From Anaerolineaceae bacterium (GTDB lineage: Bacteria; Chloroflexota; Anaerolineae; Aggregatilineales; Phototrophicaceae), in contig NZXX01000013.1 of assembly GCA_002702065.1 (NCBI GenBank), forward strand, positions 62,001-126,000: a stretch of DNA of 64,000 nt, read 5' to 3'. The notes beneath the pieces were generated by a model. That model was not told where the DNA came from. It did no database searches and worked only from the letters and a program-made list of their open reading frames with translations. This document shows, one piece after another, positions 1-64,000 of this stretch (positions are counted from its first letter, which is position 1; each line of letters begins with the position of its first letter). The position numbers and the translations under genes are program-made.

Positions 1-77
1 AGCAACGTGCCCGGCAACGCACCAGAAAACAACGCGAGGGGGCTGTTGGTCTGCCGGGAATCGGTATTCTCTGTCAT
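1..77 (-). CDS. N-terminus of a minus-strand protein running off the left edge (MTENTDSRQTNSPLALFSGALPGTLL...); possibly an ABC permease
   Basis: ATG at 77 (minus) preceded by a GGAAGG-like SD; downstream of an SBP gene. Only ~25 aa visible. Confidence 0.35.
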   Translation of the reverse strand, partial: MTENTDSRQTNSPLALFSGALPGTL

Positions 78-110
78 ACCTTCCACCCTTGTGTCTGATG
101 TCTATTTGAT

Positions 111-143
111 AAAAAGCCATGCCCCGGTCATCGAAGCATGGCT
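111..143 (-). terminator. Rho-independent-like terminator downstream of the SBP gene
   Basis: Minus-strand AGCCATGC-13 nt-GCATGGCT perfect 8-bp stem followed by TTTTT. Confidence 0.6.
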
Positions 144-212
144 GTGGATATGGTCAGATGATGAGCAATCATTTCCGCCGATATTGAGAAACGAGCCACA
201 TCCCTGGCAGGT

Positions 213-300
213 ACCTCACCCCGTCCTCGACATTTATCTTCGGCCACCCCTCTCCATTGATAGAGAGGGGAAACGGAGCCACGCGACGCAGGGGTGAGGT
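213..300. repeat. Palindromic dispersed repeat, copy A
   Basis: Terminal inverted repeat acctcacccc/ggggtgaggt and inner CCCCTCTC/GAGAGGGG; related copies at ~40.9 and ~50.7 kb. Confidence 0.75.
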
Positions 301-343
301 GTGAAAAAGCGACATGATAGCCGCAGTATCAATAGCTGTCAGA

Positions 344-1546
344 TTATTCGGCTTCCGGTTCGCAGACAGGAATGGCGGCGCGAACCTGCTCGGCGGCGGT
401 CATGGATTCTGCCGCACAGCTCGACGGGTCGGCCAGGCACAATTCCATCTGGTTCGACCAGCTTTCCCAGACCGATCCCATTTCCGGGATACCGGGCTGC
501 GGCGCACCGTTGACACTGGCTTCGGTAAACGCCTGAACCGCTTCGTCATCAACCTCGACGTTCAACCACGCTGGCGGACGCTGTTCGGCGTCGTACAACT
601 GCTGCATGGTGGTATCGTTGGCGATGAATTCGTTCAGGAAAATCTGAGCCGTCGCCGGGTCTTCGGCAAATGCGCTGATCATGAAGCCACGCGCGCTGAG
701 GAACGGACGCGCCGGGCCACCGGGGCCATCCGGCGGTGCGGAAATCGCAAAGTTGATGTCCGACGCACGCAGGGTTTCGAGCGACCACGAGCCGGTCAGC
801 ATCATGGCCGCTTCGCCCTCGGTGAACAGCGACCACATGGCTTCCTGCTGGAGGCTGAGGGGCATCAGACCATCTTCGGCCAGCCCACCCAGATATTCAT
901 AGGCCTCGATGGTGCCTTCACTGTCCAGCCCGACGTCGCAGGCATCGTAGCCAACACCTTCTTCGAAGCCAAACACATAGCCGCCAAATGCGCTGACGAC
1001 CGAGTAGGAGTGCCAGGGGTCACGCTGCTGGATCACATAGCCGTAAATATCTTCTTCGGCCAGTGCTTCAGCAATTTCGCGCACGTCTTCCCAGGTTTCC
1101 GGTGCTTCCGGCACCAGGTCGACATTGCGGAAGAAGGCCACATTATCGACCGCGTAAGGGACGCCATACACTTCGCCGTTGTAGGTAAAGGCGTTGATGG
1201 CATTGGGGTTAAAATCTTCTTCCATGCCGGACAAATCAACCGGGCTAAGCAGGCTGTCTGTCACCAGTTCACCCAGCCAGTCGTGCGCGCCAATCAGAAT
1301 ATCGGGGCCTTCGCCGGTCGGGGCGGTCTGGACAAACTGACCGCGAATGTCGTTAAACGGAATTTGCTGGACGATGACTTCGACGCCATATTCATCGGCA
1401 AAATCCGCGCCGATTTCCTGAGCCACTTCGAAGGTAATCTCATCCGCCCATACGGTGAGTGAGGGCCCGTCCTGGGCCAGCACACCCAACGGCAGGCTCA
1501 TGAGCAGGACTGCAAACAAACAGAAAACAATTAATTTTCTTGACAT
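344..1546 (-). CDS. Extracellular solute-binding protein, sugar ABC transporter (MalE/UgpB-like)
   Basis: MSRKLIVFCLFAVLLMSLPLGVLAQ signal peptide; SBP_bac_1-like sequence; SD CAGGAGGA upstream of ATG at 1546. Confidence 0.85.
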   Translation of the reverse strand: MSRKLIVFCLFAVLLMSLPLGVLAQDGPSLTVWADEITFEVAQEIGADFADEYGVEVIVQQIPFNDIRGQFVQTAPTGEGPDILIGAHDWLGELVTDSLLSPVDLSGMEEDFNPNAINAFTYNGEVYGVPYAVDNVAFFRNVDLVPEAPETWEDVREIAEALAEEDIYGYVIQQRDPWHSYSVVSAFGGYVFGFEEGVGYDACDVGLDSEGTIEAYEYLGGLAEDGLMPLSLQQEAMWSLFTEGEAAMMLTGSWSLETLRASDINFAISAPPDGPGGPARPFLSARGFMISAFAEDPATAQIFLNEFIANDTTMQQLYDAEQRPPAWLNVEVDDEAVQAFTEASVNGAPQPGIPEMGSVWESWSNQMELCLADPSSCAAESMTAAEQVRAAIPVCEPEAE

Positions 1547-1825
1547 TGCCAATCCTCCTGAAAATAACAACACGCTGATCAAAGCATACCATGCGCGTTT
1601 GTTTACATGCAACAATTCAAGGCTGAAAATGAGGCCGCATCAGGACAATTGTCAGGGAACGGATGGCGGCGTTTTCAGGCAGGCGCGCTCACGCCGCCTA
1701 ACTTGTGGCAAATCTCCTGCAACTGCGGTTATATTCTTATTAATTGATCAGGGCATGTCACGCATTGGGCACGGTAGCTTGCTGCTGATCGCAGACATTG
1801 AGAATGGCAGTTCAGGCAGATAAGT

Positions 1826-2782
1826 ATGGCCGAAGAACGGCTCCAAAAGGCGCGCAGGCTCATCGACAACGGACAGTATCAGGCCGCCCGCGAACTGCTC
1901 GATAAAATTGACGACGACCAGGCTGCCGAAATGCTGGCGGAACTGGACGTGCTGGAAACGACACGCCCGCCGCTGCTGCGGGTGCCCTATCTGCTGGCGA
2001 TGGTGCTGGGGCTGCTGATTCCACTGGTGATCGCCGCCGTGTTGTTTATCATGTCCGGCGCTGGCAAAGCCCCGCCACAAACGATACAGGCGTCGACTGC
2101 ACGCCCCACCTTGTCGCTGACCCCGACCGCGCCCGCTTCGCCGACTCCCCTGCCGACGGCGTCCCCCACTGAAACACCAACCCCCAGCCGCACGACAATC
2201 CCGACGGACACCCAGCTACCGCCGACCTGGACCCCGACAGATCGTGTCACGCTTGTCCCGCCGGACACGACCGGCACCGCGCTGGCGCAGTATATTCAGA
2301 CGGGCGAAGCACTGGTGCATGTCACCGGCACTATCGCTGCTCGTAACGCCGCCCTGACCACACGCGGCACCCAGGTGCTGGGGGTGATTGGCACGCCAGA
2401 CGATGCCTGTGTGACCGAGGCGCGCAGCTGGTGGCGCACCGCCCGCCTGACCGCTGCCGATACCTTCTTCAATCTGGTCGATGATTACGACGCGACGATC
2501 ATGCTGGTGCTGGAACAGCCGGGCACGTATGCCGGGCTGCTGGAAGCCATGCAGGTCGACTTCCTGGAATCACTACGCGAAGAAGTGGCGATGATCGGCT
2601 ATCCGCCTTGCGCCTTCACCGCGCGCGAAATGCTGCTGGCCCATATGCGGCAGCGCATCCGTGCCGTGCGCAGTATTACCGCAGGCGACCGCCCCGCTTA
2701 TGATGACAGCGTGGTTCAGGCAGCGGACTATCGCCAGTATTTCGAGCGCGAACTCGGCATCCTACGCGTGGCCGTGCAGTAG
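1826..2782 (+). CDS. Hypothetical membrane-anchored protein: N-terminal helical domain, one TM, Thr/Pro-rich linker, C-terminal domain
   Basis: TM LLAMVLGLLIPLVIAAVLFIM followed by TPTAPASPTPLPTASPTETPTPS linker. Confidence 0.7.
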   Translation: MAEERLQKARRLIDNGQYQAARELLDKIDDDQAAEMLAELDVLETTRPPLLRVPYLLAMVLGLLIPLVIAAVLFIMSGAGKAPPQTIQASTARPTLSLTPTAPASPTPLPTASPTETPTPSRTTIPTDTQLPPTWTPTDRVTLVPPDTTGTALAQYIQTGEALVHVTGTIAARNAALTTRGTQVLGVIGTPDDACVTEARSWWRTARLTAADTFFNLVDDYDATIMLVLEQPGTYAGLLEAMQVDFLESLREEVAMIGYPPCAFTAREMLLAHMRQRIRAVRSITAGDRPAYDDSVVQAADYRQYFERELGILRVAVQ

Positions 2783-2987
2783 GCGCAGGCTGGATTACAG
2801 GACCCACTGCCCCACCCCCGGCGTCGCTATCCGTTCAAATCGGACCCGCGCAACTACTGGTCGCCCTGCCACCCCTGATGGCTGTACCCATTCGGAAAAA
2901 GGTCTAACTGGCTGAAATGGTTGAGTTTCTCGCGGCGGGGTGTTATGTTCACTGTCTGCATGGCAAACCCCAGATGGACTAAAACCG

Positions 2988-4436
2988 ATGAAGCCAACCA
3001 ATCTCCTGTTCATCCTGTCTGACCAGCACAACGCCGGGGTCACCGGTTGCTATGGTAACCCGGTGGTACAGACGCCCACGCTCGATGCACTGGCGAACCA
3101 GGGCACCCGGTTTGAGTGTGCCTATACACCGTCGCCCATCTGTGTGCCAGCCAGAGCCGCGCTGGCGACCGGACGCTATGTGCACCAGATTGGCTATTGG
3201 GAGAATGCCACCCCTTATGACGGCGCGGTTCCCGGCTGGGGGCATCGCCTGCGGGAAAATGGCTTCCGGGTGGATTCCATTGGCAAGCTTCATTTTCGCA
3301 GCGCAGCGGACGACAACGGCTTTGACCAGTCGCATGATGCCCTGTACGTCGTGGATGGCCTCGGCGATCTGCTGTCAGCGATCCGGGATGACGTGCCTTT
3401 TCGCAATGCACGCCCCGGCGTCGAAGCGGCTGGCGGGGGCGATTCCACCTATCTGCAATATGACGCCCGCATCGCCGATCAGGCTCGCCAATGGCTGACC
3501 GAGCATCAGGACGATGAACAGCCCTGGGCCCTGTTCGTGTCCTTCGTTCTGCCCCACCCGCCCTATATGGCGCCGCCGCACCTGTACGAGCGCTATCTGG
3601 CGATGGACTTGCCCTTCCCCGCACAATGGCGTCCCGAAGACTGGCCGCAGCACCCGGCAATGGATTACATGCGGCGGTTTTTCAGCTTTGACGAGCCGTT
3701 TGCCGAAGACACCATTCACCGGCTGCTGGCCGCCTATTACGGCATGTGCACGTATCTGGATGAGCAGATTGGCCGGGTGCTGGACGCGCTGCAAACCACC
3801 CGCATGGCAGCCAATACGCGTATCATCTATTCGTCCGATCATGGTGAACATCTGGGTGGTCGGGGCATTTTCGGCAAATTCTCGATGTATGAGGAATCCG
3901 CCCGCGTCCCGCTGATCATCGCCGGGCCGGATGTGCCCGCCGCCAAAGTGGTGCGGACGCCTGTTTCATTGGTGGATTGTCACCCGACGATTCTCGAAGC
4001 GGTGGGGTGCCCACCAGCTGAAGCCGATGCAGACCTGCCGGGCCAGTCGCTGTGGCAGATCGCGCAGGCCGATGATACGGATCGCGTCGTGCTCAGTGAA
4101 TATCATGCCGTCGGGACCGAGCAAGCCAGCTTCATGCTGCGCGACCGGCGCTACAAGTACATGCACCATGTCGACAAAACACCGCAGTTATTCGATATGC
4201 AGGCGGACCCGGACGAACTGGTCGACCTCGCGCAGGATGCGGCGCATGAAGGCCTTTGCCAGACCTACGAACGCAAACTGCGCACCCTGCTGGACCCCGA
4301 TGCGGTGAATGCTCAGGCCAAGGCGGATCAGGCGGAAAAGGTCCGGCAGCATGGCGGACGCGAAGCCGTGATCGCACGCGGTTTTTTCCAGAACTCGCCC
4401 GTGCCCGGCGAAAAACCCCGCTTTTCGCGCCACTAA
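2988..4436 (+). CDS. Type I sulfatase (arylsulfatase family, Cys-type)
   Basis: LLFILSDQHNAG start and C-x-P-x-R formylglycine motif in PICVPARAALATGRY. Confidence 0.9.
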   Translation: MKPTNLLFILSDQHNAGVTGCYGNPVVQTPTLDALANQGTRFECAYTPSPICVPARAALATGRYVHQIGYWENATPYDGAVPGWGHRLRENGFRVDSIGKLHFRSAADDNGFDQSHDALYVVDGLGDLLSAIRDDVPFRNARPGVEAAGGGDSTYLQYDARIADQARQWLTEHQDDEQPWALFVSFVLPHPPYMAPPHLYERYLAMDLPFPAQWRPEDWPQHPAMDYMRRFFSFDEPFAEDTIHRLLAAYYGMCTYLDEQIGRVLDALQTTRMAANTRIIYSSDHGEHLGGRGIFGKFSMYEESARVPLIIAGPDVPAAKVVRTPVSLVDCHPTILEAVGCPPAEADADLPGQSLWQIAQADDTDRVVLSEYHAVGTEQASFMLRDRRYKYMHHVDKTPQLFDMQADPDELVDLAQDAAHEGLCQTYERKLRTLLDPDAVNAQAKADQAEKVRQHGGREAVIARGFFQNSPVPGEKPRFSRH

Positions 4437-4524
4437 AAATCGCGATGCAGCCTCAAACCCATGCTGCACCCCCTCAGCCAACGGCTAAAGTCAGAAAACT
4501 CTAACCCGGAACCCAACACAAAAC

Positions 4525-4543
4525 AGAACTTTTGTTCTATACT
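4525..4543 (+). promoter_or_regulatory. LexA/SOS-like palindrome AGAAC-TTTT-GTTCT overlapping a TATACT -10-like element
   Basis: Perfect 5-bp arms around 4 nt (GAACN4GTTC core) at 4525-4538; TATACT at 4538-4543. Confidence 0.4.
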
Positions 4544-4673
4544 GTAATCATCTCTGGGGCGACATCGGGCAGCCCCTTCCCCTCTGACCGCATTATTCAT
4601 ATTTCCGGACATCTGCGCCCGCGCAGGTGTTTGCTTTTGTTCGTTAACAGACCCGATCAGGAGGTGACAAATC

Positions 4674-4865
4674 ATGCGCAAACGCTGGCCGCAGTGGCGG
4701 TCGTTTCATGCGCTCATTCGCGCTTTGCAGGGCATCACCGCATCGGTCATGCTGCTGCTGGCGGTGGATTGGGCGATTGGGGATGGCACACACCGGGCAT
4801 GGTTGGCCGTGCTCGGCATCGTGCTGACTTTGCTCCAGATCATCGATCAAAGCGACAGCGACTGA
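4674..4865 (+). CDS. Small membrane protein (63 aa)
   Basis: Strong SD (AGGAGGTGA) 6 nt before ATG; two hydrophobic segments. Confidence 0.6.
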   Translation: MRKRWPQWRSFHALIRALQGITASVMLLLAVDWAIGDGTHRAWLAVLGIVLTLLQIIDQSDSD

Positions 4866-5074
4866 GTATCGATTCAACCTGCCATCCGCTGGCAACGGTA
4901 TGAAGCAGGTGCCCAGACACCCAGCGAGCCGGGGCATTTGACCAGTGACCGCTCGCCGGGTGTGCTGTGGGTACGACACGTTACCGTTCTGCAAATTGTT
5001 GACCGGCGCAGCTAACGAAAGTAGACTCGGCGCCGGGTTGGGCATGGACTGCCCGAACCACACCATGAATCCAT

Positions 5075-5926
5075 ATGCTTATTAAGGATAAAAACATTGT
5101 GACCATCGATACTCTGCCATCGCTCGATTCCGATTATGCCATCCAGCCAGAGCAGGTTCAGGCGTATCAGGACAACGGGCATATTCTGCTGCGCGAAGTC
5201 GCCAGTGCAGCGGAGATCGAGGCGTTCCGCCCGGTCATCAGCGGTGCAGCGATGACCTTTAATAAGGAAACCCGCGCGCTGGCTGACCGCACCACCTATG
5301 GCAAGGCGTTTCTGCAAATTTCCAACCTGTGGGAACGCGACGAAGCGGTCAAGCGGTTTACGCTGGCGCGGCGTTTTGCCCGCATCGCAGCTGACCTGAT
5401 GGGCGTCGAGGGGGTTCGCATTTACCACGATCAGGCCCTCTATAAGGAACCGGGCGGCGGCTTCACCCCCTGGCATCAGGACCAGCATTACTGGCCGCTG
5501 GCCACCAACCACACCGTTACCATGTGGATGCCGCTGGTCGATTTGCAGGCGGATATGGGCATTATGCAATTTGCGTCCGGGTCGCACAAAGCCGGCTATC
5601 TGGGGGATATGCCGATCTCCGATGAATCCGAAGCGACGATCAGCCAGTATGTGAAGGAAAACGGGTTTGGGCTGTCGCAGGCCGTCGCCATGCAAGCCGG
5701 TGACGCGACCTTCCACAGCGGCTGGACCCTGCACAGCGCGCCCGGCAACAGCAGCGACACCATGCGCGAAGTCATGACCGTGATTTATTTTGCCGACGGC
5801 GTGAACATCTCGGCCATCGACAATGCCAACCGTCAGCAGGACCTGGAACGCTGGCTGCCTGGCTGCCAACCCGGTGACCCTGCTGTCAGCCCGTTAACAC
5901 CGCTGGTGTACAAGCGCGGGATGTAA
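5075..5926 (+). CDS. Phytanoyl-CoA dioxygenase (PhyH) family protein
   Basis: HxD iron-binding motif in TPWHQDQHYW; PhyH-like sequence throughout. Confidence 0.88.
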   Translation: MLIKDKNIVTIDTLPSLDSDYAIQPEQVQAYQDNGHILLREVASAAEIEAFRPVISGAAMTFNKETRALADRTTYGKAFLQISNLWERDEAVKRFTLARRFARIAADLMGVEGVRIYHDQALYKEPGGGFTPWHQDQHYWPLATNHTVTMWMPLVDLQADMGIMQFASGSHKAGYLGDMPISDESEATISQYVKENGFGLSQAVAMQAGDATFHSGWTLHSAPGNSSDTMREVMTVIYFADGVNISAIDNANRQQDLERWLPGCQPGDPAVSPLTPLVYKRGM

Positions 5927-5940
5927 GGCACGGGCACGAC

Positions 5941-6420
5941 TTAATTCAAGCGCCCGGTTGTCCGCAGCACCCAGCGCATACAACTGTGGAAGATGTCCGC
6001 CTGCTCCAGAAACATCATCGGGCAGCCCACATCAATCACATTGACGCCTGCCGCCTTGCAGCGGTCAACGGCGGCCTGCGACACACTCGATGGCATGAAC
6101 GTGTTGTTGTGCATCCAGACGCGTTTGATGCCGAGCTGTAAGGCTTCGTCGACAACCTGCTCGGACACATCCGGGCTGTTCATGATGAACACCGCATCCA
6201 CACCATCCGGTATGGCACTCAGGTTGGGGTAGCAGGTGTCGCCATGCAGAGCTTCGGCGCTGGGATGCAGCGGGAATACCTGATAACCCTGCTCGCGCAG
6301 CTTCAGGTAGATCGCCCCGGCGCCGCTGTCTTTGGTGCGCGACAGGCCAGAAACCGCGATGCGCCGCTGGGCCAGGAAGTCCTTCACTTTTTCAGGATGG
6401 GTCATTGTTGCCACTGCCAT
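5941..6420 (-). CDS. CoA-binding domain protein (YccU-like)
   Basis: RIAVSGLSRTKDSGAGAIYLKLREQGYQVFPLHP and VWMHNN motif. Confidence 0.85.
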   Translation of the reverse strand: MAVATMTHPEKVKDFLAQRRIAVSGLSRTKDSGAGAIYLKLREQGYQVFPLHPSAEALHGDTCYPNLSAIPDGVDAVFIMNSPDVSEQVVDEALQLGIKRVWMHNNTFMPSSVSQAAVDRCKAAGVNVIDVGCPMMFLEQADIFHSCMRWVLRTTGRLN

Positions 6421-6773
6421 GATCTCTCACCTCTTTTATCTCACGGGGTTGATTCCAGTGATGCCTTGTCGATCGTTGAAGCAGGCCGCATGCTTTGCCG
6501 GGGTGCATACCGGTGCTTTAGACGATATTGCTTTTCAGGAATGGCTTGCAGGCGCGTGCAGACGACCCGCAAGTCATCATGCTGCGCCTCTACCGGCATT
6601 CGCGTGAAACTCAATCTGATTGCAGCACACATCGTCAGGTGAAGGTAGTGCAGAATATCACCCCGGCAAGTGACAGGCGACAGCGGAACGTGTGAGTATG
6701 GTCATGGATGCCTACGCCCGGTTGCGCCGACAATGAATGAGAAGATTCATGGGTCGATGCGCAGGGGGCATCT

Positions 6774-7205
6774 ATGAACATTCTGGTGCTGTATCAAAGT
6801 CGGAAAGGGCACACGCGGCAGGCAGCCGAAGCTATCGCCACCGCCGCCCGCAGCCAGAACCACAATGTGGTGGTCAAATCCGTGATCGAAGTGCGCAAGG
6901 TCGACGTCGAGGCCGCTGATGTGCTGTTTGTAGGGACATGGGTGCATGGCCTGATTTTGTTCGGGGTACGCCCGGCAGAAGCCGAGTTGTGGGTGCCGGC
7001 GCTGCCCGCGCTGGCTGGCAAGCCAACGGGAATCTTCTGCACCTATGCGTTCAATCCGCGTGGCAGCCTGACCATCATGGCCGATCTGTTGACGGCACGC
7101 GGGGCGAAAGTTACGGCTCAGCGCGCCTTTCATCGCAGCCGCCCCGGTCATGGCGCCGATGTGTTCGTACGCGAGGTGTTACAAAGCGTGGGATTAGCTG
7201 TTTAG
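6774..7205 (+). CDS. Flavodoxin family protein
   Basis: MNILVLYQSRKGHTRQAAEAIA FMN-binding loop; VLFVGTWVHGL. Confidence 0.8.
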   Translation: MNILVLYQSRKGHTRQAAEAIATAARSQNHNVVVKSVIEVRKVDVEAADVLFVGTWVHGLILFGVRPAEAELWVPALPALAGKPTGIFCTYAFNPRGSLTIMADLLTARGAKVTAQRAFHRSRPGHGADVFVREVLQSVGLAV

Positions 7206-7230
7206 CAAGTTAGCCATCTAGCTATTTAGC
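7195..7230. repeat. Five TAGC units at exact 8-bp spacing
   Basis: TAGC at 7195, 7203, 7211, 7219 and 7227; spans the flavodoxin stop codon. Confidence 0.8.
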
Positions 7231-7329
7231 TTTTCGGTACGCATGAAAACGTCCGTTGGGGTCAGTGCATCCCCCCAGTAAACCTATTCAATTGTACTTA
7301 GTGGCACTCGAAACAGGTGAACAAGACCG

Positions 7330-7491
7330 TGATTGATGCAGAGCGGGTGGCGCTGACGCAGGCCGCCAAACGCGACCTGGCCCGGTTTGTGAACGCCGAT
7401 GGCAGCGTCAGCTTCGAATCACCGGCGCACATTGTATCGGCTTGTAAAGCTGACCAAGTTGATTGAAGCAATCACCCGGCGACGGAGATAA
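7330..7491 (+). pseudogene. Possible C-terminal remnant of a class I SAM methyltransferase
   Basis: Short frame VIDAERVALTQAAKRDLARFVNADGSVSFESPAHIVSLVK resembles methyltransferase C-termini (...F..PAHIV.A.K) with no upstream body. Confidence 0.35.
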
Positions 7492-7492
7492 C

Positions 7493-7537
7493 AAAAACCC
7501 GGCAGATTACAGGCCCCAGAGCCGCCAACATGCCGGG
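7493..7537 (-). terminator. Hairpin + T-run downstream of the 52-aa ORF
   Basis: Minus strand CCCGGCA...TGCCGGG then TTTTT. Confidence 0.55.
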
Positions 7538-7564
7538 CGAAAAGTTTATGAGAACGGGTCTGTT

Positions 7565-7723
7565 TCAGGCGATCCGCCCTGCCCGCTGATGTTGGATGTC
7601 ACGTTCACGTTTGCTCTGCCACCGGTCGATCAGGACACCCAGCCCGACCAGCAGCACGACCGGCACGCCGATGCGAAAGAGAAAAAGCCCCGCAACGACC
7701 AGTGTGGTGATGAGCGCGTCCAT
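7565..7723 (-). CDS. Small membrane protein (52 aa): MDALITTLVVAGLFLFRIGVPVVLLVGLGVLIDRWQSKRERDIQHQRAGRIA
   Basis: Not in the ORF track (<60 aa). SD AGAGGAG 6 nt before ATG, clear TM segment, charged tail, terminator downstream. Confidence 0.65.
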   Translation of the reverse strand: MDALITTLVVAGLFLFRIGVPVVLLVGLGVLIDRWQSKRERDIQHQRAGRIA

Positions 7724-7951
7724 GGTTTGCTCCTCTAGTCTGCCGCACGCTTATCTACCTCCACCTTAGCAAATCGAGGCCCGCCGGTAAATTGGTGAAG
7801 CACCCCACGCGCTTATAGGGTGTGTGTCACCTGTGCCCTGACAAATGTCACAGGCGGGGAATGCGCCACCCTGGTATCCGGCTGCGGTTATTCCACCGCG
7901 ATCCGGTATGCGGGCAGCCAGCGCATTCCCGTTCAACGTCAAACGCTGCGT

Positions 7952-8845
7952 TTACCGCATCGACACCGGGCCATCATCCGCGCTCACCAGCGGCGCCACC
8001 AGCTGCGCGATGCTGTCCTCGATCCGTACCAGACCAATCGGCGCATTGGGGTCGCCATCATAGCGGACGATGCGCTTGAAACGGCTGTCCGTCTGAATCG
8101 ATGTGGTCACAGTGGCATGATCGGTGACGATCTGCTCCTGATAGCTATCCGCCCAATCAAAGTAGCCCATGATCTCGGCAATTTCGGCAATACTGGTGAC
8201 CATAAACGGCTCGACCTGCATAACCTGGACGCCGATGGTGGCGACATTGGCGATGCCGGTGAAGACGACCGTGCCATCCGCATACAGCGCGACGCTGTAG
8301 ACCGGGCAGAAGCCGAAGCACGGGTCACGCTGGAGCGTGATCACCGGCGATTCCATGCCGTGCAGGATGCCGGATGGGTCTGCCGAGACGCCGGTCCACT
8401 GCTGGGTGCGGCCCATAAGGTCGATCCACTGCTCCAGGTAAGGCAGCGCCAGCGGTGCGGATGAGTCACCCGCGTAGCGCGTGATCTGCTTGGTTTCGCC
8501 ATCGCGCGTCACCGAGGTGGTGATCGTTGGCAGGTCAGTCACGGTCATTTCGGTGTATTCATCAGCCCACTCGAAGTAACCCGCCGCCTCGAAACCCGCC
8601 ACCAGTTGTTCGACCACTTCCGGTTCGATGGTGGTGGTCTGCTCGCCGGTCACCTCGACAAAGTTGCCGCCGTTATAGACGACAGTGCCGTCGTCATAGA
8701 TCGTGACGGTGTAAACCGGGCACGAGCCAAAACAGGGCGTGCGTTCCAGCGTGATGACGGGGCTGGCATTGGCCGGCTGTGCCTGCACCGAAACCAGTGG
8801 CAGCAGCAGCGCGGTCAGAAGACTGAAAATGATGAGCTTGTTCAT
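7952..8845 (-). CDS. Secreted protein with two DUF6438-like repeats
   Basis: Signal peptide MNKLIIFSLLTALLLPLVSVQAQ; duplicated ITL(E/Q)R.PCFG(S/F)CPVY(T/S)V modules. Confidence 0.75.
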   Translation of the reverse strand: MNKLIIFSLLTALLLPLVSVQAQPANASPVITLERTPCFGSCPVYTVTIYDDGTVVYNGGNFVEVTGEQTTTIEPEVVEQLVAGFEAAGYFEWADEYTEMTVTDLPTITTSVTRDGETKQITRYAGDSSAPLALPYLEQWIDLMGRTQQWTGVSADPSGILHGMESPVITLQRDPCFGFCPVYSVALYADGTVVFTGIANVATIGVQVMQVEPFMVTSIAEIAEIMGYFDWADSYQEQIVTDHATVTTSIQTDSRFKRIVRYDGDPNAPIGLVRIEDSIAQLVAPLVSADDGPVSMR

Positions 8846-8951
8846 TGTGATCCTTTTCTCCTTCGTACACATACAAGACGCTAGCACCCAGCGGAAAGTT
8901 CCATCACAAGAAACGCACGAGATCGCCATCGGTCAGCAGCAGCAATGCAGG

Positions 8952-9950
8952 CTATTGCAGGACAACCCCCGCCATTTCCGCCAGCCGGGTCGCATAGCCC
9001 ATTTCGTTGTCGTACCACGCCGCGACGGATACCAGCCGGTCACCCATGACGTTGATGAGCGGCAGGTCCACAATGCACGAATGCGATTCGCCAACGATGC
9101 GCGCCGAGGCATATTCCTCGTGCAGCAAGCCCATAATCCCGCGCAGGCTCTCGCTGCTGGCAGCGGCCTCGAAGGCGGCGATCAGCTCATCCCGGGTGAC
9201 CGGTCGGTTCAGCACCGCGTTGATTTCTGCAATACTGCCCGTGCGCACCGGCACCCGATAGGCCTTGCCGGTTAGTTTCAGGTCTTCCCAGATGAAAATG
9301 AGCGCTTTGGCCGCCCCCGACGAGGAAGGAATGATGTTTTCGGCAGCCGCCCACGAATCGCGCCGGTCCTTCATCGGCTGATCGGTCAGCGATTGGGTGT
9401 TGGTGTAGGCATGGACGGTGGAAAAGAAGCCGGATTCAATGCCGTAGTTGTCGCGCAGCACCTTGACCACCGGCCCCAGCGCGTTGGTCGTGCAGCTGGC
9501 GATACTGATGATGTGGTGTTTGGCGGTGTCATAGGTTTCCAGGTTGACGCCGGGCAGCAGCATCGCGTCGCAGTCTTCCTTGGTGCGCGATGCCGCGCTC
9601 ACCAGCACCTTCTTCGCGCCGCGGTCGATGTGCGCCTGCGCGCCGGACCGGACCGTCGCCCGCCCGGTGCAATCCACGACCAGATCAACCCCCAACGCCC
9701 CCCAGTCCGGTATTGCTTCGGACGCGTTGTAATAAGCGATCTCGCGCCCACCGATGACAAAGCCATTTTCAGATGCCTCGACCGGTTCGTGCCAGCGCCC
9801 GTAATTACTGTCCGCCTCGAAGAGGGCGGCAAACGTCGGCGCGTCGCGAATATCCGAAATTGCGACCGGTGTAAACAGATCATTTTTGAGGGCCGCCTTC
9901 AGCGCAGAACGCCCGATGCGTCCAAAACCATGAATTGCGATATTGCTCAT
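8952..9950 (-). CDS. gap: Type I glyceraldehyde-3-phosphate dehydrogenase
   Basis: MSNIAIHGFGRIGRSALKAAL Rossmann start; catalytic SCTTNALGPVVKVL; WYDNEMGYATRL. Confidence 0.95.
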   Translation of the reverse strand: MSNIAIHGFGRIGRSALKAALKNDLFTPVAISDIRDAPTFAALFEADSNYGRWHEPVEASENGFVIGGREIAYYNASEAIPDWGALGVDLVVDCTGRATVRSGAQAHIDRGAKKVLVSAASRTKEDCDAMLLPGVNLETYDTAKHHIISIASCTTNALGPVVKVLRDNYGIESGFFSTVHAYTNTQSLTDQPMKDRRDSWAAAENIIPSSSGAAKALIFIWEDLKLTGKAYRVPVRTGSIAEINAVLNRPVTRDELIAAFEAAASSESLRGIMGLLHEEYASARIVGESHSCIVDLPLINVMGDRLVSVAAWYDNEMGYATRLAEMAGVVLQ

Positions 9951-10209
9951 GATCCTTACTCCACATAACTTGTCCGGCAGTGTTAGGGGCAGTTGCGGCT
10001 GCCGCCTTCCCACACTGTATCTTGAGTGTGAAAATTCTGCATTAAGCATAATGGCTTTGCGGCATGCTGTCGTAAGAGATTCTACTTATTTATGCAGCTG
10101 ATTTCCGCTGTCCGTAAGTGACTGCCACTGCCAGAAGCTAGATTTGTATTCGGAAATTGGCCGTTTATATACGAAAAATACTTGCATTTGAATTCAATAA
10201 TTGCTATTC

Positions 10210-10238
10210 TTGTATTCACAATACGGATTTAATAAATC
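10210..10238. promoter_or_regulatory. Candidate operator region upstream of the sugar importer
   Basis: TTGT-ATTC-ACAA (10210-10221) within GTATTcacAATAC, followed by GATTTaatAAATC. Confidence 0.35.
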
Positions 10239-10286
10239 CTGACAGCTAAATATTGCATTCTTGATTGATTTTACGAGAGCGAAAAA

Positions 10287-11213
10287 ATGAAGTCTTTTCG
10301 ACAGCTGAGCCTTTCCACGCGCGAGGAGATTGCGGGCTGGTTGTTCGCCTCGCCCTGGATATTCGGTTTTCTGGTGTTCATCCTGGGGCCGATGATCTGG
10401 TCGCTCTTTATGAGCTTCACCGATTACAACCTGTTTACCTGGAAATGGGTGGGGCTGGCGAATTACGAGCGCATGTTCATGCTCGACGATCTGGTCCCCA
10501 AAGCCTTCATCGTCACCACCAAATATGCGCTGATGTCGGTGCCGCTGCATGTGGTGTGCGGCTTTCTGCTGGCGCTGCTGCTCAACCAGAAAGTTAAAGG
10601 GCTGGGCATCTGGCGCACGATCTTCTACTTTCCGTCGGTGCTGTCGGGCGTCGCCGTCATCATCCTGTGGATTCTCATCCTCAATCCGCAGTTTGGGCTG
10701 ATCAACTCGATGCTGCGCGGCATCGGCATTCAGGGGCCAAACTGGCTGGGGTCGCCGGACTGGGCGCTCACTTCGCTGGTCATCATGAGCCTGTGGGGGG
10801 TGGGCGGCAGTATGCTGATCTACCTTGCCGGGTTGCAGGGCATCCCAACGGAGTTGTACGAGGCGGCAGAAGTCGACGGTGCCAATTCTCTCCAGAAGCT
10901 CTGGTTTATCACCATCCCCATGATGTCGCCCATCATCTTCTTCAATCTGGTCATCGGCCTTATCGCCGCGCTGCAAACCTTCGACACCGCGTTTATCGCC
11001 ACCAACGGCGGCCCGGCGTGGTCGACCTATTTTTACATGCTGCATCTGTTCACCGTCGCGTTCGAAGAACTGCGCATGGGCTATGCCTCGGCGCTGGCAT
11101 GGGTGCTGTTTATCTACATCTTCGTGCTGACGCTGCTGGTCTTCCGGTTTGGCTCTGCCTGGGTCTTTTATGAAGATACCTTCCGGCGGGAAAAACGGCC
11201 AAAGAATACTTAG
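10287..11213 (+). CDS. Sugar ABC transporter permease (MalF-like)
   Basis: Multiple TMs and EAA loop ELYEAAEVDGANSLQKLWFITIPMMSP. Confidence 0.93.
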   Translation: MKSFRQLSLSTREEIAGWLFASPWIFGFLVFILGPMIWSLFMSFTDYNLFTWKWVGLANYERMFMLDDLVPKAFIVTTKYALMSVPLHVVCGFLLALLLNQKVKGLGIWRTIFYFPSVLSGVAVIILWILILNPQFGLINSMLRGIGIQGPNWLGSPDWALTSLVIMSLWGVGGSMLIYLAGLQGIPTELYEAAEVDGANSLQKLWFITIPMMSPIIFFNLVIGLIAALQTFDTAFIATNGGPAWSTYFYMLHLFTVAFEELRMGYASALAWVLFIYIFVLTLLVFRFGSAWVFYEDTFRREKRPKNT

Positions 11214-11308
11214 ATCTTATCCATCGACGATGCGGGCGCGGCGCACGAAACCACCACGCCCCACCCATTGTGGCTTTATGGATAGAGACTTACAAAAAGG
11301 GGCAGGAA

Positions 11309-12205
11309 ATGGTTGCTGAGATCAGGCCAAAACCCACCACATGGCGAACCACCATTACCGATCTGCTGAGCAATACGCGGGTGCGTCACCTCATCAAGAT
11401 GACGCTGATCTACCTTGTGCTGGCGGTGCTGGCGTTCATCATCCTGATTCCGTTCGCGTGGATGCTGTCGACAGCCTTGAAAACCCGTGAACAAATCTTC
11501 ACCTGGCCGATTGAGTGGATCCCCAACCCGGTTCAGGTGGAAAACTTTGCCGACGCCGTGACGGCGCGACCGTTCTTTCTGTGGGTGCGCAACTCGCTGC
11601 TGGTGTCGCTGCTGAGCGTGGTGGGCCATTGTATCTCCGCGACGCTGGTCGGCTTCTCATTTGCGCGGCTGCGCTGGCGGGGGCGAAACATCATCTTTCT
11701 GATCACACTGGCCACGCTGATGCTGCCCGAAGAAGTGACGCTGATCCCGCAGTTTCTGATCTTCCAGAAGCTCGGCTGGGTCAACACCTTTCTGCCGCTG
11801 TTTTTGCCCACCTTTTTCGGCGGTGCCTTCAACATCTTCGTGATGCGCCAGTTCATGATCACCCTGCCCAAAGAGCTGGACGACGCGGCCCGGCTGGACG
11901 GATGCAGTCATTTCGGCGTGCTGGTGCGGGTGATCGTGCCGCAGGTGCTGCCCGCCATTGGTTTTATCGCCATCAATACCTTTCGCTCACGCTGGAACGA
12001 CTTCTTCCGCCCGCTGATCTACCTCAACCACCCGGACCTGTTCACCCTGGCGCTGGGGCTGCGCTCTTACCGCGATGAATTTACCGTCGAATGGAGCATG
12101 TTAATGGCCGCTTCGCTGCTGGCAATCCTGCCGGTGGTCATTCTGTTCTTTGTCGCACAGCGTTACTTCATTCAAGGCGTCGTTTTCTCCGGCGTGAAAG
12201 GCTAA
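11309..12205 (+). CDS. Carbohydrate ABC transporter permease (MalG-like)
   Basis: EAA loop ELDDAARLDGCSHFGVLVRVIVPQVLP; MalG-type C-terminus. Start could also be 11270. Confidence 0.93.
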   Translation: MVAEIRPKPTTWRTTITDLLSNTRVRHLIKMTLIYLVLAVLAFIILIPFAWMLSTALKTREQIFTWPIEWIPNPVQVENFADAVTARPFFLWVRNSLLVSLLSVVGHCISATLVGFSFARLRWRGRNIIFLITLATLMLPEEVTLIPQFLIFQKLGWVNTFLPLFLPTFFGGAFNIFVMRQFMITLPKELDDAARLDGCSHFGVLVRVIVPQVLPAIGFIAINTFRSRWNDFFRPLIYLNHPDLFTLALGLRSYRDEFTVEWSMLMAASLLAILPVVILFFVAQRYFIQGVVFSGVKG

Positions 12206-12286
12206 AGGAGGTGAGGTTCGACCAACGACCGATGCGCATATTTACTTCTGTTCTGTAAAAAATTACGTGAAAAGGAGTTATGAACC

Positions 12287-13615
12287 ATGTCAAAAGCCAT
12301 GTCTCGCCGCGACTTCTTAAAAGCTGCATCTGGCGCTGTCGGCGCAACCGCCCTTACAGCAGCAGGGATCGCCGCTGCTTCAGAGCCGATGGCCGCCCCT
12401 GCCCCGGTGCAAAGCGGCACGATCACGACGCTGTTCCATAGCAGCCCCGGCACCGGCCCCTACTGGGACCCACGCCTGGAATTGTATGCCGAGCAACACC
12501 CGGAGATCGAATTTGTCCCGCTGGCATCGGCGGATGATTCGGAGTTTGTCCAGAAAATTTCAACGATGGTAGCCGGCGGCACCCCGCCCGATATGGCCAA
12601 GCTGAGTGGTGGCCGTATGCTGGCAACCGCCCCAACCGGCATCTATGAAGACCTGACGCCGCGCATCGAAGGGTCCGAATTCATGAGCAGCATCTGGAAC
12701 CTGCTGCCGGGCCAGGGCCAGGAACTGACCTACTGCGGCCAGCAGATCGCCGTCCCACAGGATCTGGCATTCCGCCTGTGGTTCTACAACAAGGATGTCT
12801 TCGACAACGCCGGGGTAGATTATCCCTCGCTGGAATACACGTGGGACGACATCGTCACGATGGGCCAGGCGATCACCAAACCGGACGAGAATATCTGGTT
12901 TGTGCAGCCAGCGATCCATACGTTCGAGGCCACCAGCGAATGGTACTGGCAGGCGGGCGGCACCCTGTTCTCGGATGATTGTATGCACGCCAACCTGACG
13001 GACGAGCCAAATCTGGAAGCCATGCGCTTTCTGGTCAGCCTGTTCAAAGAACACCAGGTCGCCCCGCCGCCGTCGCTGGGTCTGGGCGACATCGGCATCG
13101 ACTTTGCCAGCGGACGCATGGCCATGACTCAGGGTGCATCGGGCGAACTGGCGGGTCAGCTGGGCGAAGACGCGACCTGGGCCTTCAACTGGGGCACGCT
13201 GTTCGCGCCGACCGGCCCCGCATCGGCCAACGGCTTCGTCAAGTCCAACGGCTGGGCGCTGCTGAACGGCGCTGCCAACGCCGACCTCGCCTGGGATTTC
13301 ATCGAGTGGTGGCACAGCGACGAAATCGCGACCACGTTTGCGGAATGGGGCGAGCTGGTGCCGCGTGCCGACCTGCGCGACACCGTTTCGCTGCAAAACA
13401 TCCCCGAAGAACATCACGCGGCGATTGCGCGGGCGGGCGAGTTCGGGCGCGGCCTGGAACGCTGCCCCGGCTGGTCTGCGGCGCAGAAGAACTGGATGCA
13501 GGAACTGGAAACGTCGATCAATGGCGACGTGCCGGTCGACGAAGCGATGGCAACGGCCTATGCCAAAGCCGACGCCGAAATCGCCGACATCATGACGAAC
13601 GCCTGCCCGGTATAA
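12287..13615 (+). CDS. Sugar ABC transporter substrate-binding protein, Tat-type signal
   Basis: SRRDFLKAASGAVGATALTAAG twin-arginine signal; SBP_bac_1-like body. Confidence 0.9.
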   Translation: MSKAMSRRDFLKAASGAVGATALTAAGIAAASEPMAAPAPVQSGTITTLFHSSPGTGPYWDPRLELYAEQHPEIEFVPLASADDSEFVQKISTMVAGGTPPDMAKLSGGRMLATAPTGIYEDLTPRIEGSEFMSSIWNLLPGQGQELTYCGQQIAVPQDLAFRLWFYNKDVFDNAGVDYPSLEYTWDDIVTMGQAITKPDENIWFVQPAIHTFEATSEWYWQAGGTLFSDDCMHANLTDEPNLEAMRFLVSLFKEHQVAPPPSLGLGDIGIDFASGRMAMTQGASGELAGQLGEDATWAFNWGTLFAPTGPASANGFVKSNGWALLNGAANADLAWDFIEWWHSDEIATTFAEWGELVPRADLRDTVSLQNIPEEHHAAIARAGEFGRGLERCPGWSAAQKNWMQELETSINGDVPVDEAMATAYAKADAEIADIMTNACPV

Positions 13616-13696
13616 ACCCAACCGCAGCGGGTGTGTCTTACGGCATGGGCGGCCACACCGGACGCTCATGCACAGCAAGTGAACCTATCAACATCA

Positions 13697-13724
13697 TCAG
13701 GGGTGCGGTGCGCCGTGCCCCTGA
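13697..13724. promoter_or_regulatory. Intercistronic stem-loop after the SBP gene
   Basis: TCAGGGGTGCGG-tgcg-CCGTGCCCCTGA, 12-bp stem including two G-U pairs. Confidence 0.55.
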
Positions 13725-13749
13725 CAGTCCATACAGGAAGCGAAGTGGC

Positions 13750-15000
13750 ATGGGCCGTATCGAAAAACTGACAGTCAGCGGCAATCAACTGCTGGTCCAC
13801 GCCGGGGGCCGGGCTGCACCCATTCAACTGATGGGCTGCCGGGTGGCCAGCGCGCCGCTGCGGGACGACTGGACCGACGAATTGATCCGCTGGCTGCCGG
13901 AATATCAGCAGCACGGCCTGAACGCGGCGGTCCTCTTCTGGCAGGGTTCCAGCGGCGGATGGACAAACCCCACCGGGGAAACACACCCCGATGGCGGTCC
14001 CAACTGGGCAGGCAATGCCGCCAGTTTCTGCCCTCGTAACGGTGGTTACGTCTATGACGCGGCGCACCCGTGCGATCAGGCAGCCTTCCACATCGACCGG
14101 CATTACGCGGTGGATGACGCCATCGGCCAGCGCATGAAGCGCATCATCGCGGCCATGGATGCGCTGGACATGGTGGCGGTTGTGGGCGTGTTCTACTTCC
14201 GCACGTTCCAGCAGATGAGCCTGGAAAACAAACAGCGCTATGACTTCCGGGCAGCCGCACAGCAGGCAGCCGAGTACCTGCGAGGCAGCAAGAATATCCT
14301 CTGGTACCCGTACAACGAATTTCACAGCCATGATGAACGGCATTATGGCCCGGCCATAACCAGCGAACAGGCCATCGCCGACGTCATCAAGGCGGTGGAT
14401 TCCGACTGGCTGGTGGGTGGGGCACACCCGGACCTCGACGTGACGATGACGGACGCCCATGTCTATCTGTTCGACCACCCAGCCGACAACCCCCTGCTGA
14501 ATGTCGAGACCTTTGGCATTGGCTCCGGCGGCAATGACTGCTTCAGCGGGCAGGCACACCGCGTCGGCATCTGGGAGGACACGGACGCCCGCATCCCACA
14601 GCATGGCGAGGTCACGCGGCAGCAGCCCGCCACCAAGCAGGATTATTTCAACGAGATCAACGGCGCGCTCGACCGGCCCGGCTATCACCTGTTTGCGCAC
14701 TTGCAGGGCTGGTATCAGGGCAGCTTCCCCCTCACCCGCGCCCGCAACTTCTTTGGCATGACACCCGGCGACCCCGGTGGCGCGCCACTGACTGCGGTCA
14801 ATTTTTACAACCCGGCCTCTGCGCATTTTGCGGACCCGGTGCTGGTCGATGATGACAATCAGGGCATGGGCCGGGAGGGTTCGCGCGGAGTGCGCTGGTA
14901 TTACGAATATCTGCGCGATCATTACAGCAAAGTGAAATATCCATTTTTTGAAAATGGCGCGTGGGATTTGCCACGCTTAATGGAGGAACACGGTACATGA
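13750..15000 (+). CDS. Putative TIM-barrel glycoside hydrolase (clan GH-A-like), family uncertain
   Basis: ATG at 13750 in frame with ORF 12979..15000; WYPYNEFHS (possible acid/base NE) and LLNVETFG (possible nucleophile). Confidence 0.6.
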   Translation: MGRIEKLTVSGNQLLVHAGGRAAPIQLMGCRVASAPLRDDWTDELIRWLPEYQQHGLNAAVLFWQGSSGGWTNPTGETHPDGGPNWAGNAASFCPRNGGYVYDAAHPCDQAAFHIDRHYAVDDAIGQRMKRIIAAMDALDMVAVVGVFYFRTFQQMSLENKQRYDFRAAAQQAAEYLRGSKNILWYPYNEFHSHDERHYGPAITSEQAIADVIKAVDSDWLVGGAHPDLDVTMTDAHVYLFDHPADNPLLNVETFGIGSGGNDCFSGQAHRVGIWEDTDARIPQHGEVTRQQPATKQDYFNEINGALDRPGYHLFAHLQGWYQGSFPLTRARNFFGMTPGDPGGAPLTAVNFYNPASAHFADPVLVDDDNQGMGREGSRGVRWYYEYLRDHYSKVKYPFFENGAWDLPRLMEEHGT

Positions 15001-16214
15001 GCAGCCAGCCTGGGTTTATCTATCTGACATGGGGCCAAGACCCCGCGACCAGTCTGATTATCCTGTGGCAGACGAAGTCCGCCGACAACCCGAAGAAAGT
15101 CGATTATCGCCCGGCAGGAACCGACACATGGCAGCACGCGACCGGCTCCAGCACCGACTCGCCCGGCGCCGGGGTCATCCATCAGGTCTATTTAAAAGGG
15201 CTGCTGCCCGGCACCGTCTACGAATACCGCGTTTCGTGGGACGATGGCTCGATGAGCGAGGCCCACAACACGCGCACGGCCCAATCTGGCGCGTTCGACT
15301 ACCGCTTTATTTACTTCACCGACACCGGGTTGATTGGTCGACCGGATGGCTTTACCAATGGCACGGAACAGGTGCGCGGCGAAATCCTGCATGATAACCC
15401 GCTGTTTCTGCTGGGCGGGGGCGACTATGCCTATGGCAACAAGGACGGTCGTTTTGAAGTCATGGCCGAAGCCGGCGACGAATGGTTCCGCCAGTGGCAG
15501 CCGGTGCTCACGCGCTTTCCGTTTTACCCGCAGTACGGCAACCACGAAATCTTCTTAAAGGAAACGTTCGAGGATTGGGGACCGCGCTTCGCCTACCCCA
15601 AAGACCATGAGAATGGGCGCTATTACAGCTTCGATGTCGGTGATGTGCATTACACCGCCATCTTCGCGCCGGAATCCAAAACCATGCCGACGCCGGAGCA
15701 GCTGGCCTGGCTCGACGCCGACCTGGCGGCAGCCCGCGCACATGGCACCCGCTGGCTCATCACCTTCCAGCACGCACCGATTTATGGCTGTGGCATCAGC
15801 CATGCAGCCACGCCGGAGATGCGCGCCCTGTTTGTGCCGGTCTACGAGAAACATGCGGTTGATCTGGTGATTACCGGGCATGACCAGAGTTACGAGCGCA
15901 CTTTCCCGCTGCATCATGACGGCGAAACACCGAATATCATGTCCAGCAGCATGGACACCTACCGGCAGGGCGAAGGCGTGATCTACACCAAAGTCAGCCC
16001 ATCGGGCAAACGGTCGGAAATTTCGCGCGATTTCTCTAAATTCACCATCGACCAGCAGCCGTTCATGGCGGTGCGCGATGATACCGCCCATCACTATGCC
16101 TATGTCGATGTCGACGCCAGCGGCAAGCTGGAATACGTCGCTTTCAGTCTCAGCGGTGATGGTTCGCCCAAGACCGTGCTCGATCACTTTACCATCACAG
16201 CAAAGGACGGATAA
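14997..16214 (+). CDS. Metallophosphoesterase, purple acid phosphatase-like with N-terminal Fn3-type domain
   Basis: Motifs FTDTG, GGGDYAYG, YGNHE, FQHAPIYGCG, VITGHDQSYER; ATGA overlap with the upstream gene. Confidence 0.85.
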   Translation: MSSQPGFIYLTWGQDPATSLIILWQTKSADNPKKVDYRPAGTDTWQHATGSSTDSPGAGVIHQVYLKGLLPGTVYEYRVSWDDGSMSEAHNTRTAQSGAFDYRFIYFTDTGLIGRPDGFTNGTEQVRGEILHDNPLFLLGGGDYAYGNKDGRFEVMAEAGDEWFRQWQPVLTRFPFYPQYGNHEIFLKETFEDWGPRFAYPKDHENGRYYSFDVGDVHYTAIFAPESKTMPTPEQLAWLDADLAAARAHGTRWLITFQHAPIYGCGISHAATPEMRALFVPVYEKHAVDLVITGHDQSYERTFPLHHDGETPNIMSSSMDTYRQGEGVIYTKVSPSGKRSEISRDFSKFTIDQQPFMAVRDDTAHHYAYVDVDASGKLEYVAFSLSGDGSPKTVLDHFTITAKDG

Positions 16215-16218
16215 GCGA

Positions 16219-17688
16219 ATGAATATCGGCCAGTGGCAGCGCTTTGAAGCCAGCTTTGACAACTCCACCCCCTATGACAACGCTTATGCCGACGTGACCC
16301 TGAACGTGACGTTTGAGCGGCCCGACGGTAGCACGGTGGCCTACTGGGGATTCTACGATGGCGGCACCACCTGGCGCGTCCGGTTTATGCCGGATCAGCT
16401 CGGCGAATGGCAGTACACAGCCCGGTTCAGCGATGGCGCGGCGGCGGGTGATGGCAGCTTTACCTGCGTCGAATCGGACCTGCCGGGGATGCTGGCCGTC
16501 GATGAAAGCAACCCACTGTGGTTCGGCTACAAAGGGGGCGCACACGGGCAAATTCGCAGCCTGCATGTCGGCGATTGTTTCTTCGCCAGCAACCTGCCCG
16601 CCGAACAGCGCACGGCCTTTCTGGACTGGGCCGCGAGTCAGGGCTACAACCTGCTGTCAATCGGCAGTTACTACCTCAACCGTGATGCACCGGGGCGCGG
16701 CACGGGCTGGGACACACCGCAGCTGTGGCCGCTGGATGCCGCTGAGTATCGCCGCATGGAAGCCATTGTCGATGATGTGACCCGGCGGCAGCTGATGATC
16801 TTCCCGTTTGGCGGGTTTTTCGGGCGGGCGGCCCGCTTCCCCACCGACCCGGCGGATCAGGAATTGTATGTGCGCTACACGCTGGCGCGGCTGGGGGCCA
16901 ACTGGAATATCCTGCTGAATGTATCCGGCCCGGAACCGCTGCTCGATAAAGAGCCGAATGCGCCGCTGGTCCTGCCCAAAACGGAACTGGACCGGCTGGG
17001 CGGGCTGATTCAATCGCTGAACGTCTTCGGCCACCCCATGACCATCCATAACAAAACCGGCGACGATGACTACCTCGACGACGATTACGTCGACTTCGGC
17101 ACGCTGCAAGGCCCCAAGACCACCGACCTGAACGTCCTGAGCGAAGGCCTGCTGAAGAATCATCACCCGGCCAAACCGCTGTACGTGCAGGAAACGCTGT
17201 GGTCCGGCAACAAGCACGGCCATCCGGATTACACCGACGAGCAGGTGCGCAAGAACGCCTATGTCATTCTGATGTCGGCGGGGGCGCTCAACTTCAGCGA
17301 TAACGGCGGCGCAGAACCCGGCGCACTGGGCGATTCGTCGTCGGGTTTTTCTGGCACGCTCAACCTGAACGACCGGCGGCAGTGGCGGCACGACATCCTC
17401 AAAATGATCTGGGATTATTTTGAGACGATTCCGTTTTATGGCATGTCGCCCCGGCAGGACCTGGTCAGCGCGGGTTACTGTCTGGCGCAGGCCGGTGCGC
17501 AATATCTCGTTTATCTGCCGGGCGGCGGCACGGTCGACCTCACCACCGAGGGCGGCCCCTTCGCCATCACCTGGATTAATGCCCAGAACACCGCCGAACA
17601 GATCGACGGCGGCACCACAACCGATGGACACAACCTGTCTGCGCCGGATTCGGGCGACGACTGGCTGGTTTATCTTCGGAAATCATAG
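16219..17688 (+). CDS. DUF5060/DUF4038-type putative glycoside hydrolase
   Basis: N-terminal FYDGGTTWRVRFMPDQLGEWQY (DUF5060-like) then TIM-barrel region. Confidence 0.75.
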   Translation: MNIGQWQRFEASFDNSTPYDNAYADVTLNVTFERPDGSTVAYWGFYDGGTTWRVRFMPDQLGEWQYTARFSDGAAAGDGSFTCVESDLPGMLAVDESNPLWFGYKGGAHGQIRSLHVGDCFFASNLPAEQRTAFLDWAASQGYNLLSIGSYYLNRDAPGRGTGWDTPQLWPLDAAEYRRMEAIVDDVTRRQLMIFPFGGFFGRAARFPTDPADQELYVRYTLARLGANWNILLNVSGPEPLLDKEPNAPLVLPKTELDRLGGLIQSLNVFGHPMTIHNKTGDDDYLDDDYVDFGTLQGPKTTDLNVLSEGLLKNHHPAKPLYVQETLWSGNKHGHPDYTDEQVRKNAYVILMSAGALNFSDNGGAEPGALGDSSSGFSGTLNLNDRRQWRHDILKMIWDYFETIPFYGMSPRQDLVSAGYCLAQAGAQYLVYLPGGGTVDLTTEGGPFAITWINAQNTAEQIDGGTTTDGHNLSAPDSGDDWLVYLRKS

Positions 17689-17696
17689 GAGGCCCC

Positions 17697-18653
17697 ATGA
17701 ACAAACTTGCCATCATCACCGCCTTTCTCGGCGGCCTGCATAACCGCTATATGGTCTATCAGGACAACGTGCCACTGGCCGAAAAAATGGCACGCGCAGC
17801 ACGCATCGAGGGGGTCGAAGGGCTGGAATTGTGCTACCCGGCTGACTTTGACGACCCGGCAGAACTCAAGCGCCTGCTGCAACAGCACAACTTTGGCGTC
17901 TCCGGCGTCAACTTCCGGTCGCGGCGCAGCGGCAAGTGGTGGCGCGGCTCGTTCGTGTCGGAGCAGGCCAGCGAGCGGCAGGAAGTGGGCAACGATCTGA
18001 AGCGCGCGATGGACTTCGCGGCGGAGTTCGGCACCGACCGGGTGACCACCTGCCCCTTAAATGAAGGCGCGGACACGCCCTTCGAGATGGATTACATTCG
18101 CGGCTATGATTACGCGCTGGAAACCTTCTCGGCGGCATGTGCCCACAACCGCGACGTGCGGCTGTGCATCGAGTACAAGAAAAACGACCCGATGGCTCGC
18201 TGTCTGGTCGGCACGGCGGGCGAAACCGCCGCCTTCTGCATGCTGACCGGGGCCGATAACCTGGGCGCAACCTTCGATATCGGCCATGCCTTGATCGCCG
18301 AAGAACGCCCGGCGCAATCTGCCGTGCTGCTGCACAAGGCCAATCGCCTGTTCTACGTCCACCTGAACGACAATGACGGGCGCTGGGACTGGGACATGCT
18401 GCCCGGTGCCTATCATCTGTGGGAATTTGTCGAGACATTCTATACGCTGCGCAAGCTCGGCTATGACGACGACTGGTATGCCTATGACATTTTCTCCAAA
18501 GAGCTGGATACGGTCGAAAACCTGACCGCCGGGATGCGCCTGACACGCAAGCTGGAAGCCATCACCGACCGGATCGACTGCGACACGATGGAAGCCCTCA
18601 TGACCGAGCGCAATTCATCGCGGACGATCCCTTATCTGTATTCGCTGTTATAG
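17697..18653 (+). CDS. Sugar phosphate isomerase/epimerase (xylose isomerase-like TIM barrel)
   Basis: LCIEYKKNDP, GATFDIGHALIAEE, YVHLNDNDGRWDWDM motifs. Confidence 0.88.
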   Translation: MNKLAIITAFLGGLHNRYMVYQDNVPLAEKMARAARIEGVEGLELCYPADFDDPAELKRLLQQHNFGVSGVNFRSRRSGKWWRGSFVSEQASERQEVGNDLKRAMDFAAEFGTDRVTTCPLNEGADTPFEMDYIRGYDYALETFSAACAHNRDVRLCIEYKKNDPMARCLVGTAGETAAFCMLTGADNLGATFDIGHALIAEERPAQSAVLLHKANRLFYVHLNDNDGRWDWDMLPGAYHLWEFVETFYTLRKLGYDDDWYAYDIFSKELDTVENLTAGMRLTRKLEAITDRIDCDTMEALMTERNSSRTIPYLYSLL

Positions 18654-18689
18654 GCGCAGGCGATCCCTGCCGGATTGCGAGAGGTCAAA

Positions 18690-19682
18690 ATGCAGTTGAA
18701 TTTCACCGCCAACACAGGATTTTTCGGGGCGCAGCGTAACCGCTTCGTCCAGTTCCAGCCCGACCGCACGCTGGAGGAGGTCTTCGCGCTGGTCGCCCAG
18801 ATCGACGGCATGACCGGCATCGAGCTGAAATACCCGGCGGCCTTCGCTGATGTGAGGTTGGTCCAGCAGCTTTTGCAAGAGCACAACCTCACCCTCTCCG
18901 CAATCAATGTCGACACCAAGGATGCGCGGCATTTCCGGCATGGGGCGCTTTCCGCCCGCAGCGCAGCCAGTCGTCAGGAAGCCGTCACCCGCCTGCGCGA
19001 AGCAATGGACCTGGCGGCAGAACTGGGCACAACGATTGTAACCACCTGCCCGCTGGCCGACGGTTATGATTACCCATTTCAAGTCGACCATGCAACGGCG
19101 TGGGGTCACTTTATCGAGTCCGTGCGCGCGGCGGCGGCGCACCGCAGCGACATCCAGCTTTGCCTGGAATATCAGCCGCACGAGCCGCATTCGCATATCC
19201 TGCTGAACAACGTCGGCAAGCTGCTGTATGTCTGCGCGGAGGTGGGCCTGCCCAACGTGGGGGCAAATTTCGACATCGGCCATTCCTTCGCGGCCCAGGA
19301 AAACCCGGCGGAAGCGGCGGCGCTGCTGGCCCGTGCCAACCGGCTGTTTTACATCCACACCAACGACAACACAGGCGATGGTGGCGACTGGGACATGATC
19401 TCTGGCGCGGTCCACTTCTGGCACTGGCTGGAACTGTTGTACACGCTCGATCAGGCCGGTTATACGGGCTGGCTGGGGGGTGATATTGCGCCCAAGCATA
19501 TCCCCGGCCCGGTCGATGCCTACCAGTCCAACATCCGTATGATTCAGCGTATGTACCAATTGCTTATGCGAATCGGAATGGATAAGATAACAGAAATGAT
19601 TCGTCAGGACGGCAACCCAGCCGCCGCTTTTGAAACACTCAGCGCATCCCTCCTGCCCGAATGGGATGTCCAACCGGGCTAA
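18690..19682 (+). CDS. Sugar phosphate isomerase/epimerase (paralogue of the preceding gene)
   Basis: LCLEYQPHEP, GANFDIGHSFAAQE, FYIHTNDNTGDGGDWDM. Confidence 0.88.
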   Translation: MQLNFTANTGFFGAQRNRFVQFQPDRTLEEVFALVAQIDGMTGIELKYPAAFADVRLVQQLLQEHNLTLSAINVDTKDARHFRHGALSARSAASRQEAVTRLREAMDLAAELGTTIVTTCPLADGYDYPFQVDHATAWGHFIESVRAAAAHRSDIQLCLEYQPHEPHSHILLNNVGKLLYVCAEVGLPNVGANFDIGHSFAAQENPAEAAALLARANRLFYIHTNDNTGDGGDWDMISGAVHFWHWLELLYTLDQAGYTGWLGGDIAPKHIPGPVDAYQSNIRMIQRMYQLLMRIGMDKITEMIRQDGNPAAAFETLSASLLPEWDVQPG

Positions 19683-19728
19683 TCAGAGCGATGCACCACA
19701 CACGGTCAACCAATGTTGTGAGGTCATC

Positions 19729-20421
19729 ATGAATAGTGAAAACGGTGCACCACTCACTGCCGAACAGCAGGCGTACACCATGATTAAGGATCGTATCCTC
19801 AATATGACGTATATGCCCGGTCGCGTGCTGTCGGACAGCGAGGTCGCGGCAGAACTGAACCTGAGCCGGACGCCTGTGCTGCAAGCCCTGCGCTACCTGG
19901 AATGCGAGGGGCTGGTCAACCGCCAGCACCGGCAAGGCTGGCAGATTTGCGCCCTGTCGCTGGATGACATTCACGACATCTTCAATATCAAAGAGGCACT
20001 TGGTGTCATGCTGGCGCGGCAGGCGGTACAGTGCCAGGACGAAACCCTGCGCGAAGCCATGCGTGCGGCGGTCGAAGGCATGATCCGCGCCAACGAGGCG
20101 GGCGACATCAAAACCTGGGAGGAGTACCACCGGCAGTGGCACGATGCCCTGATGGCGATGTCGGAGTATCCGGCAGGCCGGGTCGAGGGTATCCTTAACA
20201 ACCTGAATGACCAGTGGCGGCGGGTGCGCAACGGCCTGCTGGCGATTGAAGGCCGCATGGACCGCGAGACGCACGAACATCAGGTCGTCGCCGACGCGAT
20301 CTTATCCGGCAACGGGGACGAGGCTGAGCAGCGGATGCGCAAGCATTTGCAAAGCGTGCGCCATGATCTGGTCGACTTGCTGACGCATCTGGTGCTGCCG
20401 TTTGCCCCGCACGGCATCTAA
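19729..20421 (+). CDS. GntR family transcriptional regulator (FadR/FCD-type)
   Basis: wHTH ...GRVLSDSEVAAELNLSRTPVLQALRYLECEGLV; helical FCD-like C-terminus. Confidence 0.9.
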   Translation: MNSENGAPLTAEQQAYTMIKDRILNMTYMPGRVLSDSEVAAELNLSRTPVLQALRYLECEGLVNRQHRQGWQICALSLDDIHDIFNIKEALGVMLARQAVQCQDETLREAMRAAVEGMIRANEAGDIKTWEEYHRQWHDALMAMSEYPAGRVEGILNNLNDQWRRVRNGLLAIEGRMDRETHEHQVVADAILSGNGDEAEQRMRKHLQSVRHDLVDLLTHLVLPFAPHGI

Positions 20422-20526
20422 CCACGTTTTGAAGGCACACAACCGAAACCGGGTAACGCCTGTCAAGCTGCACCCGGTTACCGTTTACACCGGTTCTACG
20501 AACAGATTTGCAGAGTAAACTTTTTG

Positions 20527-21960
20527 ATGAATGATCCTTTAGCAACCAACCCACCTGAGTCTCAGGCTCCGCGCCCGCTGGCCGAGACCTTCGCCAGCCT
20601 GCCCCCGGACTGGCCGGACGACCCACTCCCCGCCGTCCGCACGGCGATCAAACGCCTGAACCAGAAAGTCGTCGTGCTGGATGACGACCCCACCGGCACC
20701 CAGACCGTCCATGATGTGCCGGTGCTGACTGAGTGGTCGACACCGGCCCTGACCGCTGAATTCCGCGACCCATGCCCGGCGGTCTTTGTGCTGACCAACT
20801 CGCGCAGCCTGACGGCGTCAGCGGCCCGCGCCTGCAACCTGGAGATTGGCCGTCATCTGGCGGCGGCTTCTGCGCGCACCGGGCGGCCCTATGTAGTTGC
20901 CAGCCGCAGCGATTCGACCCTGCGCGGTCACTTCCCCACCGAGACGGACGCATTGGCCGCGGCCAGCGGCAAAGCGGTGGATGCGGTGCTGATTGTGCCA
21001 GCGTTCATGGCGGGTGGCCGCTACACCATCGCGGACACGCACTATGTCGCGGAGGGCGACCAGCTTATCCCGGCAGGTCAGACGCCATTCGCCAGAGATG
21101 CGACTTTTGGCTATGCCGCGTCCAACCTGCGTGCATGGGTATCCGAAAAAACCGGCGGACAGGTGCGCCCGGAAGCGGTGACCGCCATTTCGCTCGATGA
21201 AATTCGATTAGGCGGGCCAGACCGGGTTACTGAGCGCCTGCTTACTATGAAGGACCAAACCTATTGCGTGATCAACGCGGTTAACGAGCGTGACCTGAGC
21301 GTGGTCGCACTGGGTGTGGTGCAGGCCGAGGCACAGGGCAAAGTGCTGCTCTACCGCACAGCTGCGTCCTTCGCCGCCGCCCGCGCCGGCATCGCGCTGC
21401 GCCCCCTGCTCACAGCGGCAGACATGAACCTGACCAGCAGCGGCGGGGGTTTGGTGGTCGTCGGTTCCTACGTGCCCAAATCCAGCCAGCAGCTCGAACA
21501 CCTGCTAAAGCAGCCCGATATCGCCGGAATCGAAGTGCATGTGCAGCGGCTGCTCGATGATGCCAGCGCGGAAATCGCCCGCGTGATCGAGGCGGTAGAT
21601 ACGCGGCTGCGCCTCCACCAGAATGTCGTGATCTTTACCAGTCGCGGGTTGATTACCGGCGCCGACGCGGACAGCAGCCTCGCCATTGGCAACCGTGTCT
21701 CGGCGGGTCTGGTGGCGATTGTGCAGGGCCTGCACGAAACACCCCGCTTTCTGATCGCCAAAGGGGGTATTACGTCGAGTGATCTGGCGACAAAAGCGCT
21801 GGGGGTGCGGCGCGCCCTCGTCATGGGCCAGATACTGCCCGGCGTACCGGTGTGGCAGCTCGGCGCGGAATCGCGGCAGCCAGGGATGGCGTATGTCGTT
21901 TTTCCCGGCAATGTCGGCGGGCCGGACGCACTGGCAGCAGTCGTGGACAAATTTCGCTAG
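20527..21960 (+). CDS. Four-carbon acid sugar kinase family protein (DUF1537; OtnK/DtnK-like)
   Basis: VLDDDPTGTQTVHDV, SRSDSTLRGHFPTE, AKGGITSSDLATKALGVRRA. Confidence 0.92.
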   Translation: MNDPLATNPPESQAPRPLAETFASLPPDWPDDPLPAVRTAIKRLNQKVVVLDDDPTGTQTVHDVPVLTEWSTPALTAEFRDPCPAVFVLTNSRSLTASAARACNLEIGRHLAAASARTGRPYVVASRSDSTLRGHFPTETDALAAASGKAVDAVLIVPAFMAGGRYTIADTHYVAEGDQLIPAGQTPFARDATFGYAASNLRAWVSEKTGGQVRPEAVTAISLDEIRLGGPDRVTERLLTMKDQTYCVINAVNERDLSVVALGVVQAEAQGKVLLYRTAASFAAARAGIALRPLLTAADMNLTSSGGGLVVVGSYVPKSSQQLEHLLKQPDIAGIEVHVQRLLDDASAEIARVIEAVDTRLRLHQNVVIFTSRGLITGADADSSLAIGNRVSAGLVAIVQGLHETPRFLIAKGGITSSDLATKALGVRRALVMGQILPGVPVWQLGAESRQPGMAYVVFPGNVGGPDALAAVVDKFR

Positions 21961-22065
21961 CGCACAGTTCCGGGCTGTCCACTCCCTGGCGATGGCCTTA
22001 ACATCACGCCGGAAAACGGGTTATCATCAAGTCACCGATACTCACCATGCTGCAAGGAAAATATC

Positions 22066-22794
22066 ATGACCCCTCTTTCACCTGATGTGCTGGACAAACT
22101 GCGCCAGTTCGATACACCGACCATCTGCAACCTGATTGAATTGTTCGAAGTGCGCCCGCGCAATGTCGGTTTTATGGATAAGACGATCAAAGCCGCTTTT
22201 CCGGAAATGCCGCCGATGGTTGGCTACGCGGCCACCGTCACCTGCCGCACGGCGTTCGACCCCAAATTTGGCGCGCCCTACGCGATGGGCGAGCAGATCG
22301 CCCGCTTCGGTGAACTGGATGGCCCGCCGGTGATGGTCTTTCAGGACCTGGACAGTCCACCGCTGGCCGCCACATTCGGTGAAGTGATGTGTACCACCTA
22401 TCAGACGTTCGGTTCCGTCGGGCTGATCACCAACGGTCCGGCACGCGATCTGGACCAGGTGCAGGCGCTCAATTACCCGGTGTTTACGGATGGCGCGGTG
22501 TGTTCGCATGGCTATATCCGCATGTTCGATTTTCATGTGCCAGTACATGTGGGCGGCACCCCCATCTTCCCCAACGATCTGCTGCACGGCGACCTGAACG
22601 GCATCACGACGATCCCGGTCGAGATCGCCGCCGAGATGGTGGACATCGGCCATGAATTTGTCGCGGCAGAACAGGTCATCCTCGATACGCTGCGCAAGCC
22701 CGGTGTGACGCCGGAAATGTGGGCCGAGGCACGCGCCGAATCCAAGGCACAGATCGAAGCGCTGACCAAACGGGTGTCGCGCAAGCAGGCATAG
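22066..22794 (+). CDS. RraA family protein / HMG-CHA aldolase-like
   Basis: GLITNGPARDLDQVQALNYPVFTDG retains the RraA-fold RD motif. Confidence 0.85.
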   Translation: MTPLSPDVLDKLRQFDTPTICNLIELFEVRPRNVGFMDKTIKAAFPEMPPMVGYAATVTCRTAFDPKFGAPYAMGEQIARFGELDGPPVMVFQDLDSPPLAATFGEVMCTTYQTFGSVGLITNGPARDLDQVQALNYPVFTDGAVCSHGYIRMFDFHVPVHVGGTPIFPNDLLHGDLNGITTIPVEIAAEMVDIGHEFVAAEQVILDTLRKPGVTPEMWAEARAESKAQIEALTKRVSRKQA

Positions 22795-22978
22795 CCTGAA
22801 TACAGCTTATTGGTCATCTATCGTATTGTTGTAATTATTTCACTGCCCCTGCTCTTTACAACGAAATCCCCTCTCCCACCAGCCCTCGCGGGAGGGGGGG
22901 AGCACCCTGATCAGCCTTCACGCGCGAAACCCTGCCCGGTGCTGCGAAGGGCCATCCACCTTACATCACACTCAAAAT

Positions 22979-23056
22979 TGATCGAATGATTGATCGTTTA
23001 ATCAAACCAGCGACCATTGACCGGGTAAATGATCGTAGTTTTATGATCATAAGTGA
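22979..23056. promoter_or_regulatory. TGATC-rich repeated-motif region upstream of the peptide ABC operon
   Basis: aTTGATCGAatgATTGATCGtttaatca ... aaTGATCGtagttttaTGATCataa. Confidence 0.35.
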
Positions 23057-23201
23057 GAATTTTTGCAAATTACAACCTGCTATGCTAATCTAAGATTGTA
23101 ATGTTGACCAAATAAAGAAGGGAGCTAAGTAACCTCTAAAATCCTCATTACCATGGGTACATTAAGATTATTATGTTAGAAATCTTCATGGAGCATATAG
23201 T

Positions 23202-24974
23202 ATGAACAAGAAGTATTGGCCCCTCCTCCTCACGGTGCTGGTGGCATCTGTGATGGTGATGCTGTCCATCCGGGTGGTTTTTGCCCAAGACCTCGAAGAC
23301 ATTCCCCGCGAAGAAACAGTCATCTTTGATATTGACGGTGGGCGCGTGGTCGACCCCGAAAACTTTAACCCCTATATTCCGGGGCGGCGCCTGGACCAGG
23401 GTTTGCATCAGGCAGTCATGGAACCGCTGTTTATCCTCAATTATGAAACCGGTGAATACGTCCCCTGGCTGGGCGAAAGCATGACCTCCAACGAATCGCT
23501 GGATGTCTGGACGCTGGCCCTGCGCGATGGCGTGACCTGGAGCGACGGCGAAGCCTTCAATGCCGACGATGTGGTCTTCACCATCAACATGCTGCTGGTG
23601 CCCGATAACATCACACTGGCAGATGCCGGTGGTATCCAGCAGTGGGTCGAGAGTGTGGAAAAGGTCGATGACCTGACCGTTCAGTTCAACCTGACCGGCC
23701 CGAACCCGCGCTTCCAGCTGGACTATTTCTCGGTCCGTATCTGGGGTAGCGTCAACATGCTGCCGGAACACATCTGGAACGGGCAGGACCCGCTGACCTT
23801 CACCAACTATGACCCCGATCAGGGCTGGCCAGTCTTCACCGGGCCATACCAGGTCGTCTCTGTGGGCGAAACCGAATTCATTTACGACCGCCGCGATGAC
23901 TGGTGGGGTGCCGAAACCGGCTTTATGGACCTGCCGGCGCCGCGTCGTCTGGTCTGGACCTGGGCAGGCCCCGAAGAAGCCCGCGCCGCGCTGATGGCGG
24001 ACAACGGCCTCGACAGCCTGATGGACATCACCAAGGGTACGTACGAAGCCCTGGCCGCGCAGAACGCGAACGTTCATGCCTGGACCGACACTCTGCCCTA
24101 TGCGACCCTTGATCCCTGCTCGCGTACATTCGAGTTCAATACCGCCGTTGCCCCGTGGGATACCGTGGAAATGCGGCAGGCCGTGAACCATGCCATCGAC
24201 CGCAACCAGATCGTCGAGATCTCCTATGAAGGCACGACGGTTCCCTCCATATCCTTCTTCCCGGCGTATGCCCCGATGAACCGCTACACCGACATCCTGG
24301 TCGCCGAAGGTGTCTATGACGAACACCCGCTGTGGGCGTTCGACCCCGACGCCGCCCGTGCCATGATTGAGGAACAGGGTTACACCATGGGCGATGACGG
24401 TTACTACGCCAAAGATGGCGAACAGCTGGATATGGACATCACGACCCATGAAGCCTTCATCGAGAAGCAGCGTGTCGCCGCCGTGCTGGTCGAGCAGTTC
24501 CAGAATGTCGGCATCAACGCCACCACCCGCAACGAAGCCGGTGGTACCTGGGGCGACAACCATGCCTTCGGTACGTTCGACACCCGCATGGGCTGGCAGA
24601 ACTGCGGTTCTGTAAACGAACCCTGGAACTCGATGGACACGCTGAATGTCCGCTGGCTGCTGCCGGTGGGCGAACGTGCCAGCCGTAACCAGTGGCGTTG
24701 GTCCGGCGAAGGCGCCGAGCGTTACAGCGAACTGGTCGATCAGATCGGCACGCTGCCGCTGGGCGACCCGGCCATCGAGCCGCTGTTCGTGGAAGCGATG
24801 GGCATCTACCTTGAAGAACTGCCCACCATCCCGATCACGCAGGCCCGTAAGCTGATCCCGCACAACTGGACCTACTGGCAGAACTGGCCAACTGCCGAGA
24901 ACAACTACACGTCGGCCTGGACGTGGTGGCAGAGTACACACCTTGTCATCCACGAAATCCAGCCAGCCGGTTAA
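23202..24974 (+). CDS. ABC transporter substrate-binding protein, peptide type (SBP_bac_5)
   Basis: Signal peptide; [29 protein letters not shown] motif. Confidence 0.93.
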
Positions 24975-24988
24975 CACAAGTGCAGTCA

Positions 24989-25020
24989 TGGGGGGCGGGT
25001 TTGAATATCCGCCCCTCTTT
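24989..25020 (+). terminator. Intercistronic hairpin (attenuator/terminator) after the SBP gene
   Basis: GGGGCGG-10 nt-CCGCCCC followed by TCTTTGTC. Confidence 0.55.
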
Positions 25021-25165
25021 GTCAATGGTGATCGCTGGTTCGCAGCCGAATAGCAGTCTGACAGTGCTGCTATAACCATCAGCTTTCGCCGGCTCAACGG
25101 ACGGCCAACGCCGCCCAGATACGTTGGAATGACATATTTAGCGGTAGTTTTTAAGGTATAAATTT

Positions 25166-26176
25166 ATGCGTGGATTGACAACAGGCTATGTTGTCCAGCG
25201 GGTCGGGATGTTCTTCCTGACGATCTGGATCGGAGCCACCCTCATTTACTTTATTCCCCGGATGATGCCAGGCGACCCCATTGCCGGTGTCGTCAGCCGC
25301 ATGGTGGCGCAGTCCGGTAATGTGGAAAATCAGGCAGAATTGATCGCCGCCTGGCGCGAAAAGTTCGGGCTGGATGATCCGCCGCTGGTGCAGTATCTGC
25401 GCTATGTGAGCAATGTTGTAACCTTTGACCTCGATTATTCGCTGGCATGGTTCCCGGCACGCGTATCGGACCTGATTGTGCGCGGCTTGCCCTGGACCAT
25501 CGGCCTGCTGCTGATCGCCACCGTGATTTCATTTATCGCGGGCAATGTGATCGGCGCGTTACTCGGCTGGCGGCGGACACCGCGCTTTTTGAAGTCCCTC
25601 CTGCCGGTCACACTCGTCTTTACCTCGGTGCCATTTTTCATGCTGGGGATGCTCTTTATTTACTTCTTCGCCTATATACTGGACGTCCTGCCGCCCACCG
25701 GCGCTTATGGGCGAGGCATCACCCCGGAGTTCGACTGGGAGTTTATCGGCTCGGTCATCCAGCACGGCATCATGCCCGCGCTGGCGATCATCGTCGCGTC
25801 GATGGGTTTCTGGGCGTTGGGGATGCGCGGCATGATGATTACCACCGACGGCGAGGATTATATGATCCTGGCGCAGGCCAAAGGGCTGAAACCGCGCCGC
25901 GTATTTTTGCAGTACTCGGTACGCAACGCTATTTTGCCCCAGGTGACGGCGCTGGCGCTGAGCATGGGCAGCCTAGTGGCGGGGTCCATTCTGGTGGAAT
26001 ACCTGTTTTCCTACCCCGGCACCGGTTATCTGTTGTATCAGGGTATTGTGAACAACGACTTTAATGTAATCCAGGGTGTCGTCTTTGTACTGATCGTCGC
26101 CACATCGCTGGCAGTGCTGATCATTGACCTGCTTTACCCCCTGATCGACCCCCGTATCACCTATCAGAGAGGGTAA
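25166..26176 (+). CDS. Peptide ABC transporter permease (DppB-like)
   Basis: GYVVQRVGMFFLTIWIGATLIYFIPRMMPGDP; VEYLFSYPGTGYLLYQGI. Confidence 0.93.
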   Translation: MRGLTTGYVVQRVGMFFLTIWIGATLIYFIPRMMPGDPIAGVVSRMVAQSGNVENQAELIAAWREKFGLDDPPLVQYLRYVSNVVTFDLDYSLAWFPARVSDLIVRGLPWTIGLLLIATVISFIAGNVIGALLGWRRTPRFLKSLLPVTLVFTSVPFFMLGMLFIYFFAYILDVLPPTGAYGRGITPEFDWEFIGSVIQHGIMPALAIIVASMGFWALGMRGMMITTDGEDYMILAQAKGLKPRRVFLQYSVRNAILPQVTALALSMGSLVAGSILVEYLFSYPGTGYLLYQGIVNNDFNVIQGVVFVLIVATSLAVLIIDLLYPLIDPRITYQRG

Positions 26177-26182
26177 ACCATT

Positions 26183-27535
26183 ATGGCAACCAAAACTGCG
26201 GACAACACCGCTGTTCAGGCGGAACCCAAAAAGCGCCGCGCTCTGATTAACACCTTCGACTCGCCGTGGTTTAACACGCGGTTCCTGATTGGCTGTGCGA
26301 TGGTCGGGTTTGTCGTGCTGGTCGGGTTGGTCGGCCCTCTGTTCTGGAATACGGAACTGGCCCTGGTCGCCAGCTCGCCCCTCAACCTGCCGCCGATGTG
26401 GGTGCAGGGCACGCAGCCCCAGCAACCGGAACCCGCCGCCGCTGTTGATGAAGCCAGCGAGAGTGATGCCGCGGCACAGCCCGAAACCGAACCGACCAGC
26501 GCCAGTGGCTTTGGCTCCAGCGGACTCGGCGGCAGCGGCCTCAGCAGTCTGATGTCGACGCAAGCCCCCGCACAGCCCACCAGTGCCAGCGGCTTTGGCT
26601 CTAGTGGACTCGGTGGCAGCGGACTCAGCAGTCTGATGTCGACACAAGCCCCCGCACAGCCCACCAGCGCCAGCGGCTTTGGCTCCAGCGGACTCGGTGG
26701 CAGCGGACTCGGCAGTCTGATGTCGACGCAGGCACCGGCGGATACCAGCACGGAAAGTTCATCATCCGACAGCACGTCATCCACTTCCAGCAGCAGTTTT
26801 GCCACAACCCGAACGGTCTTTTTGCCCAGCGGTGACCCGGCCCACCCCCTCGGCACGGATAACAGCGGGCGTGATATTCTGGCCGTGCTGATCGTGGGCG
26901 CACCGGCTTCGCTGCGCGTGGGTGTAATCGCGGCGGCCATCGGCATTTTTGTCGGCATCGCGCTCGGCTTTTCGGCGGGCTTTCTCGGCGGCTGGTGGGA
27001 CACAGTGGTGCGCACAGCATCGGACGTCACGCTGACCATTCCGTCGCTGGCGGTGCTGCTGGTGATTTCAGCGTACCTGCGCCGCGTCGATCTGGAGACC
27101 ATGGCGCTGCTGCTGGCGCTGTTTGCGTGGCCGGGGCCGACCCGTCTGCTGCGCGCCCAAGTACTGACCATGCGCGAACGCGGTTATGTCCGCATGGCCC
27201 AGCTTTCCGGCCAGTCCACCATCAGCATTATGTTCCGCGAAATGATGCCTAACATGCTGCCCTATCTGGCGGCCAGCTTCGCCGGGAACGTATCGGCGGT
27301 TATCCTGGCCGCAGCCAGCCTCGAAGCGCTCGGCCTCGGCCCGACCCGCTACCCGACACTGGGTACGACGATCTTTCACTCGCTGCGTGCGACCGCGATT
27401 ATGCGCGGCATGTGGTGGTGGTGGGGCTTCCCGGTGCTGACACTGATCTTTATCTTCACCGGCCTGTTCCTGATCGCGGTTGGGCTGGATGAAATTGCCA
27501 ACCCGCGTCTGAGAGGAGTCCAGGGCGAATCATGA
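26183..27535 (+). CDS. Peptide ABC transporter permease (DppC-like) with a Ser/Gly-rich repeat insertion
   Basis: HPLGTDNSGRDILAVLIVGAPASLRVG; EAA loop; internal 28-aa repeats. Confidence 0.92.
   Translation: MATKTADNTAVQAEPKKRRALINTFDSPWFNTRFLIGCAMVGFVVLVGLVGPLFWNTELALVASSPLNLPPMWVQGTQPQQPEPAAAVDEASESDAAAQPETEPTSASGFGSSGLGGSGLSSLMSTQAPAQPTSASGFGSSGLGGSGLSSLMSTQAPAQPTSASGFGSSGLGGSGLGSLMSTQAPADTSTESSSSDSTSSTSSSSFATTRTVFLPSGDPAHPLGTDNSGRDILAVLIVGAPASLRVGVIAAAIGIFVGIALGFSAGFLGGWWDTVVRTASDVTLTIPSLAVLLVISAYLRRVDLETMALLLALFAWPGPTRLLRAQVLTMRERGYVRMAQLSGQSTISIMFREMMPNMLPYLAASFAGNVSAVILAAASLEALGLGPTRYPTLGTTIFHSLRATAIMRGMWWWWGFPVLTLIFIFTGLFLIAVGLDEIANPRLRGVQGES
26492..26743 (+). repeat. Minisatellite: three tandem 84-bp units encoding PTSASGFGSSGLGGSGLSSLMSTQAPAQ
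   Basis: Units at 26492, 26576 and 26660; nearly identical DNA. Confidence 0.93.
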
Positions 27536-28536
27536 CAACGACACACAACACCCCAGTCGAAACACGCCGCGCGCCGACCCGCGAGAAAATTCTCGAAGTC
27601 AAGGACCTCCGCGTCCATTACAAAACACCCGGCGGCGATGTCATTGCGGTCAACGGCATCAGTTTTCACCTGTATAAAGGCGAAACGCTGGGGCTGGTGG
27701 GTGAAAGCGGCTGTGGCAAAAGCACGGCGACGGCGGGCATCCTGCGGCTGGTCCAGCCACCGGGCCGCATTGTCGGCGGGCAGGTGCTGCTAAATGGCAC
27801 GGACCTGGTTCAGCTGGACGAACAGGAACTGCGCAAGCTGCGCTGGACCGAAGCCTCGCTGATCCCGCAAGGTGCCATGAACTCGCTCAATCCGGTGCTC
27901 AAAGTCAGCGATCAGATTGCCGACGGCATTCTGGCGCACGAGCCAAAAATCTCGAAAGCGCAGTTAAAAGAGCGCATCCTCGAACTGCTGAACATGGTGG
28001 GTCTGCCGGGCCGCACCTACGACCTGTTCCCGCATGAACTAAGCGGCGGCATGAAGCAGCGCGTGTGCATCGCTATGGGCATCGCGCTGGGACCGTCGCT
28101 GGTCATCGCGGATGAGCCGACCAGCGCGCTCGATGTGGTAGTGCAGCGCGTGGTCGCGCAGACGCTGCTGGATGTGAAGGACAAGCTCGGCGTGTCGATG
28201 ATCCTGATCGGCCACGACATGGGCCTGCAAGCCCAACTGGTTGACCGCATCGCCGTGATGTACGCGGGGAACATCGTCGAAATTGCGCCGGTAAAATCCA
28301 TTTTCGAGGAGCCGCTGCACCCCTACACCCAGCTTCTCATCAATTCCATTCCGTCCATCAAAGAGCGCAAGCCGCTTAAAGTCACCGAAGGCCTGACGCA
28401 TGACCTGCGCACGCCGCCGCCGGGCTGCATCTTCCAGTTCCGCTGTCCGGAAGTGATGGAGCAGTGCCGCCAGGTGGTGCCGCCGCTGCGTGAACTGCGC
28501 CCGGAACATTTCGTCGCTTGCCATTTGTATGAGTAA
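27532..28536 (+). CDS. Oligopeptide ABC transporter ATP-binding protein (DppD/OppD-like)
   Basis: Walker A GESGCGKST, signature LSGGMKQR, OppD C-terminal Cys motif; ATGA overlap upstream. Confidence 0.94.
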   Translation: MTTTHNTPVETRRAPTREKILEVKDLRVHYKTPGGDVIAVNGISFHLYKGETLGLVGESGCGKSTATAGILRLVQPPGRIVGGQVLLNGTDLVQLDEQELRKLRWTEASLIPQGAMNSLNPVLKVSDQIADGILAHEPKISKAQLKERILELLNMVGLPGRTYDLFPHELSGGMKQRVCIAMGIALGPSLVIADEPTSALDVVVQRVVAQTLLDVKDKLGVSMILIGHDMGLQAQLVDRIAVMYAGNIVEIAPVKSIFEEPLHPYTQLLINSIPSIKERKPLKVTEGLTHDLRTPPPGCIFQFRCPEVMEQCRQVVPPLRELRPEHFVACHLYE

Positions 28537-28539
28537 ACC

Positions 28540-29556
28540 ATGATGTCATCTTCTAAACCCTTACTGGAAATTCGTGATGCCACCAAGATTTACGGCACGA
28601 CCGGCCTGTTTGGACGTAAAGGCGGGCCGCAAACGGTGGCGCTGCAAGACTTCAACCTGACGATTAAGGACAAACCCGCCACCATTACGACCATCGCGGG
28701 GGAAAGCGGCAGCGGCAAAACGACGCTTGCCAATACCGTCCTCGGTTTTACTGGCCTGACATCCGGGCAAATTCTGTACAAGGGGCAGGATATCGAAGAC
28801 CTGAACCGGCGCGACAAGCTGGCATACCGGCGCGAGGTACAGGCGATCTTCCAGGACCCCTATGAAGTGTATAACCCCTTCTACCGGGTGCGGCACATTT
28901 TCGATATGGTGATCAGCCGCTTCAAGCTGGCCCGCAACAAAGCCGAAGCCCGCGACATCATCGAAGCCGCGCTGAAAGTGGTCGGCCTGCGAGGTGACGA
29001 AGTGCTGCATAAGTACCCGCACCAGCTTTCCGGCGGCCAGCGCCAGCGCATGATGATCGCCCGCGCCTATCTGCTCAAACCGGGGTTGATCGTGGCCGAT
29101 GAACCGGTATCGATGGTGGATGCGTCGCTGCGGGCGATGATTCTGGACATCATGCTGCGGCTGCGCGACGAGTTCAACATCTCGTTTTTGTACATCACCC
29201 ACGACCTGAGCACCGCGTACCAGATCGGCGATGATATTTATATCCTGTATCAGGGGTCGATCGCGGAGCGCGGCGAAACCACCCATGTGATCGAGAACCC
29301 GAAGCACCCGTATGTGCAGCTTCTGATTGAATCGATCCCGGAACCGGACCCGGATGACAAATGGGACACGCACATTCGCTTTCCGTCAGAAGAAGAGATG
29401 CGCGGTTCGGCGACCAGCGGCTGCCGGTTTTACCCACGCTGCCGCTACCGGATGGACCGCTGCCTGGAAGCGCAGCCACCGCTGTATGCGATCAGTGACG
29501 AGCATGGCGCAGCCTGCTACCTCTATGATGAAGCGGAGATACTTGAACGAACGTAA
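28540..29556 (+). CDS. Oligopeptide ABC transporter ATP-binding protein (DppF/OppF-like)
   Basis: Walker A GESGSGKTT, LSGGQRQR, C-terminal CRFYPRCRYRMDRC. Confidence 0.94.
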   Translation: MMSSSKPLLEIRDATKIYGTTGLFGRKGGPQTVALQDFNLTIKDKPATITTIAGESGSGKTTLANTVLGFTGLTSGQILYKGQDIEDLNRRDKLAYRREVQAIFQDPYEVYNPFYRVRHIFDMVISRFKLARNKAEARDIIEAALKVVGLRGDEVLHKYPHQLSGGQRQRMMIARAYLLKPGLIVADEPVSMVDASLRAMILDIMLRLRDEFNISFLYITHDLSTAYQIGDDIYILYQGSIAERGETTHVIENPKHPYVQLLIESIPEPDPDDKWDTHIRFPSEEEMRGSATSGCRFYPRCRYRMDRCLEAQPPLYAISDEHGAACYLYDEAEILERT

Positions 29557-29592
29557 GTATGCAGTCGTTACAAGAGATGGTACGCTATCGGC

Positions 29593-30543
29593 ATGAACCT
29601 GACGTGGAGATTATGGCGTACCCTGCGCGAACCACCCCTCACTGCGCACGCCGTTTACAAACGTACCGTCACCGGGCAGACCATCCAGCTGCGCTATCAG
29701 ATTCCGCAGCGCTGGCTGGCAATTGCGGCTGCGCCGGTGCTGCTTCTGCTGGTGCTGCAACATGGCGTCCTCAGCCTGTTGATGATGGTATTCATTGTTC
29801 CGGCGCTGGGTGTGCTGGCATTTTTACTGCTGCCGGTGCTGCTGCCGCCTTTTACCGCAGTTATCGGCGGGTTCTGGGCGGCCAGCATCAGCGGCGCGCT
29901 GGTGAAGGAACGAAATGATCATACGTATGACCTGCTGTGCGTGACACCATCCGGCACCCTGGCGGCCAACTGGGCCGTCGCCAGCGGTTGTCTGCACCGG
30001 GGCGACATCTTCGACAGCCTGCGCTCGGCGGTGTATGTCGCGCTGATGATTGGCGGGTTTCTGCTGGGGCTGATGGCGCTGGTCACCGCGTTTATGGCGA
30101 TGCGGGCAACCCCGGCCCAATCACTGGTGGTGGCTGTGCGCACCATCGTCGATCTGATGATGCTGCTGGGCCTGTTCTACCTGCACTACGTCCAGTCGAT
30201 GGTGCTCAGCGCACTGGTGGGCGTGTATGCACCAGCGGTGTTCGAAAACCGCAGCGATACCCCCTGGCTGGCGTTTGCCCTGTTCGAGATCATCCAGTTC
30301 AGTTCGTATATCGGGTTTCTGCTGCTGCACGTGGTGTTCGACCCGCTGCTCAGCACCATCCGGCCCGACCAGTGGCTGGCGTTTGTCACCGTGCCCCTGC
30401 TCTATCTGCTGGCATTTATCGTGCTGCGCGAGGCCATCGTCATGTGGTTGTGGCAGGTCGTCAACAACCGCCTGAACATCACACCCGGCGACGAAGCCGC
30501 GACGATTCAGGTGATGCAACCCGAATTCAGGCAGGGCGTTTGA
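29593..30543 (+). CDS. Hypothetical polytopic membrane protein
   Basis: Several hydrophobic segments; cytoplasmic-like GALVKERNDHTYDLLCVTPSG. Confidence 0.65.
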   Translation: MNLTWRLWRTLREPPLTAHAVYKRTVTGQTIQLRYQIPQRWLAIAAAPVLLLLVLQHGVLSLLMMVFIVPALGVLAFLLLPVLLPPFTAVIGGFWAASISGALVKERNDHTYDLLCVTPSGTLAANWAVASGCLHRGDIFDSLRSAVYVALMIGGFLLGLMALVTAFMAMRATPAQSLVVAVRTIVDLMMLLGLFYLHYVQSMVLSALVGVYAPAVFENRSDTPWLAFALFEIIQFSSYIGFLLLHVVFDPLLSTIRPDQWLAFVTVPLLYLLAFIVLREAIVMWLWQVVNNRLNITPGDEAATIQVMQPEFRQGV

Positions 30544-30814
30544 AGACGCAAAAATAGGTACTGGTCCAGCCGGCCATCCCGCGTCCACTGTCCGTCACCA
30601 GCACATCGGCGTGGTTGCCGACCATTACCGGCTGCATGTGGACCAGCTCCCAGCCCTGATCGCCGAACGCATCCAGCCGGGGGATCATCGATTCCGGCGT
30701 GTTACGCGGCACCCCTTCTTTCCAGTCCCACCCCTCCTGAAGGAAATCCATCACCAGGGCAGACTCCGCCTTGACGAACACGGTCATATACTCCCACTTC
30801 TGACGCTCAGCCAT
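30527..30814 (-). CDS. DUF4177-like small protein
   Basis: WEYMTVFVKAES...LDAFGDQGWELVHMQPV; start at 30814. Confidence 0.6.
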   Translation of the reverse strand: MAERQKWEYMTVFVKAESALVMDFLQEGWDWKEGVPRNTPESMIPRLDAFGDQGWELVHMQPVMVGNHADVLVTDSGRGMAGWTSTYFCVFKRPA

Positions 30815-30936
30815 GTGTTGCCTCCTGCATGAATTCAACATGGTTATGTACGCAGGATAAGCGGCGGAAGTTACAGACCCTTATCAGTTACATCAGGGAG
30901 GGTACAGCGACCCTCCCCTGCCAGCGGCCACCGTGA

Positions 30937-32073
30937 TTACGCGAATCGCCCAACGTTAAAAAGGCGAATGTCGTGGCGGGGGCTGCCTTGCAACAGTAAG
31001 TCGGTCAGAATCTGGCCTATGAGAATGCCGAATTTGAAGCCATGCCCGGAAAAGCCAGCCCCCAGGGCGATGTGCGGGTAAGCAGGGTGGCGGTCGACGA
31101 TGAAATGCTCGTCTGGGGTCATGGTGTAGATACAGGTCTTGGACGAACGCAGCGGGCTGTCGGCCAGCGGGATATGCCGTCGCAGAAAGCTGCGCACATG
31201 ATCGACGTGGGTGGGGTCGACGGTGCGGGACATGGTATCGGGGTCGATGCCGACGTCGCGGGTATTATGCACCGCCGTTTTGAAGCCGCTGCCATCCACG
31301 CTGGGCAAGCCATAATACCAGGGTTCGCCATGCGTGATATACACCGGGCAGCGTTCGGGTTCGAATTGCTCAATCGCCTGAGTCTCGAAGTAAAGCACCT
31401 GCTGGCGCGTCGGGTTCAGCGGCAGGTCCAGATCAAGCTGGCGCAGCAGCGGGCCTGTCCAGCCGCCGGCAGTGATCACCAGCCGGGCCGCGCTGTAGGT
31501 GTCGGTGTTCGTACGCACGCTGACGGAATCCGCCTGTGCTGTCACCTGCTGTACCCGCGCATTGGTCTGGATCACCGCGCCCTGCCGCCGCGCTTCCTGA
31601 ACCAGTGTCGCGACACAGCGGCCCGCAGCCAGATAACCGGCCTCGGCGTGATAGATGGCCATCATATCGTCGTCCAGCCGGAACTGCGGCACCTGCTGCG
31701 CCACTTCTGCCGGGGTCAGCCACTGGTGTTCGATGCCCGTTGCGATCAGCGTTTCGCGGAAAGCCAGCAGCGTCCTGGCGTCCGCCCGGCCAAAGTCCAG
31801 CGCACCCGTGTACTGCATCAGCTTAACGCCGGTGTCGGCTTGCAGCGCTTTCCACATCGGGTAGGCCGCCCGTGCCAGCGCCACATAGGCTGGATAATCG
31901 TAGGCATAGCGAAAAATGCGCGATGCATCGATCGAGCTGCCAAAGCCATGATCCACTTCGTATTGCTCCAGGGCCAGCACCCGTTGACCGGCCCGTGCCA
32001 GATGCCACGCGGCAGCGCTGCCCATCACACCCAACCCCAGTACAATGACGTCGTACGTGTTATTACCTGACAT
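30937..32073 (-). CDS. FAD-dependent oxidoreductase, N-methyl-L-tryptophan oxidase/monomeric sarcosine oxidase-like
   Basis: DVIVLGLGVMGSAAAWHLARAG; C-terminal CIYTMTPDEHFIVDRHP...GAGFSGHGFKFG. Confidence 0.92.
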   Translation of the reverse strand: MSGNNTYDVIVLGLGVMGSAAAWHLARAGQRVLALEQYEVDHGFGSSIDASRIFRYAYDYPAYVALARAAYPMWKALQADTGVKLMQYTGALDFGRADARTLLAFRETLIATGIEHQWLTPAEVAQQVPQFRLDDDMMAIYHAEAGYLAAGRCVATLVQEARRQGAVIQTNARVQQVTAQADSVSVRTNTDTYSAARLVITAGGWTGPLLRQLDLDLPLNPTRQQVLYFETQAIEQFEPERCPVYITHGEPWYYGLPSVDGSGFKTAVHNTRDVGIDPDTMSRTVDPTHVDHVRSFLRRHIPLADSPLRSSKTCIYTMTPDEHFIVDRHPAYPHIALGAGFSGHGFKFGILIGQILTDLLLQGSPRHDIRLFNVGRFA

Positions 32074-32316
32074 GAACTCTTGTATTCCCGTTATGCAAGA
32101 TGACAGATTTCAGTATAAACAGGTTCCCGCTCAAATGCGACGCAGCAGATAGCGTGTGGTCCGGCTGCCCGCCCAAGGGCAAAATTCATTTCGGTCTATA
32201 ATAGAAAAGGCTGCCTACATGGACTGTAGAAGCAGTCGTCCGGCTGCACGGCTAAACGTTACGCAGCAATAAAACCCGTTATGATGAATATTAGGCCTGA
32301 CATTTAAGGAAATCGC

Positions 32317-32775
32317 GTGAAGATCTGCCCAAAGTGCCACTTTAAGAACCGCGAAGGTTTTATGTTCTGCGAAGATTGTGGCGAAAATCTGGTCCAGGTA
32401 CCCAGCATGCAGACCCGGCTGTACGAAAGCATTGCCGAACCACAGGAACCGACCCTCGCATTGCAGGTACTGGGGCAATCGATTCCGTTAAAACTGCGGT
32501 CCCAAACCCTGGTTGGCCGGTCCGACCCGGATCGCCCGCACCAGCCGGATGTCGACCTGACCCACTATGAAGCGTTCGAAAAGGGTGTTTCCAGCCTGCA
32601 TGCCATCATCCAGCACTCGGTGGATGGCGTGCAGATCATCGACATGAGCAGTACCAATGGCACCTATGTGAACGGGCGGCGCATGGTGCCCAACCAGCAT
32701 TATGTGCTGCTGGATGGTGACGAGATCCGGTTTGGCCGTCTGGTCACCCGTATCGTGATCGCTGGTCTTACATAA
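32317..32775 (+). CDS. Zinc-ribbon + FHA domain protein
   Basis: GTG start; CPKCHFKNREGFMFCEDCG; FHA motif VSSLHAIIQ...DMSSTNGTYVNG. Confidence 0.85.
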   Translation: MKICPKCHFKNREGFMFCEDCGENLVQVPSMQTRLYESIAEPQEPTLALQVLGQSIPLKLRSQTLVGRSDPDRPHQPDVDLTHYEAFEKGVSSLHAIIQHSVDGVQIIDMSSTNGTYVNGRRMVPNQHYVLLDGDEIRFGRLVTRIVIAGLT

Positions 32776-32852
32776 GTCCGTTGCGCGCGGCGCGGCATGC
32801 AAAAGCGTGGTACATTCAAGGGCACTGACGGTCAAATGTGAGGTGTTAGCCG

Positions 32853-33338
32853 GTGCGACGGACAATTGTGGTCATCGTGGGCATTGCGGTTGTGGGTTTC
32901 ATCGTGCTGCAAGTGCTGCCGGTTGGCAACTGGATACCGCGTCTGCGTTATCCCGGCAACCCACCGGCGGGGCAGGCGGTGCAGTGGGATTCGGCAGAGA
33001 CGGAGTCCATCGTGCGCCGGGCCTGCTACGACTGCCACAGCCACGAAACCGAATGGCCCTGGTATAGCAGCATCGCCCCTGTTTCCTGGCTGGTGTTTTA
33101 CGACATTAACGGTGGCCGCGCCGAAGTCAATTTCTCCGACATGCAGCCCGACGAAGCGGAAGACCTGGCAGAAGACATTGAGGATGTTATTTCCGATGGC
33201 GAGATGCCCCTGCCCATCTATCTGCTGATGCACAGCGATGCCCGGCTGACCGACGCCGAAAAACAGACGCTGATTGGCGGGGCCGCCCGCACCTTCGGCG
33301 CGACAGATCATGAAGACCGCAGCGACGCAGATGACTGA
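32853..33338 (+). CDS. Heme-binding domain protein (Haem_bd-like), membrane-anchored
   Basis: GTG start; N-terminal TM; CYDCHSHETEWPWYSSIAPVSW. Confidence 0.82.
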   Translation: MRRTIVVIVGIAVVGFIVLQVLPVGNWIPRLRYPGNPPAGQAVQWDSAETESIVRRACYDCHSHETEWPWYSSIAPVSWLVFYDINGGRAEVNFSDMQPDEAEDLAEDIEDVISDGEMPLPIYLLMHSDARLTDAEKQTLIGGAARTFGATDHEDRSDADD

Positions 33339-33457
33339 CGGATAGAGGTCTAGTGCGTTATCTGTCATCGACAGCAGCAACCCCTGCAAGTCCTGATAAC
33401 GACAGCCCTGCCCGCAAACTTGGATGACCGATTCTTACATCAAGGAGCTTCACAGAC

Positions 33458-34450
33458 GTGTTTAAGGGACTTTTTATACTGGGGGCGAATAATTACGAGC
33501 GCATCTATGGCCCTGCCGAACAGCGCGACATTCGGCAGCTGGTCGATATTTATGCGCCGCCACAAACCCCGGATGATGTCAAAGCCAACCCCGCCATCCT
33601 CCAGGACGCCGACGTCATTTTCTCTGGTTGGGGCGGGCCGCGCATGGATGCCGATTTTCTGGCCGCCGCCCCCAACCTGAAGGCCGTGTTTTATGGCGCT
33701 GGTTCGATTCGCGGGCTGGTCACGGATGAATTCTGGGCGCGTGATATTCTGATCACCAGCGCGGCAGCCGCGAACGCCGTTCCCGTCGCGGAATACACGA
33801 TTTCGCAGGTGCTGTTCTGCCTCAAGCATGGCTGGCATCACGCGCTGGAGATCAAGCGCACCGGCCAGCGCCTCAGACTGCCGTCGATGCCCGGTGCTTA
33901 TGGCGCGACGGTGGGGCTGGTGTCGCTGGGGCTGATCGGGCGGCGCGTAGCGGAACTGCTGCGGCTGTTCGATGTCAATATCATCGCCTACGACCCGTTT
34001 GTGCCGGTTGATGCAGCGGCAGAATTAAATGTCCAACTGGTGGGACTGGAAGATGTCTTCCGGCAGGCGGATGTTGTCTCGCTGCATACGCCCTGGCTGC
34101 CGGAAACAGTGGGCATGATCACCGGCGAACACTTTGCGCTGATGAAGCCCAATGCCTCGTTCATCAATACGGCACGGGGCGCGGTCGTGCGCGAAGATGA
34201 GATGATCGCCGTCTTGCAGCAGCGACCCGACCTGTACGCGATTCTCGATGTGACCTACCCGGAACCGCCGGTGGAAGGATCACCCCTGTACAGCCTGCCC
34301 AACGTCGTCCTGACGCCGCATATCGCCGGGTCGCAGGGGCCGGAATGCTACCGGATGGGCCGTTATATGGTGGATGAACTGACGCGCTACCTCAACGAGG
34401 AACCGCTGCACTACGGCATCACCCAGACGCAGTTCGCCCGGATGGCCTGA
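33458..34450 (+). CDS. D-isomer-specific 2-hydroxyacid dehydrogenase
   Basis: Rossmann VGLVSLGLIGRRVAELL; MKPNASFINTARGAVV; NVVLTPHIAGS. Confidence 0.9.
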   Translation: MFKGLFILGANNYERIYGPAEQRDIRQLVDIYAPPQTPDDVKANPAILQDADVIFSGWGGPRMDADFLAAAPNLKAVFYGAGSIRGLVTDEFWARDILITSAAAANAVPVAEYTISQVLFCLKHGWHHALEIKRTGQRLRLPSMPGAYGATVGLVSLGLIGRRVAELLRLFDVNIIAYDPFVPVDAAAELNVQLVGLEDVFRQADVVSLHTPWLPETVGMITGEHFALMKPNASFINTARGAVVREDEMIAVLQQRPDLYAILDVTYPEPPVEGSPLYSLPNVVLTPHIAGSQGPECYRMGRYMVDELTRYLNEEPLHYGITQTQFARMA

Positions 34451-34451
34451 C

Positions 34452-34871
34452 CTATACCGGGCGGGCCGTCGCGCCGACGAGCGTCACCGGCGTCACCTGC
34501 CGCAGCGTGTTCTGAATCTCGGCGACGGCGTCGGTCTGGTTCATCAGTTCGAGAATGGCCTGTTCGCTGGCTTCGGCCTCGACCATCGCTTTATACGTCA
34601 CATTTTCGGCGCGGCTGCCGGGTGCAGCACCGAACTCGCCCTGCACCTCGACCTGTACGCTGCGGACGACGATATTGCGTTTGGCCGCCTCGCGGTAAAT
34701 ATCGTTGCAGTAGCAGGTCGCCAGCGCCAGAAACAGCAGTTCGCCCCCGTTCACGCTGGAACCCGCGCCGCTGGATTTGGGCGGGATCGTAATGCTGCGC
34801 GTGTGGTCATTGGTCGTGACGAACGTCTCATGATGACCGGGGGCATTCTGTACGCGTGCGCTGATCTGCAT
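34452..34871 (-). CDS. OsmC family protein
   Basis: GGELLFLALATCYCNDIYREA; start at 34871. Confidence 0.85.
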   Translation of the reverse strand: MQISARVQNAPGHHETFVTTNDHTRSITIPPKSSGAGSSVNGGELLFLALATCYCNDIYREAAKRNIVVRSVQVEVQGEFGAAPGSRAENVTYKAMVEAEASEQAILELMNQTDAVAEIQNTLRQVTPVTLVGATARPV

Positions 34872-35024
34872 AATTAACGGCCCTTCCCACTGGAGAAAGC
34901 AATAGACTGTGATGCACAGTATACTCGACTTTGCGTTCACCCGACGCGGCAGTACAATCGGCTGCACGGCGAGAAGCAGGATGCAAACACCGGCGAAATA
35001 CAGCGTTTATTCTAAAGGAGCTGG

Positions 35025-35804
35025 ATGATTATGTTGTTTTCAGGATTAGTCTCTATCACCTTCCGCGACCTGAGCGTCGCAGAGGTTATTGAACTGGCGC
35101 GCACCGCCGGGATTCACGGAATCGAGTGGGGCGGCGATGTGCATGTGCCGCCGGGCGATATGCAGCACGCGCGCGATGTCAAACGTCAAACACAGAATGC
35201 CGGGCTGACCGTAAACGCCTATGGCTCTTATTACCGACTGCTGCCCGAAGCAGATGAAGCGCACTCATTCGAGGCGGTGCTGGCAACGGCGGTCGGGCTG
35301 GGTGCGCCGGTGATCCGCGTGTGGGCGGGCAATCAGCCATCATCAGATGCCGACACCGCCGAACGTGAGCGCATTGTTGAGGAAACCCACCGGATCGCCG
35401 ACATGGCCGGCACACAGGGCATCGATATCGCCTTCGAGTACCACAGCAACACGCTGACCGACACGCTGGATTCAGCGCTGGATTTGATGAAAGCGGTCGA
35501 CCACGATCATGTCAGCACGTTCTGGCAGCCGCCGAATGGCCGTCCGCCGGGCGAAAATAAAGCCGGGCTGGATGTGATAGCCAAATGGGTAAGCAACATC
35601 CACTGTTTTCACTGGTGGCCGACCTCGCAGGACCGTCATCCCCTGGCGGATGGTGAGGATAACTGGCGTCAGTACCTGGACTATATCGCGACGCTGCCGG
35701 GCGAACGTTCCGTCTCGATTGAATTTGTCAAAGACGGCAAGCCGGAACAATTCCTGGAGGATGCGGCCACGCTCAAACGCTGGCTGGCGCGGTATCACCC
35801 GTAG
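35025..35804 (+). CDS. Sugar phosphate isomerase/epimerase
   Basis: IELARTAGIHGIEWGGDVHVPPGD; IAFEYHSNTLTDT; SIEFVKDGKPEQF. Confidence 0.85.
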   Translation: MIMLFSGLVSITFRDLSVAEVIELARTAGIHGIEWGGDVHVPPGDMQHARDVKRQTQNAGLTVNAYGSYYRLLPEADEAHSFEAVLATAVGLGAPVIRVWAGNQPSSDADTAERERIVEETHRIADMAGTQGIDIAFEYHSNTLTDTLDSALDLMKAVDHDHVSTFWQPPNGRPPGENKAGLDVIAKWVSNIHCFHWWPTSQDRHPLADGEDNWRQYLDYIATLPGERSVSIEFVKDGKPEQFLEDAATLKRWLARYHP

Positions 35805-35910
35805 CATCGACCAGCCAACAACGTGTAAAATGCGGCTGCGGCTGCGGCTGCGATTGACCAACAATCTTGGCGCACAACCCAGGGTCATCCATCAGAGGGA
35901 GCACGGTACG

Positions 35911-37053
35911 ATGACGTTCAGAATGGGCTTGTTTTTATTCCTGCTGCAACTGACTCTTTATCCCACAATAAATTCATCGGCCCAGATGACCCCGCCCGAC
36001 TACACGGTTGAACGCGTGTACGAAATCCCCTTTGTGACCTCGATGGTATGGGCACCTGATGGGCGGATGTTCTTTACCGAAAAAGGCGGGTTGGTGCATG
36101 TGGCCCAGGCGGATGGCAGCCTGCAAGCCGACCCGGTGGTGCAGCTTGACGCGCGAACGCTCAACGAAGAGGGCCTGCAAAGCATCGTGCTGGACCCGGA
36201 ATTTGCGACCAATCACTATTTTTATGTCTACTACACCGAGGCCGACCCCGCGCCGGACGACCCGCTGAACCCGTTTCGCAATCTGGTCGTGCGTTATACC
36301 GAAGTCGATGGCGTGGCGACCGATCCGGTGACGATGCTGGAATTCCCGGTGGATGATTCTGGTGGGCACAACCACAACGGGGGCCGCCTGCGCTTCGGGC
36401 CGGATGGTTATCTTTATCTGTCTGTTGGCGACCTGAATCACTACAACGTCTATGCCCAGGACCCGCTCCGCATTGAGGGCAAAATCCACCGGTTTGCGGT
36501 GACTGACAGCGGTTTGCAGCCCGCACCGGATAACCCCTTCCCCGACAGCAGCGTCTGGGCTTATGGGCTGCGGAATGCGTTTTCCTTCGTTTTTGACCCG
36601 CTGAGCGACCAGCTATTTTCGACAGAGAACGGGCCGGACTGTGATGACGAGGTCAACCGCATCGAGCGCGGCGGTAATTATGGCTGGGGCATTGTGCCGC
36701 TTCCGGATGGCGATGCCTATGAAGGTTACTGCGAACGTCCCGAACGTCATTTCGGTGCCATAGAGCCGCTGGTGACCTATGCGCCGACCATCGCCCCTAC
36801 CGGCATCATGATCTACGATGGCGCGGCATTCCCGGAATGGTATGGCGATTTGTTCTTCTGCGCCTTCAAACCGTTCGAGATGTACCACGTTGAGCTGGAC
36901 GAAACCCGCATGGACTTTGCCAGCGAAATCGAGGTTCTGTCACCCGGCACCCAGCCCGGTTGTGCCATCGAGGTAGCGCAGGGACCGGACGACCTGATCT
37001 ACTACACCAACACCGTTGGCATCTACCAGATTCGACCGGCACCCAGCCCCTGA
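35911..37053 (+). CDS. PQQ-dependent sugar dehydrogenase-like (Gdh/YliI) secreted beta-propeller
   Basis: GRMFFTEKGGLVHVAQ, GLQSIVLDPEF, GGHNHNGGRLRFGPDGYLYLSVGD. Confidence 0.88.
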   Translation: MTFRMGLFLFLLQLTLYPTINSSAQMTPPDYTVERVYEIPFVTSMVWAPDGRMFFTEKGGLVHVAQADGSLQADPVVQLDARTLNEEGLQSIVLDPEFATNHYFYVYYTEADPAPDDPLNPFRNLVVRYTEVDGVATDPVTMLEFPVDDSGGHNHNGGRLRFGPDGYLYLSVGDLNHYNVYAQDPLRIEGKIHRFAVTDSGLQPAPDNPFPDSSVWAYGLRNAFSFVFDPLSDQLFSTENGPDCDDEVNRIERGGNYGWGIVPLPDGDAYEGYCERPERHFGAIEPLVTYAPTIAPTGIMIYDGAAFPEWYGDLFFCAFKPFEMYHVELDETRMDFASEIEVLSPGTQPGCAIEVAQGPDDLIYYTNTVGIYQIRPAPSP

Positions 37054-37220
37054 TCTTCCACTAACCTCACCACCCTCGCTTTACGAAATTCACAAAAAAT
37101 TCACGTTTTTAGGATTTTGCAAGTCGCTGCCGTTATCCTATTACGGTTGCTAAATTCGGGTTTTATTTCACAAACTGAAATCCAACTATCTTATTGTTAT
37201 GTAGCGGGAGCTGGTAAAAT

Positions 37221-38891
37221 ATGCCTTCTGCCAACCAGGTAAAGTTCGATTCCTCGCTCGGCGCAACTGGCTCGGCACCTGCACCACCCACCACACATCG
37301 TTCCCGCAACCGCCCCACCACTCTCCAAAGAGACGAAAAACTGCAAATCAAGCTGGAACATCTCCAGTTCGTGTTCCTGCTGATGGTTGTCATCGTGGTA
37401 CGCGCCAGCAACCTCAACTACAACACGCTCTTTGTAGACGAAGCCATCTATGCGACGGTCGGGCAGGAAGCACTGGACGGGCAGTTCGTGCAAAACGCCC
37501 GGTCGTGGATGTTCGGCTCTTATCTGTACCCGGTGGCTGCGGCTGTGGCGGACCGTGTGGGCGGGGCAATCGGCCTGCGCCTGTTCAGCGTCGCCCTCAG
37601 TACCGTCGCGACCATCTTCGTCTTTCTGACAGCCCAACGCCTGTTCAACCGGCAGACCGCCCTCTGGACCATGTTCATTTTTGGCCTGTCCGGGGCCAGC
37701 ATCAGTTTGGGCCAGCAGGCGGTTTACGATGCCATGGGCCTGCCATTTCTGGCGATGGCCGTGTATTTCTGCGTTCAGACGGTCTATCACCTGGACGATC
37801 CGACCCGCAGCAAAATATACGCGGTTGCGGCGTCCGTCACGATGTGTGTGTCGATTCTGGCGAAGTATATCGGGCTGGCCTATGTGCCCATGCTGGTGCT
37901 GCTGGTCGGCGTGTTGTATCTGGCACGCGGCGGCAACCTGCGATCTATTTTGCATGAGACACCCTGGCAGTATTTTGTGTGGCCGCTGGTCTTTATTGTG
38001 GGCGGCTATATGGTGATGTTTTATTCGGACCTGCGCGACATCTTCTCCGCCAGCCGTTCGACCCAGTTCGCCTCGCGGGCCAATATTCTGTCGGACATCT
38101 GGCAGGATGCCGGGCCGATCTTCGTGGTCGCCTTCTTCGGCCTGCTGCTGACGTATCAAAGCCCGATCTTCAAAATCGAAGTGCGCAGCCGCCGGACATT
38201 AATCCTGTTTCTGCTTCTGGTACCGGTGGTATTCGCGGGCATCCTCACCCTGCCGATTTACCACTGGGTCATGAGCAATATTCGCGCGCTGCCGAAGCAC
38301 CTGGTTTATGCGCTGGTGTTTGCCGCGCCGCTGGCGGGCTATGTGGCCTACTGGCTGATCGAGCGACTGCGCAACGTGGGCGGCAGATGGGAAACCCATT
38401 TCCGGCTGGCGGGCGTGTTCGCCACGGTGGTCCTGCTCACCCTGTTTATGACGCAGTCGATGGACCGAAACTGGGGTTTCCAGCATGGGTGGCCGCCGAC
38501 CAACGAAGTCGTCGACTTCCTGAGAGAGGCGGGTATCAACGAAGACAGCCGCATTCTCGCGTCCGGGTCACAGATTTATGAGTATTACTTCAACTTCGGG
38601 ATGAAGGATCGTCAGGTGTGGTCCAACACCTGGAGCATGGAATACAAGGCGCTGTTCGGCCTCGATGCCATGCAGACCGCAATCCGCGATTGCGCACTGG
38701 ATTTTATCGTCCTCGATGGTTACTACACGCCGGATGTCAACGCCATCCTGCAACCCGTCATCGCCACCAGTGAATACACGCTGGCGTTCGATACGGTTGA
38801 CCAGATTAGTTCTGGCGACATCATCCACACGCAGGTCTTTGTCCCATCTGATGCCGAAATCTGCACGCAAACTGAAGAGGAAGCAGCATGA
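37221..38891 (+). CDS. Glycosyltransferase family 39-like membrane protein
   Basis: N-terminal NTLFVDEAIYATVGQEAL and ~10 TMs. Confidence 0.8.
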   Translation: MPSANQVKFDSSLGATGSAPAPPTTHRSRNRPTTLQRDEKLQIKLEHLQFVFLLMVVIVVRASNLNYNTLFVDEAIYATVGQEALDGQFVQNARSWMFGSYLYPVAAAVADRVGGAIGLRLFSVALSTVATIFVFLTAQRLFNRQTALWTMFIFGLSGASISLGQQAVYDAMGLPFLAMAVYFCVQTVYHLDDPTRSKIYAVAASVTMCVSILAKYIGLAYVPMLVLLVGVLYLARGGNLRSILHETPWQYFVWPLVFIVGGYMVMFYSDLRDIFSASRSTQFASRANILSDIWQDAGPIFVVAFFGLLLTYQSPIFKIEVRSRRTLILFLLLVPVVFAGILTLPIYHWVMSNIRALPKHLVYALVFAAPLAGYVAYWLIERLRNVGGRWETHFRLAGVFATVVLLTLFMTQSMDRNWGFQHGWPPTNEVVDFLREAGINEDSRILASGSQIYEYYFNFGMKDRQVWSNTWSMEYKALFGLDAMQTAIRDCALDFIVLDGYYTPDVNAILQPVIATSEYTLAFDTVDQISSGDIIHTQVFVPSDAEICTQTEEEAA

Positions 38892-40879
38892 AACTCTTAC
38901 TGCTCTTTCCGGTATTTGGCCTTGTCGGGGTGCTGGCAGCAGCCACCTTGCTTCAGGTACAGGCGGTTGCTATCCGGCTGGGCTGGGACATCCGCGCACT
39001 GCTGGTCCTTGCCATCGGGCTGATCGCATTGGCGATTTACAGCTTTAGTGTCTGGTTCAGCGACCGGCGCACCGGCCCCCTGCCCATCGAGATTTCGACA
39101 GTTTCCAAATATCAATTTGACAAATTCATCCGTTACCTGAAAATCGCGCTGCTGGGGTTGATTCTGGCAGCCTTGAATTATATTGTACTGGTGTTGTTTA
39201 ACACGGTGTTGTGGCCCAACCTGTGGCCGCAGCCGATGATTTACATTCTGATCGGCGTTTTCGGCATTACGATGTGGTTCCCGGAGCTGCTCAAAAGCGT
39301 ATGGGCGCTGCGCGGCATCGGCGTCATGATGATTTTCGCGGGCGAATCCTACCTGCTGCACGCCCTTCAGGTGTCGCTGGCACAGCCCTCGCCGCTGGGG
39401 ATCATCCATCTCGTCGGCACCACCGGCATGTTCTTCACCATCACGCTGAACTATATCAATCAGATCCGGCCTAAAGATCATAGAACCGCGCCGCCCCTGC
39501 CGGACGACCTGCCCTCGGTCGCCGTCGTTATCCCCACCTATGGCGAGCCACTGGCCATCCTGCGGCGAACGGTCCTGTCGATTTCGCGGCTCGATTACCC
39601 GGCGGATAAGCTGTATATCCTCATCTCGGACGATGCACGCCGCCGCGAAGTGCGGCAGTTGGCCGACATGTATGGCGTCAATTATGCCTTTGGCCCGCGC
39701 AAAGACGCCAAAGCCGGTAACCTCAACAGCGCGCTGGAACACATCGGTGAGCATTTCCCGCAGGCGACGCTGGTGCTGACGCAGGATGCGGACGAAATTG
39801 TGGCCCGGTCCTTCCTGAAGAAAACCGTCGGCTACTTTACGGACCCGTGCATCGCCTTTGTGCAGACCACCAAGGAAGTATTCGCCCCACCCGGCGACCC
39901 CTTCGGCACCCGCGACCGCTTGTTTTACGATGTGCTGCAGCCGGGCAGAAACGGCTTTAATGCGGCCTTTGCCTGTGGCAGCGGCGTGGTCTGGCACATT
40001 GACGCGGTGAAATCAGTCGGCGGCTTCTCGAACTGGAATATCGTCGAAGACCTGACGACATCCTATCTGCTGCACACCGCAGGCTACTCGTCCGAATATC
40101 ACAACGAAATTCTGAGCATCGGGCTGGCCCCCAACGACATCCCCAACCTGCTGAAGCAGCGCGGCACCTGGGCGGCGGATACATGGCGGTTGTTCCTGTA
40201 TGACAACCCGGTTTTCAACAACAAGCTGTCCCTACCCCAGCGGATGCAGTACCTTGAACTGGGCGCGTTCTACCTGACGGCGCTGCTGTTCACACCGCTG
40301 CTGATGCTGGTCCCGCTGATCTCGCTGGCAACCGGTGAATATCTGCCGATCGAAGGGTCGGCGCTGTTCCCCTGGGTGACCGTCATCATCCTGTATTACA
40401 TCATCCTCGCCAGAGGCCGCGGCCTCATTCTGCTGCGCCACTGGCAGTACTGGGTCGGTCACTGTCCCACGTATATCAAAGGCTTTTTGCTGGCGCTGGG
40501 TTCGCGTGACCGCAAGCCGGAGTATGTGGTTACCCGCAAGACCCGCCAGCACGGGCTGTATGTCTATCTGCTGTGGGTCCAGTTTCTGTATCTGGCGATT
40601 GGGGCCGGCGTGATCGTGCGGGCCATGCTGCACATGCCGGAAGCGGACCTGTACGCCCGGTTCACCAACTCGGCGATTGTTACCTTCTTCATGTTCATGG
40701 TCAGCGGCATCTGCATGGCGGCCTTCTACAACGTCGATCTGCCTTCCCCGCGCAATTTCAACCCGCTGGCGGCGTGGCAGCAGCTGCGCAATCAGCCAGC
40801 CTTTGCCCGGTTGATCCCGCTGGGGGTGCTGCTGGTCGTAATGAGTGTGATGATTGGGGTATCGCTGGCAGCCAGCTAG
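38888..40879 (+). CDS. Glycosyltransferase family 2, cellulose synthase-like membrane protein
   Basis: VAVVIPTYGEP, QDADE (DxD), NIVEDLTTSYLL (ED), QRGTW in the QxxRW position; ATGA overlap with GT39. Confidence 0.88.
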   Translation: MKLLLLFPVFGLVGVLAAATLLQVQAVAIRLGWDIRALLVLAIGLIALAIYSFSVWFSDRRTGPLPIEISTVSKYQFDKFIRYLKIALLGLILAALNYIVLVLFNTVLWPNLWPQPMIYILIGVFGITMWFPELLKSVWALRGIGVMMIFAGESYLLHALQVSLAQPSPLGIIHLVGTTGMFFTITLNYINQIRPKDHRTAPPLPDDLPSVAVVIPTYGEPLAILRRTVLSISRLDYPADKLYILISDDARRREVRQLADMYGVNYAFGPRKDAKAGNLNSALEHIGEHFPQATLVLTQDADEIVARSFLKKTVGYFTDPCIAFVQTTKEVFAPPGDPFGTRDRLFYDVLQPGRNGFNAAFACGSGVVWHIDAVKSVGGFSNWNIVEDLTTSYLLHTAGYSSEYHNEILSIGLAPNDIPNLLKQRGTWAADTWRLFLYDNPVFNNKLSLPQRMQYLELGAFYLTALLFTPLLMLVPLISLATGEYLPIEGSALFPWVTVIILYYIILARGRGLILLRHWQYWVGHCPTYIKGFLLALGSRDRKPEYVVTRKTRQHGLYVYLLWVQFLYLAIGAGVIVRAMLHMPEADLYARFTNSAIVTFFMFMVSGICMAAFYNVDLPSPRNFNPLAAWQQLRNQPAFARLIPLGVLLVVMSVMIGVSLAAS

Positions 40880-40926
40880 GTATCAGCGCACTTGTTCAAG
40901 CGAGCATTGAGCTTGTCGAACTAAAC

Positions 40927-41011
40927 CCTCACCCCGACCTCGATTGACGTCTTCGGTCACCCCTGTCCATTAATGGAGAGGGGAAACGGAGCAGAGCGAC
41001 GCGGGGTGAGG
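40927..41011. repeat. Palindromic dispersed repeat, copy B
   Basis: cctcacccc...ggggtgagg; inner CCCCTGTCCATtaATGGAGAGGGG. Confidence 0.75.
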
Positions 41012-41214
41012 TGTCTACCGCGAGTAGATGCGCATAAATCCTGCTACAAACGCTCGTTACGTCGACCGTGATCAGATGAGCGTACCGGCTGGACGCCCGC
41101 CTCACGTCAACCTGACCACCCCTCCCCTGCCCGGTCAGCCAGCATCGTTCTGTGATACACTGGACGCGATTTTGGAAACACTAATCTGTCGTCTGACTCA
41201 GAGGAGTAGAATCC

Positions 41215-42192
41215 ATGATTGATCGTTTCGCTGCGGTGGCTGTCCTCACCTTGCTGATAGTCGCAGGGCCAGCAGCCACACAGGACGCGCCACCTCCGGT
41301 ACAGGAATATGAGGTTCCTGCCGGGTCGCGCCCGCACGATGTCGCCCCGGCGGCGGATGGTTCGATCTGGTATACAGCGCAATCGCTCGGCCAACTGGGG
41401 AAACTGAACCCCGAAACCGGCGAAACTTATCATATCCCGCTGGGGCCCGGCTCGCGCCCGCATGGGGTTATTGTCGGGCCGGATAATGCAGCCTGGATTA
41501 CCGATGGCGGGCAGAACGCGATCGTACGGGTGGATGCCGAAACCGAGGCCGTTATCGTGTATCCGCTGCCACCCGAAACCGGTTACACCAACCTGAACAC
41601 CGCCGCCTTCGACGGGGATGGAATCCTGTGGTTTACCGGGCAATCCGGCATCTATGGCTGGCTGAACCCCGATAGCGGCGAGATGGGCGTGTTTGAAGCT
41701 CCGCGCGGCGCAGGCCCGTACGGCATCACCGCCACACCGGATGGCGAAATTTACTATGCGTCGCTGGCCGGGAGCTATGTCGGCCACATCGACCGCGAAA
41801 CCGCCGAGGTAACCGTGCTGGACCCGCCCACCGCCAATCAGGGCGCGCGGCGCGTCTGGTCCGATTCGCAGGGGCGCATCTGGGTCAGCGAGTGGGACGG
41901 CGGCAATGTGTCGGTCTACAACCCGGCGGATGAAAGCTGGCAGACCTGGCGCTTGCCCGGCGAACGGCCACAACCCTATGCGGTATACGTCGATGAGCGC
42001 GACATCGTCTGGCTGAGCGATTTTAACGCCAATGCACTCGTCAGCTTCGACCCGGCCACCGAAACGTTCACCAGCTATCCACTGCCCAGCGCCAGCGGGA
42101 ATGTGCGGCAGATTCTGGGCCGTCCCGGTGAAGTCTGGGGCGCGGAATCCGGCGTGGATAAGTTAATTGTGATCCGCACTCAGGCCAGCTAA
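41215..42192 (+). CDS. Virginiamycin B lyase-like (Vgb) beta-propeller, secreted
   Basis: Signal peptide; repeated DG.IW.T.. / ..L.P.T.E.. blades. Confidence 0.82.
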   Translation: MIDRFAAVAVLTLLIVAGPAATQDAPPPVQEYEVPAGSRPHDVAPAADGSIWYTAQSLGQLGKLNPETGETYHIPLGPGSRPHGVIVGPDNAAWITDGGQNAIVRVDAETEAVIVYPLPPETGYTNLNTAAFDGDGILWFTGQSGIYGWLNPDSGEMGVFEAPRGAGPYGITATPDGEIYYASLAGSYVGHIDRETAEVTVLDPPTANQGARRVWSDSQGRIWVSEWDGGNVSVYNPADESWQTWRLPGERPQPYAVYVDERDIVWLSDFNANALVSFDPATETFTSYPLPSASGNVRQILGRPGEVWGAESGVDKLIVIRTQAS

Positions 42193-42348
42193 ACAACGTC
42201 GATTTACCATAGGGGCAGTTGCGCCTGCCCCTTTCAACCCCCACTCGACCAAAGGAATGACATTCTGCGCAGCCCTACCCCCCAATAATTGGTTGTTTTT
42301 GCACCCCATAGACGCCTAAAATGAAATCATGGTGCAGGAACCCATCCA

Positions 42349-43578
42349 ATGAATCTATTGCAGTCCGTCCAAATCGCGATTGTGTCACTCGTCCAGAATC
42401 GGATGCGTGCCCTATTAACCACGCTCGGCATTGTCATCGGCGTAGCCGCCGTGATCGCATTGATTACGCTCGGTCAGGGCGTGGAACTCTACGTACGCGA
42501 TCAGTTTCAGTCTTTGGGCGCGAACCTGCTGATCATCACCGCGCAGCAGCCGGACAATGAAGACCGTACCCGCATCGAACCGCTGACCAACCACGACCTC
42601 GACGCCCTGAACAACCCGAACACGGCGCCGAATCTGGCGCAGGCGGGCGGGCAGCTGAGCGTGGTGGCGTTCCTCTCGATGGAAGGGGAAAACCTCCGCA
42701 CCAGTGCTCGTGGCGTCACCCCGAACATGGCCAGCATCCTCAACTGGGCCGTGCGGGACGGCCAGTTTATCAATGCAGAACACGTCAGCCGCAATGCGCG
42801 CGTGGTCGTCATGGGCGAAGAAGCGGTCGAAGAATTGTTTGGCAGCGCCGAGGTCGACCCGACCGGTGCAACTATCCGCCTGAATGAGCAGGCCTTTACC
42901 GTTATCGGCGTGATGGAACGGCGCGGCTCTGGCTTTACCAACGATAATGTTGCGGTGTTCGTGCCGATCAGCACGGCCCAGTCCCGGCTGACGAACACAC
43001 GCTACCGCGATACGTACACCCTCAGTACGATCTATGCTCAGGCACGCTCGGAAGACACTGCCAACGCTGCCCAGGCCGAGATCGAGCTGTATTTTGACGA
43101 CACCCACGACATCAACGCCGACGATGAACGCGATTTCAGCGTCAGCAATCAGGCCAGCCTGCTGGAATCCATCGGGCAGATCACCGGCCTGCTGACGGTA
43201 TTTCTGGGCATGATCGCCAGTGTGTCGCTGCTGGTGGGCGGCATTGGTATTATGAATATTATGCTGGTGACGGTCACGGAACGCACGCGCGAGATCGGCC
43301 TGCGCAAAGCGGTCGGGGCGCGGCCAGCCGATATTCTGTCACAATTTCTGTTCGAGAGCATCGCACTGTCGCTGCTCGGCGGGGCCATCGGTATCCTGTT
43401 TGGCGGTGGCGGAGCCATGCTCATCGGGGCTGTCGTGCCGGACCTGACCTTGCAGCTTTCGCCGGGAGCGATCATGCTGGCAACCGTCGTCAGCACGACG
43501 ATTGGGGTTCTGTTCGGCATTTACCCGGCCAACCGTGCCGCCCGCATGAACCCGATTGATGCGTTGAGGTATGAGTGA
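42349..43578 (+). CDS. ABC transporter permease, MacB/FtsX type
   Basis: MacB_PCD N-terminus TTLGIVIGVAAVIALITLGQGV; LLVGGIGIMNIMLVTVTERTREIGLRKAVGA. Confidence 0.93.
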   Translation: MNLLQSVQIAIVSLVQNRMRALLTTLGIVIGVAAVIALITLGQGVELYVRDQFQSLGANLLIITAQQPDNEDRTRIEPLTNHDLDALNNPNTAPNLAQAGGQLSVVAFLSMEGENLRTSARGVTPNMASILNWAVRDGQFINAEHVSRNARVVVMGEEAVEELFGSAEVDPTGATIRLNEQAFTVIGVMERRGSGFTNDNVAVFVPISTAQSRLTNTRYRDTYTLSTIYAQARSEDTANAAQAEIELYFDDTHDINADDERDFSVSNQASLLESIGQITGLLTVFLGMIASVSLLVGGIGIMNIMLVTVTERTREIGLRKAVGARPADILSQFLFESIALSLLGGAIGILFGGGGAMLIGAVVPDLTLQLSPGAIMLATVVSTTIGVLFGIYPANRAARMNPIDALRYE

Positions 43579-43581
43579 GCG

Positions 43582-44856
43582 ATGATCGCCAAACTGTTTG
43601 ATAATATCCGGGTTGCCCTCAGCGGCCTGCGCAGCAACAAGCTACGTTCCGGCCTGACCATGCTCGGCATGACGATTGGCGTGGCGGCGGTCATCCTGCT
43701 GGTATCGGTCGGTCAGGCGGTCGAGGCCTTCATCGTCAACGAATTTTCCAGTTTTGGCTCCAACTGGGTCCAGGTCTCCGGCACGATCTCGAATACCGCC
43801 GAAATAACCAGCATGGGCGATCAGGAAGCGCAGGTGATCCAATGGTTCGTGCCGTTTTCTGAAAGCGACTACGAAGCCTTGTCCGACCCCTTCCGTGTGC
43901 CGAGCGCGGCCAACCTGGCGGCGATTGTCGGCGTGCCTTACGATGTCTCGTACGCCGGGCAAAAGGCTGACGGTGAATTGCAGGTTTTTGGGGCCACCCC
44001 CAGCTATCTGGACATCATTGACGTGCATGCCGGTGTGGGCCGCGACATCGACCAGTTCGATGAGGCTTCGGCAGCGCGGGTGGCGCTGATCGGCGTCGAT
44101 GCGGCGGATATTCTGTTTGAGGGCAGCTACCCCATCGGCGAGGAAATCCGCATCGGTCAGGTGAATTTTGAGGTAATCGGCGTGCTGGAAGACTTCGCCA
44201 GCAGCCTGGACCAGGACGACAACCAGATCATCATTGTGCCCATCACGGCTGCGTGGAAGCGGCTGGGTGTGGACCGCACGCTAGACGGCCAGTACGCCAT
44301 TTCGTCCATCACGGCGCAGGCCATCAACCAGAATGCGGTCAATTCGCTGGTGGATGAAATCACGGAAGTGCTGCGCGAGGAACATGACCTCAAACCCGGC
44401 GACGACAACGACTTTCAGATTTTCGCCCTCACCGACATCCTGACCACACTCAACGCCATCACCGGGCTGCTGACGGTGTTTCTGGCCATGATCGCCGGCA
44501 TTTCGCTGCTGGTGGGCGGCATCGGCATCATGAATATTATGCTGGTGACGGTGACGGAACGCACACGCGAGATCGGCCTGCGCAAAGCGGTCGGCGCCCA
44601 GCGGCCTGATATTCTGACGCAGTTTCTGACCGAGTCCATCGTGCTGGCGCTGACGGGCGGGTTGATCGGCACATTGATCGCGGTCGGCTTTTCCGCGTTG
44701 ACCACCCTCGCTGTGCCGGACCTGAACGTGCAGGTGCAGCCCGCCAGTATCCTGCTGGCGACGGTCATCACCATCGCAACCGGGGCGTTCTTCGGGGCCT
44801 ACCCCGCCAACCGTGCCGCCCGCCTCAACCCCATCGACGCGCTGCGCCATGAGTAG
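43582..44856 (+). CDS. ABC transporter permease, MacB/FtsX type (paralogue)
   Basis: Same motifs; directly downstream. Confidence 0.93.
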   Translation: MIAKLFDNIRVALSGLRSNKLRSGLTMLGMTIGVAAVILLVSVGQAVEAFIVNEFSSFGSNWVQVSGTISNTAEITSMGDQEAQVIQWFVPFSESDYEALSDPFRVPSAANLAAIVGVPYDVSYAGQKADGELQVFGATPSYLDIIDVHAGVGRDIDQFDEASAARVALIGVDAADILFEGSYPIGEEIRIGQVNFEVIGVLEDFASSLDQDDNQIIIVPITAAWKRLGVDRTLDGQYAISSITAQAINQNAVNSLVDEITEVLREEHDLKPGDDNDFQIFALTDILTTLNAITGLLTVFLAMIAGISLLVGGIGIMNIMLVTVTERTREIGLRKAVGAQRPDILTQFLTESIVLALTGGLIGTLIAVGFSALTTLAVPDLNVQVQPASILLATVITIATGAFFGAYPANRAARLNPIDALRHE

Positions 44857-44965
44857 TGAAAGACGACTACAGCGTTTATAATTCGGGCTTCGTAGACACC
44901 GTGAACACCCCTTAGGGTTGTGTATAATCCGTGCGCAGATTCCGTTACACCAATGAGCCGCAACC

Positions 44966-45724
44966 ATGAACCCGGACGACCTTCTCAAACAATGGCAGCA
45001 GGAAGAACAGGAACCCTTCGAGGGATGGGATTTCAGCTACCTCAACGGGCGAATGTTCCATGATGAACCGTCGTGGTCCTACGAGCAGCGGGCAGCGGCG
45101 CTCATGCAAAACGCAGCGGCCCTGCTCGACATGGATACGGGCGGCGGGGAACGCCTGCTCGGTCTGCGTGAACACTGGCCGGCGCGGGTCGTCGCCACCG
45201 AGGGGTATCCGCCCAATATCCGGCTGGCTGATGACCGCCTGCGCCCGTTGGGGGTCACGGTGGTCCCGATGGAGTCATCTGACTACACGCAAATGCCGTT
45301 CGCCGATGCCGCGTTTGACCTGGTGCTGAACCGGCACGGCGCGTTCAATGCTGCCGACTGCGCGCGCGTGCTGGCACCCGGCGGAACCTTTCTGACACGG
45401 CAGGTGCATGGCCTGTGGGCGCAGGATTTGCTGGCCGTTTTTGGCGCGACTCCCCAATGGCCGGATTCCACCCCGGCGAAATATGTCCCCCGGCTGGAAA
45501 CTGCCGGGCTGACCATCGTCGATGTGCAGGACTGGCAGGGCGAGCTGCGCTTCGCGGACGTTGGGGCGATTGTCTACTATCTGAAAGCGGTCCCCTGGCT
45601 GGTGCCGGATTTCAGCGTGCGCAATCATGCGGCCCAACTGCTGGACCTGCAAGCGCGGCTCGATGCCGGTGACAGGCTGGTGTTCGAAGCGCGCAATTAC
45701 CTGATCGAAGCCCGCAAACCTTAA
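44966..45724 (+). CDS. Class I SAM-dependent methyltransferase
   Basis: LLDMDTGGGERL motif I; FDLVLNRHGAF; VLAPGGTFLTRQV. Confidence 0.85.
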   Translation: MNPDDLLKQWQQEEQEPFEGWDFSYLNGRMFHDEPSWSYEQRAAALMQNAAALLDMDTGGGERLLGLREHWPARVVATEGYPPNIRLADDRLRPLGVTVVPMESSDYTQMPFADAAFDLVLNRHGAFNAADCARVLAPGGTFLTRQVHGLWAQDLLAVFGATPQWPDSTPAKYVPRLETAGLTIVDVQDWQGELRFADVGAIVYYLKAVPWLVPDFSVRNHAAQLLDLQARLDAGDRLVFEARNYLIEARKP

Positions 45725-45757
45725 CGATGCACCCCACTGCTGAGGAGCAAATTACCC

Positions 45758-46150
45758 ATGTTTGACGACAAAACCCGTGCATTCCTTCAGAAGCCGCTGC
45801 TGGCCCGCATGTCCACCATCGACCCCGACGGTTACCCGCATACCGTGCCCGTCTGGTTTCTGCTGGATGGCGACGAACTGGCGATCATCGCCGTGCGCCA
45901 GACGCGCAAAATCGGCCACATTCAGGCCAACCCTAAAGGCTGCGTCAGCATCGGCGGCGATTCGGGTGATGGAGGCGGTTATCTGCTCAAGGGGACGTTC
46001 AGCATCCACGAAGACACCGATCAGGCATGGACGCGCAAGCTGTGCTACCAGTATGAATCACCGGAAAAAGCCGAGCGCGACATCGCCGACTGGGCTGACC
46101 TGGATATGATCGTGCTGCGTTTCAAACCGGAGCAGGTGCTGGTTGTGTGA
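45758..46150 (+). CDS. Pyridoxamine 5'-phosphate oxidase-like (PPOX class) protein
   Basis: ARMSTIDPDGYPHTVPVWFLLDGDELAII...RKIGHIQANPKGCVSI. Confidence 0.88.
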   Translation: MFDDKTRAFLQKPLLARMSTIDPDGYPHTVPVWFLLDGDELAIIAVRQTRKIGHIQANPKGCVSIGGDSGDGGGYLLKGTFSIHEDTDQAWTRKLCYQYESPEKAERDIADWADLDMIVLRFKPEQVLVV

Positions 46151-46151
46151 G
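46108..46151. repeat. Left copy of a 44-bp direct repeat (end of the PPOX gene)
   Basis: GATCGTGCTGCGTTTCAAACCGGAGCAGGTGCTGGTTGTGTGAG; 41/44 matches at 46894-46937. Confidence 0.9.
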
Positions 46152-46185
46152 ATGCGACCGCTGAAAGCCAATACCTCGACAGGCG

Positions 46186-46191
46186 GGTATA
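46186..46191 (+). promoter_or_regulatory. -10-like TATAAT upstream of mntA/hepT
   Basis: cgggTATAATaataaaa, ~30 bp before the ATG at 46220. Confidence 0.35.
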
Positions 46192-46219
46192 ATAATAAAA
46201 ATTCGCGGAGATTGGCCTT

Positions 46220-46534
46220 ATGAGCAATAGGACGAAATCCATCCTTTCGTTGGACAACTTACGTTCGCGACGCCATGAAATCCTGGCGATTGCTGCCCGG
46301 CATGGTGCTTCAAATGTGCGTGTCTTTGGCAGTGTCGCCCGTGATGAAGCTACCACCAGCAGCGATGTGGACTTGTTAGTCGATCAGGATTGGTCTCGGT
46401 TATCCAGTTGGGGCGGCATGGGTTTAATCGTCGAACTGGAAGATCTGCTGGATTGCAAGGTCGATGTGACAACCGTTGACGAACTCAAACCGCTGATCCG
46501 CCAGCGCGTAATACGGGAAGCGGTTCCGCTGTGA
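46220..46534 (+). CDS. MntA-like nucleotidyltransferase (antitoxin of HEPT/MNT systems)
   Basis: VFGSVARDEATTSSDVDLLVDQD = GSxAR...SDxDL. Confidence 0.88.
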   Translation: MSNRTKSILSLDNLRSRRHEILAIAARHGASNVRVFGSVARDEATTSSDVDLLVDQDWSRLSSWGGMGLIVELEDLLDCKVDVTTVDELKPLIRQRVIREAVPL

Positions 46535-46755
46535 GCACACGCGATGATCGTGCTTTCGTCGAAGATATGCTAACACGGATTGACCTGGCACAGGAATTTA
46601 CCGCCTTCCGCAATTTTGTCATTCACGTCTATTGGAACATCAAGCTAGAGCGTATCTGGGAAATCGTTGAAAACGATCTACCGACCCTGAAAGTCCAGCT
46701 TCAGAACCTTCTTGGAACGTTGCCCGATCACGAAACGGACGGTAAATCCACCTGA
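46531..46755 (+). CDS. HepT-like (DUF86) toxin with an internal deletion
   Basis: GTGA overlap with MntA; DDRAFVEDMLTRIDLAQEFTA joined directly to FRNFVIHVYWNIKLERIWEIVENDLPTLK; 74 aa. Confidence 0.75.
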   Translation: MSTRDDRAFVEDMLTRIDLAQEFTAFRNFVIHVYWNIKLERIWEIVENDLPTLKVQLQNLLGTLPDHETDGKST

Positions 46756-46893
46756 AAGAAACCGTTTCGCTGTTCGATGCGGCCCGGATGGAGACGCACA
46801 AAGCATCGCCACGATTCCGCTGGACAGATTCACAGCCAATGGCACGGCACCGGTGATCCTGATCTTTTCATAGTGGGGATTGTCGCAGTTGCT

Positions 46894-46937
46894 GATCGTG
46901 CTGCGCTTCAAACCGGAGCAGGTGCTGGGCGTGTGAG
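46894..46937. repeat. Right copy of the 44-bp direct repeat
   Basis: GATCGTGCTGCGCTTCAAACCGGAGCAGGTGCTGGGCGTGTGAG. Confidence 0.9.
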
Positions 46938-47015
46938 TTGTGCCCCTGGCGGGCAATGCTAGAATATCGGCTGCGGGTAAAGATTTATCACCACGTGTCC
47001 AAAACAGGCGGCAAC

Positions 47016-47048
47016 AAAAAACCGGGGCGCTCGTCTGAGCAACCCCGG
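47016..47048 (-). terminator. Rho-independent terminator of the downstream SBP gene
   Basis: Minus strand CCGGGGttGCTCagacGAGCgCCCCGG then TTTTTT. Confidence 0.8.
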
Positions 47049-47063
47049 CGGTGATGCTGCGAT

Positions 47064-48974
47064 CTACTCGCTGATGTACCACTGTTCCGGGTAGTACGGC
47101 GGGTAGAAGTTGGTGTCTGCACCCCAGAAGATGCCTTCTTCGGGCACGTTGTGCAGCCGGTTACTGACGACAATCGGAGTCGGCCACATGCCAATCGTCC
47201 CGATCATCGGCAGTTCGTTGGCGAAGTAGGAGAAGTATGCCTCCGCCAGCCGGTTATATTCATCCGAACCAAAGTCCGTCTTCTGCCAATCCTTGAAGAT
47301 GGTATCCAGTTCCTTGATCTCGTCCGGCGGCTCGATGCCTTCGGCGCCATCGGTCGTCAGCCAGAGCGCCCACTGACCGCCCCACCGCTGCTGGTCCGGT
47401 GTCTGGAAACCCCAGAACAGCGGATCCGCACGGCCAAAACGACCCGCACGCCCCAGATGCCAGGTGGCGATTTCGAGTTCATTGGCCAGATGACGCTGGT
47501 TGAACAGGCTGCCCTCGGTCAGGCGGCAGATCGCTTCGATGCCGAGTTCGACGTAATCGTTGGCGACCAGTTCACAGGCGGCCTGCTTGCTGCCTTCCAG
47601 CACGCCGATCTCAATCAGCAGGCTCAGACGTTCACCGTCCGGGCGCAGCCGGAAGCCGTCACCATCGCGTTCGGTCAATCCCAGCGAATCGAGGATTTCG
47701 TTGGCGCGGTCCGGGTCGTACTCGACATACTGCGTCTTCCATTCGTCCCGCACATACACGTTACCGGGCATGGGAAGCGCCGGATACGGCTGACCCAGAC
47801 CAAAGTAGAGTGCTTCGTTCATGCGGTCACGGTTGATGCCTACCGACAGCGCGATGCGGAAATCGAGGTTGTTGAACAGGTCACGCAGCACCTCATCCTG
47901 CACCGTGCGGTTCGGCATCAGCGCGAGATCGGCGGTACGGATCTGGCTGGCGATCAGCGTGCGATAGTCGCCGTCCGCTTCGTTGGCACGGTACACCGGC
48001 AGATCAGCGGCATTCAGATAGTAGCCTTCAAAGTCTAGATCGCCGGAGCTGGCCCGCAGCGTCATGGTTTCCTGATCGCTGATGATCGACACGCTGACAC
48101 GGTCGATATAGGGCAGCTGCTTGCCTTCGGGGTCCACCGCATGATAGTACGGGTTGCGCACGAAGATCACCCGGTCGGTCGATTCTTCTTCGGGGATCCA
48201 CTTGTACAGCCAGGGACGATCTTCGTCGTACTGGCGGGTCGGGTTCAGATGCGCCTGGAAAGCCTGCACCCAGTTTTCAAAGCCTTCTTCTTCAGCCAGC
48301 TGCGCCGCGTTTTCGTTGTAGTCGGCGTGCCACTGCTGGAGATAGTGCTTGGGGGCCATGAAGCCGGGGTCCGCCGAGAACCAGGTACGGCCCAGACGGT
48401 CCAGCACAATCGGGTATGGCTGCGGGAACGTGATCTTCAGCACAGTCGGGCTGACCTGCTCGAAGACGGTTTCGCCATCGGCAAAGCGCCAGAAGCTGCC
48501 CGGTCCATTGGGGCTGATTTCCGCGTTGTTGGCCACGTCATTCCACCAGAACATAATGTCATCGGTGGTAAACGGTGCGCCATCCGACCATTTGTGCCCT
48601 TCGCGCAGGGTGATGGTGAACTCGGTCAGGTCGTCGTTGAACGCATAGTCCTTGGCAATGTCGTTCGTGATATTCACCGCTTCCTGATCGTACAGGAACA
48701 GACCAGACTGCCGCAGCGTCGAAGCGCTCCACAGGCTGCTGGCGTTGGCGTCCGCAAACCGCAGCGTGCCGCCATACTCACCAATTTCGCCGACCGGCTC
48801 CACAACCAGCGGTTCGGCGGGCAGGCGTTCAGCCAGGGGCGGCAGCTCATTCGCCTCCACCATTTCCGTCAGCATGGGCGACTCCTGATAGGTCATATCC
48901 TGCGCCGAAACGCCAGACAGGACCGCCAGCAGTGCCAGCAGACTCAGTGCCCAAACCAATTTTGATTTCGACAT
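47064..48974 (-). CDS. ABC transporter substrate-binding protein, peptide type (SBP_bac_5)
   Basis: Signal peptide; FTITLREGHKWSDGAPFTTDDIMFWWNDV. Confidence 0.93.
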   Translation of the reverse strand: MSKSKLVWALSLLALLAVLSGVSAQDMTYQESPMLTEMVEANELPPLAERLPAEPLVVEPVGEIGEYGGTLRFADANASSLWSASTLRQSGLFLYDQEAVNITNDIAKDYAFNDDLTEFTITLREGHKWSDGAPFTTDDIMFWWNDVANNAEISPNGPGSFWRFADGETVFEQVSPTVLKITFPQPYPIVLDRLGRTWFSADPGFMAPKHYLQQWHADYNENAAQLAEEEGFENWVQAFQAHLNPTRQYDEDRPWLYKWIPEEESTDRVIFVRNPYYHAVDPEGKQLPYIDRVSVSIISDQETMTLRASSGDLDFEGYYLNAADLPVYRANEADGDYRTLIASQIRTADLALMPNRTVQDEVLRDLFNNLDFRIALSVGINRDRMNEALYFGLGQPYPALPMPGNVYVRDEWKTQYVEYDPDRANEILDSLGLTERDGDGFRLRPDGERLSLLIEIGVLEGSKQAACELVANDYVELGIEAICRLTEGSLFNQRHLANELEIATWHLGRAGRFGRADPLFWGFQTPDQQRWGGQWALWLTTDGAEGIEPPDEIKELDTIFKDWQKTDFGSDEYNRLAEAYFSYFANELPMIGTIGMWPTPIVVSNRLHNVPEEGIFWGADTNFYPPYYPEQWYISE

Positions 48975-49090
48975 CTATATTCCTCCCTAAATATTTTCCA
49001 GAAAAATGCAAGCTTAATAGCTGAGCCTTGGGTGCCGGGCCATCACCTCCTTTCGTTGGATTACGCGCACGCCGGATGAAGGGCCAGACC

Positions 49091-50485
49091 TCACAACAGG
49101 TGCAGGCTGGCGCGTTCCTTCTCGACGGTTTCGAACCAGTTTTCGAGCGTAGTTTTCATGCGATTTAGTCTGTCCGGCTGCTGGGCCGACAGGTCATTGG
49201 CTTCGTAGGGATCATCGTTGATGTTATAGAGCTGGGGCGCACCGGGTTCGGACAGCGTGCGCGCTACCGGCGGGTTGGCAACTGGTTCCAGCAGGTGCGG
49301 ACGGTGCATATTCTGGTGATAGTCTTCGTTGTCCGAAGCCAGCTTGACCATCGCCTCCGGGATGCGCGGCCAGTACAGCTTCCAGTCACCATCGCGCATG
49401 GCGGCATTGCACTGCCCCACCGGGTCATAGCGGTTGTACTGCCAGAAACGCTGAGCCGGCACCACGCCGGTTTCGCCCTGCAAGGTGGCCAGTTGGTTCA
49501 GCCCGTCCAGCGGCAGGTCCGGCAGGGTCGAGATGCCACAGGCCGCCATCAGCGTCGGCAGCCAGTCCGTGAAGTGCACCATATCGTGGTATTCCATGTT
49601 GGCGGGCAGGCCATCGCGCCAGCGCAGCAGCGCCGGAACGCGGATGCCGCCTTCGAGCACGTCCTGCTTCATCCCCCGAAATGGCCCGTTAAAGCGCGCC
49701 ATGCTCATGACTTCGCCATCCAGCCGGTCATTGCCCAGCCAGGGGCCATTATCGCTGGTGAACAGAATGATGGTGTTGTCGTCCAGCCCACGCGCCGCCA
49801 GCGTATCCAGAATCCGACCGATGCCGCTGTCCATCCGCTGGATCATGGCGTAAAGCGTGGCCACCGCCGGGTTGATGCTGTCATTTTCCAGCAATGGCTG
49901 AACCTCATCCGCCGGGGCTTGCAGCGGATTATGCGGAGCATTGTAAGCGACATACAGAAAGAACGGGTCGTGCGTGTGGCGTTCGATAAACTGGACGGCT
50001 TCGTCGGTGAACACCTCGGTCAGGTAGGTGCCATCGCTGTGTTGGGGCTGGCTGTTGCGCTCGATGACCCAATCCCAGTAGCCCATACCGCCATTGAGAA
50101 AGCCGCAAAATTCATCAAAGCCGCGATTGTTGGGGTGATAGCGCATATCGTGCAGGCCGTTGTGCCACTTGCCAACCATGCCCGTCGCATAACCGGCCTG
50201 TTTGAACACATCGGCAATGGTCGCTTCGTGCAAAGCGATGCGGTCCAGCCCACGGTTGGATTCGACAGAGATGGCACCAGTGCGGTGATTGTAGCGTCCG
50301 GTCAGCAGCGAGGCGCGCGCGGGGGCACATAACGGTGAGCCGGAATAATGCTGGTTGAGGCGCACCCCTTCCCCGGCCAGTCGATTGAGGTGCGGCGTGC
50401 GTAGTGCGGCATTACCGTAAATTTCCAGATCGCCATAGCCCAGATCATCCGCAAGAAAAACAACTACGTTGGGCCTCGGCATCAT
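49091..50485 (-). CDS. Type I sulfatase (Cys-type)
   Basis: PNVVVFLADDLGYGDLEIYG; CAPARASLLTGRYNHRTGA. Confidence 0.92.
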   Translation of the reverse strand: MMPRPNVVVFLADDLGYGDLEIYGNAALRTPHLNRLAGEGVRLNQHYSGSPLCAPARASLLTGRYNHRTGAISVESNRGLDRIALHEATIADVFKQAGYATGMVGKWHNGLHDMRYHPNNRGFDEFCGFLNGGMGYWDWVIERNSQPQHSDGTYLTEVFTDEAVQFIERHTHDPFFLYVAYNAPHNPLQAPADEVQPLLENDSINPAVATLYAMIQRMDSGIGRILDTLAARGLDDNTIILFTSDNGPWLGNDRLDGEVMSMARFNGPFRGMKQDVLEGGIRVPALLRWRDGLPANMEYHDMVHFTDWLPTLMAACGISTLPDLPLDGLNQLATLQGETGVVPAQRFWQYNRYDPVGQCNAAMRDGDWKLYWPRIPEAMVKLASDNEDYHQNMHRPHLLEPVANPPVARTLSEPGAPQLYNINDDPYEANDLSAQQPDRLNRMKTTLENWFETVEKERASLHLL

Positions 50486-50721
50486 ACATTCTCCAAGATT
50501 AAAATATTCCAAAAAAGGAAATTTATCTAATATTTCATATATGGTATACCAAAAAATACATAAATGCGAATTTTAGCCGTGCACTATCCCAAACGCTGCG
50601 GGAGGGGTCTGCATGCACGGAAACCCAAAACGCCTGCCCCATTCTTGAGCAAGCGCTTCGTACGAGCGATTTTCATATATGCAAGGGACTTATGCTGGTT
50701 CAAAAAAGGTAGTGATTGAAG

Positions 50722-50805
50722 ACCTCACCCCGTCTCGCTACGTGATCCACCCCCTCTCCATTGATGGAGAGGGGAAAGTCAACCGTAGGTTGGCAGGGGT
50801 GAGGT
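50722..50805. repeat. Palindromic dispersed repeat, copy C
   Basis: acctcacccc...ggggtgaggt; inner CCCCTCTCCATtgATGGAGAGGGG. Confidence 0.75.
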
Positions 50806-50881
50806 AAAGTCAACGATTAGGAATTGAAATGTAAGCCGACATAAGGCCCTTATCTCGCGCAGCAACTATCGGCTGTTTGCC

Positions 50882-51169
50882 CTAGATATAGTCATCGCGC
50901 TTGGGTTTTTCGGGGGTGTCATCGGTCCACCAATCGGTGTCATGCCGCTTGGCTTTCTCCCACCCGCCATAACCACGCCGGCAGCTGCGCGTCGCCCAGA
51001 AGATCAGCCCAAGTACCAGCAGCGGAACCCACAACCCCGTTTTAAACACCATAAACAGCAGGAAAAAGCCAAACAGCATCGCAAACGGGGGGAGGAAAAA
51101 GCCGGGATGCCCACGTCGCCAGTGCCCGCCATGCTGCCAGTGCATTCTCGGATTATGCCGGTAGTCCAT
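50882..51169 (-). CDS. Small membrane protein (95 aa), hypothetical
   Basis: Hydrophobic FFLPPFAMLFGFFLLFMVFKTGLWVPLLVLGLIFW with charged tail. Confidence 0.6.
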   Translation of the reverse strand: MDYRHNPRMHWQHGGHWRRGHPGFFLPPFAMLFGFFLLFMVFKTGLWVPLLVLGLIFWATRSCRRGYGGWEKAKRHDTDWWTDDTPEKPKRDDYI

Positions 51170-51270
51170 GAATCATGCTCCTTTTATACGCGTTCCATCT
51201 AGGAATCTGTACGAAGGGGCCGCGCCAAAGTTCTGTGCGGGGGGTCAAAACTACCCAAAAGTATAGGTAA

Positions 51271-51311
51271 AAGGCTGCGACTCGTTGCTCGGTTGAGCGA
51301 GTCGCAGCCTT
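51271..51311 (-). terminator. Terminator-like hairpin downstream of the L,D-transpeptidase
   Basis: Perfect 14-bp inverted repeat AAGGCTGCGACTCG/CGAGTCGCAGCCTT, 13-nt loop; minus strand continues into TTTTACC. Confidence 0.65.
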
Positions 51312-51384
51312 CATATTGAGCATCTTCAGCACCAGCAAGGCTTGCCGGGCATAGACGGATCAGCCGGTTACCCGGTCGGCAGCC

Positions 51385-52473
51385 CTAAAGGCCGGTCGCG
51401 GTGACGCCGTATGTGCCGGAGCTGTAGACATACACATGATTCTCCAGTTCGCCATCGTCGTTCGGTTCCGCACCTTCCAGAAACCGGAAGACCCACTTGG
51501 CGTCGCTGATGGACAGATTGACGCAGCCGCGGCTCTGGCGATAGCCAAAATAATCGTGCCAGTAGGTGCCATGCAGGCTGATGCCTTCGTCAAAGTACAT
51601 GACCCAGGGGACGTTTTGCAGCGCATAGGCATTGGGCGCGCCCGTTGCACCGGACATACCATCCCGTTCTAGCCGTGCCCACACCGTGAACAGGCCCTCG
51701 TTGGTTTCTGTCCGGGCCAGCCCGCTGGAAATCAGCGTCGCATAAACCGGGGTGTCATCCTCATATGCCACCAGAGTCTGCTCGTACAGGTCCACCGCCA
51801 CCCAGCGCCCGGATACGCCTTCGGGACGTTCGACCGTCTGAACCTTCGCCACAAACCGCTGCTCCACCCACTGGTTCGGCCCGATCATATACCAGCGCCA
51901 ACCCTCTTCATCATGGGCGGTGGCAAAGATATTGACGCGTTCGTAACGCCGCAGAAAGCGCCCTGTTTCGGCATCCTGTGGCCCGCCGGGATAGCGCGAA
52001 ACGGGGATACTGCTCATATCCAGCACCCAGGCAAAGGGCAGCTCCACATCCTCGGTCAGCGTCACCCCTTTGAAGAATGACGGTTGGGTCCAGCGGGCAT
52101 CATCCTGCCGCAGCCAGCGCCCATCCACAATTTGCAACCACCCTTCCACGCTCAGGTCAACAGCGTGGACAAAGTTAAACCCGCGCGGAATCTCGCCGGT
52201 CACATTGCCACCGGGTCCATCGAAGGTCGGCACCGGGTCCGGCCCGACACGCCAGAAACTGTACGTATCCAGGGTGTAGCCATCGAAGGGGATTTCCTCG
52301 ACCAGAGGCCGGGGGAAAGCAGCGATCATGGCCGCGCAGGCTTCGCTCAATTCCCGGCCATCGTCGAATTCGGCGCAAACAGCCGGGTCATACGCGATAG
52401 GTTCTTCTGCCCCGACAGGCATGATGATGCTCAGGCAGAGCAAAATCCCCAGCAGTGCCAGCACTCGTTTCAT
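51385..52473 (-). CDS. L,D-transpeptidase (YkuD family)
   Basis: ISLHGTYWHDYFGYRQSRGCVNLSISDAKW catalytic motif; signal peptide from 52473. Confidence 0.9.
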   Translation of the reverse strand: MKRVLALLGILLCLSIIMPVGAEEPIAYDPAVCAEFDDGRELSEACAAMIAAFPRPLVEEIPFDGYTLDTYSFWRVGPDPVPTFDGPGGNVTGEIPRGFNFVHAVDLSVEGWLQIVDGRWLRQDDARWTQPSFFKGVTLTEDVELPFAWVLDMSSIPVSRYPGGPQDAETGRFLRRYERVNIFATAHDEEGWRWYMIGPNQWVEQRFVAKVQTVERPEGVSGRWVAVDLYEQTLVAYEDDTPVYATLISSGLARTETNEGLFTVWARLERDGMSGATGAPNAYALQNVPWVMYFDEGISLHGTYWHDYFGYRQSRGCVNLSISDAKWVFRFLEGAEPNDDGELENHVYVYSSGTYGVTATGL

Positions 52474-52677
52474 TGTTTGATTACCCTCATCCATACCGAT
52501 AGTAGATTGCCCATACCAGCAGAACATTTGCCAGACTCATAGCCCGGCCCAACGTCACAAACACGGCATTATAGCGGCACCGGCAGCACAGCGGCAAGCA
52601 GCAAGCCCTGCCCGGTAGGGCAATCGTTGAGCAAAATGCAAGGATGGATAAGGGAAGTCCGAAACGGTCTTCGACGG

Positions 52678-53448
52678 TCAGGCGGCTTTGCGGTTGTAGA
52701 CGCGCATCGCAAACAGGTAGGCGACGATCAGTATGCCGCAGCACCACGCGAGCGCAACCCAGATTTCGCTGCCGACAGGTTGCCCGGTCAGCAAGGCGCG
52801 GATAGCCTCCACGATGGCCGTTACAGGCTGATTTTCGGCAAACACACGCACGACGGTTGGCATTGAATCCGTCGGGACAAATGCCGAGCTGATAAAGGGC
52901 AGGAAGATGAGCGGGTAGGAAAAGGCGCCTGCCCCATCCACCGTTTTTGCAGACAGCCCCGCAATGACCGCGATCCACGTCAACGCCAGCGTAAACAGCG
53001 CGAGTATGCCCGCCACGGCCAGCCACGACAGGATGTCTGCCGACGAGCGAAAGCCCATCACCAGCGCGACGAGAATAATGACGACAACCGAAATCGCGTT
53101 GGATACCAGTGAGGTCAGCACGTGCCCCCACAGCGGCGCCGACCGCGCAATCGGCATGGAGTGGAAACGTTCAAAGATGCCCCCCTGCATATCCATGAAC
53201 AGGCGATAAGCCGTATAGGCGATGCCGCTGGAGATGGCGATCAGCAGGATGCCCGGCAGCAGATAATTCACATAATTGTCGGTGCCGGTTTCAATCGCCC
53301 CACCGAACACATAGACAAACAGCAGCATAAACGCAATCGGCATAATGGTGACGGTGATGATGGTGTCCATGCTGCGAAAGATATGGCGCATGGAACGTCC
53401 GAGCATGACGCTCATATCGCTGAAAAAATGTTTCCTGATGGGTTCCAT
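52678..53448 (-). CDS. ABC-2 type exporter permease (DrrB-like)
   Basis: GTDNYVNYLLPGILLIAISSGIAYTAYRLFMDMQGGIFERFHSMPIAR. Confidence 0.9.
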   Translation of the reverse strand: MEPIRKHFFSDMSVMLGRSMRHIFRSMDTIITVTIMPIAFMLLFVYVFGGAIETGTDNYVNYLLPGILLIAISSGIAYTAYRLFMDMQGGIFERFHSMPIARSAPLWGHVLTSLVSNAISVVVIILVALVMGFRSSADILSWLAVAGILALFTLALTWIAVIAGLSAKTVDGAGAFSYPLIFLPFISSAFVPTDSMPTVVRVFAENQPVTAIVEAIRALLTGQPVGSEIWVALAWCCGILIVAYLFAMRVYNRKAA

Positions 53449-54210
53449 TTATGGCTTCTCCTTTTTGCCAATGATGGCGAGGAAAATCTCCTCCAGTGTC
53501 GGCTGCTTCTCCACGTACTCCACCGTTGCAGGTGGGAACATCCTTTTCAAGTCTTCAAGGGTGCCGTTGGCGATTATTTTGCCTTCGTGCAAGATGGCAA
53601 TTCGGTCGGCAAGCTGCTCTGCTTCTTCCAGATACTGGGTCGTCAGAAACACAGTCGTACCGTTATGCGCCAGCTCTCTGATCATTTTCCAAACCTCAAG
53701 GCGTGCTTCGGGGTCCAGCCCGGTGGTTGGCTCGTCCAGGAAGATAAGCTGCGGTTGACCGACCAGACTCATGGCAATGTCCAGCCGGCGGCGCATACCG
53801 CCCGAATAGGTGGCGACACTGCGGTCGGCAGCGTCGGTCAGGCCGAAGCGATTTAACAGATCATCAGCAACCTGACGCGCATTTTTGAGGTGCCGCAGCC
53901 GGGCGATCATGACCAGATTTTCGCGCCCGGTCAGGATCTCATCGACGGCGGCGAACTGCCCTGTCAGGCTGATCGACTGCCGCACCGAGTCGGGATTCGC
54001 CCCAACCTCGAAGCCGTTAACCACCGCCGTTCCGCTGTCGGGCTTGAGCAGCGTGGTGAGAATTTTGACAATCGTCGTCTTGCCCGCACCGTTAGAGCCG
54101 AGCAGGGCGAAAATGCTGCCCGGTTTCACCTCAAAATCCACACCTCTCAGCACGTGTAACTGTTTGAAGGACTTTTGCAGCCCCTTCACCTGAATTGCCT
54201 GATTGTGCAT
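53449..54210 (-). CDS. ABC exporter ATP-binding protein (DrrA-like)
   Basis: Walker A GSNGAGKTT, YSGGMRRRLDIAMSLVGQPQLIFLDEPTTGLDP. Confidence 0.93.
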   Translation of the reverse strand: MHNQAIQVKGLQKSFKQLHVLRGVDFEVKPGSIFALLGSNGAGKTTIVKILTTLLKPDSGTAVVNGFEVGANPDSVRQSISLTGQFAAVDEILTGRENLVMIARLRHLKNARQVADDLLNRFGLTDAADRSVATYSGGMRRRLDIAMSLVGQPQLIFLDEPTTGLDPEARLEVWKMIRELAHNGTTVFLTTQYLEEAEQLADRIAILHEGKIIANGTLEDLKRMFPPATVEYVEKQPTLEEIFLAIIGKKEKP

Positions 54211-54261
54211 GCGTGCCTCCTTTGGCATCCCTCTGGCAATTTCCTGTGCTATAATGCTTTC

Positions 54262-54339
54262 AACTTGAATATCCAGCTAACACCCCATCATATAACTGGA
54301 TAAACAAGTTTAATTATCTAATTTACCTTGATAGTCAAG
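54262..54339. promoter_or_regulatory. Inverted repeats in the DrrA/MarR divergent region
   Basis: AACTTGAATATCCAG (54262-54276) vs CTGGATAAACAAGTT (54296-54310), 13/15 complementary; CTTGATAGTCAAG at 54327-54339. Confidence 0.5.
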
Positions 54340-54374
54340 TTATTTAACTATACGCGGAGAAAGCAGCATTGTCA

Positions 54375-55466
54375 ATGGGTTCTCAGAAAAAACAGTCGGC
54401 GGTCGTCGAGCAACTCGTTCGCGAGCTGCGGCAGGGTCACGGGCTGGGGGCCTCCTTCTTCCGGGCGGCGGCGGCACAAGCCGAGATGACAGACACCGAT
54501 ATGCAGGTCATCGACATTCTGGAGACGACTGGCGAAGCGACTGCCGGTGAGCTTGCCAGCCTCATGGCACTGTCAACCGGGACCTTTACGGCTATTCTTA
54601 AACGATTGGAGAATGCCGGGCTGGTGCGGCGGGAGCGCGACCCGAATGATGGCCGGCGCGTGATCGTAAAACTGGCGACCGGCGCAGATAGCAAACCAGA
54701 CATCGCCCTTCTGTTTGCTTCCCTCAGCGACGTATGGGCAGAACTGGCGGCACAGTACGATGATGAGCAGAAGGCCGTGCTGCTGGACTTCCTTCAGCGC
54801 AGCAACGCGCTGGCCAGGGAGGAAATCGCGCTGATGCGGGAAGAACCGGTGTCGAGCGAGGGCATATCCGCCGCCCCACTCGGCAGCCTGGAACACGCCC
54901 AGCTCGTCATCTCGTCCGATACGTTCGGGCTGAACCTGCGCGCGGAAGACCTCAGCGATGCGCTCTACCACGCCCGGTTCGAGGGGCCTGTGCCGGATGT
55001 GAAGGTCAAAGAGGGCGTCGTGACCATCCGCTATCCGCGTCGTCTGTGGCTGCCCGGCCTCAAGAAGCGGGCCGCAGAGGTGACACTCAGCGTCGCCATC
55101 CCCTGGCAAATCGTGCTTCAGGGCGGCGCATCGGAGATAACGGCTGAATTGGGCAATCTCAATCTCGTCTCGCTCGAACTGAAAGGCGGCGCCCATTCCG
55201 CCCGGCTCGAACTGCCTGCGCCTGCCGGTGTCGTGCCGGTGCGGATAAGCGGTGGCGCATCAGAAACGACGATTCGACGCCCCGCCGGGACCGCCGCCCG
55301 CGTTCACCTGAAAGGCTGGGCCTCCGAGTTTGTTTTCGATGATCAAACATTTAGCGCGGTGGGCAATGATGTGCGGTTGCAAAGTCAAGGCTTTGATTCG
55401 GCTGGTCCATTTTATGACATCGAGGTGGACAGCTCCGCCAGCCAGCTCACGATCACCACGGACTGA
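54375..55466 (+). CDS. MarR family regulator with a ~190-aa beta-rich C-terminal domain
   Basis: wHTH GEATAGELASLMALSTGTFTAILKRLENAGLVRRERDPNDGRRVIVKL; C-terminal repeated GGASEIT/GGAHSARL/GGASETTI/GWASEFVF. Confidence 0.85.
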   Translation: MGSQKKQSAVVEQLVRELRQGHGLGASFFRAAAAQAEMTDTDMQVIDILETTGEATAGELASLMALSTGTFTAILKRLENAGLVRRERDPNDGRRVIVKLATGADSKPDIALLFASLSDVWAELAAQYDDEQKAVLLDFLQRSNALAREEIALMREEPVSSEGISAAPLGSLEHAQLVISSDTFGLNLRAEDLSDALYHARFEGPVPDVKVKEGVVTIRYPRRLWLPGLKKRAAEVTLSVAIPWQIVLQGGASEITAELGNLNLVSLELKGGAHSARLELPAPAGVVPVRISGGASETTIRRPAGTAARVHLKGWASEFVFDDQTFSAVGNDVRLQSQGFDSAGPFYDIEVDSSASQLTITTD

Positions 55467-55603
55467 TACTGCCAAATGGCAGCTTGTGGACGCGAAGGCG
55501 GCTTACACCCGCCTGCACTCAGCGCATGGCCTGGGCTATAATCACCGGCATTGACTGCTTTAGGCAGCATTGCCAGAAAAACTTATTTGAGGAGTCCGGC
55601 TTT

Positions 55604-56803
55604 ATGAAAATAGATCGTGTGCGCGCGCTCCACCTGGGCGGCCAGTGGGATTATCACGAACCGCTGGGCGAAGCCAGTATGACACGCCCGGTCCACATTT
55701 ACCCCGAACTGAAGCAGCGGGAACGTCGCTGGCCGATTGCGGATTTGTCGTCCGGGCCGCCCTACCCCGTCGAGGCGCACTTTCTGGTCATCGACACCGA
55801 CGCAGGCGCCAGCGGGATGTTCGGGCCGATCAGCAGCGAAGATATTTTCCATATCGAGCGCTACTTTGCCGAACTGCTGATCGACGAAAACCCGCACGCC
55901 GTCGAACGCATCTGGGACAAGATGTACCGCCATGCCATTCACGGGCGCAAAGGCACGCCGATGATGGCGCTGAGCAAGGTTGATCTGGCGCTGTGGGACC
56001 TGAAAGGCAGGCTGCTGGATGCACCGGTGTATGTTCTGCTGGGCGGGCCCTCGCGCAGCCGGATCCGCGCCTACGCCTCCATGCTCGGTTACTCGGTTGA
56101 GCCGGACATGGTGGCCGAACGGGCGAAACAGGTGATCGCCAACGGCTTTACCGCCATCAAGTGGTTTCTGCCGTGCGACCCCAAAGACGGCGAGCCCGGC
56201 CTGCGCCGCAACCTGACCGTCATCGGCGCTGCACGTGATGCTGCCGGGCCGGATGTCGACCTGATGTTTGACGCGTGGAACAGCTGGGATGTGCCCTATA
56301 CGCTGCGGCTGGCGGAGATGGCGGCAGAATATCGCCCGTACTGGTTTGAAGAACCGGTCATGGCGGATATGATCCCGCAGTATGCCGAGCTGCGCCGTTC
56401 TGTGCGCGGTGTTCGCATTTCCGGCGGCGAACATGAGTATACGCGCTGGGGCATCAAAGCGCTGCTGGATGCCGAAGCGGTCCATATCCTGCAACCCGAC
56501 GTGACCTGGGCGGGCGGCCTGACCGAGATGACCAAAATCTGCGCGCTGGCGTCGGCGGCGAATATCCCGGTCATCCCGCATCACGGCGAGTGGGCCTCGA
56601 CGCATCTGATCGGCGCGCAAACCCTGACCACCTGCCCCATGCAGGAATGGCTGTTCCAGGCAGGCCGTTATACCAATGTCTTCCGCAAGCACAAACTGGA
56701 ACCGGTGAACGGGTACATCGACCTGCCCGACATCCCCGGCCTGTGCACCGACCTGCCTGAAACCGGCATCGAGACAATGGAAGAGCGCGTGCTGGCGTCG
56801 TAA
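55604..56803 (+). CDS. Enolase superfamily, mandelate racemase/muconate lactonizing enzyme family
   Basis: ALSKVDLALWDLKGRLLDAPVYVLLGG; DLMFDAWNSWD; YWFEEPVMADM; HHGEW. Confidence 0.92.
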   Translation: MKIDRVRALHLGGQWDYHEPLGEASMTRPVHIYPELKQRERRWPIADLSSGPPYPVEAHFLVIDTDAGASGMFGPISSEDIFHIERYFAELLIDENPHAVERIWDKMYRHAIHGRKGTPMMALSKVDLALWDLKGRLLDAPVYVLLGGPSRSRIRAYASMLGYSVEPDMVAERAKQVIANGFTAIKWFLPCDPKDGEPGLRRNLTVIGAARDAAGPDVDLMFDAWNSWDVPYTLRLAEMAAEYRPYWFEEPVMADMIPQYAELRRSVRGVRISGGEHEYTRWGIKALLDAEAVHILQPDVTWAGGLTEMTKICALASAANIPVIPHHGEWASTHLIGAQTLTTCPMQEWLFQAGRYTNVFRKHKLEPVNGYIDLPDIPGLCTDLPETGIETMEERVLAS

Positions 56804-57014
56804 TACCATGAGGCCAATAAGCCCACCGGCAAGTGTCAGCCAGGGGGAAACGCGGTACACTACCTTTCGGACACAGTTACAAAATCAACAATCTACAGGC
56901 ACGCGGTCACGTTTTTCGTCGGCCAGCATACGCTTCAGGAGGTGCAACCGCCACAAATCCCAGCGCAATATGCATGATTCTCTTTCTTAAATTACCTTAT
57001 GAGGATAGTTCAAC

Positions 57015-58355
57015 ATGCACGCCAAGAAATTTTCGTTACTTATCCTGTTGTTGATCCTTGCGCTATCATTCCCTGCTGCTGCCCAGGAAGATATTGAACT
57101 CGATTTCTGGACCTGGAAGATTTTCCACGTCCCTGGCCTGGAAGCGGTTGCCGCCAACTTTGAAGCCGAAACCGGCATCAAGGTCAATATCGAAGCCTAT
57201 AACCCCGACGAGGTTTACCGTACCCGCATCACAACGGCAGCACAGTCCGACGAGCTGCCGGACATCCTCTCATACTGGTCCGGCGGCCAGTGGGAGCTGG
57301 CGGCAACGGATAACCTGGTCGAATTAACCGACCTGGTTGATGAGGAATGGCAGGGCACCTTCTTGCCCGCCACCTACGACCTGCGCTCGGTCATGACCCA
57401 GGACACCTACGACAACTGCCAGGGTGATGCCGACTGCACCTTCAGCAATATCGAGGTGGGCCAGTCCTACAGTGTGCCGTATCTGGCGGGGCAGGCCTTC
57501 TTTGTCTATGGCAACAAGGCCCTGATGGAAGAAGCCGGGCTGGACCCGAACACACCCCCGGCCACCGCCGAAGAGTGGCTGGACATGATGAAGACCATCA
57601 ACGAAGAAACCGGTGTTCCTGGCCTGGTGACCGGTGTCCAGAATGCGGACGTGCTGAACTTCTGGCTGTTTAACCCCATGCTGATCACCAGCTGCGGCCC
57701 GGAAACCTATGACGCCATTTACCGGGGCGAGATGAGCTTCACGGAGCCATGTGCCCTCAACGTGCTGGAATGGATCAACGAGATCAGCGTCAATGACCTG
57801 TGGATGCCGGGCATCCTCAGCACCAATATCGACCCGGCGGATGTGGCTTTTGCGCAGGAACGCGCCGCTTTCGACATTGGCGGCACGTACACGCTGGGTT
57901 TCCTGATCGAACAGGGCATGGACCCGGACAACCTGATTTCGTTCCCGGTGCCGCCGCTGGCCGATTCTGCCCTGCCGGTGCTGGAAATCGCCCCTGCCCC
58001 CCTCATCGACGCCATGGTGACGACAGACAGCGATCATCCCGAAGAAGCGCTGCAATTCCTGCGCTTCCTGACCTCGGCGGAACAGATGGAAATATTCGCC
58101 AAAACGGTTGGTGACCTGCCTGCTGTGTCCGTCTCAGCCGACCCCGAACGGGTTGGCAACGTCATGCCGGGCCTGCTCAACGCCATCAGCGAATATTCAC
58201 CGTTCCAGGATGCCACCGCGCCCCAGCTGGACGATATGCGTGATGTCCTGAAACTCGGCCTGCAACAATTCATCCTCGGCGAAATCACGCCAGCGGAACT
58301 CGCCGCCAACGTCGATGCCGCCAATGCGTCTGCCTGGGCAGAACGCGCCGAATAA
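57015..58355 (+). CDS. Sugar ABC transporter substrate-binding protein
   Basis: Signal peptide; SBP_bac_1-like sequence. Confidence 0.9.
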   Translation: MHAKKFSLLILLLILALSFPAAAQEDIELDFWTWKIFHVPGLEAVAANFEAETGIKVNIEAYNPDEVYRTRITTAAQSDELPDILSYWSGGQWELAATDNLVELTDLVDEEWQGTFLPATYDLRSVMTQDTYDNCQGDADCTFSNIEVGQSYSVPYLAGQAFFVYGNKALMEEAGLDPNTPPATAEEWLDMMKTINEETGVPGLVTGVQNADVLNFWLFNPMLITSCGPETYDAIYRGEMSFTEPCALNVLEWINEISVNDLWMPGILSTNIDPADVAFAQERAAFDIGGTYTLGFLIEQGMDPDNLISFPVPPLADSALPVLEIAPAPLIDAMVTTDSDHPEEALQFLRFLTSAEQMEIFAKTVGDLPAVSVSADPERVGNVMPGLLNAISEYSPFQDATAPQLDDMRDVLKLGLQQFILGEITPAELAANVDAANASAWAERAE

Positions 58356-58386
58356 GTCTATCCCGCAGCGTTCGGGACAGTTACCA

Positions 58387-58427
58387 ACAGGTGTGGTGGT
58401 ACGCCGTTCTGTGCCACTACACCCTGT
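58387..58427. promoter_or_regulatory. Intercistronic stem-loop after the SBP gene
   Basis: ACAGGTGTGGTGG...CCACTACACCCTGT, imperfect ~12-bp stem. Confidence 0.45.
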
Positions 58428-58456
58428 TTGTCAGACGATAGGGGATGAGATGAGCT

Positions 58457-59440
58457 ATGCAGCCTGAAGGCATATCAGTTCCAGCACAGGCCTATCACAG
58501 ACCGCAGCACCGCCTTATGAATGTCCTGAAAAAGAACGTCGGGTTCTTTTTTATTCTGCCGGCCCTGCTGCTGTTTCTGATCTTTGGCCTGTATACAGTG
58601 ATCTTCGCAGTCGTGCTCAGCTTCTTTCGCTGGAACGGCTTTGGCGATTTTTCGATTTTCCCGCCCCGCTGCGAGCTGCCGGAATGCGCATTTGTCGGCC
58701 TGGAGAATTTTCAGAATTTTCTGTACGACAACCCGGTCCAGTCACAGTTCTTCTGGCGGGCGTTGCAAAACAATATCATTATGGCGATTGCCGTCACCCT
58801 GGGCACGATTCTGATCGCCCTGCCGCTGGCGCTGGCGCTCAACCGGGCGGTGCGGGGGCAGTCCATCTACCGCACGCTGATGCTGCTGCCGATGGTCACA
58901 GCGGGCATCGCGGTGTTCTACGTGTGGTCCTTTATCTATGAGCCGGATGGCTCGTTGAATGCGATCCTCGAAGCGGTCGGTCTGGAGGCATTGCAAGCCC
59001 GACAAGGCTGGTTGGGGCAGCCGAACACGGCATTAGGGGCGCTGATCGTGGTGATGATCTGGGGGTCGGTGCCGTTTGCCATGATCCTGTATCTGGCCGG
59101 GCTCCAGACCATTGACCGCGACCTGTTCGAGGCTGCCGCTATCGACGGTGCCAATGGCTTTCAGGTCGTGTGGAACATCGTCTGGCCTCTGCTGCGGCCC
59201 ATCACGGTCATCATCGTCATCACCAATTTCAACAGCGTCATACAGGGGTACGAACAGGTCTACCTGATGACGAACGGCGGCCCGGCTGGCTATACCGAGG
59301 TTGTCGGCTTGCAGATATTCAACTACGGATTTGGCGATCAGCGCCAGCTTGGGATGGCAAGCGCCATGTCGTGGACTTTGTTCGTGCTGGCATTTGCCGT
59401 TGCGCTGATCAACCTGCGCTTCTTCCGTTCCCAGACGTAG
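58457..59440 (+). CDS. Sugar ABC transporter permease (MalF-like)
   Basis: EAA loop DLFEAAAIDGANGFQVVWNIVWPLLRP. Start could be 58517. Confidence 0.92.
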   Translation: MQPEGISVPAQAYHRPQHRLMNVLKKNVGFFFILPALLLFLIFGLYTVIFAVVLSFFRWNGFGDFSIFPPRCELPECAFVGLENFQNFLYDNPVQSQFFWRALQNNIIMAIAVTLGTILIALPLALALNRAVRGQSIYRTLMLLPMVTAGIAVFYVWSFIYEPDGSLNAILEAVGLEALQARQGWLGQPNTALGALIVVMIWGSVPFAMILYLAGLQTIDRDLFEAAAIDGANGFQVVWNIVWPLLRPITVIIVITNFNSVIQGYEQVYLMTNGGPAGYTEVVGLQIFNYGFGDQRQLGMASAMSWTLFVLAFAVALINLRFFRSQT

Positions 59441-59450
59441 GAAAACGATT

Positions 59451-60308
59451 ATGGCGTTTGTGCGAAAATATCTTCCCAGTCAATTGATCTATTACGTGGT
59501 CCTCACCCTGTACGCGGCCCTCAGCGTCTACCCGTTTCTGTGGATGGTGTCCTCCTCGCTCAAATCCAACCGCGAGGTCTACCGGAACAAATCGCTGATC
59601 CCGGATGAACTGCGCCTGGATATTCTGGTCGACACCTGGAATGAACTCGAATTTTTCCGCTATTTTGTCAACAGTGCCATCATCTCGCTGGCGACCGTGC
59701 TTGGCATCATCCTGATCTATTCGCTGGCCGGTTATGGCTTCGCCAAAACGCAGTTCTGGGGTCGGGACAAGTTCTTCCTGTTTTTTCTGGCGGTGCTGCT
59801 GGTGCCGGGTGTGGCCGTGCTTATCCCGCTGGTGCAGCTGGTGCGTGCTTTGGGGCTGACAGGCAGCAATGCCAACCAGTTCTCGACCTACCTGGCGCTG
59901 ATCCTGCCGATGGTCAACGGCGCGGGGCCATTTGCGATCTTCTTCTTCCGCAACTTCTTTCGCTCGCTGCCCAACGAACTGAAGGATGCGGCCCGCGTGG
60001 ACGGGTGCAGCGAGTGGGGCATTTATTTCCGAATCTACCTGCCCCTCTCGACACCCGTCATCGCCACTGTCGGTATCCTGAACCTGATCGCCTCATGGAA
60101 TGCGTATATCCTGCCATCCATTCTGATCAACAACGACGACTGGTTCACGCTGCCGCTGAAACTGCGCGACCTGGACCTGCAAGCCGTGATTCAGTGGAAT
60201 GTGCGCATGGCCGGTTCCGTGATTATGGTCGTGCCCATTATCATCCTGTTTATCCTGCTTCAGCGTTACTACATTCGCGGGCTGACCGCAGGCGCGACCA
60301 AGGGCTAA
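59451..60308 (+). CDS. Carbohydrate ABC transporter permease (MalG-like)
   Basis: EAA loop ELKDAARVDGCSEWGIYFRIYLPLSTP. Confidence 0.92.
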   Translation: MAFVRKYLPSQLIYYVVLTLYAALSVYPFLWMVSSSLKSNREVYRNKSLIPDELRLDILVDTWNELEFFRYFVNSAIISLATVLGIILIYSLAGYGFAKTQFWGRDKFFLFFLAVLLVPGVAVLIPLVQLVRALGLTGSNANQFSTYLALILPMVNGAGPFAIFFFRNFFRSLPNELKDAARVDGCSEWGIYFRIYLPLSTPVIATVGILNLIASWNAYILPSILINNDDWFTLPLKLRDLDLQAVIQWNVRMAGSVIMVVPIIILFILLQRYYIRGLTAGATKG

Positions 60309-60324
60309 ACAACCGCAGCACGGC

Positions 60325-62778
60325 TCAGGGCGCAGCCAGCTGAATATCACCAAGATCGCCGCCGAGCACTTCCAGCTGCGGCGTCCAGGTGCCATCGGCG
60401 GCACGGGTCTGTGAGTAGATGCCCCAGGCCACGCCGTTGGACCAGAACGTGGCGAAACGGTCCGGCTCGGTCGAAGCGGCCAGCACCGGGTCGAACGTCA
60501 GGGTCTTCTGGGCGACATCGCCCTGAAAGCCGCTGAGGGCCAGCAGCAGCATCCAGCTGGACATGCTGCGCGCATAATGATGCCCGCATTCCACTTCGTT
60601 CCAGGGGTTGCGGCGGATGCCATCGTGCCGGTCCCGCACCGCGCGGACCACCCGCAGCCCTTCCTCAACCCAGCCTTCAGCGATCAGGTGCGCGGCAACG
60701 TGATATTCAACGCCGGTCCACACCTCATCGGAATAAACAAACGGCAGACGCGGACGCCCACCCAGCGGCCAGGTGCACATCAGCAGGCCGGACTCATCAT
60801 TGAGCACGTAGGTTCGCTGGCAGTTCATATGATCGCTGAATGTTTCGCGGAAGTTGTGGTCATAAACCGACTTGATCGCCCGGTTCACATGGTCGCGCGG
60901 GAGCGTATCGCCCAGATGCAGCAGGTCCGCATGCAGCTGGCCCAACAGTTGGTCGGACAGGCAGCCCTTGCCATGCTGATATTTATGGGCGTCGATATCG
61001 TCGATCTGCTGCTCGAAGTATTCGCCATTCCACAACCGTTCATCCAGGCGCGCACTGGCCTTTTCGAACAGCGCATGGCAGCGCCCGGCCAGCTCGTCGT
61101 TACCCATGACCCGCGCCATCTGCTCCACCGCCCGCAGCGCCGCCAGATAGTAAATGCTCGATAAGGGATTGGGGCCGTAAAACTCGATGTCGTAGGTGTT
61201 ATGCTGCTTGCCATCCAGCACGCCGTCATGATCTGTGTCCCAGTGGATGCCGGCGTAATCAATCGCACGGGTGATGCCCGGCCAGATCGACGCCAGCCAG
61301 TCCCGGTCTCCGCTCAGCTGCCATTCGCGCCAGGCTCGCAGGATACTGCCCATCTGCCCATCAACGGCAGCTTCCGGCTTCTGGTCGGCAAAGGTCCAGA
61401 CGAAATCCTCCGCCATCGACCTGAAGTTGCGGAAGTTCATGAAGCCATCCGGCTCGGTTTCGACTTCAAACTCGATGCGGCGCATCTCACGTTCCAGCGA
61501 GGGGAACAGGTAGGCAACGGTATAGGCATAGCTCCAGACGTGCGTGCAGGTTCCCGCGCAGCAGCCCGCATCGTCAAAGCAGCCTTCCCACCCATAAAAG
61601 CGGCCATCTTCCAGCCAGAAACAGGTGTTGCTGCGGACCGGCACGATATTGGCCGAGACCGCATCCAGCACATGGGGCGGCAGGGTGCTGCCGAACAGAG
61701 CACGGTGAAAGTCGCGCGTGCCGGTTTCCAGCCGATCATAGGATTGCTGCACATAATCGGCTACAGCCCAGGAGTCGCCAAAGCGGGTGGCGTAATGATT
61801 GCGGATGATGCGCTCGTTCTGGCCGTCCGGCGTGGACTGCCGGTCCGAAATAAAGTTGTCGTTGTTGGTCGCCATCCACGTGTTGCGCCGGTTCGGGAAG
61901 TACCACGTCAGGATAAAGCGGTACGGGCAGGTTTCGCCGGGCGGCAGCGTATCCACCAGCCCCAGCGACCCGGTATCCGGTTTACCGTTGGCGGCTGGCC
62001 CCTCGTAGTGCAAGTCATCCAACTGGCCATCCTCGACAAAATCGTCCCAGAAATCCTGCAAAAAGTCCCACCATGCCCCGCGCAGCCACGCCGGTTTCAC
62101 CGTGACCTGCTCATGGTCGGTGATCAGGCTCAGGTTGCCATAATCCAGCGCATCCGCATCGATGCCTTCCGCGCCAAAAAACAGCCCGCGCATACCGTCG
62201 TCGGTACGGAACTGATTAAATGTGGTGCCCTGGCGCGCCGGGCCGACATTGCCAAAGCGGTCCAGCCGCACCCCGCCCGCCGGATTCATCAGCGAGCCGA
62301 CCAGCGTCAGGTTGACCGGTTGGTCAGATGTGTTGGTCACATGGTAGGTCAGGATGGCGCAGGGGATACCGGAATCTTCAGGGTTCAGCGGAATGAGGGG
62401 GGTAAACGCCTCCAGTTGAATGCTGACTGGCAGATTCGGGTCCGTCAGGTTCACCCACGCAAAGGGGTATTCGCCCTGGAACGACACCTGCGAACAGCGG
62501 GCCAGCCCGGCGTTACTGGCCGGATGATAACCATGCGACAGCGCGTGCGGCGGTTGCAGCGGTCCTTCGAGCACACGTGCGACTGGCGGCTGATCTTTGA
62601 CCTGCGTGCGAATGGCGAAGAAGGTATTGGGCAAATCCAGACCCTTGGCTGGCTGATTGAAAATTTCCCAGTCGCGCAGGTTGCCGCGATTGCCCAGCGA
62701 CACATTCCCCGTACCGACCCCGCCCAGCGGAAACGCCACGGCTGTATGAGAAGCATCAAAAGAACGTAGCTGACCCAT
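60325..62778 (-). CDS. GH116 family glycosyl hydrolase (non-lysosomal glucosylceramidase-like)
   Basis: FPLGGVGTGNVSLGNRGNLRDWEIFNQP N-terminus; CTHVWSYAYTVAYLFPSLEREMR; HNTYDIEFYGPNPLSSIYYLAALRA. Confidence 0.85.
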   Translation of the reverse strand: MGQLRSFDASHTAVAFPLGGVGTGNVSLGNRGNLRDWEIFNQPAKGLDLPNTFFAIRTQVKDQPPVARVLEGPLQPPHALSHGYHPASNAGLARCSQVSFQGEYPFAWVNLTDPNLPVSIQLEAFTPLIPLNPEDSGIPCAILTYHVTNTSDQPVNLTLVGSLMNPAGGVRLDRFGNVGPARQGTTFNQFRTDDGMRGLFFGAEGIDADALDYGNLSLITDHEQVTVKPAWLRGAWWDFLQDFWDDFVEDGQLDDLHYEGPAANGKPDTGSLGLVDTLPPGETCPYRFILTWYFPNRRNTWMATNNDNFISDRQSTPDGQNERIIRNHYATRFGDSWAVADYVQQSYDRLETGTRDFHRALFGSTLPPHVLDAVSANIVPVRSNTCFWLEDGRFYGWEGCFDDAGCCAGTCTHVWSYAYTVAYLFPSLEREMRRIEFEVETEPDGFMNFRNFRSMAEDFVWTFADQKPEAAVDGQMGSILRAWREWQLSGDRDWLASIWPGITRAIDYAGIHWDTDHDGVLDGKQHNTYDIEFYGPNPLSSIYYLAALRAVEQMARVMGNDELAGRCHALFEKASARLDERLWNGEYFEQQIDDIDAHKYQHGKGCLSDQLLGQLHADLLHLGDTLPRDHVNRAIKSVYDHNFRETFSDHMNCQRTYVLNDESGLLMCTWPLGGRPRLPFVYSDEVWTGVEYHVAAHLIAEGWVEEGLRVVRAVRDRHDGIRRNPWNEVECGHHYARSMSSWMLLLALSGFQGDVAQKTLTFDPVLAASTEPDRFATFWSNGVAWGIYSQTRAADGTWTPQLEVLGGDLGDIQLAAP

Positions 62779-63018
62779 CCGTGCTCCTTAAACTGACTCT
62801 TGCAAATAAACGTTATCGACCGGGGATTTTAGCGCATGATTCGCCGAAACGGTGCAGGCTGTATGCTGGCTGGCCCCAGATTGGCGATTCCGGGCGGGTT
62901 GGATACAATCGCCGCCGGTTATCCGCAGCAAAAAGAGGCTATTCGCGGGGTGCGTGAAGTCATCCAGCACGCGCACGGCCAGCAAAAAATTTGATGAGGG
63001 TCATGAGAGAGGAAACAC

Positions 63019-64000
63019 GTGTCGCAAACTGTTGAAAAATGGGATTATTTCGAATATGCCGCCGCCGCCCAGACAACTGGCAATCCGTTTATTGATGTTC
63101 GCTTTGAAGCAGAATTTACGTATGAACACCGGGTCGTTCGGGTCCGGGGGTTTTATGATGGCGACGACACCTTCCGCGTGCGCTTTATGCCGGACACCGA
63201 AGGAACATGGCGCTACCGGACCTATAGCAATGTCGATGGGCTGGATGGGCTGGATGGGACATTTGCCTGTGTGCCGCCAACCGGCGACAATCACGGCCCG
63301 GTGCGGGTGGTCGACCCATACCATTTTGCTTATGAAGATGGCACTCCCTATCACCCGGTTGGCACCACCTGCTATGTGTGGAATCATCAGGGCGACACGC
63401 TCGAAGCCCAGACCATCGCCACGCTGAAAGACGCGCCGTTTAACAAAATGCGGATGTGTGTCTTCCCCAAGCGTTACGTCTTCAACAAGAACGAACCACC
63501 CTGCTATCCGTTTGAGGGGGAAGTTACCCGCGAGTGGGATGACTCGCTGCTCGATAATTACAAGACGCAGGCCCCGCCGGAATTCTGGGATTTCACGCGC
63601 TTCAACCCGGCGTTCTTCCGCAAACTGGAAAAACACATTCTGGATTTGCAGGCGCTGGGCATCGAGGCCGACCTGATCATTTTCCACCCGTATGATTTTG
63701 GCGCGTGGGGTTTCGACCGGATGCCGCCGGGCGTGAACGAACGGTATCTGGAATATCTGACGGCGCGGTTGTCTGCCCTGCGCAATGTATGGTGGTCGTT
63801 CGCCAATGAGTATGACCTGATGCTCGACCTGGATATGAACGACTGGGACCGCTACTTCAAGATCGTCCAGTCTAACGATCCCTACGATCATCTGCGTTCG
63901 ATCCACAACTGCCGTGGCTTTTATGACCATACCAAGCCCTGGGTGACGCATTGCAGCGTTCAGCACTATGACATGCTTCAGATGCCGACATGGCTGAAGC
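63019..64000 (+). CDS. DUF5060-containing putative glycoside hydrolase, truncated by the window edge
   Basis: GTG start after GAGAGGAAACAC; MSQTVEKWDYFEYAAAAQ...FYDGDDTFRVRFMPDTEGTWRY...WWSFANEYD; open to the window end so absent from the ORF track. Confidence 0.82.
   Translation, partial: MSQTVEKWDYFEYAAAAQTTGNPFIDVRFEAEFTYEHRVVRVRGFYDGDDTFRVRFMPDTEGTWRYRTYSNVDGLDGLDGTFACVPPTGDNHGPVRVVDPYHFAYEDGTPYHPVGTTCYVWNHQGDTLEAQTIATLKDAPFNKMRMCVFPKRYVFNKNEPPCYPFEGEVTREWDDSLLDNYKTQAPPEFWDFTRFNPAFFRKLEKHILDLQALGIEADLIIFHPYDFGAWGFDRMPPGVNERYLEYLTARLSALRNVWWSFANEYDLMLDLDMNDWDRYFKIVQSNDPYDHLRSIHNCRGFYDHTKPWVTHCSVQHYDMLQMPTWLK

What the first reader, a model, noticed from the sequence alone, without database searches (positions are those of the whole stretch)
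46531..46755. HepT with an in-frame internal deletion that keeps the RX4HXY motif
Full-length HepT/DUF86 proteins are about 110-140 aa. This one is 74 aa: the N-terminal helix (DDRAFVEDMLTRIDLAQEFTA) joins directly to the catalytic helix (FRNFVIHVYW), so roughly 40-45 aa of the middle are missing without a frameshift. The RX4HXY motif, whose Tyr is the AMPylation target in characterised HEPT/MNT systems, is intact, as is the MntA GSxAR/SDxDL motif. It is either a disarmed toxin beside a live antitoxin or a minimal HepT variant.
Basis: partly seen in the sequence, partly recalled or inferred. Interest (0 to 1): 0.6.

Follow-up and report, generated by a model that had tools for sequence, protein, structure and literature searches.

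The report
Disarmed HepT toxin beside intact antitoxin
A bacterial toxin gene has lost its middle third in one clean in-frame deletion while the neighbouring antitoxin gene is intact; related genomes show the same one-sided decay again and again, so this is most likely an ordinary, recently broken toxin and not a new miniature toxin.

Summary
ORF 46531-46755 (+, 74 aa) is a HepT homologue whose start overlaps the stop of an intact mntA. Against every close relative it lacks exactly 48 codons (144 nt). RX4HXY is intact. The lost part carries helices alpha2 and alpha3, the helix-2 acidic residue and the main dimer helix of solved HepTs. A full-length relative models confidently and matches HepT crystal structures; the 74-aa protein models less well and matches no HEPN structure.

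The exact junction is unique among 154 genomes of its order. The surviving codons look constrained on the window's own branch, so the deletion is probably recent.

Across the class, 24 of 148 intact mntA genes with a recognisable hepT have a broken one (17 more have none), whereas at most 2 of 125 intact hepT genes lack an intact mntA. Other internally deleted HepTs occur, with different junctions and no consistent retention of the motif. I read this as a decayed type VII toxin-antitoxin module. Low to moderate interest, mostly for the measured one-sided decay.

The parts
46220..46534 (+). mntA: intact MNT-domain nucleotidyltransferase antitoxin, 104 aa
   Evidence: PF01909 40.3 bits, cut-off 21; best relative 75% identical over 103 aa in G008; codon model omega on the window branch 0.08, omega=1 rejected
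46328..46372 (+). GSX10DXD catalytic motif of MntA (GSVARDEATTSSDVD), intact
   Evidence: read from the translation; the Asp after GSVAR is the commonest residue there (70 of 122 sequences), so it is not damage; motif as defined in PMC7641770
46531..46755 (+). hepT remnant: 74 aa, in-frame internal deletion, start overlaps mntA stop (GTGA)
46602..46603 (+). deletion junction (Glu-Phe-Thr | Ala-Phe-Arg-Asn); 48 codons present in all relatives are missing here. Position ambiguous by a few bases
   Evidence: codon alignment with relatives; junction pattern exact only in this genome
46609..46632 (+). RX4HXY motif (RNFVIHVY), intact; its Tyr is the AMPylation target in characterised systems
   Evidence: translation; motif and Tyr role from PMC7641770
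46107..46154 (+). 3' end of a pyridoxamine 5'-phosphate oxidase-like gene (45758-46150), first copy of a 48-nt direct repeat flanking the mntA-hepT cassette
   Evidence: 44 of 48 identical to 46893-46940
46893..46940 (+). second, orphan copy of that 3' end, downstream of hepT

Best explanation
This is a type VII (HEPN/MNT) toxin-antitoxin module whose toxin gene has been inactivated by one in-frame 144-nt deletion. The deletion joins the end of helix alpha1 directly to the RX4HXY stretch and the last helix, so the product lacks alpha2 and alpha3. Those helices build the dimer and the RNA cleft and carry the conserved acidic residue, so the product should no longer be an RNase toxin (inferred). 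MntA stays intact and constrained because losing it before the toxin would be harmful, while losing the toxin is tolerated. The deletion is probably recent, since the surviving HepT codons still look constrained. Shown here: the anatomy, the deletion size, uniqueness among the genomes searched, intact MntA, and one-sided decay across the class. Inferred: loss of toxicity, and that selection for disarmament explains it.
For: Nine distinct relatives including G008, G021, G085, G143, G057 and G048 are full length at this point; the window lacks 48 codons. Two near-invariant columns of the HepT alignment (the Glu of IIGEA and the Trp before the RX4H helix) lie in the lost part. PMC3710099 places the conserved acidic residue in helix-2 next to the active site. 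PMC11586414 finds alpha2 to be the main dimer helix, and Q44/E47 of the Legionella protein needed for RNase activity and toxicity. Structure prediction: full-length relative pLDDT 93, best PDB matches are HepT/HEPN toxins at probability about 1; the 74-aa protein pLDDT 79.8 and no HEPN match, best probability 0.23. The exact junction is found only in this genome among 154 of the order and not in viral contigs; in 249 genomes of the class no other hit to the 74-aa protein starts before residue 12. With intact MntA: 124 intact HepT, 24 broken, 17 none detected; with intact HepT: 123 intact MntA, 2 flagged, one of which reads as intact and the other as a possible N-terminal frameshift. Fisher p about 2e-5 for broken against broken.
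Against: The remnant keeps its reading frame, its coupled start, RX4HXY and low omega on the window branch (0.02; omega=1 rejected, twice delta-lnL about 7.4), which a still-used protein would also show. AlphaFold gives its two long helices high confidence. In the Legionella protein R98A and H103A hardly affected toxicity, so the state of the motif alone says little either way. No toxicity or expression data.
Confidence: 0.86

Rival explanations
1. A working minimal HepT: helix alpha1 plus the RX4HXY stretch and last helix suffice for RNase activity, neutralised by MntA.
For: RX4HXY intact, frame and coupled start kept, low omega on the surviving codons; another 51-aa in-frame short HepT with RX4HXY lies beside an intact MntA in G206 (L225).
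Against: The lost part holds the dimer helix and the helix-2 acidic residue. Other internally deleted HepTs do not keep the motif consistently: L220 and L080 lose it in frame, and L017 has Arg in place of His. No shared junction, no clade of short forms.
Confidence: 0.04
2. A retained decoy: the short protein is non-toxic but still folds as an alpha1/last-helix hairpin that docks on MntA and is AMPylated at Tyr34, tuning MntA or the operon.
For: PMC11586414, citing earlier work, says MNT alpha4 docks on alpha1 and alpha6 of HEPN, and equivalents of both survive here; Tyr and motif intact; helices predicted with high confidence; constraint on surviving codons.
Against: In Legionella the MNT interface uses alpha3 and alpha4, of which alpha3 is lost. 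The constraint may date from before the deletion. One-off occurrence.
Confidence: 0.06
3. An assembly or sequencing artefact: the organism has a full-length hepT.
For: The genome is a 14-contig assembly with 5.09% estimated contamination; no reads were available. hepT is broken by different means in many genomes of the class, some of which may be assembly indels.
Against: A clean 144-nt in-frame loss is not a typical sequencing indel, and no long repeat at the ends is known that could collapse. Assembly error should hit mntA as often as hepT, and it does not.
Confidence: 0.04

Closest known systems
HepT/MntA (SO_3166/SO_3165) of Shewanella oneidensis, type VII toxin-antitoxin; PMC7641770, PDB 5yep, 6m6u, 7bxo
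   Same: Gene adjacency, RX4HXY in HepT, GSX10DXD in MntA; the full-length relative's model matches these structures
   Different: HepT here lacks 48 codons covering alpha2-alpha3; the 74-aa model matches none of these structures
HEPN-MNT module of Legionella pneumophila, PMC11586414
   Same: RX4HXY and an MNT partner
   Different: Its active-site residues Q44/E47 and its main dimer helix lie on alpha2, which is missing here
Orphan antitoxins left by degraded toxin-antitoxin pairs, e.g. Klebsiella survey PMC7192599
   Same: Antitoxin kept, toxin degraded or absent
   Different: That survey covers type II and IV pairs; here a type VII pair, with the toxin partly kept in frame

Membership tests
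HepT toxin (PF01934 / DUF86) | Score over the Pfam gathering cut-off | tested here: met
   38.9 bits against 23.5, but only profile positions 81-119 of 120; full-length relatives cover 1-120 or 2-120
HepT toxin (PF01934 / DUF86) | RX4HXY motif | tested here: met
   RNFVIHVY, residues 27-34
HepT toxin (PF01934 / DUF86) | Complete HEPN helical bundle with alpha2/alpha3 (dimer helix and cleft) | tested here: not met
   48 codons missing; no HEPN structure matched by the model, unlike the full-length relative
HepT toxin (PF01934 / DUF86) | Conserved acidic residue in helix-2 | tested here: not met
   Glu of IIGEA, 90% or more conserved in the alignment, lies in the deleted part
HepT toxin (NCBIfam NF047751 equivalog) | Score over the curated cut-off of 60 bits | tested here: inconclusive
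   27.9 bits, but full-length relatives also fall short at 43-46 bits, so the cut-off does not separate deleted from intact here
MntA antitoxin (MNT, PF01909) | Nucleotidyltransferase domain with GSX10DXD, adjacent to hepT | tested here: met
   40.3 bits against 21; motif intact; GTGA overlap with hepT
Type VII toxin-antitoxin system | MntA AMPylates HepT and so blocks its RNase toxicity | not testable with these tools
   needs expression and biochemistry

The most novel reading that the evidence does not exclude
The 74-aa protein is a retained non-toxic mini-HepT: it keeps the MntA docking helices and the AMPylation tyrosine, and serves as a decoy substrate or regulator that tunes MntA, which in turn protects the cell against other HepT toxins.
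Probability: 0.05. Interest if true: 0.6.

Novelty: new member of a known kind. Interest (0 to 1): 0.3.

Why it matters
On its own it is a broken toxin gene. With the survey it gives a measured case of one-sided decay in HEPN/MNT modules: an intact antitoxin often stands beside a ruined toxin, and an intact toxin is almost never found without its antitoxin. That pattern is what is expected if HepT is really toxic in its native hosts, so it is indirect evidence, from genomes alone, that these predicted toxins are toxic where they live. It also gives a set of natural HepT deletions for structure-function tests.

Tried and rejected
Phmmer of the short protein against PDB found no HEPN chain. Damage to MntA at the position after GSVAR was considered and rejected: Asp is common there. 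Failure of the NCBIfam cut-off as evidence of decay was considered and rejected, since intact relatives fail it too. A search for the same junction in viral contigs and of the protein against plasmids found nothing. PADLOC gave only candidate-defence models (PDC-S09 and others) for MntA and a weak JetA hit for the remnant, taken as chance. Deletion by slippage between short direct repeats: 'CCGCC' near both ends is possible, but the intact ancestral allele is not available, so it is not claimed. No promoter or terminator signal above chance on the sense strand. Literature searches for described truncated HepTs or toxin decay in this system gave none in the held library; the library omits most subscription journals.

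Full report
What is there. The ORF at 46531-46755 (+) encodes 74 aa, begins with GTG overlapping the stop of mntA (GTGA) and carries RNFVIHVY, a perfect RX4HXY. Pfam HepT-like scores 38.9 bits (cut-off 23.5), but only the last third of the profile, positions 81-119, is matched; full-length relatives match positions 1-120 or 2-120. Upstream, mntA (46220-46534) is an intact 104-aa MNT protein with GSX10DXD.

Size and place of the deletion. Relatives were found through MntA and HepT. The closest modules are in G008 (MntA 75% identical), G021, G085, G143 (HepT identical to that of L044), G057 and G048. All have HepTs of the usual length. In the codon alignment the window lacks exactly 48 codons (144 nt) between Glu-Phe-Thr, the end of helix alpha1, and Ala-Phe-Arg-Asn, the start of the RX4HXY stretch.

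What was lost. In the model of the full-length relative L044 the lost stretch corresponds to residues 23-70: the helices 26-31, 33-51 and 55-60 and the first part of the helix 66-77 that leads into RX4HXY. In an alignment of 33 HepTs, two near-invariant columns lie there, the Glu of IIGEA and a Trp. PMC3710099 places the conserved acidic residue in helix-2 beside the active site. PMC11586414 reports alpha2 as the main dimer helix, a cleft made by alpha2-alpha4, and loss of RNase activity and toxicity on mutating Q44 and E47, while R98A and H103A of RX4HXY had negligible effect. An intact RX4HXY is therefore weak evidence for activity, and the deletion should be disabling; this is inference from homologues.

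Structure. The full-length relative models at pLDDT 93 and its best PDB matches are HepT/HEPN toxins (7bxo, 5yep, 7ae2 and others, probability about 1), although E-values are modest. The 74-aa protein models at pLDDT 79.8, weaker around the junction and motif, and matches no HEPN structure; the best hit has probability 0.23. Sequence comparison of the HepT profile with PDB finds the Shewanella HepT entries.

Is it a one-off? A degenerate pattern for the junction, with up to 2 mismatches, gave an exact match only in this genome among 154 of the order; the four inexact matches read Ile-Ala-Ala-Phe, i.e. the unbroken gene. Viral contigs gave none. Searching the 74-aa protein in 249 genomes of the class, nearly all other hits start at residues 21-24, just where the RX4HXY stretch begins, and none starts before residue 12; so nothing else was seen that joins the first helix to that stretch, though this search does not show gaps directly.

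Age and constraint. A two-ratio codon model on seven modules gives omega 0.02 on the window branch for the shared HepT codons and 0.08 for MntA. Setting omega to 1 on that branch lowers lnL by 3.7 and 5.8 respectively. Synonymous sites are near saturation and only 67 HepT codons are used, so this is a rough test. It suggests that the branch mostly evolved under constraint and that the deletion is recent, but it cannot tell a recent deletion from a still-used short protein.

One-sided decay. I collected mntA-hepT modules from relatives at family, order and class level, removed repeats by sequence, and scored each partner with profile HMMs. With an intact MntA and enough flanking sequence (165 modules, the window's own among them), HepT is intact in 124, broken in 24 and not detected in 17. 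With an intact HepT (125 modules), MntA is intact in 123 and flagged in 2; on reading, one of these is intact but divergent and the other may have an N-terminal frameshift. Fisher p is about 2e-5 for broken against broken. A smaller first version gave 12 of 44 against 0 of 52. Caveats: the modules are not independent, the two samples share loci, the loci were chosen by similarity to the queries, and some breaks may be assembly indels; but assembly indels should strike both genes alike. An undetected partner may also be a different HEPN family.

Other shortened HepTs beside intact MntA. Besides frameshifts and stops, several have large internal deletions: L225 in G206 (51 aa, RX4HXY kept, in frame), L220 in G201 (in frame, RX4HXY lost), L017 in G029 (in frame, His of the motif replaced by Arg), L080 (in frame, motif lost) and L099 (out of frame, alpha1 and the motif in different frames). 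Junctions differ and the motif is not consistently kept, which is what decay predicts and a conserved mini-toxin does not.

Verdict. It is best read as a recently disarmed toxin in a known kind of toxin-antitoxin module. Orphan antitoxins beside degraded toxins are known in other toxin-antitoxin types (PMC7192599). The retained-decoy reading cannot be excluded, and the assembly could not be checked against reads.

Noticed in passing
window 46107-46154 and 46893-46940: A 48-nt direct repeat (44 of 48 identical), the 3' end of the upstream pyridoxamine-oxidase-like gene, flanks the mntA-hepT cassette; the orphan second copy lies after hepT. The PPOX relative in the same genus (G001, L122) has no mntA-hepT beside it in the stretch fetched. 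Possibly a trace of how the cassette arrived.
   Followed up: partly
L008/L010 (own genome, C7:309279-309896): A second broken hepT in the same genome: its two halves lie in different frames with a stop, beside an intact mntA.
   Followed up: partly
L005-L007 (own genome, C13:184691-186653): Three mntA-hepT modules in tandem, same orientation, about 670 bp apart, all with intact genes.
   Followed up: no
L225 (G206 C153), about 1776-1931 +: A 51-aa HepT with an independent in-frame internal deletion that keeps RX4HXY, beside an intact MntA.
   Followed up: partly
L269 (G365 C302), downstream of mntA at 1181-1444 -: The hepT here seems split by an insertion of roughly 150 nt between the two halves of the gene.
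   Followed up: no
window 46000-46999: G+C drops to 0.53 around mntA-hepT against about 0.60 on either side, in keeping with a horizontally acquired cassette.
   Followed up: no
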